Virus record (IMG/VR): IMGVR_UViG_3300023184_000239
Coordinates: 1 to 42,239 of that record
DNA: 42,239 nucleotides
Origin: a virus
Strand: one strand, 5' to 3'
Positions within the stretch are counted from its first letter, which is position 1. Every line of letters starts with the position of its first letter. The position numbers and the translations under genes are program-made. This document shows positions 1 through 42,239 of the stretch, in pieces. The notes below the pieces were generated by a model. That model worked only from the letters and a program-made list of their open reading frames with translations, was not told where the DNA came from and made no database searches.

Positions 1-1
1 G

Positions 2-1552
2 CACTATCGCATACATAACGCAATACAATTTTTTGAATCATTTTCGGAAACTAATCCGAACATATATTATTTATTTGCAGGTAAAAGTTATGCTTATGCG
101 AATGATGCGATTCCACCAACGCCAGTAGATTCATACGATTCTACGTATTATGATTTTTGGCGGGATATTATTGGGCTTAAACGAATTCAAGTTTCTGATG
201 TGTCTCATTGTGTCCCACGTTATAATTGGACAGCGAATACAGTTTATACTCAATACACGTCAAATAATGCTTCTCTAGTCAGCTCACAATTTTATGTGAT
301 AACTACTCAAGACAATGTATATAAATGTATCGACAATAATAGAGGCGCGCAATCTACTGTAGTTCCTACTGGAACAAGTTCATCTATTATTTCAACGGCA
401 GATAATTATCGTTGGAAATTTTTATATACCGTATCTGCTGGTGAGAAAAATAAATTTTTAACTAGCGGTTTTATACCAGTTAAAAATATTTCTGCAAATG
501 ATTCTAGTGCACAATGGATTGTTCAACAAGCAGCTGCAAATGGTGCTATACATAATATAACTATTACTTCTAATGGTAGTGGATATCTAACAACTTCAAA
601 CTCATTTTCATCTATAACAAATACAACCGTTGTTGTTCTTAAAAGCAATGCAGTTGCTACAGATGACGTCTATAATGGATCATCTATAATAATCACTTCT
701 GGATTAGGATCTGGTCAGAGAGGATCAATTCAAAAGATTGTAAATTATGTTGGAGCTACAAGAGCTCTTACATTAGCAGCACCTTTTACTGTTACACCAA
801 ATACATCATCGATATATGTTATAAGTCCGACTGTTATCATATCTGGCGACAGCGGCTCTACGAGCGCAAAAAGAGCAACTGCATGGGTTTCAAACACGCA
901 GGGTGGTCAAGTAAGAAGAATTTCTATGATAGGTTTAGGTCAAAATTATTCAACAGCCAATGTTGCCATTAGTGCAAATAGTGGTTCTGGAGCAACTGCA
1001 ATTCCAATTATATCACCATATGGTGGTCATGGATCAAACCCAGTAAATGAATTATTTGGCAAATATATAATGATGAATACACAATTACAGGGAGCAGAAT
1101 CAAACACGCTTCCCACTAATAATGATATCAGAACAATTGGAATTATTCGTGATCCTCTATTAAGAAATGGTTCTGCGGCATTCGGATCTGTTATCGATCA
1201 AACACATCGAATCCAAGTTAACATAGTCTCCGGTGATTTTACAACCGATGAAAAAATTCGCGGAGGAACAAGTGGTGCTAGCGGTAAGTTAATATATTTT
1301 GCAAATACAAATGGCGCAAGAACACGAGGAATATTGAAATTAATCAGACTTGTAACTAGCAATAATGGAGGATCTTTTGTTCCGGGCGAAACTTTAACTG
1401 GTATCACTTCTGGATTTACTGCTAATGTGATATCATATACAAGACCTGCATTAAAAGAATATACTGGCGTGATTATATATAATGAAAATAGGATTCCGAT
1501 CACTCGCGCTTCTGATCAAATTGAAGATATTAAGATAATATTAAGTTTTTAA
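2..1552 (+). CDS. gp8: Baseplate wedge subunit gp8 (5' end cut by window edge)
   Basis: The reading frame is open from base 2 with no stop, so the gene starts outside the window. A GTG at 200 is internal, because the coding sequence upstream of it (HYRIHNAIQFFESFSETNP and onward) is clearly part of the protein. The visible 516 residues resemble gp8 of marine T4-like phages. They include the conserved N-terminal pattern with FFESF, YYLFAGK and FWRDIIGLKR, then YVITTQDNVYKCIDNN and NYRWKFLYTVS. T4 gp8 has about 334 residues; marine homologues are longer, with extra beta-rich segments, as here. Gp8 is a wedge component that links to gp7 and gp10 during baseplate assembly. The gene lies 10 nt before the large tail protein, in one transcription unit. 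The assignment comes from remembered family patterns. Confidence 0.8.
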   Translation, partial: HYRIHNAIQFFESFSETNPNIYYLFAGKSYAYANDAIPPTPVDSYDSTYYDFWRDIIGLKRIQVSDVSHCVPRYNWTANTVYTQYTSNNASLVSSQFYVITTQDNVYKCIDNNRGAQSTVVPTGTSSSIISTADNYRWKFLYTVSAGEKNKFLTSGFIPVKNISANDSSAQWIVQQAAANGAIHNITITSNGSGYLTTSNSFSSITNTTVVVLKSNAVATDDVYNGSSIIITSGLGSGQRGSIQKIVNYVGATRALTLAAPFTVTPNTSSIYVISPTVIISGDSGSTSAKRATAWVSNTQGGQVRRISMIGLGQNYSTANVAISANSGSGATAIPIISPYGGHGSNPVNELFGKYIMMNTQLQGAESNTLPTNNDIRTIGIIRDPLLRNGSAAFGSVIDQTHRIQVNIVSGDFTTDEKIRGGTSGASGKLIYFANTNGARTRGILKLIRLVTSNNGGSFVPGETLTGITSGFTANVISYTRPALKEYTGVIIYNENRIPITRASDQIEDIKIILSF

Positions 1553-1562
1553 GGAATAATAA

Positions 1563-4500
1563 ATGGCCAATATCGCTAATAGTGTAAGCATCTCAACAAA
1601 TCTAAATGTATCTCCGTATTATGATGATTTCGATGAAACGAAAAATTTTCATCGCATTCTCTTTAGACCTGGTCTTGCGGTGCAGGCGCGCGAATTGACA
1701 CAAATTCAATCTATATTACAAAATCAGATTACTCGTTTCGCTCGAAATATATTTAAAGAAGGATCTATAGTCCAAGGATGTCTTCCAAAAGTTTATACTA
1801 ATGCTCGATATATAAAATTACGTGATAATTCATCTACTGGTCAGTCAGTAAATGCTGCATCATTTTTAGGAAAAACTATAACTGGATCTACGAACAAAGT
1901 TAAAGCGATAGTCGTGGATACTTCAGCGGGTGCTGAAGCAAATACTCCAGATTATAAAACTTTATTTGTGACATATCTGAGTGGAAATACTAACGGAGTA
2001 AGAACTATTGGAAATTCCGAAATTATTACTGCTTCTGGTGGGCTAAGCGCAAATTCAATTGTATCTGGTGCAGACGGACTTAGTAGTAGAGTTCGCATAG
2101 AAGAAGGAATAATTTTTGCGAAAGACCATCTCATTAGAGTAGATGCGCAAGAATTAATTTTAGATAAATATTCTTCATTTCCTTCGTATAGAGTAGGTTT
2201 TGAAATAGAAGAATCGATCATCACAGAACAAAATGATGCGACGCTTTTAGATCCAGCTTCCGGATCGTATAATTACGCAGCTCCTGGTTCAGCAAGACTG
2301 AAATTGAATGCTATTATCAAAAAATATCCATTTGATGCAGCTGTGTCTAATAATTTTATAGAACTTCTTCAAATTAAAAATGGAGAGGAAATTCGTCTTG
2401 TAAAAGATACTGAATATAATGTCATCAGAAAAGAATTGGCAAGAAGAACATATGATGAATCTGGAGATTATATTGTTAACGGGATGATTCCGAGACTTCG
2501 TGATCATTTGAATACTGGTAGTAATTATGGAGTATATGCTTCTTCCGCGACTGGAAATACTCAATATCTTGTGGTCGAGGTCGGATCAGGTATGGCATTC
2601 GTAAAAGGATATGAAGTTGAAAAAATATCAAGTTCTGGAGTTACTATTCCTAAAGGTAATGATATCAATCGTGTAAATGGTGGAACTATTCTTGCAGATT
2701 ATGGTAACTATGTTTATGTCAATAACGTCGTTGGAAAATGGGATGTAAATGCACAAGCACCAGTTTCGCTACGAAGTGCATTTTCCAATTCCATACCTAC
2801 TTCAAACTATTCCACAACAAATTTGCCTGGAAGTGAATTAGGAACAGCTAGAGTTCGTGCAATTGAATACTATACTGGAAATCCTGGAACAGCTGCAGCT
2901 GTTTATAAATTATATCTAACGGATATAAAAATAACTGCAAAAAATAGTTCATTCAGTGCAGTAAACTCTATCGGATTTAATGCAGGTGGTGCAGCTGCTA
3001 ATAGTGCATTACCTCAAGGGAAAGCTGATATTCAAAATGCAAATGGATTAAATGCGAACACAACGGATCCTTCGTTCGATTATGCTGTATACAACATACC
3101 AGCAAAAGCAATTAAAACCATAAGAAACACAGCTGGTGCTGTAGATACAAATTTTCAATTCTATAAATCTTTTGATGTGTCTATAGCTATAACTGGTCAA
3201 GTTACTGTTGATACAGCTATTGCGTCTGAAACTTTTTCTGGATCTGGAGTTTTAAGTGATAGTGCAACAAGAACAAATTTTTATCTCGTTTCGCGAGGTT
3301 CTGCAAATACATCGACTTTAACAGGAACAGTTACGATTACAAATGGAAGTGCCACTGTTGCCGGATCTGGAACTACATTTCTTACTCAAGTAAGTCCTGG
3401 CGATAATATTGCAACAACTCCAACAAATAAATTCTCTGTAAAATCTGTTGAAAATAATACGTCTTTAACTTTAGAGAAGACTGCAGGTAGTTCAACAAGT
3501 GGTGCATATCATAAGAGATTTATAGCTGGTCAAGTTATCGATCTAGCTGAATACGGGCGCAACGGAGCTAGATCTATTAATATAACATCACCAACAACAG
3601 CTTTGATTAACTTGAACGAAACAATGTCAACATTAAATGCTACTGTTGTATGTAAATTAACAAAAACTTCTGGACAAGAAGCATCAAAGACAATTAATAG
3701 AAGTCGACTTGTTGAACTTCGTGCTGGTACTGGTGGGGGATACACGGGAAATACAACTGGTCCGTGGCCACTTGGTTTGGCAGATGGATTTAAATTAGTT
3801 TCAGTTCGTCAAAAATCTGGAACTAGATTCGCAACACTGACAGAAGGAACAGATGTAACTTCACATTTCAAATTAGATACTGGAATGTTGGATAATATGT
3901 ATGATCACGCCAGTCTTGTAAAAAAATCGACGAGTGGATTATCTATCGCAGCTAATGATAGATTTTTAGTAACATTAGATCATTTTACACATAGCACTGC
4001 TTCTGGTGTTGGATATCTTTCTGTAGATTCTTATCCAGTCAATGATGCAACTGCCGCAACTGATACAACGAAAATATACACATATGAAATTCCTATATTT
4101 GTTTCGTCTGTCGACGGAATTTCATATGATCTAAGAAATTCCATAGATACACGACCACGTATGACGGATACTGCGAACGCAGTAACATCGCTTACAAATA
4201 TTTCTACTAATCCGGCAAGATCTACAGCATTCATTGAACCTACAGGTGGTTTGCATTTTCCTGTAGTTGCTTCTAGTTACACTATAGATTATGATTATTA
4301 TTTAAAACGTAGAGACGCAATCGTATTAAACTCATCTGGAATTTTTTCGGCTATACAAGGAAGTTCATCATTATTTCCAATAACACCTAAAATCCCAGAA
4401 GATAGTATGCATGTTGCAACAATCTTAGTTTCGCAATATCCTTCATTGACTCAAGATAATTCTAGAATAGTTAGTCGACAAGACTTGTCATGTAGTGTAG

Positions 4501-7500
4501 AAAAAATAAAAAATGACCGATATACAATGAGAGACATCGGAGCGATCAAAGAGAGAGTAGATAATTTAGAATATTATACATCATTAAATTTATTAGAGAA
4601 AGATGCAAAAGCTCTATTAATTCCAGACGTTAATGGTCTTGATAGATTCAAAAACGGAATTTTAGTTGATTCATTTACTGGTCATAATATCGGTAATGTT
4701 TTTGATTCAGATTATAAAATATCAATCGATTCTGCTGAGGGCACTGCTCGCCCACCATTTAAAATGGACAATATCGAGATGTTTTATAATACAGCAAATA
4801 GTTCAAATATTGTAAGAAATAATGTTACTACTGCTGGAGTTTCTAGAGATCAGACAGTGTATATCTCTAATTCACAAGTGAAATTCTCAAACTTATCTAC
4901 ACTTACTTCTGGAGCATCAACAGCGACATTAAGATTTCAAGTCGATAATAAATTATATATTGAAAATGCTACGGGAAATTTTTCTAATGGAACAACAGTA
5001 ACTAGTGGAAGCAAAACTGCTGTAATAAATCGCATAGATTTAACTATACCAAATGATTTAATTACACTTCCATATTCTCACGAAATATTTGGACAAAATC
5101 CATACGCCACAACAACAAGAAATCTAGCTGGTGCTGTTTATAACTTCAAGGGAAAAATAACTCTAACTCCAGATAATGACGTTTGGTGTGATACTATTAA
5201 TCGTCCAGATGTTACCATAAGTTTAGATTTAAATACAGATGCGTGGTTGCATATGCCTAGCGCATGGGGAACTGCGTGGAACGCTTGGAATACTGTAATA
5301 ACTGGCGTGTCGCAAACTGGAACTCGAAATGTTTCACGAGGCACGCGAATCGTTGGCGGTCAGATTTTTGAAGATTTTGATATTATTATAACAGAAGCAG
5401 TTACTACTCAATCTACACGTGGAGGAACAACAAGTAGCGTTGTTGATAAAACTTCAACTCAAACAACAGGGGATTTAGTTAAAGATGTAAATATTCAACC
5501 GTTTATGAGATCTAGATTGATAAATTTTGTTGGAGAAGCACTTAAACGCAATACAAAACTCTATGCATTTTTTGATAACGTAAATGTCACATCATATATT
5601 ACCCCAACGAATTCTTCATTTGCAAATACTGGGATGGAAGGAAGTTCGCTTTCATCAGATTCCAATGGCAGAGTTTATGGACAATTTAGAATACCTAATG
5701 ATAGTGCTCTTAAATTCAGAACAGGAACTAAATCATTCAGATTAACAGATAATCCTACAAATAGCCAGGCATTAGGAAATACAATAACATGCGCAGAAGC
5801 AGCTTATACAGCAGAGGGGTTGATATCTGGCTTACAGGAAACAATAGTATCTACTAGATATCCAGAATTTCAAACAAAGTTCCAAACGGAATCTTCTTTT
5901 GGTTCATTTACTCGAACTAAATCTGGTGGAAGTTTTACAAATAATCTTGGACCAGTTCCAGTGCCATCTGGTGACGACGGCGGCTGGGTCCCAGCCGCAA
6001 CAGATGATCCAATTGCTCAGAGTTTTTTCACTGATTTATCTTCAAGTAGAATAGTAGGTTCTGGATCATTTTTGACTAAAATGGATTTATTCTTTTCAAC
6101 TAAAGATCCAAGCTATCCAGTGATAGTTGAACTTAGAGCATTAGATCCTTTAACTTCACAAATATCTAACGTATGTATTCCTTTTGGAAGAGTGATTTTA
6201 TCCGCTGATCAAATAAATGTTAGTGATGATGGATCTAAACCCACTCCTGTATATTTTCCATCGCCCGTATATCTATTAGATAAACGCGGATATGCGTTCG
6301 TGGTAATTCCTGGAGGAGTCAATCCGAATGCAGCTGCATGGGTTTCTAGAATTGGAGAAAATGATATTGTTACTGGTTCTAGAGTTTCTAGACAACCAGT
6401 TACGGGTGAAATGTTTATATCTCCGAATGATAAAACTTGGGGTGCAGTAATAGAAGAAGATATGAAATACACACTTTATCAAGCGAATTTTGATAACGCT
6501 TCATCAGGTGTTGTGATATTCAAAAATGAAGATCGCGACTATCTATCGATTGCAAACGTATCTAGCGGATTCGCGCGTGCGGGAGAACTAATTCATGGCG
6601 AAACTATACTCCGCGGAACCTTTGCGAACACAAAAACTTTAAGCGTCGCAAATAATACTACATTTGCGCAGGGTATGATTTCTGGAGCAACTGGAACTAT
6701 CACGTCATTCGCAGCAGGACAAGTTAGAGTCAAAAATATTTCGATCGCTAGTAAATTTAAGGGTGGAGAACGTGTTCGTATAAGAACGAATAATGTAACA
6801 ACTGGTGGGATCGTTGGAAACTCTACTGGTGCAATCGTATCTACCGTAACACCAATCGGTCGTATGGCATATTACGATGCAATAACTTCGAGCAACACAT
6901 TCTTGCATCTAGCTAATACATCGTTTATTAATAGTGGACCAGTTCCATTAACTGCTGGTGGATTTTCTAATAATCGTATGTTTGTATCTAACACATTCGT
7001 TACTGGTCAAATCGATGGATACTCCGCTCGTATTGTATCGTTGAATAGTCTTAAAATAGACGTTTTAAAGTTTACTAAAGATTATATACAGCCATCGAAT
7101 ACTGATGTATCCTTTACTGGAAAATTTGCAAAAAGCGTTTCAACGAAAGATTCATCATTCATAAATATTAACACGAATGATAATACAGAATTTGCAGATT
7201 CTCGATACGTATTAAGTCGAAGTGTTGAATCAAATACAGCTGCAAGTGCTTCTGGAATGAATGCTGCGCGTTCGTGTGAAATTAAAGCAACAATTTCAAG
7301 TAGAAATAGACTTGCTTCACCTACACTCGACACGAGAAGAGTTTCAACAACAACGATTGAAAATTTAATTAGTTCAAATACAGATATTGGTTCGACGGAA
7401 GATTATGTTAAATTTGGTGGAAATTCAAAAACAAGATATATCACTCGTAAGGTAACATTAGCAGATGGTCAAGATGCAGAAGATATGATAATATATCTTA

Positions 7501-7892
7501 CAGCATATAAGCCTGTCACAGCTGGAATCTTCGTATATTATAAGATTATACATCGTGAAGATAGTGATACATTCTTAGATGCACGTTGGATACCAATGAC
7601 GCAGAATACAGCATCGACAATAATTTCTGACACAGAAAATACAAATGATTTTAAAGAATTTGTATACAGTGTAAGTAAGTATCCAACAAACGCTCAAAAA
7701 ATTACAAGAAGTTCTGTAGTTGTTAATTTATCGGGCGCAAATAATTCTACTGGAGTGGTTGAATATCGAAATACTTTAGGTGCTCGATTTAGCGGCTATA
7801 AATATATAGCGATTAAAATAGTTATGACAAATACTGTTTCGACGAGACCTCCAAGAATAACAGATCTAAGGGTGATATGTTTGCAAAAATAA
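1563..7892 (+). CDS. Giant DUF4815-type baseplate/tail structural protein
   Basis: This 2109-residue protein is the largest in the window. The N-terminus (NVSPYYDDFDETKNFHRILF followed by RPGLAVQARELTQIQSILQ) is the DUF4815 signature found in large virion proteins of marine T4-like phages, usually next to gp8. The middle is beta-rich and low in cysteine. A conserved segment near residues 1475-1640 (DPIAQSFFTD, then FLTKMDLFFSTKD, then YAFVVIPGG) is also typical of the family. The C-terminus (YKYIAIKIVM, PPRITDLRVI) looks like a beta-sandwich. It is probably a baseplate-associated or proximal fibre protein. Whether it corresponds to T4 gp10 or to a fibre subunit cannot be decided from sequence alone. 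It starts 10 nt after gp8 with AAGGAA just upstream, and its last 16 nt overlap the next gene. Confidence 0.75.
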   Translation: MANIANSVSISTNLNVSPYYDDFDETKNFHRILFRPGLAVQARELTQIQSILQNQITRFARNIFKEGSIVQGCLPKVYTNARYIKLRDNSSTGQSVNAASFLGKTITGSTNKVKAIVVDTSAGAEANTPDYKTLFVTYLSGNTNGVRTIGNSEIITASGGLSANSIVSGADGLSSRVRIEEGIIFAKDHLIRVDAQELILDKYSSFPSYRVGFEIEESIITEQNDATLLDPASGSYNYAAPGSARLKLNAIIKKYPFDAAVSNNFIELLQIKNGEEIRLVKDTEYNVIRKELARRTYDESGDYIVNGMIPRLRDHLNTGSNYGVYASSATGNTQYLVVEVGSGMAFVKGYEVEKISSSGVTIPKGNDINRVNGGTILADYGNYVYVNNVVGKWDVNAQAPVSLRSAFSNSIPTSNYSTTNLPGSELGTARVRAIEYYTGNPGTAAAVYKLYLTDIKITAKNSSFSAVNSIGFNAGGAAANSALPQGKADIQNANGLNANTTDPSFDYAVYNIPAKAIKTIRNTAGAVDTNFQFYKSFDVSIAITGQVTVDTAIASETFSGSGVLSDSATRTNFYLVSRGSANTSTLTGTVTITNGSATVAGSGTTFLTQVSPGDNIATTPTNKFSVKSVENNTSLTLEKTAGSSTSGAYHKRFIAGQVIDLAEYGRNGARSINITSPTTALINLNETMSTLNATVVCKLTKTSGQEASKTINRSRLVELRAGTGGGYTGNTTGPWPLGLADGFKLVSVRQKSGTRFATLTEGTDVTSHFKLDTGMLDNMYDHASLVKKSTSGLSIAANDRFLVTLDHFTHSTASGVGYLSVDSYPVNDATAATDTTKIYTYEIPIFVSSVDGISYDLRNSIDTRPRMTDTANAVTSLTNISTNPARSTAFIEPTGGLHFPVVASSYTIDYDYYLKRRDAIVLNSSGIFSAIQGSSSLFPITPKIPEDSMHVATILVSQYPSLTQDNSRIVSRQDLSCSVEKIKNDRYTMRDIGAIKERVDNLEYYTSLNLLEKDAKALLIPDVNGLDRFKNGILVDSFTGHNIGNVFDSDYKISIDSAEGTARPPFKMDNIEMFYNTANSSNIVRNNVTTAGVSRDQTVYISNSQVKFSNLSTLTSGASTATLRFQVDNKLYIENATGNFSNGTTVTSGSKTAVINRIDLTIPNDLITLPYSHEIFGQNPYATTTRNLAGAVYNFKGKITLTPDNDVWCDTINRPDVTISLDLNTDAWLHMPSAWGTAWNAWNTVITGVSQTGTRNVSRGTRIVGGQIFEDFDIIITEAVTTQSTRGGTTSSVVDKTSTQTTGDLVKDVNIQPFMRSRLINFVGEALKRNTKLYAFFDNVNVTSYITPTNSSFANTGMEGSSLSSDSNGRVYGQFRIPNDSALKFRTGTKSFRLTDNPTNSQALGNTITCAEAAYTAEGLISGLQETIVSTRYPEFQTKFQTESSFGSFTRTKSGGSFTNNLGPVPVPSGDDGGWVPAATDDPIAQSFFTDLSSSRIVGSGSFLTKMDLFFSTKDPSYPVIVELRALDPLTSQISNVCIPFGRVILSADQINVSDDGSKPTPVYFPSPVYLLDKRGYAFVVIPGGVNPNAAAWVSRIGENDIVTGSRVSRQPVTGEMFISPNDKTWGAVIEEDMKYTLYQANFDNASSGVVIFKNEDRDYLSIANVSSGFARAGELIHGETILRGTFANTKTLSVANNTTFAQGMISGATGTITSFAAGQVRVKNISIASKFKGGERVRIRTNNVTTGGIVGNSTGAIVSTVTPIGRMAYYDAITSSNTFLHLANTSFINSGPVPLTAGGFSNNRMFVSNTFVTGQIDGYSARIVSLNSLKIDVLKFTKDYIQPSNTDVSFTGKFAKSVSTKDSSFININTNDNTEFADSRYVLSRSVESNTAASASGMNAARSCEIKATISSRNRLASPTLDTRRVSTTTIENLISSNTDIGSTEDYVKFGGNSKTRYITRKVTLADGQDAEDMIIYLTAYKPVTAGIFVYYKIIHREDSDTFLDARWIPMTQNTASTIISDTENTNDFKEFVYSVSKYPTNAQKITRSSVVVNLSGANNSTGVVEYRNTLGARFSGYKYIAIKIVMTNTVSTRPPRITDLRVICLQK
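7797..7804 (+). promoter_or_regulatory. T4-type late promoter octamer (intragenic)
   Basis: TATAAATA lies within the 3' end of the giant tail gene, 72 nt before the start at 7877. It matches the T4 gp55-dependent late promoter consensus exactly. Because it also encodes YKY in the protein, it could be coincidental. It would be suitably placed to drive the downstream fibre genes. Confidence 0.4.
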
Positions 7893-8095
7893 AAGATTCT
7901 CCTGGATTTGTTAGGAATATAATTTCTGAAAAAGACGCGCAGCCAATCCTGAATATCAATACTTCAGGATTGGCTGCATACAAAAAAACTAAAAATAGAG
8001 AAATCGAATTAAATTCAGCAATAGAAGATATAAATACACTAAAGGCTGATATCGATGAAATTAAAAAGTTATTGATTCAGCTCACGCTTAAATAG
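7877..8095 (+). CDS. Small coiled-coil phage protein, unknown function
   Basis: A 72-residue protein that overlaps the end of the giant tail gene by 16 nt, with AAGGG as ribosome site just upstream. The second half (EIELNSAIEDINTLKADIDEIKKLLIQL) has heptad-like leucine/isoleucine spacing and is probably a short coiled coil. Small proteins at this position accompany large fibre/baseplate genes in marine T4-like phages and could be chaperones or trimerisation partners, but that is inference. The coding sequence contains a perfect 15-bp inverted repeat (7939-7977). Confidence 0.6.
   Translation: MFAKIKDSPGFVRNIISEKDAQPILNINTSGLAAYKKTKNREIELNSAIEDINTLKADIDEIKKLLIQLTLK
7939..7977. repeat. Perfect 15-bp stem-loop inside a coding sequence
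   Basis: The left arm 7939-7953 (GCAGCCAATCCTGAA) is exactly complementary to 7963-7977, with a 9-nt loop (TATCAATAC). No T-tract follows on the plus strand. On the minus strand a short T-rich stretch (TCTTTTTC) follows within 10 nt, so a minus-strand terminator is possible. The hairpin lies fully inside the 72-residue gene. Confidence 0.85.
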
Positions 8096-8103
8096 GGATT
8101 AAC

Positions 8104-9138
8104 ATGGCCAAAATTGCAAACGTAGCGTTAACAAACACATTCAATACGTGGAGAACGAATTCAAATATAGGATTTGATCGTTTAAGCCAATTCGCTATTA
8201 ATAATTCGGCTCTCTACGCAAATACTATCACTGCAAACGTAGCATTTACTTCTACGGGTCTTGCAACTCTATCTGGTCGTGCAACTGTAGGAACGAATCT
8301 TACAGTATCGGGTAATACGACTTTAGGTGCTGCAGGTAAAAGGATCACATCTACTGGCGTTATTGCTCATACAGGAAATATTACTGTATCAGGAAACACA
8401 TCAACAAATAAAGCAACAGTTACAAGTTCACTAACTGTCTCAGGTAATACGACTCTAGCCAAAACGCTAGTAGTAACTGCGGATACAAATAGCTTAGGGA
8501 TTGTGATTAAAGGTCGTTCCTCAGACAACTTGGGGGCTATGTATTTTTATGCAAATGATGGAACCACGAACTACGCAACAATAACAGCATCTGCAAGTGA
8601 ACTGCAATATTCTTCCGTTCCTGCGGCGGCTGTTCAGACTTTTAGAACTAATGGCGCAGAACGTATGCGTATCGGCTCCGACGGTAGTGTAATTATCAAT
8701 GGTACTGGTTCAAACGGAGTTTATTCTAACACAGCTTCTATTGGAGTTTTCTCTAATAACGTAAACTTTTCTAGTAAAAAACTTAGAAATTTCACAGAAG
8801 ACGCAATGTCATATCGCGCATCTTCTACCGCAATAACACTAACTAATGTAAGAAACGCTCAGAGAATTTCATTAACGGATAATGCAACTGTTACATTACC
8901 TACTGGAATGCCAGGATCGACAGAAGCAATAAAAAGTCTTGTTATAATTTTCAAACAGGATGCAACTGGTGGTCGAACGATGGCGTTTGCTGCTCCGGCT
9001 GGAGAATCCCTACTATATAATAATAGCGCAACATTACCTCCAGTATCAACAGGCGCAAATAAAGTTACAATATATGTTTGCACGAAATTTGATGGCGATA
9101 CTAGATGGTATATTGCACTATCATTTATCGAAGTGTAA
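8104..9138 (+). CDS. Repeat-rich tail fibre-like virion protein
   Basis: A 344-residue protein made largely of short beta repeats: GRATVGTNLTVSGNTTLG, GNITVSGNTSTNKATVTSSL and LTVSGNTTLAKTLVV. The same TNLTVSGNT module recurs in three other proteins of this window (26369, 28154, 29674), which marks it as one of a family of fibre/structural proteins built from a shuffled repeat. The central part (MYFYANDGTTNYATITASAS, then GAERMRIGSDGSVIING) is a pattern common in phage fibre and tailspike-associated proteins. The C-terminal approximately 100 residues form a separate beta-rich domain (ITLTNVRNAQRISLTDNATV). It probably sits on the virion surface or tail. The receptor, if any, is unknown. It begins 8 nt after the previous gene, with AGGGATT before ATG. 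Confidence 0.65.
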   Translation: MAKIANVALTNTFNTWRTNSNIGFDRLSQFAINNSALYANTITANVAFTSTGLATLSGRATVGTNLTVSGNTTLGAAGKRITSTGVIAHTGNITVSGNTSTNKATVTSSLTVSGNTTLAKTLVVTADTNSLGIVIKGRSSDNLGAMYFYANDGTTNYATITASASELQYSSVPAAAVQTFRTNGAERMRIGSDGSVIINGTGSNGVYSNTASIGVFSNNVNFSSKKLRNFTEDAMSYRASSTAITLTNVRNAQRISLTDNATVTLPTGMPGSTEAIKSLVIIFKQDATGGRTMAFAAPAGESLLYNNSATLPPVSTGANKVTIYVCTKFDGDTRWYIALSFIEV

Positions 9139-9170
9139 TATAAGAAAAATCCAGAAAAGGAAACTGGCGC

Positions 9171-9509
9171 ATGATACCTGCAATTAAATATTCGGATATA
9201 TATTTGTATTCGACTTTGAATGACGAGTCGACTGAATTTAAATTATATTTGGATTCGAATAAAATAAAATACACATATCTCTTTTATGATTTAGAACATA
9301 AAAATGATAGTTTAGAAGCACTTAGCACTTGGTTTCAAGATCCAGAAATTGAAGGAACAACTATTAAATTCACAAAATTACCAATTTTAATATTTGAAAA
9401 AATATTTTGGGAATCACCAGATAAATCAGAAGTTTATCAAAAAAGATGGTTTGCAAAAACTATGCAAGACATTCCTTTAGACTTTTCAACTATTAGCGTA
9501 AAGATATAA
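9171..9509 (+). CDS. Small glutaredoxin/thioredoxin-fold candidate without the CxxC motif
   Basis: 112 residues. The N-terminus DIYLYSTLNDESTEFKLYLD, then KIKYTYLFYDLE, and then TKLPILIFEKIFW matches the beta-alpha-beta and cis-proline (KLP) layout of glutaredoxin-like proteins. Where a redox enzyme has C-x-x-C the protein reads YSTL, and it has no cysteine anywhere. If the fold is right it is therefore not a redox enzyme and may be a structural or adaptor domain. Similar cysteine-free proteins occur in marine T4-like phages (from memory). It sits between two fibre genes and ends 1 nt before the glycine-rich adhesin, so it may be involved in tail-fibre assembly. Fold assignment is inference. 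Confidence 0.5.
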   Translation: MIPAIKYSDIYLYSTLNDESTEFKLYLDSNKIKYTYLFYDLEHKNDSLEALSTWFQDPEIEGTTIKFTKLPILIFEKIFWESPDKSEVYQKRWFAKTMQDIPLDFSTISVKI

Positions 9510-9510
9510 T

Positions 9511-10515
9511 ATGTTATCAACAGCACTATCATCAGGGTCAATTCAACCCGCTGGATCTCAAACATTTAATTCTTCAGGCACTTATAGAATTCCATATGGA
9601 ATTCGAATTATAACAGTTGCGGGCGCTGGTTCTGATGGCACTCCAGGTACAGCAGGAACTGGCGGCGCAGCCGGAAATGCAGGTACAGCAGGAAATGCTG
9701 GATCGCCAGGAAATTCTGGTCTTCCTGGCGGTGGCGGTGGCGGTGGTGGAGGAGAAACAGTGGCGACTCCGGGTTCTGCTGGCGGCGCAGGAACACCAGG
9801 AACTAGTGGTGGCACTGTTGGAACTGGTAATCCAGGTGCTGGCGGAGCTGGTGGTGTAAACGGTGTTACCGCCGGTGGTGCTGGAGTTGTTGGAAATATA
9901 GGAAATACAGGAACAGCAGGAAATGCTGGAGCGCCAGGAACAGGAGGATCTGCTGGTAATCCAGGCGCACCTGGAAGTGCCGGTGTAAATTCTAACTTTA
10001 GCGGTCCTACAGCATGGACTGGTGAAACACCATCAATTACCTATATTGCTGGTAATGCTGGAGTTTTAGGAAATCCAGGAAATCCAGGAACCGCAGGAGC
10101 CGCAGGTCCCGGCGGACCAGGTGGTCCCGGCGGAGCAGGTGGTCCCGGCGGAGGTGGTGGTGCAGCTGGACAAAACAGCGGACCAATAACTGGTAGTCCT
10201 AACGGCACCGGCGGTGGTGCAGGTGGTCCCGGCGGAGCAGGTTCTCCAGCGCAGGCCGGATCAAAAGGTGTTCCCGCTTTGCGTGCAGGACAGCCTGGTG
10301 GTCCAGGTGGAGGAGGTTCAGCAGGCAGCGCGGGTAATGCAGGCACCGGCGGTACCCCAGGAAATGCTGGAGCAGCGGGTAATCCAGGAACAGGAGGCAC
10401 CGCAGGAGGATCAGGAACTTCAGGAACAACAACTGTAGCGGTTAAATCTTTGGCTGATTATACAGTTACAGTCGCACCAGGAAAATCAGTGACAGTTTCA
10501 TTTTCTGCTCAATAA
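9511..10515 (+). CDS. Glycine-rich adhesin-like tail fibre tip protein
   Basis: 334 residues. The N-terminal approximately 35 residues (QTFNSSGTYRIPYGIRIITV) form the beta motif that often introduces glycine-rich phage proteins. Residues about 35-310 are Gly/Ala/Pro/Asn-rich, with runs such as GGGGGGGGG and many GxPG, GNAG and GGPGGPG units. This recalls the glycine-rich receptor-binding domain of T-even gp38 adhesins, which pack as polyglycine-II helices. The C-terminus (VKSLADYTVTVAPGKSVTVS) is a closing beta segment. The gene is much richer in G+C than its neighbours because of GGN/GCN codons, and it carries direct DNA repeats that could recombine. Likely role: host recognition at the fibre tip. 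It directly precedes an island with a prolyl-hydroxylase-like oxygenase. Confidence 0.65.
   Translation: MLSTALSSGSIQPAGSQTFNSSGTYRIPYGIRIITVAGAGSDGTPGTAGTGGAAGNAGTAGNAGSPGNSGLPGGGGGGGGGETVATPGSAGGAGTPGTSGGTVGTGNPGAGGAGGVNGVTAGGAGVVGNIGNTGTAGNAGAPGTGGSAGNPGAPGSAGVNSNFSGPTAWTGETPSITYIAGNAGVLGNPGNPGTAGAAGPGGPGGPGGAGGPGGGGGAAGQNSGPITGSPNGTGGGAGGPGGAGSPAQAGSKGVPALRAGQPGGPGGGGSAGSAGNAGTGGTPGNAGAAGNPGTGGTAGGSGTSGTTTVAVKSLADYTVTVAPGKSVTVSFSAQ
10120..10242 (+). repeat. Direct repeats in the glycine-rich adhesin gene
   Basis: An identical 21-nt unit (starting GGTGGTCCCGGCGG, ending AGCAGGT) occurs at 10120-10140 and 10222-10242, with related partial copies nearby. The repeats are in frame, so recombination between them would change the length of the glycine-rich region by 34 codons. 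Confidence 0.8.
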
Positions 10516-10533
10516 TTATGAGGAATTTATATT

Positions 10534-11235
10534 ATGTTTTGGAAAAAATTGGATGACAGCATTGAATTTCTTTGTGAACCTAGATTAGAGGGAGTAATAC
10601 CTAAACCCTTTCCAGCAAAGCAATTTATTCCCGATTGGTATAAACGATTAAAATCTTATCACAAAGATGAAGATAAGATTACACCATTACCAACGCTTAA
10701 ACGATGTCCACCGTTTTTAGATGCAATGTCGGCAGGATGGATAATCCCTCTAGTTGCTGATGTTCATTTAAATGTTATAGATGACGGAACTGGAGTGTCT
10801 TGGGAATCTAATTTCATATATAATGTAATAGAAAACCATAAACTATCTCAAATAGAAACTCATCCTAAAGTTCCAAAAATTCCATTAAAGATATTAAACT
10901 ACTGGATGATTAAAACTCCACCTGGATGGTCTAGTTTGTTTATAACTCCAATAAATAGAATTGATGATAACTTAGAACTTATGGCTGGAATAGTTGAAAC
11001 TGATAACTATTATGAGTATGTAAATTTTCCAGGATTCGTTAAGATAGAAGGATATTTAAAATTAGATTCTGGATATCCATTGATGCAAGTTATTCCATTC
11101 AAACGAGAATATAATAAAGTAGCGAAAATAAAAACATTTTCTGCGGAAGATTCAAAAAAACATCAAATAAATAGAGATAGACTCTCAAGCAATCCCAGTC
11201 ATTATCGAGATAATGTGTGGGTAAAAAAAATATGA
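10534..11235 (+). CDS. Conserved phage protein of unknown function (DUF6065-like)
   Basis: 233 residues. Recognisable features are the N-terminal acidic/proline region (PKPFPAKQFIPDWYKRL), a conserved-looking block TLKRCPPFLDAMSAGWIIPL, a central WxxxTPPGWSSLFITPINR pattern and a C-terminal MQVIPFKRE. This layout matches, from memory, the DUF6065 proteins seen in phages and marine bacteria near 2OG-Fe(II) oxygenase genes. No catalytic motif is evident, and there is no signal peptide or membrane segment. It overlaps the oxygenase gene by 4 nt (ATGA) and so is probably translationally coupled to it. It may act with that enzyme on the same substrate, which is inference. Confidence 0.55.
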   Translation: MFWKKLDDSIEFLCEPRLEGVIPKPFPAKQFIPDWYKRLKSYHKDEDKITPLPTLKRCPPFLDAMSAGWIIPLVADVHLNVIDDGTGVSWESNFIYNVIENHKLSQIETHPKVPKIPLKILNYWMIKTPPGWSSLFITPINRIDDNLELMAGIVETDNYYEYVNFPGFVKIEGYLKLDSGYPLMQVIPFKREYNKVAKIKTFSAEDSKKHQINRDRLSSNPSHYRDNVWVKKI

Positions 11236-11771
11236 TAGCAGAACCTTTATGGTGGTCTTGGAAACAAATAATCCCTACAAATATATGTGAAGCGATTATT
11301 GAAGAAGGATATAAATTAAAATTAAAACCTGCAATGGTTGGATTAGGTGAAGAAGTTCTTAATGAAAGTATAAGAAAAACTACTGTTGGATTTTTTTCAT
11401 GGGATTCGTGGATTGGTGCTATCTGCAATCATTATGCACATCGAGCGAATACTAGTGCGTGGAACTTTCAAATATCAGGGCAACAGGATCCTCAATTCGC
11501 TATGTATGGTAATAATGAATTTTATGATTTCCATGAAGATTCTTCGAAGTTTGAAAAGAACATGAGAAAATTAAGTTTAGTTATTTCTATATCAAATCCG
11601 GACACATATGAAGGTGGAGATTTTGAATTTTTTGATGGAACAAGACCAGATATAAAAGGACAGGGATCTATATTAGTATTTCCATCATTTATTAAGCACA
11701 GAGTCACGCCAGTAACAAAAGGAACAAGATATTCATTAGTTAATTGGTTTTATGGAGAACAATTCAAATGA
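11232..11771 (+). CDS. 2OG-Fe(II) oxygenase, prolyl 4-hydroxylase-like
   Basis: 179 residues from ATG 11232, chosen over the upstream in-frame GTG 11217 because it makes the 4-nt ATGA overlap used repeatedly in this operon. The double-stranded beta-helix motifs are clear. The iron-binding H101-x-D103 lies in YDFHEDSS, the distal H156 in FIKHRVTP, and R166 in GTRYSLVNWF binds 2-oxoglutarate. GGDFEFFDG and GSILVFPS are the usual strands between them. The family hydroxylates peptidyl proline or related substrates using 2-oxoglutarate and O2. It lies just after a Gly/Pro-rich adhesin gene and in the same phage as a collagen-like fibre, so virion proline residues are a plausible substrate (inference). 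Confidence 0.85.
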   Translation: MIAEPLWWSWKQIIPTNICEAIIEEGYKLKLKPAMVGLGEEVLNESIRKTTVGFFSWDSWIGAICNHYAHRANTSAWNFQISGQQDPQFAMYGNNEFYDFHEDSSKFEKNMRKLSLVISISNPDTYEGGDFEFFDGTRPDIKGQGSILVFPSFIKHRVTPVTKGTRYSLVNWFYGEQFK

Positions 11772-12259
11772 TTAATTTATTGTATTTAGATAATAATGAT
11801 AAAATAATAGAAGAAATAGAAGAAATAGATATTGAGAAGGATTACGATTTAAATAAATTATATTTTGTCGTCGATAATTTTAAAGATAAAATAGGATATC
11901 TTAAAGAAAAAACACAGATAATTTCAATGGATATATCGGATATTTATCGAGAATATAATTTGAATCATTTAGAACATAGCGCAAATACTATCTACACAAT
12001 AAGCGAATCAAAGTTTTTGCTAATGCAATCTGGCTTGGTTGAACATATAAATTTAAAATGTAAAAATAAAATAGAAAACTTATTTTATGCATTAAGAAAT
12101 GATAAGACATTGGAAGAGTTTTTAGAAAAAAGAACACTTGTGATTGAGAAAAAAGAAAATACATTAAAAATTCTTAATGAATGCAGAACTGTTTTAGATA
12201 TATTAAATAATATACAATCATTAAAAGATTATGATATGGATTTAGAAACTATCAAATGA
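11768..12259 (+). CDS. Acidic helical protein of unknown function
   Basis: 163 residues from ATG 11768, which overlaps the oxygenase stop by 4 nt; the in-frame TTG 11744 upstream is less likely. The protein is rich in Glu, Lys, Asn and Ile. It begins with a short beta-like segment (INLLYLDNNDKIIEEIEEID), and residues 85-163 are probably helical or coiled coil (KCKNKIENLFYALRNDKTLE). No known motif is seen. Its stop overlaps the stop of the convergent PP-loop gene by 8 nt, and no terminator lies between them. It ends the plus-strand arm of the island. Confidence 0.55.
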   Translation: MINLLYLDNNDKIIEEIEEIDIEKDYDLNKLYFVVDNFKDKIGYLKEKTQIISMDISDIYREYNLNHLEHSANTIYTISESKFLLMQSGLVEHINLKCKNKIENLFYALRNDKTLEEFLEKRTLVIEKKENTLKILNECRTVLDILNNIQSLKDYDMDLETIK

Positions 12260-13391
12260 TATACTCATTTGTAGATATAAACTTTTCTGAAAACTTATTA
12301 TTATTATACTCTGTAAGTTTAGTTTGAAAATTGTTATATGAACTCAAAAATATATCTTTTTGTATCATATTTCCGTCCCATATCCAATCATCCAATCTAG
12401 ATTTTGCTGAAGATGGAGATTTTCCTGTAGAAAATGTATTTACATCCCAATATGGATACATAAGTTTTTGATAGCCCTTATCAGATAGATATAAATTTAA
12501 TAACTTATTATATCCACGAGAAGAAGGTTTTTGTTGGTAATATGATAGAATTGAATGTAAATTTGTATTTCTTATTTTGAAAAAGTTTTTAATTATATTA
12601 CATTGTTTTATCATTAATTCTGGTAAATCCGGACTAATACAAAAAAACTCATCGTACCATCCATTATTGTAGTTTCTTTGAACAATTGGAGAAACAACAT
12701 TATCATACGCATCATTGAATGTTAAATAATTATTTCCATTTCTATTATTAAAAACTAGTTTTTCCATACCCCAAAGAAAACAAACTTTTTTTCCAGAAAG
12801 AATTAAATTTTTCCACTTATCTACATTATGCCTCAATAAAGATTTTGCAATATTATTTGGTGAAATATTAAAATTCATATCATATAGTATATGTTCATGC
12901 CGATCATTAGTAGATAAATAATCCATGATAAATTTAGAAAAATCTATCACTGTATAATCGAATTTATATTTTTCTGAAAGAGTTATAATGTTTGGAATTG
13001 CTACAGTATATTGTTCTATATTTGCATAGCTATCTTTAACTTTAGACCCTTCGAGAGATACAAGTGTTGCAACTTCATCTAATTTACATTCAGAATTGAT
13101 CCACTGCATTAGCATATTATGACTATCAGATCCACCGCTATAGAAAAGAACAACGTAATCATAAGAGTTTCTAATTTGTCTGCATCTTAATTTATATAAT
13201 TCATTTAAAGATACATCTATCTCTTTAGAAAAATCTACTTTTAAAAATACTTCGTCATTATAATTCCAATGAATATTTTTTTTATTTTTTGCAGCACATT
13301 CTATTGCTTCTATTCTACTATATGTTTTATATTCACCAACTTGATAAAAACCAAATTTATCTGGAGAATATATTTGAATATTATTGTTCAT
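12252..13391 (-). CDS. PP-loop ATP-pyrophosphatase-like protein (divergent member)
   Basis: 379 residues. FYSGGSDS at residues 83-90 is the SGGxDS signature of PP-loop (N-type ATP-pyrophosphatase) enzymes such as asparagine synthetase, GMP synthetase, QueC, TtcA and WbpG-like amidotransferases. These enzymes adenylate a substrate before amide or sulfur transfer. The N-terminal 80 residues contain IYSPDKFGFYQVGEYKTYSR, a small domain preceding the loop. The C-terminal 200 residues are Asn/Tyr/Lys-rich with no recognised motif. There is no glutaminase domain and no CxxC. It is the last gene of a three-gene minus-strand operon and overlaps the preceding gene by 4 nt. The substrate is unknown. 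Only the PP-loop assignment is well supported. Confidence 0.7.
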   Translation of the reverse strand: MNNNIQIYSPDKFGFYQVGEYKTYSRIEAIECAAKNKKNIHWNYNDEVFLKVDFSKEIDVSLNELYKLRCRQIRNSYDYVVLFYSGGSDSHNMLMQWINSECKLDEVATLVSLEGSKVKDSYANIEQYTVAIPNIITLSEKYKFDYTVIDFSKFIMDYLSTNDRHEHILYDMNFNISPNNIAKSLLRHNVDKWKNLILSGKKVCFLWGMEKLVFNNRNGNNYLTFNDAYDNVVSPIVQRNYNNGWYDEFFCISPDLPELMIKQCNIIKNFFKIRNTNLHSILSYYQQKPSSRGYNKLLNLYLSDKGYQKLMYPYWDVNTFSTGKSPSSAKSRLDDWIWDGNMIQKDIFLSSYNNFQTKLTEYNNNKFSEKFISTNEYII

Positions 13392-14203
13392 ATTAGATAG
13401 GGTTTGAATATATTTAGTAGCTCATTTTTTTTCCATTGTATTCCAGTTTTAAATTTTTTTGATTCTGTCATAGCGTGGTTTATTTTTTGAATATATTCTG
13501 GATATTTATAGTGCATTTTAGTTCTCAGTTCTAATCCATATAATATCGACTTATATTCTTTCCAGCTCATATTTTCACCATCTAAAGTGTTACCACTAAT
13601 CATAGAATAAGTTAATTCAGGAGTGTATGTAAAAAATCCAATTTCATCTCCAAAGTATTCTGAATCATACGCATCATATTCATTAATGCTATATTCACTA
13701 TATTTTATTAATGCAAAACCGTCGCCTATGATATGATCTCCACATATCATAGTTCCCTTATTCTCTTTGACGTAGTTTGCAGCATACGCTCGCGTTGCAG
13801 ATTCAAAACCTATACCATTTATTTTTTTAAATATAAAATTCACACATATATCAATAATTTTATCATTCGAGCATTCAATCACAACTGGCTTTAAAGATAA
13901 TTTTTTACATATCTTAAATGCATATTTCGATTCTTCTTCATTTCCTTCGCACAAAATAATCAGAGGAATTATTGGAATTTTTAATTTTTCAAAACAGACT
14001 AATACATATTCAGAATCAATTCCACCGCTGAGTCCAACATAGAGGTTTTGATATTTTTTTGATATTTTAGTTGCTGCTTCTGCAGCTGCAGTGTGGAACT
14101 CTAATGGTTTAAATGGATATAGATTGAATTTTACATCGTAATCAGACATTAATCCAGATTTAGTAAGATTGTCATTAATCCAATTATTTTCGCTGATGAT
14201 CAT
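13388..14203 (-). CDS. PP-loop ATP-pyrophosphatase-like protein, tandem paralogue B
   Basis: 271 residues. GLSGGIDSE (57-65) is the PP-loop, followed by IPIIPLIILCEGNEEESKYA, typical of the second strand that specifies the substrate in this superfamily. It is close to an asparagine-synthase C-terminal domain in motif style but lacks the glutaminase half. A later conserved block is GIGFESATRAYAANYVKENK followed by MICGDHIIGDG. It is clearly paralogous to the adjacent gene 14203-15024, with long identical stretches such as KYQNLYVGLSGGIDSEYVL. It abuts its upstream paralogue by one shared base (TAATG) and overlaps the downstream gene by 4 nt, so the three are probably coexpressed. The reaction is unknown; amidation or another ATP-dependent transfer is the family expectation. 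Confidence 0.7.
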   Translation of the reverse strand: MIISENNWINDNLTKSGLMSDYDVKFNLYPFKPLEFHTAAAEAATKISKKYQNLYVGLSGGIDSEYVLVCFEKLKIPIIPLIILCEGNEEESKYAFKICKKLSLKPVVIECSNDKIIDICVNFIFKKINGIGFESATRAYAANYVKENKGTMICGDHIIGDGFALIKYSEYSINEYDAYDSEYFGDEIGFFTYTPELTYSMISGNTLDGENMSWKEYKSILYGLELRTKMHYKYPEYIQKINHAMTESKKFKTGIQWKKNELLNIFKPYLI

Positions 14204-14281
14204 TATGAATATATTAGATAGGGTTTGAATATATTTAGTAGCTCATTTTTTTTCCATCGTATTCCAGTTTTAAATTTTTTT
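13390..14281 (-). repeat. Near-identical 71-nt blocks in the duplicated PP-loop genes
   Basis: Positions 13390-13460 and 14211-14281 are the same except for one base (TTCCATTG versus TTCCATCG). They encode the shared C-terminus KFKTGI-WKKNELLNIFKPY. The copies lie 821 nt apart. Other long identical patches occur in the two genes, for example around GCATACGCTCGCGTTGC, so the tandem duplication is recent or maintained by gene conversion. Confidence 0.9.
13503..13510 (-). promoter_or_regulatory. Candidate internal minus-strand late promoter
   Basis: The plus strand reads TATTTATA, so the minus strand reads TATAAATA. It lies inside paralogue B, about 110 nt before the start of the last PP-loop gene at 13391. 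The matching site in paralogue A does not have the octamer. It encodes YKYP, so chance is possible. Confidence 0.3.
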
Positions 14282-15024
14282 AAGTTATGAATAGATGCAA
14301 TTACTTTTCGAATTCTTTCTGGATAACTATAATAAATTTTATCCCTTACTTCTAATGCGAATAATTTTGATTTATATTCTTGCCAGAACATATTTTCACC
14401 ATCTAAAGTATTTCCACTAATCATCGAATAAACCAATTCAGGAGTATATGTAAAAAAGCCAATTTCATCTCCAAAGTGTGCCGAATCATATCCATCCCAT
14501 TCGTTCATAGCATATTCACTATCTTTTAGTAATATATCTCCATCACCAATCATGTGTTCTCCGCAAATTAAAGTTCCCTCATTCTCTTTGACGTAGTTTG
14601 CAGCATACGCTCGCGTTGCGGATTGGAATCCTATACCATTTATTTTTTTGAATATAAAATTTAGACATATATCAATAATTTCATAATTTGAACAAATTAT
14701 AACTTTAGGAGTAATATTTAATTTTTCACATATCTTAAATGCGTATTTTGATTCTTCTTCATTACCTTCACATAATACGATTAAAGGAATTATTGGAATT
14801 TTTAATTTATAAAAACACATCAATACATATTCAGAATCAATTCCACCGCTGAGTCCGACATAAAGGTTTTGATATTTTTTCGAGATTTTTATTGCCGCTT
14901 GTTCTGCAGCTGCATGAAACTCTAATGGTTTGAATGGATATAGATTGAATTTTACATCGTAATCTGATATAAGCCCTGTGGGCGTAAAATTATCATTGAT
15001 CCAATTATTTTCACTAATGATCAT
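14203..15024 (-). CDS. PP-loop ATP-pyrophosphatase-like protein, tandem paralogue A
   Basis: 273 residues from ATG 15024; a GTG at 15033 is in frame. The ATG is preferred because the protein then begins MIISENNWINDN exactly like its tandem copy. The PP-loop LSGGIDSE (residues 58-65) and the blocks LIVLCEGNEEESKYA, SATRAYAANYVKENEG and LICGEHMIGDGD are shared with the copy. Differences concentrate between residues 165 and 190 and near residues 215-250, which could affect substrate specificity. It is the first gene of the minus-strand operon. A minus-strand late promoter octamer (15055-15062) lies 30 nt upstream. The function is unknown beyond ATP-pyrophosphatase chemistry. Confidence 0.7.
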   Translation of the reverse strand: MIISENNWINDNFTPTGLISDYDVKFNLYPFKPLEFHAAAEQAAIKISKKYQNLYVGLSGGIDSEYVLMCFYKLKIPIIPLIVLCEGNEEESKYAFKICEKLNITPKVIICSNYEIIDICLNFIFKKINGIGFQSATRAYAANYVKENEGTLICGEHMIGDGDILLKDSEYAMNEWDGYDSAHFGDEIGFFTYTPELVYSMISGNTLDGENMFWQEYKSKLFALEVRDKIYYSYPERIRKVIASIHNLKKFKTGIRWKKNELLNIFKPYLIYS

Positions 15025-15044
15025 AATTTTCACTTTAAATTCAC

Positions 15045-15052
15045 TATAAATA
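15045..15052 (+). promoter_or_regulatory. Late promoter octamer for the plus-strand gene at 15083
   Basis: An exact TATAAATA lies 30 nt before ATG 15083. It forms one half of a palindrome, TATAAATAGTTATTTATA, at 15045-15062. Confidence 0.75.
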
Positions 15053-15054
15053 GT

Positions 15055-15062
15055 TATTTATA
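15055..15062 (-). promoter_or_regulatory. Late promoter octamer for the minus-strand PP-loop operon
   Basis: The minus strand reads TATAAATA, 30 nt before ATG 15024. It lies only 2 bp from the plus-strand octamer, so the predicted start site of each promoter lies on or beside the other's octamer. Confidence 0.75.
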
Positions 15063-15082
15063 TACAAACACAGGATAATATT

Positions 15083-15460
15083 ATGCCTATCAAGAAAACT
15101 ATAATTCGTGAGAGAACAACTCCAGAATCAAGACTTCCTATTTTAGAAACTAGTGATCGTGAATATATAAAAGAAAAATATCAAAATACTGGAGCAATTT
15201 TATCCATAACTATTACATATAAAAACGCACTAGACGAAGTTGTATTATCTCGAAATCTTGCAACTAAAGAAATTATTGAATATGTATTCAAGGATTATGA
15301 GCAAAAAACCGCTTATAACAAAGATATCGAGATACGAAGAGCCACCATTGCCACTGGATTTCCTAGAGGTAATTTTCTACCAAATGAACTTCGCAATTAC
15401 GGTCCAATCTTACATGCAAATAGCGGAATTTTATTTTCACAAACTGAAGAAGAAATATAA
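15083..15460 (+). CDS. Conserved hypothetical phage protein
   Basis: 125 residues. No known domain is recognised. The N-terminus is basic and acidic (KKTIIRERTTPESRLP). A likely beta-hairpin (AILSITITYKNALDEVVLSR) is followed by a helix (TKEIIEYVFKDYEQKTAY) and a C-terminal tail with GPILHANSGILFSQTEEE. There is no signal peptide or membrane segment. AGGATAATATT precedes the ATG, and a late promoter lies 30 nt upstream. It is the first gene of a short plus-strand unit with the second oxygenase and the radical SAM gene. It may be virion-associated, since it is expressed from a late promoter, but the role is unknown. Confidence 0.55.
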   Translation: MPIKKTIIRERTTPESRLPILETSDREYIKEKYQNTGAILSITITYKNALDEVVLSRNLATKEIIEYVFKDYEQKTAYNKDIEIRRATIATGFPRGNFLPNELRNYGPILHANSGILFSQTEEEI

Positions 15461-15471
15461 AATACACATAT

Positions 15472-16173
15472 ATGATTAAACATTCGATATTTCCGACATT
15501 ATATGGGGAATGGAAATTTCTAGATCACGAAAAATTCAAACAACATTTTAAAGAAACTATTTTTGATTATATTAGAAATAACGGAACAACTAAAAGTGTT
15601 GTCGGAGTAGGTGAGAGAACTAAACATATCGGATTGCATACTATAGATTCATATTCTCCAATATTTCGTTTCGCTTCTGAATGCGTGAGAGAGTATATAC
15701 GAACGATGAATATAGACGATAAATTATATGATCTTTCTCTTGTTAAATCATGGCTGAGTGTTACAGGAACGCCAACAAATATTCATAGCCATGCAGATGC
15801 CCATGTTGTTTTTACTTACTATATCAATATACCCAAAACTTTAGAAAAAAATCTAAGGTTCTATAGAAATCATAATAATATTAATGATCTATATTACTGT
15901 ATGTCTGAATTTAACTGTAAAGAAGAATGGAATGAGTTTAATTGTAAAACTTGGGAGCAGCCTGCTACTGAGGGAGATTTATTTGTTTTTCCGGGAAAGT
16001 TGACTCATGATATCGTTGATAGTTACAGGAAAGAAACTATTGTCGAAGCGTTTGACGAAAACGAATTATTTCAACAAAGAATATGTCTAGCAGGAGACTT
16101 TAATTTAATTTACAGAGAAGCTTCTTCCAATGCTACAGGCACACAGCCAACGAAAAATTGGAGAATGTTTTGA
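15472..16173 (+). CDS. 2OG-Fe(II) oxygenase family protein (second copy type)
   Basis: 233 residues. NIHSHADAHVVFTYYINIP supplies the iron-binding H107-x-D109. GDLFVFPGKLTHDI supplies the distal H179, and R203 in QQRICLAGDFNLIYR fits the 2-oxoglutarate-binding arginine. This matches the putative 2OG-Fe(II) oxygenase type common in marine T4-like phages rather than the P4H type at 11232. The protein ends in NWRMF. A second partial copy of this 3' end occurs after the radical SAM gene (17338-17355), which suggests a rearrangement. It begins 11 nt after the preceding gene and overlaps the radical SAM gene by 4 nt. The substrate is unknown. Confidence 0.8.
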   Translation: MIKHSIFPTLYGEWKFLDHEKFKQHFKETIFDYIRNNGTTKSVVGVGERTKHIGLHTIDSYSPIFRFASECVREYIRTMNIDDKLYDLSLVKSWLSVTGTPTNIHSHADAHVVFTYYINIPKTLEKNLRFYRNHNNINDLYYCMSEFNCKEEWNEFNCKTWEQPATEGDLFVFPGKLTHDIVDSYRKETIVEAFDENELFQQRICLAGDFNLIYREASSNATGTQPTKNWRMF

Positions 16174-17312
16174 TTTCATCATCCTTTTGCCCAGCACCTT
16201 GGCTTTCACTCTTTTATCAATCCAACCATGCATCCCTTTGCTGTGCCAGTCGAGATAAAATTTTATCTAGTCCGAATGATTATATAAAATCTAATTACCT
16301 TCAAGGAATTAAACAACAGTTTCTAGATGGTATTCGTCCATCTACTTGTAATGGTTGTTGGAAAAGAGAAGCCGAAGGCATGCACAGTATTAGAAAATAT
16401 TACACAGAAAAATATGCAAAGTTGTGTAAAAATTTTAATCTAACGTCAAATGACCATTTGGGTACCAAATGGATGGAATTGCGTATCAGTAATCAGTGTA
16501 ATTTTAGTTGCAGAATGTGCGACACTGATTCTAGTTCAATTTTACAAAAAGAAGTTGAAAAAAACGAAAAACTGAAAAAATATTTTACAATTAGTTCTGA
16601 TGCTGACTACAAAATTTCTTCCAGAAACTTCGATCAAATACTTGAACAATTAAAGAACACTGATAGACTAATTTTAACTGGTGGTGAACCAATGTTGATT
16701 AAAAAATATTATGATGTGCTTGACTATCTAATATCAATCGGCAAGCAAGACATTCAGTTGTTAATCTTCACTAACTGTAGTGTATACAACCCGATCTTCA
16801 TTAGTAGATTGAAACAGTTTAAAAATTTATATTTAAATTTAAGTATTGATGCAGTTGGAAAAACAGCAGAATACGTGCGATATGGAACAGATTGGCCAGT
16901 GGTAGAAAAAAATATTTTATTGTTTTGTGAAGAATTCGAAAATGTATCAATTCACTCTACAATAACGTCCTATGGAATATTAGACTATACAGCAACAGCA
17001 ATGTTTTTTCAGTCATTATCAGCTATGTTTCCATTTTTACAGTTTAAAGCTCATGTAGCAACAAGACCTATGCCTTTAAGATTTGAAAATTTACCGCCTG
17101 AGATGAAAATACAAGCCAAATTTCAAATTAATAATGCGCTTCAAATCCTCCAAGGATCTAATTTATCTAAAATTATCATCGAACTAGAAAGTATATTAAA
17201 AAGACTAGATATCATTGGCGAACCTGAAAAGTTTTTAGAATTCACTGAAACGCTTGATAAAGTGAGGGGGCAATCGTTCATAAACTTGCAGTCTAAAATA
17301 AACAATCTGTGA
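16170..17312 (+). CDS. Radical SAM protein with N-terminal twitch-like cysteine domain
   Basis: 380 residues from TTG 16170, chosen because GGAG sits 6 nt upstream and the start overlaps the previous stop by 4 nt. TTG 16158 is an in-frame alternative without a ribosome site. C110-x3-C114-x2-C117 (CNFSCRMC) binds the radical SAM iron-sulfur cluster, and LTGGEPML (near 169-176) is the SAM-binding GGE motif. Extra cysteines at the N-terminus (FCPAPW, SLCC, and CNGCWKREAEG) fit the twitch domain for an auxiliary cluster, as in the N_Twi_rSAM family of phages and marine bacteria. The chemistry is SAM-dependent radical modification of a peptide or small molecule. The target is unknown. 18-bp direct repeats flank it. 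Confidence 0.85.
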   Translation: MISSSFCPAPWLSLFYQSNHASLCCASRDKILSSPNDYIKSNYLQGIKQQFLDGIRPSTCNGCWKREAEGMHSIRKYYTEKYAKLCKNFNLTSNDHLGTKWMELRISNQCNFSCRMCDTDSSSILQKEVEKNEKLKKYFTISSDADYKISSRNFDQILEQLKNTDRLILTGGEPMLIKKYYDVLDYLISIGKQDIQLLIFTNCSVYNPIFISRLKQFKNLYLNLSIDAVGKTAEYVRYGTDWPVVEKNILLFCEEFENVSIHSTITSYGILDYTATAMFFQSLSAMFPFLQFKAHVATRPMPLRFENLPPEMKIQAKFQINNALQILQGSNLSKIIIELESILKRLDIIGEPEKFLEFTETLDKVRGQSFINLQSKINNL

Positions 17313-17354
17313 GCATCATCAAAGACCAACGTAGAGATTGGAGAATGTTTTGAT
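17313..17354 (+). pseudogene. Fossil 3' end of an oxygenase-like gene
   Basis: After the radical SAM stop, one frame reads IIKDQRRDWRMF then TGA (17353). This repeats the NWRMF-stop end of the 15472-16173 oxygenase, and the last 18 nt are identical to it. It has no start and only about a dozen codons. It looks like the original gene end left behind when the radical SAM gene was inserted. Confidence 0.6.
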
Positions 17355-17362
17355 TATAAATA
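17355..17362 (+). promoter_or_regulatory. Late promoter octamer before gp13
   Basis: An exact TATAAATA lies 27 nt before ATG 17390; a related CATAAATA follows at 17366. It marks the start of the neck/terminase transcription unit. Confidence 0.75.
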
Positions 17363-17389
17363 GGTCATAAATACAATTATGGAGCTATT

Positions 17390-18133
17390 ATGGCACTTCC
17401 TGTATCAAGACAAGAATTTAAGGAGTATTGCCTACGTAGACTAGGATATCCTGTTGTTGACATCAACGTAGATGAGCAGCAAATTCAGGATAGAATCGAC
17501 GATGCATTAGCTTATTATCGCGATTATCACTATGATGGAACTGAACATCTATACTTATCGTATTTGATGACTCCAACAGATATTACAAATAGATATGTAA
17601 CGCTTCCAGAATCAATTCAATCAGTGACATCTATATTCGCTACTGGCGGAAACTCTAATATTAACGGATTGTTTAATATCAGATATCAGATGCATCTAAA
17701 CGATTTATTTGACTTTTCTAATTCTGCATCTGGTGCATATGTTATGGCGATGCGGCACGTTGAAACATTGGAAGAAATTTTTAATGGTAAAAAAGCTATA
17801 CGATATAATCGCCATATGGATAAATTATTTTTAGATTTAGATTGGACAACTGATGTATTTGCGGGTCAATACATAATTGTAGATTGTTATGGTACAGTAG
17901 ATCCAGAGAATTACACAGACGTTTATGCTGATGTATTTTTATTAAAATACGCTACAGCTTTAATTAAACGCCAATGGGGAATGAATCTATCAAAATTTGA
18001 AGGCATGCAACTTCCAGGCGGAATAACGTTCAATGGGCGAGTCATTCTTCAAGATGCGAATGAAGAAGTTCAGAGATTAGAAGATACAATGCTAAGTTCA
18101 CAGTCATTACCTGTGTTTGATATGGTCGGATAG
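17390..18133 (+). CDS. gp13: Neck protein gp13 (head completion)
   Basis: 247 residues. The N-terminus SRQEFKEYCLRRLGYPVVDI, then QIQDRIDDALAYYRDYHYDG, and the middle RYNRHMDKLFLDLDW with a later DVFLLKYATALIKRQWGMNL are the conserved pattern of gp13 in T4-like phages. Gp13 with gp14 completes the head after DNA packaging and forms the neck to which the tail binds. It is shorter than T4 gp13 (about 309 residues), as is usual in marine relatives. It is followed after 2 nt by gp14, in the canonical order. Confidence 0.88.
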   Translation: MALPVSRQEFKEYCLRRLGYPVVDINVDEQQIQDRIDDALAYYRDYHYDGTEHLYLSYLMTPTDITNRYVTLPESIQSVTSIFATGGNSNINGLFNIRYQMHLNDLFDFSNSASGAYVMAMRHVETLEEIFNGKKAIRYNRHMDKLFLDLDWTTDVFAGQYIIVDCYGTVDPENYTDVYADVFLLKYATALIKRQWGMNLSKFEGMQLPGGITFNGRVILQDANEEVQRLEDTMLSSQSLPVFDMVG

Positions 18134-18135
18134 AA

Positions 18136-18972
18136 GTGACGACAAACAAATATTTTCGACCGTTCACGTATGTTCGTGAACAAGACGTCATGGACGATCT
18201 TATTGTGGAGTCGATAAAGATGTATGGCATGGATGTAAAATATCTTCCAAGAACCCTTGTGAAAGAGGACATTCTTCTTGGCGAAGATGTGTTGTCTACT
18301 TTCAGCAATGCAATTGACTTAGAGATGTATATCAAGAACACTCAAGGTTTTGAGGGAGAGGGCGATTTTCTTTCAAAATTCAATCTTGAAATTCGAGATC
18401 AAATCACATTCACTGTCTCCAAAAAAAGATGGGGTCAAATAGCGAATGAGAAACTACTCGATGAAATAGGATACAACTATCAAGTAGAAACTGCTAATAC
18501 TGGCGCATATTTAAATACAGACTCATTCCGATTAGAGTCAGGAACTGCCAATGGATATTCTATCACATCAACAAGACCATTTGAGGGCGATTTAATATTC
18601 TTTCCGCTAACAAGCAAGCTCTATGAAATAAAATTCGTAGAGCATGAAGCCATATTTTATCCTCATGGAAAACTATACACATACGATTTAACTTGTGAAT
18701 TGTTTGAACGTATTGGTGGAAAAGGTCTACAGACTGGAAATACAGCTATTGATGCTATCGGTGCGCGATACAATGAAGACATGCTATTGTATCAATTTAC
18801 GCTCGAAGATGGTCTTGGAATATTAATGGAAGAAGAGGGTGGTTCTATTATTCAAGAATATCAAATGTCATCTACAGACGCATCTGCTAATAATGAATAT
18901 ATTCAGCAACAATCTACTCTTTATATAGATTTTAGTGAGAAGAATCCATTTTCTGAAACGGATAGGTATTAA
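18136..18972 (+). CDS. gp14: Neck protein gp14
   Basis: 278 residues from a GTG start 2 nt after gp13. The N-terminus (YFRPFTYVREQDVMDDLIVE, KMYGMDVKYLPRTL) and the region with SKKRWGQ, RPFEGDLIFFPLTSKLYEIK and KLYTYDLTCELFERI match the gp14 family. Gp14 forms the upper collar with gp13 at the portal vertex. There are no membrane segments or catalytic motifs, as expected for a structural protein. It is cotranscribed with gp13, gp15 and gp16. Confidence 0.88.
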   Translation: MTTNKYFRPFTYVREQDVMDDLIVESIKMYGMDVKYLPRTLVKEDILLGEDVLSTFSNAIDLEMYIKNTQGFEGEGDFLSKFNLEIRDQITFTVSKKRWGQIANEKLLDEIGYNYQVETANTGAYLNTDSFRLESGTANGYSITSTRPFEGDLIFFPLTSKLYEIKFVEHEAIFYPHGKLYTYDLTCELFERIGGKGLQTGNTAIDAIGARYNEDMLLYQFTLEDGLGILMEEEGGSIIQEYQMSSTDASANNEYIQQQSTLYIDFSEKNPFSETDRY

Positions 18973-18974
18973 TT

Positions 18975-19928
18975 ATGTTTGGAAATCAATTTTATCATCA
19001 AACAGTTCGTAAATATATCGTCGCGTTTGGTAATATGTTTAACGACTTAGTCGTTCATCGTATTAATTCTGCGGGAACAGTGGTTCAAACCATAGCTGTT
19101 CCCATCGCATATGGTCCGAAAGAAAAATGGCTGGTTCGTATAAAACAAGATGCGAATTTAGATCAAAGTGTTGCGCTTCAATTGCCTAGAATGGGCTTTG
19201 AAATGACAGGTTTAGCTTACGACGGAACTCGTAGATTATCAGCTACAACTCAAAACGTAGCGTTTAATTCTCCAGATCTTAAAAAAATGAAGTATCAGTA
19301 TGTTCCAGTTCCATATAATATTGATATGACTCTTTCGATATTTGTAAAAAATGCAGACGATGGTGCTCAGATCATTGAGCAAATAATTCCATATTTTGGA
19401 CCAGAATGGAATAATACTATTAACTTGATTCCAGAGATGGGTATCAAGATGGATGTGCCGACTATATTGGTTGGTGTAGCTATAGATGATACATATGAAG
19501 GCGACTTCATCGCAAGACGTGCGCTCGTATATACTATAACATTCACGATGAAGGGTTGGTTCTTTGGTCCTGTTAAAAGAGCAGGGATTATCAAAAGAGC
19601 TCAAGTGGATCTTGGTGTGGTTTATGCTGCGAATACAGCTATCGATCCACTTCTTGGTGCAGAACAACCTGGAATATCAGATGAAGATGTAAAACGAACT
19701 GGAAGATCTTCTAGAATTGTATTGACTCCAGGTCAATTTGCGAATGGATCACCAACAAGTAATAGTGCGCTCTCTGTCAATTATCTTACTATTTCTGCAA
19801 ATAGTGATTATGGAATATGCGCAAATGTATTTTTCTATTCAGATGGACTAAAGTATAATCCTGTAACAGGTGATGATGAAGTTAGATCGTTCCAAAACGC
19901 GAATGGAACTTATGGATATATTGAATGA
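18975..19928 (+). CDS. gp15: Tail sheath stabiliser and completion protein gp15
   Basis: 317 residues. FYHQTVRKYIVAFGNMFNDL at the N-terminus, then PIAYGPKEKWLVRI, LPRMGFEMTGLAYDGTRRL and YTITFTMKGWFFGPV are the hallmarks of T4-type gp15. This protein forms the terminator ring at the top of the tail, where it stabilises the contracted or extended sheath and joins the tail to the neck. The C-terminal 60 residues extend beyond the usual core. It begins 2 nt after gp14 and overlaps gp16 by 4 nt. Confidence 0.9.
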   Translation: MFGNQFYHQTVRKYIVAFGNMFNDLVVHRINSAGTVVQTIAVPIAYGPKEKWLVRIKQDANLDQSVALQLPRMGFEMTGLAYDGTRRLSATTQNVAFNSPDLKKMKYQYVPVPYNIDMTLSIFVKNADDGAQIIEQIIPYFGPEWNNTINLIPEMGIKMDVPTILVGVAIDDTYEGDFIARRALVYTITFTMKGWFFGPVKRAGIIKRAQVDLGVVYAANTAIDPLLGAEQPGISDEDVKRTGRSSRIVLTPGQFANGSPTSNSALSVNYLTISANSDYGICANVFFYSDGLKYNPVTGDDEVRSFQNANGTYGYIE

Positions 19929-20329
19929 AAACAAATTTGGAATATAATATGGAAGAAATATTGAATCTGCCAACCAATTCAAAACCTATTGTAGAATTAC
20001 CCACAACGATATCTGTCGATAACGATGCAGCTGCAGACTTCGAAACAGCTAGAGAAAATATACATACAATTATTTCTAAAGGAACTGGAGCTCTGGACGA
20101 TATTATTCTTCTCGCGCGAGCGAGTGATTCTCCTAGAGCATACGAAGTTGTTTCTCAGATGATAAAGACATTGGTCGATGCGAATAAAGATTTAATTCAT
20201 CTTCGTAAGCAATTAAAAGATGTTCAGGAAAATACAAACGGAGATACTAATATTCAGAATAATTTGTTTGTAGGTAATACTGCAGAGTTACAAAAACTTA
20301 TAAACAACAGGAATAAATCGCTTATATAA
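19925..20329 (+). CDS. gp16: Small terminase subunit gp16
   Basis: 134 residues from ATG 19925, which overlaps the gp15 stop (ATGA); an in-frame ATG at 19949 would give MEEILNLP. The helical centre (DFETARENIHTIISKGTGAL, then DSPRAYEVVSQMIKTLVDAN, then DLIHLRKQLKDVQ) fits the antiparallel coiled coil of T4 gp16, which forms rings that regulate the packaging motor gp17. It is somewhat shorter than T4 gp16 (164 residues). Position between gp15 and gp17 supports the call. A duplicated promoter element follows it. Confidence 0.85.
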   Translation: MKTNLEYNMEEILNLPTNSKPIVELPTTISVDNDAAADFETARENIHTIISKGTGALDDIILLARASDSPRAYEVVSQMIKTLVDANKDLIHLRKQLKDVQENTNGDTNIQNNLFVGNTAELQKLINNRNKSLI

Positions 20330-20330
20330 T

Positions 20331-20384
20331 ATGACCCTTCGGAACATCTGTATTATATCATGAAAATAACTAATTGTCAAGGTA
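20331..20384 (-). promoter_or_regulatory. Perfect host-type promoter pointing antisense (copy 1)
   Basis: On the minus strand TTGACA (20380-20375) is followed after exactly 17 nt by TATAAT (20357-20352), a perfect sigma-70 consensus. Transcription would start near 20345 and run leftward, antisense to gp16 and gp15. The surrounding 30 nt at 20331-20360 match 39162-39191 with one difference, and 20371-20384 match 39202-39215. Confidence 0.8.
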
Positions 20385-20393
20385 AAAATTACA

Positions 20394-22004
20394 ATGGGTA
20401 ATGCATCAAATCCTCTGCTCAAGACGCTAGGCGTCAAAATAGATTATTCGAAAGAAGAACTTGAAGAATATATCAGGTGTTCTGGAGACCCAGAATATTT
20501 TATTGAAACCTATGTAAAGATCGTATCTGTCGATTTAGGATTAGTTCCATTTAAAATGTGGGATTTTCAAAAAGATATGGTCAAGAAGTTTCATTCTAAC
20601 CGTTTCGTTATTTGTAAACTTCCGCGCCAAAGTGGTAAGAGCACCACAGTTGTAGGATACCTTCTTTGGAATGCCCTATTCAATGACAATCAAAACATTG
20701 CAATTCTAGCGAATAAGGGTCGTCTTGCGAATGAACTTCTAGCCAAAATTAAACTCACATACGAGCATATTCCAAAATGGATTCAGCAAGGAGTCGCAAC
20801 TTGGAATAGAGGATCTTTGGAGTTTGAAAACGGATCTAAAATTACTGCGGCCGCAACATCATCCAGTGCTATTCGAGGCGGATCCTATTCTTTAATATTT
20901 CTAGACGAATTCGCTTTCGTTCCTAGAAATATCGCTGATGAATTTTTTCAATCAGTATATCCGACTATCAGTGCAGGTAAAACAACTAAAATCATTATAG
21001 TATCCACACCAAACGGTATGAATCATTTCTATAAAATGTGGACTGATTCAGAACAAAAACGAAGCGACTATATTAATATCGAAGTTCATTGGAGTGCTAT
21101 TCCTGGGCGCGATGAGGAATGGAAAAAACAAACTATAAGAAACACAAGCGAGCAACAATTCGACCAAGAGTTTAATTGTTCGTTCTTAGGTAGCATACAC
21201 ACACTTATTCATCCTACGAAACTTCGCGAGCTAGCGTTCATAACTCCGACTAGAGATAAATGGGGACTGGATATATACGAGTATCCAAAAGAAAAACATG
21301 TATATGTTATAGTTGCAGATACGAGTCATGGTGCAGAATTAGATTACTCTGCTCTCTCAGTGATAGACGTTACAGAAATTCCTTTCAAACAAGTAGCCAA
21401 ATATCGCTCAAATATTCTTCCACCATTATTATATCCAGAAATTCTAGTCAATTATGGACGATTCTATAATGACGCATATCTTCTTGTTGAAACTAATGAT
21501 ATTGGTCAGCAGGTTGTAGATACATTAAATATTGATCTTGAATATGAAAATATTTTAAGCACATCAGTTAAAGGTCGTGGAGGTCAACGAATCGGAGGAG
21601 GATTTGGCGGAAAGACTACATACGGCGTAAAGATGTCCAAACAAGTAAAAAGAATAGGCTGTTCAAACATAAAAGATATTATCGAAAATAATAAACTTAT
21701 TATTCAAGATTTTGAAACTATAGATGAGCTGTCTACCTTTATCGTAAAAGGAAATTCATATCAAGCCGAAGAAGGATGTCACGACGATATGGTGATGGGA
21801 TTAGTCATGTTTGGATGGTTAGCAAAACAACCATATTTCAAAGAATTGACTGATATGGATATTAGAAAAAGACTTTCTGATGAAAAAATGAAAGAAATGG
21901 AGTCAGATCTTCTTCCTGCGGGATTTGTGGATGATGGGGAACATGAATATTCTATAGGAAGAGGATATACTAATGAATTTGGTGAGACATTTGACAAATT
22001 TTAG
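20394..22004 (+). CDS. gp17: Large terminase subunit gp17 (ATPase and nuclease)
   Basis: 536 residues. Walker A is LPRQSGKST (76-84). Walker B with the catalytic glutamate is LIFLDEFAF (167-175), and the coupling motif is probably IIVSTPNG (201-208). The RNase H-like nuclease domain begins near 300: VADTSHG (D309), LLVETND (E366) and CHDDMVMG late in the chain supply acidic residues for metal binding. It is the motor that cuts concatemeric DNA and pumps it through the portal. Slightly shorter than T4 gp17 (610 residues). The start ATG has AAGG 11 nt upstream, and that AAGG overlaps the -35 side of the antisense promoter. Confidence 0.95.
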   Translation: MGNASNPLLKTLGVKIDYSKEELEEYIRCSGDPEYFIETYVKIVSVDLGLVPFKMWDFQKDMVKKFHSNRFVICKLPRQSGKSTTVVGYLLWNALFNDNQNIAILANKGRLANELLAKIKLTYEHIPKWIQQGVATWNRGSLEFENGSKITAAATSSSAIRGGSYSLIFLDEFAFVPRNIADEFFQSVYPTISAGKTTKIIIVSTPNGMNHFYKMWTDSEQKRSDYINIEVHWSAIPGRDEEWKKQTIRNTSEQQFDQEFNCSFLGSIHTLIHPTKLRELAFITPTRDKWGLDIYEYPKEKHVYVIVADTSHGAELDYSALSVIDVTEIPFKQVAKYRSNILPPLLYPEILVNYGRFYNDAYLLVETNDIGQQVVDTLNIDLEYENILSTSVKGRGGQRIGGGFGGKTTYGVKMSKQVKRIGCSNIKDIIENNKLIIQDFETIDELSTFIVKGNSYQAEEGCHDDMVMGLVMFGWLAKQPYFKELTDMDIRKRLSDEKMKEMESDLLPAGFVDDGEHEYSIGRGYTNEFGETFDKF

Positions 22005-22019
22005 TAAAAACTCGATTAT

Positions 22020-22027
22020 TATAAATA
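22020..22027 (+). promoter_or_regulatory. Late promoter octamer before the tail sheath gene
   Basis: An exact TATAAATA lies 43 nt before ATG 22071, with a strong AAGGAG ribosome site at 22058-22063 between them. Confidence 0.8.
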
Positions 22028-22070
22028 AAAGAGTAAAACCAATCTATTCAATGATGGAAGGAGTCTGATT

Positions 22071-24035
22071 ATGCCATTCCAAGTTTCGCCAGGCGTTAAT
22101 GTTAGTGAGATCGATCTTACTACCGTAATTCCGGCCGTAAGCACAACCGAAGGCGCGATCGCGATGCACGCGATCACGGGTCCAGTAGATAAGCGAGTTC
22201 TAATAGGATCGGAAGATGATCTCGTTAATACTTATGGAAGACCTAATTCGAATACTGCAGCGGATTTTTTCACCGCTGCTAGTTTTCTTAGCTATGGTAA
22301 TAAATTGTATGTTACGAGAACAGTGCGCGGATCGAACGTAGCGACGTTAGCCACAGATACTGTTGTTGCACGTAATGCACATACTAATTCAGCTAATGGT
22401 AAGAATACTATTATCAAGAGTGACGACGATTATTATGATAATTATTCAACAGCTTCAGGACCAACAGGAATTACTGGTGTAGGACCATGGATAGCGAAAT
22501 ATCCAGGATCTTTTGGTAATACATTGCGTGTTTCTGTTTGTCGTTCTTCTAATACATTTCAGAGCACTGCCAATGGAACTTTAGCATTTACAAATAACTC
22601 TGTTACTTCAACTGGTTCTAATTCTGCTTGGATTGCGACCCTGGTCGCCGGAGATATTCTAATTGCTGGTCCAGATAGATACGAAGTAAGAGTTGCTTCT
22701 ACGTCCGGCAAAACGATCACACTGCAGAATAAATATCAAGGAAATACTGTAACTACTCAATCATTAGTTCCTCGTCGTTGGGAATTCTATAATTACTTCA
22801 GCGGAGCTCCTGGTACTTCTGCTTTTGCAATAGTGGATGGTTCAACGAATGATGAAATGCATATCATTGTTGCTGATGAAGATGGAAGAATCAGTGGAGT
22901 CGCGAATACAGTTCTTGAAATATTTTCGAATGTTTCAAAAGCGTCAAATGCTAGAACTGAAGATGGTACAGGAAATTACTATCAAACAGTAATCAATCAA
23001 ACATCACGTTATATTTGGTGGGCTTCAAATTTGGCAGGCGTTACCAATATAGGCAGACCAACAACATCAAGTATTAATTTTGGTATAGGCGCACAAACAT
23101 CAGCTCTTAATTCTTCATTTGTGCGTGGTCGTGACGGAGCACAACCAAGAGCCGTTGATTATATTAATGGATATAATCTATTTTCAAATCCAGAAGTTGT
23201 TGATGTATCTCTGATACTAACAAGCGATGGTAATCAAACGAAAGCAATACATGTTATCAACAACATTGCTGAAGTTCGTAAAGATTGCGTTGCTGTAATT
23301 TCTCCACAACGTTCGGACGTAATTAATAATGCGGGATATGTTGGATCAGAAATGGAAGACATCATTGCATTCCGTAATCTGCTTCCATCATCATCTTATG
23401 CAGTGATGGATGGTAATTACAAATACATATACGATAAATACAACGATTTATATCGCTACGTTCCATTGAACGGTGATACTGCCGGTCTTATGGTTCGCAC
23501 AGATACTGAACGCGATCCATGGTATTCACCTGCCGGATTCAATCGCGGACAAGTCAAGAACGTAATAAAACTGGCGTTCAATGCAACAAAAGGTCAACGT
23601 GATCAGTTATACAAAGCTGGTGTAAATCCGGTTGTTACGTTTCCTGGTCAAGGCACAGTTCTGTTTGGTGATAAAACTTTGCTTTCTAAACCAAGCGCAT
23701 TTGATCGTATCAACGTTCGCAGACTGTTTATTGTTCTTGAAAAAGCAATATCTACTGCTGCTAAATTCACTCTATTCGAATTTAATGATGAATTCACACG
23801 AGCTCAATTTAGAAATCTAGTAGAGCCATTCTTGCGTGATGTTCAGGGCCGTCGAGGAATATTTGACTATAGAGTTGTTTGTGATACTACAAATAACACG
23901 GGCGAAGTAATCGATCGAAACGAATTCATCGGAGACATTTATATTAAACCAGCTCGTTCTATTAATTTTATACAACTTAATTTCGTAGCAGTTAGAACTG
24001 GTGTAGAGTTCAGCGAAGTTGTTGGAAAATTCTAG
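22071..24035 (+). CDS. gp18: Tail sheath protein gp18
   Basis: 654 residues, almost the same length as T4 gp18 (659). The N-terminus (FQVSPGVNVSEIDLTTVIPA, EGAIAMHAITGPVD, DDLVNTYGRPN) and the C-terminal contractile-sheath domain (GVNPVVTFPGQGTVLFGDKT, then FDRINVRRLFIVLEKAIS and NFIQLNFVAVRTGVEFSEV) are characteristic. It forms the contractile sheath around the tail tube and drives DNA injection. Its own late promoter and near-consensus ribosome site fit its need for high expression. The tube gene follows after 23 nt. Confidence 0.95.
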   Translation: MPFQVSPGVNVSEIDLTTVIPAVSTTEGAIAMHAITGPVDKRVLIGSEDDLVNTYGRPNSNTAADFFTAASFLSYGNKLYVTRTVRGSNVATLATDTVVARNAHTNSANGKNTIIKSDDDYYDNYSTASGPTGITGVGPWIAKYPGSFGNTLRVSVCRSSNTFQSTANGTLAFTNNSVTSTGSNSAWIATLVAGDILIAGPDRYEVRVASTSGKTITLQNKYQGNTVTTQSLVPRRWEFYNYFSGAPGTSAFAIVDGSTNDEMHIIVADEDGRISGVANTVLEIFSNVSKASNARTEDGTGNYYQTVINQTSRYIWWASNLAGVTNIGRPTTSSINFGIGAQTSALNSSFVRGRDGAQPRAVDYINGYNLFSNPEVVDVSLILTSDGNQTKAIHVINNIAEVRKDCVAVISPQRSDVINNAGYVGSEMEDIIAFRNLLPSSSYAVMDGNYKYIYDKYNDLYRYVPLNGDTAGLMVRTDTERDPWYSPAGFNRGQVKNVIKLAFNATKGQRDQLYKAGVNPVVTFPGQGTVLFGDKTLLSKPSAFDRINVRRLFIVLEKAISTAAKFTLFEFNDEFTRAQFRNLVEPFLRDVQGRRGIFDYRVVCDTTNNTGEVIDRNEFIGDIYIKPARSINFIQLNFVAVRTGVEFSEVVGKF

Positions 24036-24058
24036 AACACTAGAAAAAGGAGAATTTT

Positions 24059-24613
24059 ATGGCTTTTAATATTTCCGAGTTCAGCTCTTCTGGGTTACCC
24101 CTAGGAGGCGCTCGTCCATCACTGTTCAGCGTGATTATAGATACACCTTCGGGAGTTCCGAATATCGGTGCGCGGGTTAATTTTACATGTAAAGCAGCGC
24201 AGATGCCCGAAAGTTCTTTGAGCGTCATCGAAGCCTCATATTTTGGTCGAAAGATTAAAATAGCGGGAACAAGAACTTTTGCTAATTGGTCACCTACGAT
24301 TTTGAATGATGAGGATTTTCAAGTTCGTCACGCTCTAGAAGTTTGGAGCAATGCGATTAATCGTCATCAAGCAAACTTGCGGGAAACACAGCTTTCTACA
24401 TCGGCATCGTATAGAACAACTGCATCAGTAACACAATATAGTAAGGTTGGCGTTCCTATTAGAACTTACGAATTCGTTAATATTTTCCCAGTTAATCTTC
24501 AAGCGATTGATGTAAATTGGGATACGGATGCGATCGAAGAGTTTCAATGTGAATTTGCATACGACTATTGGAGAGTTGCTGCTCCCTCAACGACTGGGAT
24601 TCTAACCGTATAG
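24059..24613 (+). CDS. gp19: Tail tube protein gp19
   Basis: 184 residues (T4 gp19: 163). The N-terminus has PSLFSVIIDTPSGVPN and the family pattern of an R/N-V-NFTCKAAQMPESSL loop followed by SYFGRKIKIAGTRTF. HALEVWSNAINRHQANLRE and the late beta strands YEFVNIFPVNLQAIDVNWDT complete the tube fold. Hexamers stack inside the sheath to form the DNA conduit. AAGGAG (24047-24052) precedes the ATG, and a factor-independent terminator follows. Confidence 0.93.
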   Translation: MAFNISEFSSSGLPLGGARPSLFSVIIDTPSGVPNIGARVNFTCKAAQMPESSLSVIEASYFGRKIKIAGTRTFANWSPTILNDEDFQVRHALEVWSNAINRHQANLRETQLSTSASYRTTASVTQYSKVGVPIRTYEFVNIFPVNLQAIDVNWDTDAIEEFQCEFAYDYWRVAAPSTTGILTV

Positions 24614-24638
24614 AGAATCATAGTAGTATAATTAGCTC

Positions 24639-24678
24639 AAAATAAATCCGCTAAATAGTACTAGCGGATTTATTTTTT
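24639..24678 (+). terminator. Factor-independent terminator after the tail tube gene
   Basis: The arms 24639-24653 and 24662-24676 pair over 15 bp (core AATCCGCTA / TAGCGGATT) around an 8-nt loop, and the run ends in TTTTTT. The structure is A/T-symmetric, so it may work in both directions. It separates sheath/tube expression from the portal gene, whose GGAGAG ribosome site follows immediately. Confidence 0.85.
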
Positions 24679-24689
24679 GGAGAGACAAT

Positions 24690-26372
24690 ATGGCATTCGA
24701 AATATTTGGTTTTAAAATTGGTAAAATTGAGGATGAAGTAAAAGAAGCCATTTCTATTCCATCATTTGTACCAAAGCCTAACGAGGATGGAGCAGTTGAA
24801 ATTGCTCCTGGTGGATCATATGGCACATATATTGATCTAGAATCTACTGCAAAATCCGAAATTGAATTAGTCACGAAATATCGCCAAATGGCTCAACAGC
24901 CAGATATTGATTTGGCAATACAAGACATTGTAAACGAAGCAGTCATCAATGATAAAGGCAATCTTCCAGTAACACTCAATCTAGATAAATTAGATCAGCC
25001 GGCTCGCGTAAAAACAAAACTTACAGAAGAATTTGAAAAGATATTGACGCTCTTAGACTTTCAAAATATGGCTCATGATATATTTCAACGATGGTATGTC
25101 GATGGAAGAATCTATTATCATATGATGATCGACCCCAAAAAGCCTCGCGAGGGTATTAAAGAGCTTCGCTATATTGATCCAAGAAGAATGAGAAAACTTA
25201 GAGTTCCTATCACCAATAGAGCCGATGCGACTCCGAATGATAAATCTGCAATTGTTCGCCCATTCCAAGAATATTATTTGTATAATAAATCTGGTCATAC
25301 TAATATGGGAACTGTCACACAGGGCGTGAAAATTTCTCCTGATAGTATATGCCATGTTCATTCCGGATTGTTAGATGAGAAAAATAGCATGGTTCTTTCT
25401 CATCTACATAAAGCAATGAAACCATTCAATCAGCTTCGCATGTTGGAAGACGCGACTGTAATTTATCGTTTAGCTCGCGCGCCCGAACGAAGAATTTTTT
25501 ACATTGACGTTGGTAATCTTCCTAAGATGAAAGCCGAACAATATCTTCGTGACATGATGGTCAAACATAAAAATCGTCTCGTCTATGACGCATCTACAGG
25601 TGAAGTTCGCGATGATCGAAAATTCATGACGATGCTAGAAGATTATTGGCTTCCCCGCAGAGAAGGAAATCGTGGAACAGAAATAACTACGCTTCCTGGT
25701 GGACAAAATCTTGGACAGTTAGAGGACGTAGAATACTTTCGCAAAAAATTATATCAATCGTTAAATGTTCCTATTAGCAGAATGTTGTCTGAGAGCACAT
25801 TTAATATGGGTAAGTCGTCAGAGATCACCCGCGATGAAATTAAGTTTACAAAATTAATCGCGAGACTTCGTTCTAGATTTTCACATGTGTTCGATAGAAT
25901 TCTTGAGACGCAGCTAGTATTAACTGGCGTTATGTCTAAGTCTGAATGGAAAGATGTTAAAAATTATATTTCTTACGACTTTCAAGAAGACAATTATTAT
26001 GCTGAATTGAAAGAACAAGAAATACTTTCACAACGTATGAATCTTCTACAAGTTGCTGATGGATATGTTGGTAAATATTATTCTCAGGACTGGATACGTA
26101 GAAACATTTTAAGACTTACCGAAGATGATATTAAAAAGATGGATGATCAGATAGCAACTGAGCAAGCTAACGCTCCACCTCCAGAACAACAACAAGATGG
26201 TCAGAAAGAACAAGCAGCTCCACCAGCGCCTGCACCACAAGGAGCTCCTCCACCTCCGCCAAAAGATGCTAAAAAAATGACGAAGGAGGAATCGGAATTA
26301 ATTCATAATATGTCCATATTAATTGAAAATATAAATATTGAAAATGAGGAATCTTTACAGGATGATAAATGA
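24690..26372 (+). CDS. gp20: Portal vertex protein gp20
   Basis: 560 residues (T4 gp20: 524). Conserved stretches include YRQMAQQPDIDLAIQDIVNE, VNDKGNLPVTLNLD-like text, NMAHDIFQRWYVDGRIYYH and MIDPKKPREGIKELRYIDPR. Further on are YRLARAPERRIFYIDVGNLP, QNLGQLEDVEYFRKKLYQSL and NVPISRMLSES, all typical of the T4 portal. It forms the dodecameric ring that starts prohead assembly and is the packaging channel. The C-terminal tail is Pro/Gln/Ala-rich (QGAPPPPPKDAKKM) and contains a late promoter octamer in its last codons. It overlaps the collagen-like gene by 4 nt. Confidence 0.95.
   Translation: MAFEIFGFKIGKIEDEVKEAISIPSFVPKPNEDGAVEIAPGGSYGTYIDLESTAKSEIELVTKYRQMAQQPDIDLAIQDIVNEAVINDKGNLPVTLNLDKLDQPARVKTKLTEEFEKILTLLDFQNMAHDIFQRWYVDGRIYYHMMIDPKKPREGIKELRYIDPRRMRKLRVPITNRADATPNDKSAIVRPFQEYYLYNKSGHTNMGTVTQGVKISPDSICHVHSGLLDEKNSMVLSHLHKAMKPFNQLRMLEDATVIYRLARAPERRIFYIDVGNLPKMKAEQYLRDMMVKHKNRLVYDASTGEVRDDRKFMTMLEDYWLPRREGNRGTEITTLPGGQNLGQLEDVEYFRKKLYQSLNVPISRMLSESTFNMGKSSEITRDEIKFTKLIARLRSRFSHVFDRILETQLVLTGVMSKSEWKDVKNYISYDFQEDNYYAELKEQEILSQRMNLLQVADGYVGKYYSQDWIRRNILRLTEDDIKKMDDQIATEQANAPPPEQQQDGQKEQAAPPAPAPQGAPPPPPKDAKKMTKEESELIHNMSILIENINIENEESLQDDK
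26330..26337 (+). promoter_or_regulatory. Late promoter octamer inside the end of the portal gene
   Basis: An exact TATAAATA lies 31 nt before ATG 26369 of the collagen-like fibre gene. It allows the inserted fibre cassette to be transcribed without the portal. Confidence 0.65.
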
Positions 26373-27859
26373 ATCAATTAGAAACAGCAAAAATACTTGC
26401 TGCAGCTTTAAAATTAGCTGAATCACAAACTAAAAAAGAAGTTCAAAAACTTCGCGAAGAGTTAGACCTTCGCGAAGTTTCGTTTGTAGAAAAATTAGAT
26501 AAAATAGAATCCACAGAAGGACCCAGTGGAGAAAAAGGTGACCGCGGATTTATTGGACAAACGGGTTCACAAGGAGTTCGAGGCGAGCAAGGAATTCAAG
26601 GCGAACAGGGTATTCAGGGTGAAGAAGGCCTTCAAGGCATCCAAGGTGAGCAGGGTATCCAAGGTGATCAAGGAATTCAAGGCGAACAGGGTATTCAAGG
26701 TGAGCAAGGTATTCAAGGCATCCAAGGCGAAGAGGGTGTTCAAGGTACACAGGGTATCCAAGGTGATCAAGGAATTCAAGGCGAACAGGGTGTTCAAGGT
26801 GAACAGGGTATCAAAGGTGATCAAGGAAAAATTGGTCCGCGTGGAGAACGTGGAATAGCTGGTGATCTTGGACCAATAGGAAAAAACGGTAAAGATGGAA
26901 AAAATGGTAAGGATGGTAAAGACGGTGTAGCAGGAAAGAAAGGTGATAGAGGTGATTTAGGAGAGAAGGGTGATAAAGGTGATCCTGGTTCCGACGCAGA
27001 TGTAGCTCCTTTAGAAAAAAAATTCGAGCAACTAACAAAAACTGTTGAAACAAAAATATCTAGAATCGCATATAGTGCAGCAACTGGACACTCTGCTGGA
27101 TCTGGTGAAGTTAATTTAAAATATCTAGATGATGTGGATCTTAACAGTGTAGATTCTGCAACTAATGGTCAAGTTTTAGTATATAATTCGACTCTTAGAA
27201 AATGGCAAGCAAATACTTCAGGCGGTGGTAGCTCAAACTCATTTACAACTACTATAACAACTAGAAGTATAATACCTGAAGCGAATAATCTATATAATTT
27301 AGGATCATCTTCAAGAAGATGGAAAGATCTTTGGTTATCTGGAAACACTATTCAGCTGGGCGATACAATAATAAAATCTGATGCAAATGGAGGAATCTCT
27401 ACTGCACGAGCACCCGCACCAGGTTCTAATGCTACTATTACATTCGTTGCTCTAAAAGGCGCGAACGTTGCATCGTATTTACAAGTCGCTAACGCAATTG
27501 CGATCTATCAGACAAAAGCTGTCGAACGAGCGGCACTTGCTAATACAAATTCGTATATTGCTACTAAAGCATCTTCTGTAAATCCAACGACGTCGGGTCT
27601 TCTAACTCATACCGGTCGTGCAACAATATCAACAAATTTAACAGTATCTGGAAATACTTCATTATCTAGACTTATTCTTAGTAATGTATTATCAACTCAA
27701 TATGGTGGAACTGGATTAAACTCTGTAACAACCAATGGTATTTTATTTGGAGCTAATAGTTCGATTCTTGGATATCTTACAGGAACTAGTGGACAGATAT
27801 TACAAATTGATTCTGGCGGAATTCCAAAATTTGATCAATTAGATGGTGGAACTTTTTAA
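26369..27859 (+). CDS. Collagen-like fibre protein
   Basis: 496 residues. Residues 1-48 are helical/coiled coil (TKKEVQKLREELDLREVSFV). Residues about 51-209 are uninterrupted G-x-y triplets, mainly GEQGIQ and then GKNGKDGKDG, a collagen-like shaft. A coiled-coil stretch (PLEKKFEQLTKTVETKISRI) follows. The distal part has NNLYNLGSSSRRWKDLWLSG (a phage fibre motif) and GRATISTNLTVSGNTSLSRL (the repeat module shared with 8104, 28154 and 29674), then YGGTGLNSVTTNGILFGANS. It is probably a trimeric fibre. Position inside the head/tail block between gp20 and gp21 suggests an inserted host-range module. Long DNA repeats make it prone to length change. It may be a substrate for the P4H-like enzyme at 11232, though few prolines occupy the triplets. 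Confidence 0.75.
   Translation: MNQLETAKILAAALKLAESQTKKEVQKLREELDLREVSFVEKLDKIESTEGPSGEKGDRGFIGQTGSQGVRGEQGIQGEQGIQGEEGLQGIQGEQGIQGDQGIQGEQGIQGEQGIQGIQGEEGVQGTQGIQGDQGIQGEQGVQGEQGIKGDQGKIGPRGERGIAGDLGPIGKNGKDGKNGKDGKDGVAGKKGDRGDLGEKGDKGDPGSDADVAPLEKKFEQLTKTVETKISRIAYSAATGHSAGSGEVNLKYLDDVDLNSVDSATNGQVLVYNSTLRKWQANTSGGGSSNSFTTTITTRSIIPEANNLYNLGSSSRRWKDLWLSGNTIQLGDTIIKSDANGGISTARAPAPGSNATITFVALKGANVASYLQVANAIAIYQTKAVERAALANTNSYIATKASSVNPTTSGLLTHTGRATISTNLTVSGNTSLSRLILSNVLSTQYGGTGLNSVTTNGILFGANSSILGYLTGTSGQILQIDSGGIPKFDQLDGGTF
26447..26480. repeat. 13-bp inverted repeat in the collagen-like gene
   Basis: AAACTTCGCGAAG (26447-26459) and CTTCGCGAAGTTT (26468-26480) are exact reverse complements around an 8-nt spacer. 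Each arm is itself built on the palindrome CTTCGCGAAG. It encodes the LRE repeats of the N-terminal coiled coil. Confidence 0.8.
26651..26791 (+). repeat. 42-nt direct repeat in the collagen-like shaft
   Basis: Positions 26651-26692 and 26750-26791 are identical, 99 bp (33 codons, 11 triplets) apart. A 21-nt part of it also occurs at 26591-26611. Slippage between copies would change shaft length in frame. Confidence 0.85.
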
Positions 27860-28131
27860 TGAGTAAAGAAAAAGAAGCGTTAGATGAGTATATATCTCAA
27901 CAGCAACAAAAAATAAACGATCTAACACAAACTGTTCTTCTCTTACAAACAAGGAATATTTTGTTGGAGAAAGAACTATTGGCTTTTAGAGGATATATTT
28001 TAGAAAAGAATGAAATTCAAGTATCCAGAGGATCTGTTTTAAACCATATATCTAAAGTAAGAGTTGAAGAGACTAAAGAAACTAAAGAGATTAATAATTT
28101 TTCTAATCTTAAAAATAAATCTTATAAATAG
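27859..28131 (+). CDS. Small coiled-coil protein of the fibre cassette
   Basis: 90 residues, starting within the stop of the collagen-like gene (TAATG). The sequence YISQQQQKINDLTQTVLLLQ and NILLEKELLAFRGYILEKN is strongly helical with leucine heptads, so it probably forms a coiled coil. The rest is charged (EETKETKEINN) and probably flexible. It could be a chaperone or trimerisation factor for the preceding fibre, but there is no family match. Its last codons (TCT TAT AAA TAG) contain a late promoter octamer. Confidence 0.55.
   Translation: MSKEKEALDEYISQQQQKINDLTQTVLLLQTRNILLEKELLAFRGYILEKNEIQVSRGSVLNHISKVRVEETKETKEINNFSNLKNKSYK
28123..28130 (+). promoter_or_regulatory. Late promoter octamer overlapping a stop codon
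   Basis: An exact TATAAATA spans the last two sense codons and part of the stop of the preceding gene, 23 nt before ATG 28154. Confidence 0.75.
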
Positions 28132-28153
28132 TATAAATCATTGGGGGTAAATT

Positions 28154-29563
28154 ATGGCTTCTACGATTAAAATCAAACGCAATAATACTGGTGGTGTGGT
28201 TCCATCCTCTTTGAGTGCTGGTGAATTAGCAATCAATACAGTTGATCGTAAACTGTATTCTTCAGATGGTGCAACAGTATTTGCCGTTTCTGCAGAACCG
28301 TCACTAGGTAATACGAATTCATATATTGCTACTAAAGTCAATACGACTACATTCAATTCTGCGTTAGCTAACACTAACACATATATTGCTACTAGAGTTA
28401 GCACATCTACATTCAATTCTGCTCTAGCCAATACTAATACTTATATCGGGACCAAAGTATCGTCTGTAAACCCTGCGACTTCTGGTCTTTTAGCTCATAC
28501 TGGTCGTGCAACAATATCTACGAATCTCGCAGTATCTGGTAATACTTCTACCAATAAAGCGACTGTCACAAGTAGACTTGATGCATCAAATGCCAATACA
28601 CTTATTGGATCGTTATCGGCAAATGGCTCTCTCGGAAGTTCAGGATATTCTTTAAAGTCTAATGGAACAACCGTGTATTGGGGCGCAGTTGCCGCAGCTA
28701 CGTTTACAGCATCGAGTACAGATACATTAACGAATAAGACTTTCGATACAGCAGGAACCGATAACGTATTTAAAATTAACGGCACGGGAATTACAGCGGT
28801 AACTGGAACTGGTTCTGTTGTTCTTGCGAACAGCCCTACACTAATTACTCCTGCGCTCGGAACTCCATCTGCGTTAGTCGGTACAAATATCACAGGAACT
28901 GCAACTGCATTTACTGCATCTAATGTTACTACAAATGCAAATTTAACTGGCGATGTTACAAGTGTTGGAAATGCTACAACTCTTGCCACTGTTAATTCTA
29001 ATGTTGGAGGATTTGGTGGTTCGACTGCAATACCATCTGTTACTGTAAATGCAAAAGGATTAGTAACAGCTATATCTACATCCGCTGTAGTTGCTCCAGC
29101 AGGAACTCTTTCTGGATCCGCGCTTGCTTCTGGTGTAACTTCTTCTTCTCTGACATCATTAGGTACGATTACAGCATTAGCAGCTGGAACTGTCAGTGCT
29201 TCTGGTCTTGTTGCAGCTCAGGGAAGACTAACTGTAGGAACTAACCTAGCAGTATCTGGTAATACTACAATTGGCGGCAATCTTACTGTTTCTGGATCAC
29301 TAACATATATTGATTCAACAACTATATCTCTTGGCGATAATATGATTAAGATCGCCAATAATAATGTTGGTGATTCGATCGATATGGGTATCTATCAAAC
29401 ATATACTTCAAGTGGTAAAAAGTATACTGGTATGATTCGCGACGCCTCTGATGGTGTTTATAAATTTTTCTATGGTCTTGTATCAGAACCTAATCAGACT
29501 ATTGATTTTAGCACAACTACGCAAGCTCAAATCGACGCATTAATTGATGGTGGAACTTATTAA
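28154..29563 (+). CDS. Repeat-rich tail fibre/virion protein
   Basis: 469 residues. The N-terminus ASTIKIKRNNTGGVVPSSL then AGELAINTVDRKLYSSDGA is a head domain widespread in phage fibres (similar to the major tropism determinant N-terminal domain). Three near-identical repeats (TTFNSALANTNTYIATRVST type) and the shared GRATISTNLAVSGNTS module follow. The middle has the common phage pattern SSTDTLTNKTFDTAGTDNVF and NANLTGDVTSVGNATTLATV. The end YIDSTTISLGDNMIKIANNN, then GMIRDASDGVYKFFYGL, resembles cyanophage structural proteins. It is probably an elongated trimeric fibre, expressed late. It is followed by a 110-nt gap with two GAAA hairpins. Confidence 0.65.
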   Translation: MASTIKIKRNNTGGVVPSSLSAGELAINTVDRKLYSSDGATVFAVSAEPSLGNTNSYIATKVNTTTFNSALANTNTYIATRVSTSTFNSALANTNTYIGTKVSSVNPATSGLLAHTGRATISTNLAVSGNTSTNKATVTSRLDASNANTLIGSLSANGSLGSSGYSLKSNGTTVYWGAVAAATFTASSTDTLTNKTFDTAGTDNVFKINGTGITAVTGTGSVVLANSPTLITPALGTPSALVGTNITGTATAFTASNVTTNANLTGDVTSVGNATTLATVNSNVGGFGGSTAIPSVTVNAKGLVTAISTSAVVAPAGTLSGSALASGVTSSSLTSLGTITALAAGTVSASGLVAAQGRLTVGTNLAVSGNTTIGGNLTVSGSLTYIDSTTISLGDNMIKIANNNVGDSIDMGIYQTYTSSGKKYTGMIRDASDGVYKFFYGLVSEPNQTIDFSTTTQAQIDALIDGGTY

Positions 29564-29585
29564 TAAATAAGTCAGTATCTAAATA

Positions 29586-29648
29586 ATTCTGGGAGACCGA
29601 AAGGCTTCTCCCAGAATATTTAGAGAGGTCGAAAGACTTTCTCTAAAC
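29586..29648 (+). ncRNA. Two tandem GAAA-tetraloop hairpins between fibre genes
   Basis: The 110-nt gap 29564-29673 holds two hairpins. The first (29586-29617) has an 11-bp lower stem ATTCTGGGAGA/TCTCCCAGAAT topped by CC-GAAA-GG, with a 2-nt bulge on the 3' side. The second (about 29619-29648) has GTC-GAAA-GAC at the tip and a lower stem TTTAGAGA/TTCTCTAAA with a bulged T. Both tips are GNRA tetraloops, and the design is repeated. No T-tract follows, so these are not classical terminators. They may stabilise mRNA or tune the gene at 29674. The function is inference. Confidence 0.6.
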
Positions 29649-29673
29649 ATCCTACATAGGAAAAAATGATATT

Positions 29674-30678
29674 ATGGCTTCAACCATAAAGATTAAGCGC
29701 AGTTCTGTACCTAATAAAATACCAACAACTTCAGACATCGCCACAGGCGAACTGGCTATTAATACCAAAGACAGGAAGATATATTCCTCGAATGGTAATG
29801 CTGTTTTCAGTTTTACATCAGACTATCTTCAAGTCGCAAACGCAGTTGCTACATATACAACAAAAGCGTCACCAACTACTTCTGGAGTTTTAGCCCATAC
29901 TGGTCACGCAACAATATCAACGAATCTTACAGTATCTGGAAATACAGTAATCGGAAAACTCGTAGCCAATGGTTCTCTAGGAACTTCTGGATATGCTTTA
30001 AAGTCTAATGGATCAACTGTTTATTGGGATGCTGTTGGAAGTGGTGCTGGTGGTGGTTCTTCTGGAGCTTCATGGGCTGCATTAACATCTACCAATACAG
30101 CTATTAGAACTCTTGTTTCTGATAGATTGCAAGTCGCTAATGCTGCTGCCATATATCAGACAAAAGCTGTTGAACGATCAGCACTCGCAAATACTAATCT
30201 CGCAATCACGAATGTTAAAACTGGTTTAACAACTACAAATACTGCTATTAGATTATTGGTATCTGATAGATTACAAGTCGCTAATGCTGTTATTCTATAT
30301 GCATCAAAATATGATAGTCAATATTTATTGACTGGTACGACGACTAATGCGACTGAAACAGAGCTATTGATTGGTGGAGTATCGCGCGTTTCAGTTACAT
30401 CGGGTAAAACTGCGTATTATACAATCGATATAGTCGCTCGACGAACAGATACTACTGGAGATCATGCTGCATTTAGATTACAAGGTGTAGTAAATAATAA
30501 TGGTGGAACTGTAATAGATATTGGCTCGATATTTGAAACGATAATATATAGATCGAATGCTAATTATATGGTAGATGCTCGAGCAGATAATACTAACGAT
30601 TCAATTAATATATATGTAACTGGAGTCGCAGGTCATACACTAAGTTGGCGTGCAATAATAACAATCATGCAGGTATAA
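29674..30678 (+). CDS. Tail fibre/virion protein, paralogue-like to 28154
   Basis: 334 residues. It has the same N-terminal domain as the preceding protein (ASTIKIKRSSVPNKIPTTSD, then TGELAINTKDRKIYSSNGNA), then the shared module GVLAHTGHATISTNLTVSGN, then repeats TNTAIRTLVSDRLQVANAAA and TNTAIRLLVSDRLQVANAVI. The C-terminal 110 residues are a separate beta domain (TTNATETELLIGGVSRVSVT, YTIDIVARRTDTTGDHAAFR and GHTLSWRAIITIMQV) of a type seen at the tip of fibre proteins. It is probably a fibre subunit with a different tip from its neighbour. It ends 1 nt before the next gene. Confidence 0.65.
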   Translation: MASTIKIKRSSVPNKIPTTSDIATGELAINTKDRKIYSSNGNAVFSFTSDYLQVANAVATYTTKASPTTSGVLAHTGHATISTNLTVSGNTVIGKLVANGSLGTSGYALKSNGSTVYWDAVGSGAGGGSSGASWAALTSTNTAIRTLVSDRLQVANAAAIYQTKAVERSALANTNLAITNVKTGLTTTNTAIRLLVSDRLQVANAVILYASKYDSQYLLTGTTTNATETELLIGGVSRVSVTSGKTAYYTIDIVARRTDTTGDHAAFRLQGVVNNNGGTVIDIGSIFETIIYRSNANYMVDARADNTNDSINIYVTGVAGHTLSWRAIITIMQV

Positions 30679-30679
30679 A

Positions 30680-31162
30680 ATGACTAGAAGAACCCGAAGC
30701 ATATTAATCGATTCGACCATTGGTAAAATGTTTACTGGAACTGCTGATCTATCGACAGCAACTGCGGCAAATCTCATAGCAGGATCGACATTAAGAAATA
30801 TCCAGAATAATTACGGAACAAACACCACAATTGCAAAAGTTGTTACAAATGCTTTTAAAGCTCTATCATTTCCATCTAATGCTATCATAACATCAGTGAA
30901 GGTTATGATAGATACTAAAAATTCCACTGCTGCCCAATCTACAGGTTCCAGTATTATCCTAACTCTTAAAACTGGAACTACATACGCAACATCTACAAGT
31001 GTTGGTACAGTATCTTTAGCAGCATCAACATCATCTGCTACAACTTCAATCACTATATCAGTCGCAGCTGGAGATTCTTTATTTGCAGATATAACACAAG
31101 TAGGATCTATAAAACCGGGCATTGGATTATCTTATACTGCTTATTATTTTATTGGATATTAA
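30680..31162 (+). CDS. Small beta-rich virion-like protein
   Basis: 160 residues, Ser/Thr/Ala-rich. The N-terminus TRRTRSILIDSTIGKMFTGT precedes an alternating beta pattern (NAIITSVKVMIDTKN, SSIILTLKTGTTYATSTSVG, TSITISVAAGDSLFADITQV). It has no cysteine and no signal peptide. It resembles a beta-sandwich accessory domain of fibre or baseplate proteins, but no family is recognised. It lies 1 nt after the fibre gene and 1 nt before the next small gene. Confidence 0.5.
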   Translation: MTRRTRSILIDSTIGKMFTGTADLSTATAANLIAGSTLRNIQNNYGTNTTIAKVVTNAFKALSFPSNAIITSVKVMIDTKNSTAAQSTGSSIILTLKTGTTYATSTSVGTVSLAASTSSATTSITISVAAGDSLFADITQVGSIKPGIGLSYTAYYFIGY

Positions 31163-31163
31163 T

Positions 31164-31382
31164 ATGACAGAAGACGAAATCAAAAATTATTTTAATCAAC
31201 ATAAAATTTACAAATATGCTGGAACAATAAATGAATTGGAATTAAAGATGCAAACAGCATTGATCAGTTTCAATACTCTAAGGGTTAGTGATAATATATA
31301 TTTTGTTTGCCAAAATCAAGAAGATCCCAATGTGATTAATGATAATAAACTCAGTGTATTCTATACACCAGAAGGAATTTAG
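31164..31382 (+). CDS. Small hypothetical protein of the fibre cassette
   Basis: 72 residues from ATG 31164; an upstream in-frame TTG at 31122 would overlap the preceding gene by 41 nt and is unlikely. The sequence MTEDEIKNYFNQHKIYKYAG is helical, followed by strands around DNIYFVCQNQEDPN and KLSVFYTPEG. No family is recognised. It sits between two virion-like genes with 1- and 2-nt spacers, so it is probably a small structural or assembly protein. Confidence 0.5.
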   Translation: MTEDEIKNYFNQHKIYKYAGTINELELKMQTALISFNTLRVSDNIYFVCQNQEDPNVINDNKLSVFYTPEGI

Positions 31383-31384
31383 AT

Positions 31385-32473
31385 ATGTATGCAAAATTAG
31401 TAGTTGGCGGAACAGCAATTACCGCAATTGCAGCGATGCGAGATATAGTCAGATTAATAACATCTGCTACTCCAAGCACAAGTCTATTGGGCGGATTCAG
31501 CACAGCGTCATCCATAATAGTAGATTCCACTGCAGCTGGTTGGACATATGTTGGTGGCAACAGAGCAGCAGATCAGCCAACGATCGCAGCCACTGGCGCA
31601 GCAACAACTCTTGATGGTGCTGCATGGAACTTATGTTGTTCCGCACCATGTCTTAGTGGGTCTGCATTAAAATACGCTGTATTTAATCCAATTGCATATA
31701 CAACATATACTGGGTCTATCGCCGGCACAGTTCCGATAACAGGATTTACATTGACAGGAGCTAGTTCTGCATCAGCTCTAGGAGTTGTTACGAATGAAGG
31801 TCCACGGATTTATGCAGTAAATCCGAATGGAACCAGCTCGCAAAATAATTATGCAAATCGATTAACTAATAAATATCATCTGACGGACGCAGCCAGCGTT
31901 ATCCATGTGATCGCTAATGCGAGGCATATTACAATAATCCAAGAAGGAAGAGGATTATCTGCAATATGGGAATCTAGCATGACCGACGCGCATACTTTTT
32001 ATGGCACTGCACCATTCGTGCAATATTGTCATTACTATTCTCCACAATACGGGACTGAGGGTGTTATAGTACCCACTTCATCTACAACTAGTGTAAATGC
32101 CACTGGAGCAAATCCGATGTTCAATTCTGTTTTCAATATTACAAATCCTAATACTGGAACAAATTATGGCACATTTGATGTGACCGCAGCGACCGGATCA
32201 ATTAATGTAAATCAAACAGCACTCTGGCAAACATATTCTGGAATGAGAAGTAATTCTATCACTGCTGCAGGAGCGCCTACTTATGTAATAACTCCAATTT
32301 TTTATAATACAACTTGGATTGGTTATCCGACTCAATTTGTGACTGGAGTAGTTCCGATATATTGGGCTAATGGTAATATGGGTAACACAGGGGATAGTGT
32401 GGATGTGAGTGGAGATACTTATAAGTTCTTCAACGCAGGCACAGGTTTTGGTGTAATAATGAAAACTAGTTAA
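31385..32473 (+). CDS. Putative virion structural protein of the fibre cassette
   Basis: 362 residues, rich in Thr, Ser, Ala and Gly. The start YAKLVVGGTAITAIAAMRDI and the segment GWTYVGGNRAADQPTIAATG resemble virion proteins of marine myophages that carry a receptor-facing beta domain. A central block KYHLTDAASVIHVIANARHI then IIQEGRGLSAIWESSMTDAH is the best-defined part. There is a cysteine cluster CCSAPC, unusual for a virion protein. No enzyme motif is recognised. It is followed 1 nt later by the LamG-like gene. Confidence 0.5.
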   Translation: MYAKLVVGGTAITAIAAMRDIVRLITSATPSTSLLGGFSTASSIIVDSTAAGWTYVGGNRAADQPTIAATGAATTLDGAAWNLCCSAPCLSGSALKYAVFNPIAYTTYTGSIAGTVPITGFTLTGASSASALGVVTNEGPRIYAVNPNGTSSQNNYANRLTNKYHLTDAASVIHVIANARHITIIQEGRGLSAIWESSMTDAHTFYGTAPFVQYCHYYSPQYGTEGVIVPTSSTTSVNATGANPMFNSVFNITNPNTGTNYGTFDVTAATGSINVNQTALWQTYSGMRSNSITAAGAPTYVITPIFYNTTWIGYPTQFVTGVVPIYWANGNMGNTGDSVDVSGDTYKFFNAGTGFGVIMKTS

Positions 32474-32474
32474 T

Positions 32475-33416
32475 ATGAGTAACTCTGCTCTAGAATCCGC
32501 AATATCTGCATTAAGCCCAAAACTTTGGTATAAATGCACAGAGACGAGCGGAACAACGCTCACAAATTCTGGCTCAGCGACTGGATGCGATCTAACCTTA
32601 GCCGGAAGTTACACGTTAAATGACAGAGCACTAATTACTGGAGATGCACAAAAATACTTACATCTTAATGCAGGAACTTCTACGACTGGAGGTCGCGCAG
32701 TAAGCAGTGGTATTGGAAATCTTGCAACGCCAATAACGGGCGATTGGACTATATCATTCCTTATCGAATTTATTAGCGCAATTAATACAACTGATTTTTT
32801 CATATTTAGTCATGGTAGCTCCGGTGAAACGACAGCCACCAATCATCAATTTGGCATAGTTTTTAATTATCCATCGGCAACACTAAGATCTTTTTGGGAA
32901 TATGGTAGTGGCGGAACAAACGTCGACTACAGTTTTACGAATGTGATAAATAGTGGACAACCAGGTTATGATGTTTATTCTGGAACATCTACAAATAAAT
33001 TTCATATCACGGTTGTTAAAGATAGCACGAATATGCGGTTAAGTTATTATATAAATGGTATTTTTAAAGAATCAGTGAGTTATGATACTGAACCGAGTGG
33101 TGGAACAAGCAATAGCATAAGAATAGGAGCAACTTCCGGTAGTGAAGCTGTTACAAATAGCACTATTGGTCAATTATTTTATGTCGACTCTAAATTATCT
33201 GCCACAACAATTTTGAATTTAGCATATCAATCAGGATTTTCTGCTATTAATACTCTTGCGATATCTTCAGCAGATTTACTACATTTCGGAACATATGCGA
33301 ATACCGTGTCATATTTATCTGCTAGCTCAACAAAAAGACTTTCTATTTCTCTGGATCCGAGCATCGACCCAACAATTTTGAATGCTAGTCTAGTTGATAG
33401 CGGATATAGTTTATAA
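32475..33416 (+). CDS. LamG/concanavalin-like jelly-roll virion protein
   Basis: 313 residues. ALSPKLWYKCTETSGTTLTN and GDWTISFLIEF, then KFHITVVKDSTNMRLSYYIN and SNSIRIGATSGSEAVTNSTI, and the late GQLFYVDSKLSATTILNLAY follow the LamG/concanavalin A-like order of strands. Such domains bind sugars in many phage fibres and appendages. The likely role is glycan binding at the fibre or capsid surface, but the ligand cannot be predicted. It is the last gene of the fibre insert, followed by a late promoter and the prohead genes. Confidence 0.65.
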   Translation: MSNSALESAISALSPKLWYKCTETSGTTLTNSGSATGCDLTLAGSYTLNDRALITGDAQKYLHLNAGTSTTGGRAVSSGIGNLATPITGDWTISFLIEFISAINTTDFFIFSHGSSGETTATNHQFGIVFNYPSATLRSFWEYGSGGTNVDYSFTNVINSGQPGYDVYSGTSTNKFHITVVKDSTNMRLSYYINGIFKESVSYDTEPSGGTSNSIRIGATSGSEAVTNSTIGQLFYVDSKLSATTILNLAYQSGFSAINTLAISSADLLHFGTYANTVSYLSASSTKRLSISLDPSIDPTILNASLVDSGYSL

Positions 33417-33438
33417 TTACAACCTATAAAATATTTTT

Positions 33439-33446
33439 TATAAATA
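33439..33446 (+). promoter_or_regulatory. Late promoter octamer before the prohead core genes
   Basis: An exact TATAAATA lies 26 nt before ATG 33473, with CTGGAG between them as ribosome site. Confidence 0.8.
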
Positions 33447-33472
33447 GATCAATATAACTGGAGAATAAACTT

Positions 33473-33655
33473 ATGAGTGATAATATTGCAAACGCAATCG
33501 ATGCTCTTTCAAACGAACGCACAAATGAGTTTAAAGATGCGATTTCTAGCGAATTATTGGCTAGATTAAGCTCTAGGATTGATATGGAAAGAACACAAGT
33601 CGCTTCAAAGTTATTTGGAACATCAACAGAGGAAGAGCCATCTGATGAAAATTAA
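33473..33655 (+). CDS. Small prohead-core-like protein
   Basis: 60 residues, helical and charged (NIANAIDALSNERTNEFKDA, LLARLSSRIDMERTQVASKL), ending in an acidic tail EEEPSDEN. Size, acidity and position between portal and protease suit a small prohead core protein of the T4 gp67/gp68 type, but sequence similarity is too weak to choose between them. It overlaps the next gene by 11 nt and shares the late promoter at 33439. Confidence 0.5.
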   Translation: MSDNIANAIDALSNERTNEFKDAISSELLARLSSRIDMERTQVASKLFGTSTEEEPSDEN

Positions 33656-34412
33656 GACGTTTAGCGAGCTTCGCGAAGCTGCAAAAGACAAAGCAGCCAA
33701 AGCACAAGCTACTACAAAAGATAAAGAGTCTGACCTTTTTGGCACATCTAGAATCAAAGGTGAACAGGATTTCAGAGACGATCATGGAATGGATGTTCAA
33801 ATTAAAGCCAATAAATTGAAAGATGATAATCATTTTTCTCCAAATTTAAAGCCAGCAACTCATCGCGCGGATGGTGAAAAACAACCAGTCCGTCAGGGCA
33901 ACTCTAGTCAGCCTGGTCCTACAAAACTTTTTCAAGTTGCAGAAGAAGAACAAATTGATGAGAGTCTAGATTCTATTGCTAAAAAACACGGCATGAAATA
34001 TACGACTACAGCCTATGGTGCTGGAATGGAACATCCTACTAAAGGTAAAATCTCTATTAATCGTTATGGCGAATGGCATCATAAAGGAACTAATAAAACA
34101 GGTGATAGTGAAGATAATTTTTCTAGTTTAGATAAACACCTTTCGACACTTAAAGAAGAAGAACAGATCGAAATGAATGAAGATGTTTTTTCAAGTTTAA
34201 AAGCTCTTGCTTCATCGAATAAATCAGGAAATCTAAAATTCAAAAACGGCGAAACTGGTTTAGTAAATTCAAAGTCTGCTGGAAAAATTGTTGATGCTTA
34301 TAATAAACTCAGTCCAGAAAATGCAAAGCAAATGAAAGCGAAAATGAATTCAGACGTTGTTGGATTCATGAAAGTTCTGCATTTCGTAGACAAGTCAGCG
34401 AAGGCGGTGTAA
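33645..34412 (+). CDS. Putative prohead core/internal head protein
   Basis: 255 residues from ATG 33645; the frame extends upstream to 33579, but that would overlap the previous gene heavily. The N-terminus MKIKTFSELREAAKDKAAKA has SELRE-A, which matches the gp21 protease cleavage motif (I/L)-x-E before A. The middle is disordered and charged. A conserved block EQIDESLDSIAKKHGMKYTT then GEWHHKGTNKTGD follows, and the C-terminus has KIVDAYNKLSPENAKQMKAK. Probably an internal core protein processed in the prohead. A perfect 14-bp palindrome (33667-33680) encodes the presumed cleavage site. Confidence 0.5.
   Translation: MKIKTFSELREAAKDKAAKAQATTKDKESDLFGTSRIKGEQDFRDDHGMDVQIKANKLKDDNHFSPNLKPATHRADGEKQPVRQGNSSQPGPTKLFQVAEEEQIDESLDSIAKKHGMKYTTTAYGAGMEHPTKGKISINRYGEWHHKGTNKTGDSEDNFSSLDKHLSTLKEEEQIEMNEDVFSSLKALASSNKSGNLKFKNGETGLVNSKSAGKIVDAYNKLSPENAKQMKAKMNSDVVGFMKVLHFVDKSAKAV
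33667..33680. repeat. 14-bp perfect palindrome
   Basis: AGCTTCGCGAAGCT is its own reverse complement and shares TTCGCGAA with the inverted repeat at 26447-26480. It encodes ELREA. Confidence 0.7.
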
Positions 34413-34413
34413 G

Positions 34414-34797
34414 ATGGCACAAAATTCAATTACGAATAAGAGCATCAAGAATGGTTATGTTACTATCAATGTTGGATCTGGTGGTGCATTTTATCTAAAT
34501 AATTCTGGTGCGGGTTTAGGTGCAAATGGTCCTGGTGAAGTCGTTCAAACAATGAATATTGTTGATATTAAATACGCTATAGCCAATAATGCATTCTATA
34601 CAATTAAACGTGGTGCAAACACTGTTGCAGTTTTATCTGGAAATGATAACTGGGCGCTCAACGACGGAATGCTTATCGATACTGTTGGTGGCGAGCCAAG
34701 CGCGAACGTAGTGGTAACAAAAACTGGCGCGGGTCCTTCAACAATGATTATCAAATTACACAAACGCAGTGCAGTGGCTGGCGGGAGTATCTACTAA
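34414..34797 (+). CDS. Small beta-rich head protein candidate
   Basis: 127 residues. Features are a short N-terminal polar segment, then alternating strands (NGYVTINVGSGGAFYLNNSG, NAFYTIKRGANTVAVLSGND, TSMIIKLHKR-like end). It is Gly/Asn-rich, without cysteine, and located directly before the prohead protease, so a small head-associated or decoration protein is a reasonable guess. No family match is recognised. It starts 1 nt after the preceding gene and its stop overlaps the protease start (TAATG). Confidence 0.5.
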   Translation: MAQNSITNKSIKNGYVTINVGSGGAFYLNNSGAGLGANGPGEVVQTMNIVDIKYAIANNAFYTIKRGANTVAVLSGNDNWALNDGMLIDTVGGEPSANVVVTKTGAGPSTMIIKLHKRSAVAGGSIY

Positions 34798-35465
34798 TGT
34801 TACTAATGACTGAAATAAATGAAGACGTAAAAAACTTTTGTGAAGCCAACGAGCAAGGCGGTAAGAGTTGGTTCATTGAAGGCGTTTTCATGCAAGGTAA
34901 TAAAGAAAATAAAAATAAAAGAATATACGCAACAGAAACTCTCCAGCGCGAAGCTGATAGATACAGCAAAGATTATATTGATCAAAATCGTGCCTATGGA
35001 GAACTGGGTCACCCAGCTGGACCAAATATCAATTTAGAGCGCGTATCCCATATCATCAAGAGTCTGAGACGTGAGGGTGATAATTTCATTGGTCGCGCTA
35101 AAATCTCAAATACTCCATATGGAAATATTGCAGCAAATTTGATGGCGGATGGTGCAAGATTGGGTGTTTCTACTCGAGGTTTAGGATCGTTGAAAGAACA
35201 TTCTACACTCAGAGGCGTTAAAGAAGTTCAGAGCGATTTCCATCTGGCTACTCCAGCAGATATAGTCGCTGATCCATCAGCCCACGACGCTTTCGTTCAT
35301 GGTATTATGGAAGGAAAAGAGTGGATTTGGGAAAACGGTGTTATCAAAGAAAATGAAATCGATAAGATGAAAAGAACTATAAATGAGGCTGCTGCACGTA
35401 AACAAACAGAAGCTGCTTCCATTCAAGTATTTTCTAACTTTATGAAAAAACTTTCAGGGCGTTAA
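34797..35465 (+). CDS. gp21: Prohead core scaffolding protease gp21
   Basis: 222 residues (T4 gp21: 212). The serine protease pattern is visible: the catalytic histidine in AYGELGHPAGPNI, and the serine in GARLGVSTRGLGSL. NGNRKNK-like text (NKENKNKRIYATETLQREAD) and DFHLATPADIVADPSAHDAF are also family marks. It cleaves core and capsid proteins after (I/L)-x-E during head maturation and then destroys itself. Its own C-terminal part contains TINE-A, a possible self-cleavage site. The start overlaps the previous stop by one base. Confidence 0.9.
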   Translation: MLLMTEINEDVKNFCEANEQGGKSWFIEGVFMQGNKENKNKRIYATETLQREADRYSKDYIDQNRAYGELGHPAGPNINLERVSHIIKSLRREGDNFIGRAKISNTPYGNIAANLMADGARLGVSTRGLGSLKEHSTLRGVKEVQSDFHLATPADIVADPSAHDAFVHGIMEGKEWIWENGVIKENEIDKMKRTINEAAARKQTEAASIQVFSNFMKKLSGR

Positions 35466-35477
35466 CCTTTTAGTTTT

Positions 35478-35485
35478 TATAAATA
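35478..35485 (+). promoter_or_regulatory. Late promoter octamer before the scaffold gene
   Basis: An exact TATAAATA lies 34 nt before ATG 35520, with GAGGAG at 35508-35513 as ribosome site. Confidence 0.8.
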
Positions 35486-35519
35486 AAGATAGAATCCAAA
35501 AATAAGTGAGGAGAAATCA

Positions 35520-36626
35520 ATGACGATTCAAAATCAAGAAATTAAAGAAGTTAAGTCCTCTTTTGGAGTTAACGCCGAGGTTGCTGATGCTATCGACAAA
35601 AAAGCTGTTGCTCCTGGTAAAGTTCAAAAGAATGGTGATCAAGAGCCTGAGTCGATTCCCCAAGGATCATCTCTTCCAAAAACCAAAATTAGCATGATCA
35701 ATGCTGTTATGTCGAAACTTTCGCAAATGAAAAAAGAAGACGTAGAACAGCAATTAGCTTCGATGGAAGAAGCTAAAGAAGAAAATGAAGGTCATGAGGA
35801 CGAAAAAGAAGATAAAGTTCTTATCGCTAAAATGATGAAAAAGAAAATGAAGAAAGAAGAAGTTTCTAGAAAAATTAGTCGCGAAGATATCGATGTTAGT
35901 GAAGATATCGCTGCAGCTTTTTCTGGTTCAGATCTTTCAGAAGAATTTAAAGCGCAAGCCACTGAAATTTTCGAAACAGCTGTTGTATCATCAGTCAATT
36001 TGAAACTCGCAGAAATCGCTGAGCAAGCTGAAGAAGAATATGCTGAAGAAATGCAAAGCATCGAAGAAGGTCTAACAACAAAGATCGATGAATATCTTGA
36101 TTACGTTGTTGAGCAGTGGATGGAAGAAAATAAACTGGCTGTGGAATCTGGTCTTCGTTCAGAAGTTACAGAGAACTTCCTCAGCGGTCTTCGTAATCTA
36201 TTCGCAGAAAACTGGATTGATATTCCAGAAGAAAAAGTTGAAGTTGTTGAAGAACTAGCCGGTGAAGTCGAACATCTTACAGCTAGTCTCGATGAAGAAA
36301 TGCAAAAGAATATTGAACTCAAGAAACAAGTAGAAAAGTTTGAGCGTGAAATTGCTTTCGTAGATGTTTCCGAAGGTCTTACTGAGATGCAGATTGCAAA
36401 ATTTGAATCTCTTGCAGAAGCAGTTGATTATGAAAATGCAGAAAGCTACAAAGAAAAACTTGAAACTATTCGCACAAGTTTTTTTGAGAGCCGCAGTGAA
36501 GAAGTAACAGAAAGTAGAACGTCACTCGATGAAGAATTTATTGAAACAAATGAGACATCGGAAAAGAAATTAGAACCAAATATGCAAGTGTATTCTGCAG
36601 CAATTAGCCGCTCAGTTAAGAAATAA
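35520..36626 (+). CDS. gp22: Prohead core scaffold protein gp22
   Basis: 368 residues, very acidic and helical, as expected of the main internal scaffold. The central KISREDIDVSEDIAAAFSGS then LSEEFKAQATEIFETAVVSS and EQWMEENKLAVESGLRSEVT are the conserved gp22 pattern. The N-terminal 115 residues and the Glu/Lys-rich linker are extra compared with T4 (269 residues). A coiled coil follows (VEHLTASLDEEMQKNIELKK). It assembles the core around which gp23 polymerises and is later degraded by gp21. It is located between gp21 and gp23 with its own late promoter. Confidence 0.9.
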   Translation: MTIQNQEIKEVKSSFGVNAEVADAIDKKAVAPGKVQKNGDQEPESIPQGSSLPKTKISMINAVMSKLSQMKKEDVEQQLASMEEAKEENEGHEDEKEDKVLIAKMMKKKMKKEEVSRKISREDIDVSEDIAAAFSGSDLSEEFKAQATEIFETAVVSSVNLKLAEIAEQAEEEYAEEMQSIEEGLTTKIDEYLDYVVEQWMEENKLAVESGLRSEVTENFLSGLRNLFAENWIDIPEEKVEVVEELAGEVEHLTASLDEEMQKNIELKKQVEKFEREIAFVDVSEGLTEMQIAKFESLAEAVDYENAESYKEKLETIRTSFFESRSEEVTESRTSLDEEFIETNETSEKKLEPNMQVYSAAISRSVKK

Positions 36627-36631
36627 CTTTT

Positions 36632-36639
36632 TATAAATA
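36632..36639 (+). promoter_or_regulatory. Late promoter octamer before the major capsid gene
   Basis: An exact TATAAATA lies 39 nt before ATG 36679. AAGGAG (near 36668) is the ribosome site. A dedicated late promoter fits the abundance of the capsid protein. Confidence 0.85.
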
Positions 36640-36678
36640 AGTAATGAAGAAACTTTCCCAAGGAAAAAAGGAGAAATT

Positions 36679-38064
36679 ATGAGTTCAGAAAATCTTATTC
36701 AAAAATGGCTGCCAGTTCTAGAGCATCCTGATCTTCCCGCAATTCGGGATTCGCATCGCCGGAACGTAATGGCAACTCTTCTTGAAAATCAAGAAAAGTC
36801 TTCACGCGAAGATGGTTATGGTTCAGGTGGCTATCGTGGTACATCGCTACTTGGTGAAGCCATCGGTCAACCAACTAACGCCATGGGTGCTTCAAGCTCA
36901 ACAGCTTCAGCGGGTTCAGTCGACACTTTCGATCCAGTTCTGATCTCGCTAGTTCGTCGTTCAATGCCTAATCTAATCGCTTATGACATCTGCGGCGTTC
37001 AGCCAATGACTGGTCCTACAGGTTTGATTTTTGCAATGCGTTCGCGCTACACAAGTCAGACTGGTACAGAAGCCCTGTTCAACGAAGCCAATACTTCGTT
37101 CTCAGCTTCAGCTGCTGGTAACACTGCTTCTATTCAAGCTGCTAACGCTTCGAGTGGAACTGGTCATACTGGCACAGATCCTACAGGACGTGCTTCAGGA
37201 TCAGGCTACACAGTTGAAACAGGTCTTACGACTGCTGCTGCTGAACAACTTGGATTCGGTGCTAATCATCAATTCCAAGAAATGGCATTCTCGATCGAAA
37301 AGATTGCCGTCACTGCAGTTAGCCGTGCTCTAAAAGCTGAATACACGATGGAACTTGCACAAGATCTAAAAGCTGTTCATGGTCTTGATGCAGAAACAGA
37401 ACTCGCGAATATTCTTTCGGCTGAAGTTCTTGCTGAAATTAACCGCGAAGTTATCCGCACAATCAATTACTCAGCCACTGCTGGTGCACAAGAAAACGTA
37501 ACGACTGCTGGAACGTTCAATCTTGACACTGATTCAAACGGTCGTTGGATGGTTGAGAAGTTTAAGGGTCTTCTGTTCCAAATCGAACGTGATGCGAACC
37601 AGATTGCAAAAGCTACACGTCGCGGCAAAGCTAACATCATGATTTGTTCTTCAGATGTTGCCTCTGCTCTTCAGATGGCTGGTGTTCTTGATTACACTCC
37701 AGCAATGGCTGTAAATCTTCAAGTCGATGACACTGGCAGCACTTTTGCTGGTACATTGAATGGTCGTATTAAAGTTTACATCGATCCATATTTCTCTTCG
37801 TCAACCGGCAAGCAATACTTCACGCTTGGTTACAAAGGAAGTTCAGCGTTCGATGCTGGTCTGTTCTACTGCCCATACGTTCCCCTCCAAATGGTTCGTG
37901 CGGTTGGTCAAGATACATTCCAACCAAAAATCGGCTTCAAAACACGTTATGGTATCGTTGCTAACCCATTCGCGACAACAGATGCGAACGGTATTCCTGC
38001 TCGTCTAGGCAGTGGTGATGGCAATAAATACTATCGCTTTGTCGCTGTTACGAACTTGATGTAA
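36679..38064 (+). CDS. gp23: Major capsid protein gp23
   Basis: 461 residues (T4 gp23: 521). LIQKWLPVLEHPDLPAIRDS at the N-terminus, and VLISLVRRSMPNLIAYDICG then VQPMTGPTGLIFAMRSRY are the hallmarks of the T4-type capsid. MAFSIEKIAVTAVSRALKAE, YTMELAQDLKAVHGLD and MICSSDVASALQMAGVLDYT follow. The N-terminal 60 residues look like the propeptide: SLLGE60 before A61 fits gp21 cleavage, close to the T4 site at residue 65. Codon use is noticeably less AT-rich than in the accessory genes, as expected for a highly expressed gene. Two tandem terminators follow. Confidence 0.96.
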   Translation: MSSENLIQKWLPVLEHPDLPAIRDSHRRNVMATLLENQEKSSREDGYGSGGYRGTSLLGEAIGQPTNAMGASSSTASAGSVDTFDPVLISLVRRSMPNLIAYDICGVQPMTGPTGLIFAMRSRYTSQTGTEALFNEANTSFSASAAGNTASIQAANASSGTGHTGTDPTGRASGSGYTVETGLTTAAAEQLGFGANHQFQEMAFSIEKIAVTAVSRALKAEYTMELAQDLKAVHGLDAETELANILSAEVLAEINREVIRTINYSATAGAQENVTTAGTFNLDTDSNGRWMVEKFKGLLFQIERDANQIAKATRRGKANIMICSSDVASALQMAGVLDYTPAMAVNLQVDDTGSTFAGTLNGRIKVYIDPYFSSSTGKQYFTLGYKGSSAFDAGLFYCPYVPLQMVRAVGQDTFQPKIGFKTRYGIVANPFATTDANGIPARLGSGDGNKYYRFVAVTNLM

Positions 38065-38087
38065 GAATTAAAAAGTCTTACTGCAAG

Positions 38088-38123
38088 AAAAAAGGCCTCG
38101 GAATAAACTTCGAGGCCTTTTTT
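38088..38123 (+). terminator. Strong factor-independent terminator after gp23 (bidirectional)
   Basis: The arms 38088-38100 (AAAAAAGGCCTCG) and 38111-38123 (CGAGGCCTTTTTT) pair over 13 bp around a 10-nt loop. T-runs occur on both strands, so it can stop transcription in either direction, including the antisense transcript predicted from 39183. Confidence 0.93.
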
Positions 38124-38152
38124 AAGAGTATAATAATAATTGTAGTGTATTT

Positions 38153-38183
38153 AATGGGAGCCTTGTAAACTCCCATTTTTTTT
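38153..38183 (+). terminator. Second terminator after gp23
   Basis: AATGGGAG (38153-38160) pairs with CTCCCATT (38170-38177) around a 9-nt loop, followed by a run of T to 38183. It backs up the first terminator 30 nt upstream. On the minus strand no T-run follows. Confidence 0.9.
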
Positions 38184-38194
38184 AGAGGAATCCT

Positions 38195-38587
38195 ATGTCC
38201 GTAACTGCGACTTTTATTGGTTCAAAAATAGCCGCGGCGTGCGGCGGGCTTTTCGGAGGATTAGCTATTATGGCTTTCATGAAACCAATATCAATTCTTG
38301 ATGCTACTATTAGAGGCGGTATTTCTACTGGCACTGCAATTATAGGTTCAACCCTTCTGATGGATGTTATGTCTTGGCCAGACATCATCGAATATCATGC
38401 TATAGCAGGTGCAGTAATTGGATTCTCCGCGTGGAGCGTTTTAGGTGCGTGTGCTAGAGTTTTTATCAAAGTAGAAAAAAATAAACTAGACGCGATTGAA
38501 GTTGTAAGCGCAATGAATAATCTAGAAGCTGCAATGAAACCTGCAGCACCTAAAGTTCGTAAAAAAAGGGTTGTTAAAAAATACTAA
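38195..38587 (+). CDS. Holin-like small membrane protein
   Basis: 130 residues. Three hydrophobic segments can be seen: about 9-29 (GSKIAAACGGLFGGLAIMAF), 39-60 (IRGGISTGTAIIGSTLLMDV) and 67-88 (HAIAGAVIGFSAWSVLGACA), rich in Gly and Ala. They are followed by an amphipathic stretch and a very basic tail (KVRKKRVVKKY). Three helices with a short N-terminus and a basic C-terminus match class I holins, which form holes in the inner membrane at lysis. No endolysin gene is next to it, so the assignment is tentative. AGAGGAA precedes ATG. The region is predicted to be covered by an antisense transcript. Confidence 0.5.
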   Translation: MSVTATFIGSKIAAACGGLFGGLAIMAFMKPISILDATIRGGISTGTAIIGSTLLMDVMSWPDIIEYHAIAGAVIGFSAWSVLGACARVFIKVEKNKLDAIEVVSAMNNLEAAMKPAAPKVRKKRVVKKY

Positions 38588-38614
38588 ATATAGTTTTAAA
38601 TTGAAAAGTAAATC

Positions 38615-39157
38615 ATGAGTGTGTCTCAAAATCAGCCTGGTAATTTAAATTATCTTTCGCAATTAGGATTTCGTTTTTCAATAAAGAAATTACCTAATGT
38701 AAATTATTTTTGCCAGAGAGTTTCTCTTCCGAGCATATCACTTAATGCGATTGAGTTTCAAACTCCTTTTGGAAATATTCCAAGAGCAGGAAACAAATTA
38801 ACATACTCTACGATACCTATATCTTTTAGAGTAGATGAAGACTTTAAGAATTATATTGAAATTCATGACTGGATGGTTGGGCTAGGGCATCCAGAAGATT
38901 TTAATCAAACAAGAACTTTATCTAATAATGCTCCTGGTCCAGTTCGACGGATTGGTAGTGCGGCTTCTTTCGTTTCTGATGGAACATTGAATGTTCAAAC
39001 AAGCAATAGAAATCCCTCTGTTAATATCTTTTTCTACGATATGTTTCCTACTGATCTAACTGAATTGGTTTTCGATACGACTGCGTCTGATGTAGATTAC
39101 ATCGAAGCCACTGCTACTTTCAGTTACAGACGCTATGTCATCGAGAGGATCGTCTAA
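38615..39157 (+). CDS. Tail tube-fold protein (gp19/gp54-like)
   Basis: 180 residues. LSQLGFRFSIKKLPNVNYFC, then QRVSLPSISLNAIEFQTPFG, ISFRVDEDFKNYIEIHDWMV and GLGHPEDFNQTRTL form a pattern seen in tail tube-related proteins of marine T4-like phages. The last strands SVNIFFYDMFPTDLTELVFD then YIEATATFSYRRYVIERI complete a tube-like beta fold. A tube-initiator role like gp54 is possible. In cyanophages the gp3 tail-terminator gene often lies near here, so gp3 is an alternative, although the sequence fits a tube fold better. The spacer from the holin-like gene is 27 nt. Confidence 0.5.
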   Translation: MSVSQNQPGNLNYLSQLGFRFSIKKLPNVNYFCQRVSLPSISLNAIEFQTPFGNIPRAGNKLTYSTIPISFRVDEDFKNYIEIHDWMVGLGHPEDFNQTRTLSNNAPGPVRRIGSAASFVSDGTLNVQTSNRNPSVNIFFYDMFPTDLTELVFDTTASDVDYIEATATFSYRRYVIERIV

Positions 39158-39161
39158 TAAG

Positions 39162-39215
39162 ATGACCCTTCGGAACACCTGTATTATATCAAGATCTCAC
39201 ATAATTGTCAAGGTA
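39162..39215 (-). promoter_or_regulatory. Perfect host-type promoter pointing antisense (copy 2)
   Basis: On the minus strand TTGACA (39211-39206) and TATAAT (39188-39183) are separated by exactly 17 nt. The downstream 21 nt (through TTCCGAAGGGTCAT) are nearly identical to copy 1 at 20331-20384. Transcription runs leftward, antisense to the tube-like and holin-like genes. Confidence 0.8.
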
Positions 39216-39237
39216 TAATTCTAGCCAAAAATAAGTC

Positions 39238-39266
39238 TTTACTTTCTTTGTAATTTATTATATAAT
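39238..39266 (+). promoter_or_regulatory. Candidate plus-strand promoter for uvsY
   Basis: TTTACT (39238-39243), a 17-nt spacer, then TATAAT (39261-39266). The -10 box ends 7 nt before ATG 39274, so the transcript would be leaderless or nearly so. The region is very AT-rich, which raises the chance of a false match. Confidence 0.4.
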
Positions 39267-39273
39267 AGTGTTT

Positions 39274-39708
39274 ATGAAAATTGATGAAATATTAACTGAG
39301 TGGAAAAACGACACTGTTCTGGATGATCTAAATCTAGATAAGGAGTCAGTTCGCATATCAAATTTACATGCGAAATATATAACATTATTATCCGATGATC
39401 GTAGGCTCGTCCGCGGGTATCAGAGTCAGAAGAAACAAATCATTTCTAAATTACGAAATTATTATTCTGGGTCTGCAACTCAAGAAGAATTAACCGATAT
39501 TGGTCGAGAACAATTCTTAGGCAAAACGCTTAAGAATGAAATCATGATCAATGTAGAATTAGACGAATTGATTATTTCGATCGACGCTAAGATATCAATG
39601 CTAGAAGTAAAAGTCCTGGCGCTTGAGGAAATTATGAAGTCTATTAATTCTAGAGGATATCAAATCAAAAATGCGATCGACTGGCGTCGGCTGACCCTTG
39701 GTGGATAA
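39274..39708 (+). CDS. uvsY: Recombination mediator UvsY
   Basis: 144 residues from ATG 39274 (GTG 39268 is an alternative); T4 UvsY has 137. The sequence KIDEILTEWKNDTVLDDLNL, then YITLLSDDRRLVRGYQSQKK, KLRNYYSGSATQEELTDIGR and a C-terminal SINSRGYQIKNAIDWRRLTL aligns along its length with T4 UvsY (YYSG near the middle and IKSRGFAIK near the end). It loads the UvsX recombinase on gp32-coated single-stranded DNA. No ribosome binding site is visible upstream. It directly precedes uvsW. Confidence 0.85.
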   Translation: MKIDEILTEWKNDTVLDDLNLDKESVRISNLHAKYITLLSDDRRLVRGYQSQKKQIISKLRNYYSGSATQEELTDIGREQFLGKTLKNEIMINVELDELIISIDAKISMLEVKVLALEEIMKSINSRGYQIKNAIDWRRLTLGG

Positions 39709-39710
39709 AT

Positions 39711-41153
39711 TTGTCATCTGATATAATAATCCACAAGATTAATGAATCTAGGATCAAGATAGAAACTAATCAAGGAATACTGAGAGAGATCTCAGAAAAA
39801 TTTACATTTGATGTTCCTGGTGCAAAATTTATGCCTTCCTATAAAAATCGTCAATGGGATGGAAAAATGCGTTTAGTAGATGGTCGCAACTGCACAGCAT
39901 TTACTGGCTTGCATTCTGCCATCGAAGAATTTGCAAATGAACGTTCATATAGTTATGAAGCACATGAAGATTTACAATGCAATGATGAGATATCTTTAAC
40001 AGAAGCGAATGAATTTATAAGCTCATTGAAATTACCAGTCGTTCCTCACGAACATCAAATTAGAGCGTTTACCTTAGCAGTAAGAAATAAAAGATCAGTT
40101 TTAATTTCTCCAACGGCTAGCGGAAAATCATTAATAGCATATCTGATAGTCAGATGGTATAATGTAAAGACGCTAATTATAGTTCCCACAATATCTCTTG
40201 TATCTCAATTAGCAAAAGATTTCATTTCATATGGTTATGAAGATTCTATACATCAAGTGGTTGGTGGAGTAGAAAAAGAAACGACTGGGCAAATTACAAT
40301 TTCTACATGGCAGTCTATGTATAATATGCCGGAAGAATTCTTTTCAGATTTTCAAGTTGTCATCGGCGATGAAGCGCATAATTTCAAAGCAAAAAGTCTT
40401 ACAAGCATTATGGGTAAGATGATTAATACGCAGTATAGATTTGGCATGACTGGAACTCTAGATGGTGCTCAAGTTCACGAGCTAGTATTGCTTGGATTGT
40501 TTGGAAAGATAGAAAGAATAATACAAACAAGTGAACTAATTGATTCTGGAAAACTTGCTTCTATCGATATAAAAATTATCGTTCTGAAGCATCCAAAAGA
40601 AAATGCATCAGATAGAACATATCCGGAAGAGCTTGAATATATTATTTCCAATCATGCTAGAAATAAGTTTATAACGAATCTTGCTCTATCTCTAAAAGGT
40701 AATACTTTATTGCTCTATACATTTGTTGAAAAGCATGGTCAGATATTGCATGACATGATTGTTGAGAAAAATGATCATACACATTCTTGCTATTTTGTCA
40801 GTGGAGATGTTGACGGAGACGAAAGAGAAAATATTCGTGCTCTAGTAGAACGTTCAAGTGATAGCATAATTGTGGCTTCGTTCGGAACATTTTCAACAGG
40901 CATAAACATTCGGAATCTTAATAATATCATATTCGCCAGTCCGACAAAGAGTAGAATTAGAACTTTGCAGTCTATTGGTCGTGGACTTAGAGTGAGTGAT
41001 ACAAAAGATTCTTGCAAACTGTTTGATATTGCAGATGATATATCTTTAAAAACTAAAAAGAATTTTACATTAAGCCATCTGATAGAAAGAGTTAGAATGT
41101 ATAATGAAGAATCTTTCCCTTATCAAATATATACAATTAAATTAAAGGACTAG
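39711..41153 (+). CDS. uvsW: DNA/RNA helicase UvsW
   Basis: 480 residues from a TTG start 2 nt after uvsY. The N-terminal domain KFMPSYKNRQWDGKMRLVDG matches the UvsW accessory domain (T4: NPRFRYGNWDGRIRLLD). Walker A is PTASGKSL (134-141) and motif II is DEAH (220-223). Motif III-like text is GMTGTLDG. VASFGTFSTGINIRNLNNII and QSIGRGLRVSDT (motif VI) complete the superfamily 2 helicase. It unwinds R-loops, dissolves branched recombination intermediates and turns origin-dependent into recombination-dependent replication. T4 UvsW has about 503 residues. Confidence 0.93.
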   Translation: MSSDIIIHKINESRIKIETNQGILREISEKFTFDVPGAKFMPSYKNRQWDGKMRLVDGRNCTAFTGLHSAIEEFANERSYSYEAHEDLQCNDEISLTEANEFISSLKLPVVPHEHQIRAFTLAVRNKRSVLISPTASGKSLIAYLIVRWYNVKTLIIVPTISLVSQLAKDFISYGYEDSIHQVVGGVEKETTGQITISTWQSMYNMPEEFFSDFQVVIGDEAHNFKAKSLTSIMGKMINTQYRFGMTGTLDGAQVHELVLLGLFGKIERIIQTSELIDSGKLASIDIKIIVLKHPKENASDRTYPEELEYIISNHARNKFITNLALSLKGNTLLLYTFVEKHGQILHDMIVEKNDHTHSCYFVSGDVDGDERENIRALVERSSDSIIVASFGTFSTGINIRNLNNIIFASPTKSRIRTLQSIGRGLRVSDTKDSCKLFDIADDISLKTKKNFTLSHLIERVRMYNEESFPYQIYTIKLKD

Positions 41154-41154
41154 A

Positions 41155-41538
41155 ATGAGTGATATTCATTACATTAAAATGAGCAATGGGGAAGACGTAG
41201 TTGCTACTGTATTAGAAGAAGATGAAGAATGTTATTATATTACATTTCCATTGAAATTTGTATATACTAAAAATTCGACTAGTGAAGCTATAATCATGGG
41301 AATGGTTCCTTGGGTTCCTTCTGAAGAACTAATGAATTCTATATTTCAAATTTATAAGTTTAATATGATCACAATTCTTCCCTCTCCAGAAAAATTAAAG
41401 ACATATTACGAGTTGCAGATAGGACTATCAAAAGAAAATACGATAACAAAGATACGAGAATTATATGATAAACTTCAGGAAAGTCCTGAATTGAATAATC
41501 TCTATATGGCTAATACTTCGAATAACTGGATCAACTAG
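41155..41538 (+). CDS. Sm-like fold phage protein between uvsW and gp55
   Basis: 127 residues, starting 1 nt after uvsW. DIHYIKMSNGEDVVATVLEE, then ECYYITFPLKFVYTK, and later KFNMITILPSPEKLKTYYEL resemble an Sm/Lsm-like beta barrel: a conserved NG in the second strand turn, then an exposed hydrophobic strand. Proteins of this type occur at the same place in cyanophages (from memory). It might bind RNA or polymerase, and its place between uvsW and gp55 makes a link to late transcription possible, which is unproven. Confidence 0.55.
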   Translation: MSDIHYIKMSNGEDVVATVLEEDEECYYITFPLKFVYTKNSTSEAIIMGMVPWVPSEELMNSIFQIYKFNMITILPSPEKLKTYYELQIGLSKENTITKIRELYDKLQESPELNNLYMANTSNNWIN

Positions 41539-41548
41539 GAAATATATT

Positions 41549-42097
41549 ATGGCTGCTATCAAAATAAGACCACATTATGTAGATAATTCTGCACTATATT
41601 TAGCAATGATTGAATATAAAGCGTTGGTAAATACAAATCTAGAAAATGGTTTGCCTCCGCCTAGGATATCCAATTATATCGGAGAAGCTATTATGAAGAT
41701 ATCTACTCACCTAGCATATAAGCCTAATTTTTCTAATTACACGTTTAGAGAAGAAATGATATCAGATGGTATTGAAAATTGTTTGCAGTATATAAATAAT
41801 TTTGATCCGAGTAAATCGAAAAATCCATTCGCATATTTTACTCAGATAATCTTCTTTGCATTCATTCGTAGGATTCAAAAAGAGAAAAAATATCTATACA
41901 CAAAGTATGCTGCAATAGGACGCGCAAATATAACTCATGGAACTTCGGAAGTTCAGGATCATGATCGCGGTCGTAACTATAATGATCAGATACAATATGG
42001 CGAATGGTCTCAAGAACAAATGGATACGTTTATGGACGATTTTGAAAAAAAGATATTGATTAAGAAGAAAAAAATTAAAACAAAGGCTGTCGCATGA
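41549..42097 (+). CDS. gp55: Late-transcription sigma factor gp55
   Basis: 182 residues (T4 gp55: 185). SDGIENCLQYINNFDPSKSK, then NPFAYFTQIIFFAFIRRIQK, is the sigma region 2-like core that contacts polymerase and the late promoter -10 octamer. The C-terminus (EQMDTFMDDFEKKILIKKK) is the polymerase/sliding-clamp-linking tail. It explains the TATAAATA promoters found across this window. AGGAAATATATT precedes the start, and the stop overlaps the gp47 start (ATGA). Confidence 0.92.
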   Translation: MAAIKIRPHYVDNSALYLAMIEYKALVNTNLENGLPPPRISNYIGEAIMKISTHLAYKPNFSNYTFREEMISDGIENCLQYINNFDPSKSKNPFAYFTQIIFFAFIRRIQKEKKYLYTKYAAIGRANITHGTSEVQDHDRGRNYNDQIQYGEWSQEQMDTFMDDFEKKILIKKKKIKTKAVA

Positions 42098-42239
42098 AAA
42101 TAGCTATACTTGGTGATTTACACTTTGGTGCAAGAAATGATAGTCAAGAATTTCTTTCTTATTTCGATAAATTTTTTGAAGAGATCTATTTTCCAGAATT
42201 AGAGAAACGTGGAATTAGTCAAGTTATTCAGCTTGGTGA
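42094..42239 (+). CDS. gp47: Recombination endonuclease subunit gp47 (3' end cut by window edge)
   Basis: Only 48 codons are visible. KIAILGDLHFGARNDSQEFL is the first metal-binding motif (GDxHxG) of the SbcD/Mre11 phosphoesterase family, and VIQLGD at the window edge begins the next one (GDxxD). With gp46 (SbcC/Rad50-like) it resects double-strand ends and allows recombination-dependent replication. T4 gp47 has 339 residues. It follows gp55 in the usual order and overlaps it by 4 nt. Confidence 0.92.
   Translation, partial: MKIAILGDLHFGARNDSQEFLSYFDKFFEEIYFPELEKRGISQVIQLG

Follow-up and report, generated by a model that had tools for sequence, protein, structure and literature searches.

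Probable layering of accessory enzyme genes in a hypervariable fibre–gp13 insertion site of an uncultured T4-like phage

Marine T4-like phages have a hypervariable host recognition cluster, which is described as containing radical SAM cassettes (PMC7029224). In an uncultured T4-like phage, the region separating the fibre genes from gp13 is an insertion site of this hypervariable kind. The phage is represented by a stretch of 42,239 nucleotides (IMG/VR record IMGVR_UViG_3300023184_000239), referred to here as the window. A preliminary description of the DNA held that core T4-like genomes have no such genes at this place, which is correct for T4 and incorrect for marine T4-like phages. Gene content at the site differs among the window, L003, L002, L008 and L251. 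The Melnitz phage was considered as a carrier of the island and rejected, as its fibre genes run directly into the neck genes.

The site probably carries accessory genes of late type in three or more layers, each acquired separately. The sequences themselves show this layering, as they do the unbroken active-site motifs, the linkage statistics and the radical SAM insertion reported below; catalysis and substrates are inferred. The layering is indicated because many loci have the gene order DUF6065–OG1–gp13 without PP-loop genes, and because the insertion of the radical SAM gene is clean. Consequently, since several layers have distributions of their own, the enzyme cluster is not read here as one pathway.

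All nine island genes of the preliminary description are present at their given coordinates, intact and overlapping. The overlaps hold, and three likely starts need revision: homologues and overlaps together favour ATG 11232 for the first oxygenase (OG1), ATG 11768 for a 171-aa open reading frame and TTG 16170 for the radical SAM gene (rSAM), each of which overlaps the preceding stop by 4 nt. Purifying selection acts on every gene that was compared with L003 (dN/dS 0.05–0.34). The late-promoter motif TATAAATA occurs 13 times in the window against 7.0 expected, a count reached by 1 of 100 shuffles. A divergent pair of matches (15045–15052, plus strand; 15055–15062, minus strand) lies in the space that separates the PP-loop arm from a 125-aa gene and is kept in L003, and another match (17355–17362) lies upstream of gp13, which starts at 17390. 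The proposal of late-type genes with late promoters is thus upheld, with the PP-loop arm beginning at the divergent motifs.

Layer C is a single twitch-type radical SAM gene (rSAM, 16170..17312, plus strand; the listed open reading frame runs from 16158). Its product scores 268.3 bits against the N_Twi_rSAM model NF033640 (cut-off 170) over residues 7–382, and the CxxxCxxC cluster motif is present in the translation as CNFSCRMC. The gene forms a clean insertion of 1,180 bp flanked by the 19-bp direct repeat ATTGGAGAATGTTTTGATT (left copy 16157..16175, right copy 17337..17355, both plus strand). The window and L003 align on either side of rSAM and not across it; L003 has a single copy of the repeat, and rSAM is absent from L003, L002 and L008. 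The nearest relative is carried by a 285-kb jumbo-phage contig (L004), with 86.2% DNA identity, over 16171–17298 only, and 81% protein identity. On the evidence of these alignments, rSAM is a recent insertion, and it is most likely an independent single-gene passenger with its own substrate.

The preliminary description proposed instead one late pathway, in which the PP-loop enzymes, the radical SAM protein and the two oxygenases would work one after another, either modifying a virion protein or making a single small molecule. Compact, overlapping genes and late promoters are consistent with such a pathway, as is the position of the rSAM relative in L004, near a PPL–PPS pair and 1.7 kb from the large PP-loop gene (PPL), and so is the joint recurrence of PPL, small PP-loop (PPS), u100-type and second oxygenase (OG2) genes in the T4-like phage G004. 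The absence of rSAM from the three loci named above and its clean insertion argue against it. The expected co-occurrence of PP-loop and radical SAM genes was not found: N_Twi rSAM lies near PPL in 1 of 55 cases (3.2 expected; 22 dereplicated PPL-bearing records), which rules out rSAM as a general part of the PP-loop module. PP-loop genes occur in just 3 of 80 DUF6065 loci and are absent from the other 77. Independent distribution of the genes, which the preliminary description had named as refuting a single pathway, therefore applies to most of the island. A single pathway is largely refuted for rSAM and for DUF6065–OG1 by their separate distributions, and it is very unlikely for the island as a whole. 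A link to PPL is possible for the subclade of the window's rSAM, given the distance of 1.7 kb in L004. That one radical SAM gene turns up in a T4-like phage as well as in a 285-kb phage contig is a warning against reading island neighbourhoods as pathways. The literature search found no paper on this gene combination.

Layer A is a recurrent fibre cassette. A 112-aa accessory protein (9171..9509, plus strand) has no family match; its homologues directly precede a Gly-X-Y fibre gene in L098, L101, L103 and L115. It is followed, all on the plus strand, by a Gly-rich fibre protein with Gly-X-Y repeats (9511..10515), a DUF6065 protein (10534..11235; phrog_7084) and OG1, a 2OG-Fe(II) oxygenase of the PKHD-hydroxylase type (11217..11771 as listed). 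Next to this layer on the plus strand is the 171-aa open reading frame (11744..12259; c. 163 aa from its likely start), which is kept in L003 and L002 (dN/dS 0.34). The fibre protein is 34% Gly and has 72 Gly-X-Y triplets in runs of at least four, with Pro at Y in 16 of the 72. It gives no match to the Pfam Collagen model PF01391, and its relative in L095 scores 77.9 bits, above the threshold.

The order [Gly-X-Y fibre]–DUF6065–2OG hydroxylase recurs directly before gp13 in many phages that have no other island genes. A Gly-rich protein is encoded no more than three genes from DUF6065 in 32 of 49 distinct loci (background 10 of 484 genes). OG1 is present in 15 of the 17 loci with long Gly-X-Y runs and in 10 of the 32 without them (Fisher 2e-4), and an OG1-based search found such runs in 9 of 10 OG1+DUF6065 loci vs 2 of 49 OG1-only loci (4e-8). 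Loci in all the linkage tests reported here share ancestry, so the p-values overstate independence. For layer A, the Pro share is 15% at Y vs 2.5% at X. OG1 and DUF6065 also occur without a Gly-X-Y protein (L121–L137).

The DUF6065 protein passes the gathering threshold of PF19541 (27.2 bits, cut-off 26.6) and gives only chance matches against the PDB, and the literature search found no paper containing the word DUF6065. OG1 matches PF13640 (2OG-FeII_Oxy_3; E 2.5e-14, 54.5 bits, cut-off 27) and the PKHD hydroxylases 3dkq/PiuC (E 3e-6); it falls below the curated PKHD cut-off (50.5 bits vs 143) and is filed only under the 2OG-FeII_Oxy_3 superfamily. Its catalytic HxD..H..R residues (H106-x-D108, H161, R171) are invariant in eight aligned sequences. 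Broken active sites are excluded by these residues and by the PP-loop, which is intact in 55 relatives.

With a confidence slightly short of even, we suggest that layer A modifies the collagen-like fibre. The Gly-X-Y fibre would be the probable substrate, OG1 would hydroxylate side chains of the repeats, probably Pro at Y or Asn at X, and DUF6065 would act as the fibre-specific partner. Of the proposal that the island decorates virion proteins, only the DUF6065–OG1 arm gains support, because of its co-occurrence with Gly-X-Y (collagen-like) fibres. It is somewhat unlikely that both proteins are instead chaperone-like partners in fibre assembly, with OG1 modifying something other than the fibre. 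DUF6065 does accompany Gly-rich fibres also in loci that lack OG1 (L109, L138–L168), which favours an assembly role; OG1, however, retains all its catalytic residues and co-occurs specifically with the long Gly-X-Y type. A search of titles and abstracts for collagen and prolyl hydroxylase in phages returned nothing describing such a system. If fibre hydroxylation is real, phages hydroxylate collagen-like fibres as animals, some bacteria and giant viruses do, and DUF6065 gains a biological role.

Layer B is centred on PP-loop genes on the minus strand: PPL (12252..13391, 379 aa), PPSb (13388..14203, 271 aa) and PPSa (14203..15033, 276 aa). Three PP-loop genes were described and are there; since PPSa and PPSb are tandem paralogues with 79% identity, they represent two PP-loop types rather than three independent enzymes. 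On the plus strand beyond the divergent promoters lie a u100-family gene (15083..15460, 125 aa) and, probably also of layer B, OG2, the second 2OG-Fe(II) oxygenase (15472..16173; PF13759, E 4.6e-8). An iterated profile of the u100 family, whose proteins have about 100 aa, unites 29 proteins from PPL-containing loci; u100 lies no more than 1.5 kb from PPL in 7 of 13 cases, an ascertainment-biased count, and gives only chance matches against Pfam. OG2 is also found in L003 (dN/dS 0.05), and a same-site copy in G004/L251 has 38% identity. The preliminary description gains support here, as the corresponding site of G004, a distant T4-like phage, again combines PPL, a small PP-loop gene, u100-type genes and OG2.

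PPL and PPS belong to the PP-loop superfamily, with an SGGxDS P-loop (SGGSDS in PPL, SGGIDS in PPSb) on a HUP fold that matches PP-loop enzymes. The P-loop is kept across 55 relatives; R69, R74, S85-G-G-x-D89, D105, G208, K211, D227 and K324 of PPL are invariant in 55 sequences. The family has at least 116 matches in IMG/VR and is absent from Pfam, NCBIfam, PHROGs and 50,697 phage records. Searches with two different PPL sequences and one PPS sequence found no relatives in cultured phages, and two pattern scans of 84,980 prokaryote genomes, by a method that can miss divergent copies, found no bacterial source. PPL is thus an undescribed family, so far seen only in uncultured phages. Its AF2 model (pLDDT 91.5) comes closest to carbapenam and beta-lactam synthetases, LarE and NAD synthetase; no solved structure matches at E < 0.001 (best query TM about 0.36), so the fold does not fix the reaction, and the PPL profile gives only chance matches to PDB sequences. 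Comparison with curated models places the proteins in none of the named families: neither PPS nor PPL reaches a cut-off for asparagine synthetase, NAD synthetase, WbuX or QueC. The best PPS family matches lie below all cut-offs, and PPL members have none or sporadic weak ones. By Pfam, neither protein has the N-terminal glutaminase (Ntn) domain of asparagine synthetase, and the N-terminus of the PPS model is only a short hairpin.

In 22 dereplicated PPL-bearing records, 19 of 24 TctC solute-binding genes lie no more than 1.5 kb from PPL, far above chance (2.0 expected; 0 of 5,000 shuffles). For DctP, 6 of 6 genes lie no more than 3 kb from PPL (0.9 expected). No TctC-like gene adjoins PPL in the window, where the small-acid step is therefore transferred from what relatives show. 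A search of titles and abstracts for TctC-type genes in phages found nothing describing a PPL-type system. Tentatively, layer B (PPL, PPSa/b, u100 and probably OG2) may activate a small acid or sugar with ATP. PPL and PPS would bind ATP at the intact PP-loop, adenylate a carboxylate or similar oxygen of a small molecule and pass it on to an amine or to ammonia. In the majority of relatives, a TctC or DctP solute-binding protein encoded by the phage would capture the substrate.

Two other roles have been weighed against this activation. The island could make or alter a host envelope glycan or lipid, for example through sugar amidation by PPL, and so block superinfection. Several relatives have PPL surrounded by cytidylyltransferase, epimerase, glycosyltransferase-like and porin genes, or close to genes for a fatty-acid desaturase or hydroxylase, and the pelagimyophage site contains LPS glycosyltransferases (PMC7029224); the window's island, however, has no glycosyltransferase or sugar gene, and the WbuX amidotransferase model weakly matches just 1 of 55 PPL sequences, making surface remodelling rather improbable. 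NAD or nucleotide salvage, with PPS as a shortened NAD-synthetase-like enzyme and TctC importing a pyridine carboxylate, is very unlikely. NAD synthetase is the best PDB match of the PPS profile (E 3e-7), and two Bordetella TctC-type proteins bind quinolinate (PMC11452294). That match, however, is confined to the HUP core, no PPS member passes NadE cut-offs, and PPL, the main TctC partner, has no NadE similarity by sequence.

Taken together, it is possible, if doubtful, that two undescribed systems adjoin here: one of DUF6065 and 2OG hydroxylation of Gly-X-Y adhesin fibres, the other a PPL/PPS/u100 ligase that acts with TctC/DctP to capture and ATP-activate an organic acid. Activation by layer B, if true, would tie a gene family that is common in uncultured aquatic phages, and that Pfam, NCBIfam and PHROGs do not contain, to phage-encoded solute-binding proteins and suggest a shared, testable metabolic strategy.

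Several described systems come close. The host recognition cluster of pelagi- and cyanomyophages occupies the same place, from fibre to neck genes, with variable content, radical SAM cassettes and accessory metabolic genes; the sections of PMC7029224 drawn on here mention neither a PP-loop/TctC module nor the DUF6065–2OG–Gly-X-Y association. PPL and PPS share the HUP core and SGGxDS loop of PP-loop ATP pyrophosphatases (NAD synthetase, carbapenam and beta-lactam synthetases, LarE, QueC, WbpG/WbuX), but PPL falls in no curated family, and outside this core its other c. 230 residues closely resemble no solved structure. OG1 has the core and HxD..H..R residues of PKHD-type hydroxylases (PiuC/YbiX) and differs in scoring far below their cut-offs (50 vs 143 bits) and in its tie, with DUF6065, to Gly-X-Y fibres. 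N_Twi_rSAM (NF033640) also occurs in KVP40-like Vibrio phages; the window's rSAM exceeds the curated cut-off and has remote relatives in Vibrio phages, where the copies are 20–26% identical and lie in other contexts, whereas the window's gene is a recent insertion. Lastly, the fibre shares Gly-X-Y runs with collagen-like phage fibre proteins (PF01391), a model that the L095 relative passes and the window protein does not reach; its repeats differ in being low in Pro, with X rich in Asn, and in place of a triple helix the fibre may form a polyglycine-II bundle.

The 42,239-base window is the record of an uncultured virus. It carries a T4-like structural module, and by terminase its closest isolates (57%) are Methylophilales phage Melnitz and Synechococcus phage ACG-2014a. 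Mechanical ORF calling places nine accessory genes between a Gly-rich fibre gene (9511–10515) and gp13 (17390), and the anatomy of this island can be read directly. In order, the genes encode a DUF6065 protein; a 2OG oxygenase (OG1, likely start 11232); a 171-aa ORF (likely start 11768); three PP-loop proteins on the minus strand, one large (PPL) and two small (PPSb and PPSa); a 125-aa protein; another 2OG oxygenase (OG2); and, last, a radical SAM protein of the twitch type (likely start 16170). The three likely starts result in 4-nt overlaps. PPSa and the 125-aa gene are separated by 50 bp that contain two divergent TATAAATA motifs; the pair is also found in the window's nearest relative, L003 (IMG/VR 3300043409_001419). 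Most of the records compared are fragments.

The preliminary description had tentatively assigned the PP-loop, radical SAM and 2OG genes to one late pathway. In L003, gp13 directly follows OG2. The alignment of L003 with the window runs through 16175, is absent beyond that point and resumes at 17337. The 19-bp end of OG2, ATTGGAGAATGTTTTGATT, has a single copy in L003 and two in the window (16157–16175 and 17337–17355). The difference is a 1,180-bp insertion, with a junction at TGATT, bases shared with the start of the radical SAM gene. This gene has 86.2% DNA identity, confined to the gene, with L004, a 285-kb phage contig. Near the module, it is absent from the related loci L002 and L008. 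The radical SAM gene is apparently a passenger: its single-gene insertion in the window, and the presence of only 1 of 55 N_Twi radical SAM genes within 1.5 kb of PPL (3.2 expected; 22 dereplicated PPL-carrying records), argue against a pathway shared with the PP-loop proteins. Two records carry many closely packed radical SAM genes, twitch-type and others, distant from PPL and with up to 14 matches per contig (G028, the L073 record, 49–72 kb; G026, the L069 record, 143–166 kb).

The 168-kb record G004 has a terminase 50% identical to that of the window. From its Gly-rich fibre to gp13 it carries, in order, an unknown ORF, PPL, a fatty acid hydroxylase, PPS, an unknown ORF, a 125-aa protein (likeness to the family of the window's protein, u100, judged by eye), PPL, TctC, an unknown ORF, PPL, TctC, an OG1-type gene, an OG2 relative (38%) and TctC, with no radical SAM gene in this interval. 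Because G004 has the module at the same site without the radical SAM gene, it supports a reading in which PPL, PPS and OG2 form a unit and the radical SAM gene is separate.

PPL belongs to no family in Pfam, NCBIfam or PHROG, has zero matches among 50,697 phage records and was found in no genome contigs by two pattern scans. IMG/VR holds at least 116 matches, and the PP-loop module is a widespread phage family. The residues S85-G-G-x-D89, R69, R74, D105, G208, K211, D227 and K324 are common to 55 aligned PPL sequences. The confident PPL structure model (pLDDT 91.5) matched no solved structure at E <0.001; full-length fold relatives occur among unnamed proteins from uncultured Caudovirales, and the PPS core is similar to NAD synthetase. 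The small PP-loop pair of L002 (33–1608, versus 13388–15033 in the window) is in reversed order relative to PPL, and L003 retains just one of the two, a hint that the tandem copies have recombined.

The neighbours of PPL are non-random. A search with an independent Pfam model located TctC solute-binding genes no more than 1.5 kb away in 19 of 24 cases (2.0 expected; 0/5,000 shuffles), and DctP genes lie within 3 kb in 6/6. Counts for PPS (12/33; 2.8 expected) and u100 proteins (7/13; 1.0 expected) are biased, since both models were derived from PPL loci. By inspection, the N-terminal segment resembles a signal peptide in all 36 TctC proteins; the 12 DctP proteins begin directly at the domain. 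Beside PPL, DctP-type proteins have no signal peptide and neighbouring TctC proteins do (L033, L034, L037, L046, L052, L057, L061–L063, L080, L083). A nitronate monooxygenase/FabK-like gene adjoins PPL in several relatives (L024–L029, L051, L052, L058, L060, L066), a set in which genes for fatty acid desaturase, Rieske and DUF2061 proteins are also repeatedly found close by. One PPL subgroup (L009–L016) is flanked by porin-like genes on one side and, on the other, by an S-adenosylmethionine-decarboxylase-like gene identified by eye.

The DUF6065–OG1 pair seems to belong with the fibre. IMG/VR contains at least 332 relatives of DUF6065; among the best 80 of these loci, OG1 adjoins it in 34 and PP-loop genes are present in 3. 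T4-like relatives usually have the fibre gene first, then DUF6065, OG1 and gp13. In 32/49 distinct loci, DUF6065 has a Gly-rich protein no more than three genes away (10/484 among genes farther off), and OG1 is found in 15 of 17 loci with Gly-X-Y runs versus 10 of the remaining 32; the loci in these counts, and in those of PPL neighbours, are related by descent, which makes p-values too small. A separate OG1-seeded search, sharing five contigs with the DUF6065-seeded set, returned Gly-X-Y runs in 9/10 loci with DUF6065 and 2/49 without. One DUF6065 group (L121–L137), with two tandem copies and OG1, has no Gly-X-Y protein nearby and is an exception to the fibre link. DUF6065 also occurs in haloarchaeal tailed viruses (38–40% identity; phage records H61–H75).

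Gly-X-Y runs in the closest relatives span 11 to 114 triplets. Across 2,748 triplets, Pro accounts for 15.4% of Y and 2.5% of X positions, and Asn for 36% of X positions. Since Y-position Pro is the target of collagen prolyl hydroxylases, the fibre is a natural candidate substrate for OG1, which retains its active-site residues (H106-x-D108, H161, R171) and is nearest in type to PKHD-type hydroxylases.

We infer the reactions of three layers. The fibre, DUF6065 and OG1 would probably act in modification or maturation of the fibre. The PP-loop module would probably carry out ATP activation of a small molecule; most relatives, though not the window, encode a solute-binding protein alongside it. 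The radical SAM gene is probably independent of both. A literature search found neither DUF6065 nor the PP-loop family described in any paper. Cyanophages commonly carry 2OG oxygenases (PMC3037559), and this hypervariable site, the host recognition cluster, has already been described with radical SAM cassettes inside (PMC7029224).

Follow-up and report, generated by a model that had tools for sequence, protein, structure and literature searches.

The 18-bp sequence TATAAATAGTTATTTATA at positions 15045–15062 of the window (the whole stretch of viral DNA that was analysed, 42,239 bases) is, judging from sequence and gene arrangement, quite likely a bidirectional late promoter of the gp55 type (T4 type), which would serve two divergent gene arms from one compact spacer. 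With its gap of only 2 bp, the site is a tight representative of the crossing divergent late promoters, a class that recurs in T4-like phages.

The window is one entire IMG/VR record, a 42-kb fragment with a T4-like structural gene block (gp13, gp14, gp15, terminase, sheath, portal, gp23, and uvsW-like genes). A six-gene insert, with three genes directed leftward and three rightward, lies between the tail genes and gp13. The features of the insert are given below; L002 (3300043409_001419) is the close relative that also holds the spacer, and the transcription starts are placed by the octamer position (−13 to −6) given in the available part of PMC1524935.

12252–13391, minus strand: third gene of the left arm, 379 aa, with an SGGSDS motif
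13388–14203, minus strand: PP-loop-like protein b, a tandem copy, 79% identical to PP-loop a
14203–15024, minus strand: PP-loop-like protein a, starting at ATG 15024, with an SGGIDS motif and weak NAD synthetase similarity
15025–15082, no strand: divergent spacer of 58 bp, read from the sequence
15045–15052, plus strand: exact late promoter octamer TATAAATA, 30 nt upstream of ATG 15083; would serve the rightward arm (125-aa gene, 2OG oxygenase, radical SAM)
15049, minus strand: predicted leftward transcription start
15053–15054, no strand: 2-bp gap, GT, separating the octamers; GT also in L002
15055–15062, minus strand: exact late promoter octamer TATAAATA, 30 nt upstream of ATG 15024; would serve the leftward PP-loop arm
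15058, plus strand: predicted rightward transcription start
15083–15460, plus strand: first gene of the right arm, 125 aa, with no family match; 67% identical homolog in L002
15472–16173, plus strand: 2OG-Fe(II) oxygenase (PF13759, phrog_81), 93% identical in L002
16158–17312, plus strand: twitch-domain radical SAM protein (NF033640); no counterpart between the oxygenase and gp13 in L002

The sequence-only reading had described two exact octamers on opposite strands with 2 bp between them, and the sequence bears this out; with up to two mismatches tolerated, the pattern TATAAATANNTATTTATA matches the window at 15045–15062 only. The proposed distance of 30 nt to each gene is found for ATG 15083 (plus strand) and ATG 15024 (minus strand). 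The longest left ORF begins at GTG 15033, 21 nt from the octamer; L002 has no GTG at this place, and its alignment begins at the ATG. Also as proposed, each predicted start (15058 on the plus strand, 15049 on the minus strand) falls within the opposite octamer, the two starts being separated by 9 bp (10 if counted inclusively). The further claim, that the two promoters are mutually exclusive, stands as far as shared DNA and two functional-looking promoters are concerned; exclusion itself is probable, given the overlap. The melted stretches would coincide, so both directions would not be open at once, and polymerases probably cannot load both ways simultaneously.

Exact palindromes of this kind are expected 0.0003–0.0004 times in the window (Markov models of order 1–3), a value that overstates the surprise, since near-palindromy is unavoidable when a 58-bp spacer accommodates two octamers, each some 30 nt from a start. 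A Shine-Dalgarno-like AGGA is seen upstream of ATG 15083, with AAGGAGG at that place in L002, and the left arm has no obvious Shine-Dalgarno sequence in either phage. Since such a sequence is obvious on the right arm only, protein output may be biased toward that arm. The structure model of PP-loop a is poor (mean pLDDT 52.8).

Analysis of the octamer in the window shows 13 occurrences of TATAAATA, against a mean of 7.0 in dinucleotide shuffles (13 was reached in 1 of 100), the overall chance expectation being about 7–8. Nine of the 13, with the minus octamer measured from ATG 15024, lie 23–43 nt upstream of a start codon, and gp13, gp18, and gp23 are among the genes that they precede; hence, the octamer behaves like a late promoter in this phage. 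At 15045–15062, the exact TATAAATA of T4-type late promoters, which are recognised by gp55 together with gp33 and gp45, is present on both strands; the octamers of the window are also positioned as in such promoters, a short way before late/structural genes. These observations support two functional-looking divergent late promoters, whose activity we infer from sequence. Sigma70 promoter-like matches in 12000–17600 show no excess (40 versus 38.6 expected from shuffles). Elsewhere in the window, octamer-like sites occur in tandem at 17355–17373, before gp13 (TATAAATA and CATAAATA, 3 bp apart); a similar tandem is found in the contig L128 (1122–1140), before its own gp13.

Relatives were sought by scans with the 125-aa protein, with PP-loop a, and with alignments A1, A3, and A4, yielding four contigs in total; comparison of the DNA of 12252–17362 with the phage collection gave no match. 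L002 has the same two arms, with octamers at 5961–5968 and 5971–5978. All 18 bases of TATAAATAGTTATTTATA, the GT gap included, are kept there within a 21-base identical run, while the five flanking genes show 67–93% protein identity and, pooled, 146 identical fourfold-degenerate sites out of 223 (65%). Retention of 18/18 at 65% per site has a probability of about 5 in 10,000, a nominal value that treats sites as independent. Conservation of both octamers and of the 2-bp gap in relatives, which the sequence-only reading had taken as a check, is therefore seen in L002, the single close relative that includes the spacer. The 30-nt distances are not conserved: in L002 they are 32 nt on the right and 20 nt on the left (30 nt in the window), and the gap of 2 is kept although one side lost 10 nt. 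The L002 phage has neither the radical SAM gene nor the second PP-loop copy, so that the description of the right arm as an oxygenase/radical SAM arm is correct for the window and does not extend to this relative.

The more distant relative L131 (3300009159_000473) keeps the divergent order of PP-loop and 125-aa-like genes, with 44–46% identity to PP-loop a and b. Its spacer holds no exact octamer; the best variants, TATAGATA or ACTAAATA on one strand and GCTAAATA on the other, are weak matches, too weak for us to claim a promoter pair there. L131 also has three small relatives of the 125-aa protein (3215–3553, 6043–6354, and 6333–6689), two detected by BLAST and the third by alignment only (29% identity); one is divergent from gp13. 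Two contigs stop short of the spacer, L004 being cut inside the PP-loop gene and L128 having only 415 bp before the oxygenase. The PP-loop gene is present in two copies in L004 (one cut at the contig end) and in one copy in L003. In L004, the first PP-loop copy overlaps at its end with an exact octamer (688–695), which stands just upstream of the second copy and is a possible internal late promoter.

The search was extended to 16 complete T4-like phage records, namely T4, taken by accession, and 15 others picked from a list of 60 so as to be diverse; it covered exact octamer pairs with a gap of 0–30, in crossing versus back-to-back order. Crossing pairs are found at 10 sites in 7 of the 16 records, back-to-back pairs at 1 site in 1 record; in backward-read controls of the same 16 phages, the respective patterns are found 0 and 2 times. 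Nine of the 16 records have no exact crossing pair, which variant octamers may account for. In a wider set of 42 records, with a gap of 0–12, crossing pairs are seen in 7 and back-to-back pairs in 1; 22 of these 42 are portal contigs, mostly fragments, none of which matched. All ten crossing sites in the complete phages sit between divergent genes: gene 4/53 in T4, G4507, CkP1, Pm5461, JD18, and DLP1; gene 4/tail tube cap in C48C1; and inh/uvsW in CkP1, Pm5461, and JD18. Both arms at gene 4/53 and at inh/uvsW encode virion or core functions. The window site, with distances of 30 and 30 nt, a gap of 2, and divergent genes, has the features of these ten sites, although their gaps, 6–15, are wider; a gap of only 2 bp might weaken or bias one direction. 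Our search of the open-access literature found no description of such crossing late promoters for phages of the T4 type.

The gene 4/53 pair of T4 itself (NC_000866, 77349–77371) resembles the window site in having exact TATAAATA on opposite strands, in crossing order, 26–28 nt from the genes in a 47-bp spacer. It differs in its gap of 7 rather than 2, in its predicted starts, which lie in the gap, outside the opposite octamer, and in having virion assembly genes on both arms. A divergent gene 4/53 late promoter pair is also present in other Straboviridae. In the Proteus phage Pm5461 (NC_028762, 71480–71504 and 117023–117044), both crossing octamers of each pair were annotated as promoters by the depositors; the gaps here are 9 and 6, unlike the window, and the genes are other ones.

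In IMG/VR, at least 80 gene-4 loci were collected, three of them short of upstream sequence and three without a divergent ATG ORF by our rule; the gene-4 loci among the matches listed give 55 distinct spacers. In 27 of these 55 spacers, two exact octamers lie 10 nt or more from the starts; all 27 pairs are crossing, with gaps of 7–28 and a gap of 9 in 18 of them. If variants are allowed, 53 of the 55 listed spacers are crossing, a count that depends on octamer variants for about half of the spacers, which are related rather than independent, and on a site rule favouring about 30 nt, which biases short spacers to crossing. The gene-4 locus L313 is a counter-instance: it has two exact octamers back-to-back, one of them 5 nt from the start, and is excluded from the exact pairs by rule. 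The gap-2 palindrome occurs at least at 124 places in at least 120 viral stretches; ORF starts on both sides at promoter distance are seen for three among the matches listed, L005 (a gene-4 locus), L039, and L006. The 18-mer of L039 (1707–1724) is identical to TATAAATAGTTATTTATA and is flanked by a phrog_37840 ORF and a phrog_461 gene, beside an exonuclease-family gene; the L039 contig shares its metagenome number with L131. In another pair of gene-4 loci, the 9-bp cores between the octamers of L254 (2963–2987) and L255 (2964–2988) are exact reverse complements of each other (9/9, versus 4/9 in direct orientation), and the gp4 genes of the two are 84% identical in DNA. The core seems to have been inverted between the two octamers, which are 8-bp inverted repeats.

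The crossing geometry is explained, as far as sequence can tell, by compact spacers. The gap equals the sum of the plus- and minus-strand octamer distances less the spacer length, so with both distances near 30 nt and spacers of 41–58 bp the octamers must cross. The inh/uvsW pairs show the same: spacers of 55–58 bp in three phages give crossing with a gap of 6, whereas in DLP1 an 81-bp spacer with distances of 29 and 30 nt gives back-to-back octamers; the order differs at the same distances of about 30 nt, and hence it is spacer length that sets the order. Crossing would thus arise wherever divergent late genes are separated by some 40–60 bp and each is preceded by an octamer at about 30 nt. 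On the other hand, the gap of 9 is held across gene-4 spacers 41–57 bp long among the matches listed, which counts against a purely passive view. The constant gaps (2 in the window and L002, 9 in gene-4 spacers) could reflect selection or simply shared descent.

That only one octamer works, the other being a by-product of A+T-rich sequence, is quite unlikely. The chance expectation of the octamer in the window and the lack of an obvious Shine-Dalgarno sequence on the left arm in both phages agree with it; the retention of 18/18 bases in L002 against 65% at fourfold sites, the normal late-promoter distance of both octamers, and the ratio of 10 crossing to 1 back-to-back site in the complete phages speak against it. 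It is scarcely credible that the near-perfect inverted repeat with its 2-base centre acts as a hairpin, a terminator, or a protein-binding site in place of promoters: folded as single-strand DNA, the spacer is unexceptional (z −0.62; 44 of 200 shuffles do as well), the terminator scan finds no terminator-like site in 12000–17600, and the palindrome is upstream of both genes at promoter distance. With the folding and terminator scans negative, we reject the hairpin and the terminator.

Two other readings concern the choice of direction. A stochastic either/or switch between the PP-loop arm and the oxygenase/radical SAM arm, put forward in the sequence-only reading, is very improbable, and we reject it as the main reading. 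Steric exclusion is likely where predicted starts and octamers overlap, and it is documented for bidirectional promoters (PMC12825309, available part); the same part of that work, however, reports little basal competition in Escherichia coli and noise lowered by interference. The same layout recurs at inh/uvsW and is used for gp4 and gp53, which belong to a single virion, and the arms show no feedback or regulator gene; the six arm genes give no regulator or DNA-binding family match, with a regulator elsewhere in the genome being possible. Many genome copies late in infection would, moreover, average out the direction choices. The remaining reading, also unlikely, is a sliding-clamp direction selector, in which the orientation of gp45, set by the strand with a 3′ end or nick, picks the promoter, and replication polarity sets the ratio of the arms. 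Clamps of either orientation would find a promoter at one spot in a crossing pair. In the T4 in vitro system, the available part of PMC2988020 reports that the nicked strand sets the direction of activation and that gp45 is at the upstream end of the promoter complex, so a crossing pair could fire left or right by clamp polarity. Against this, any two separate divergent promoters would behave likewise, and compact spacers already account for the layout. If the clamp reading were true, one 18-bp site would divide output between the arms according to the copied or nicked strand, and with a 2-bp gap the two bubbles would occupy the same place, so that each firing would be an all-or-none choice.

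The bidirectional late promoter that we prefer has counterparts among the prokaryotic bidirectional promoters of Warman, Grainger and colleagues (PMC12825309), which, in the available part of that work, have what is predicted for the window site: opposite-strand starts within a few bp, a shared melted region, and steric exclusion of opposing polymerases. Common start separations in E. coli are 18, 10, and 23 bp there, and the predicted separation of about 10 bp in the window is one of these classes. The promoters described in that part are sigma70 promoters with a −35 element, whereas the window site would be read by a clamp-activated phage late sigma through a −10-like octamer only. For five E. 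coli promoters, the same source gives basal activity as too low for competition, which arose once one direction was strongly activated; interference reduced cell-to-cell noise. The strength of clamp-activated late promoters may suffice for competition, making rate-sharing between the arms plausible. The conjugative plasmid pLS20 (PMC4207663) also has overlapping divergent promoters between two gene sets; this system is titled a genetic switch with DNA looping, unlike the window, where we see neither an operator nor, among the six arm genes, a DNA-binding family match.

In the proposed mechanism of the bidirectional late promoter, RNA polymerase bearing gp55 would bind either octamer, the two facing each other across 2 bp. 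Leftward binding would lead to transcription of the PP-loop arm, and rightward binding to that of the 125-aa/oxygenase/radical SAM arm. The two complexes would melt nearly identical stretches of DNA and would probably load one at a time; over the late phase, alternating initiation, together with many genome copies, would let both arms be expressed.

Two-way promoters that overlap have recently been described for host sigma factors; the present sites suggest that they are also a regular feature of T4-like late promoters, those of T4 included. Late promoters have no −35 element, and the direction of their activation depends on clamp orientation; crossing sites would offer a clean system for studying how polymerases share one melted region and how replication polarity may choose the direction of transcription.
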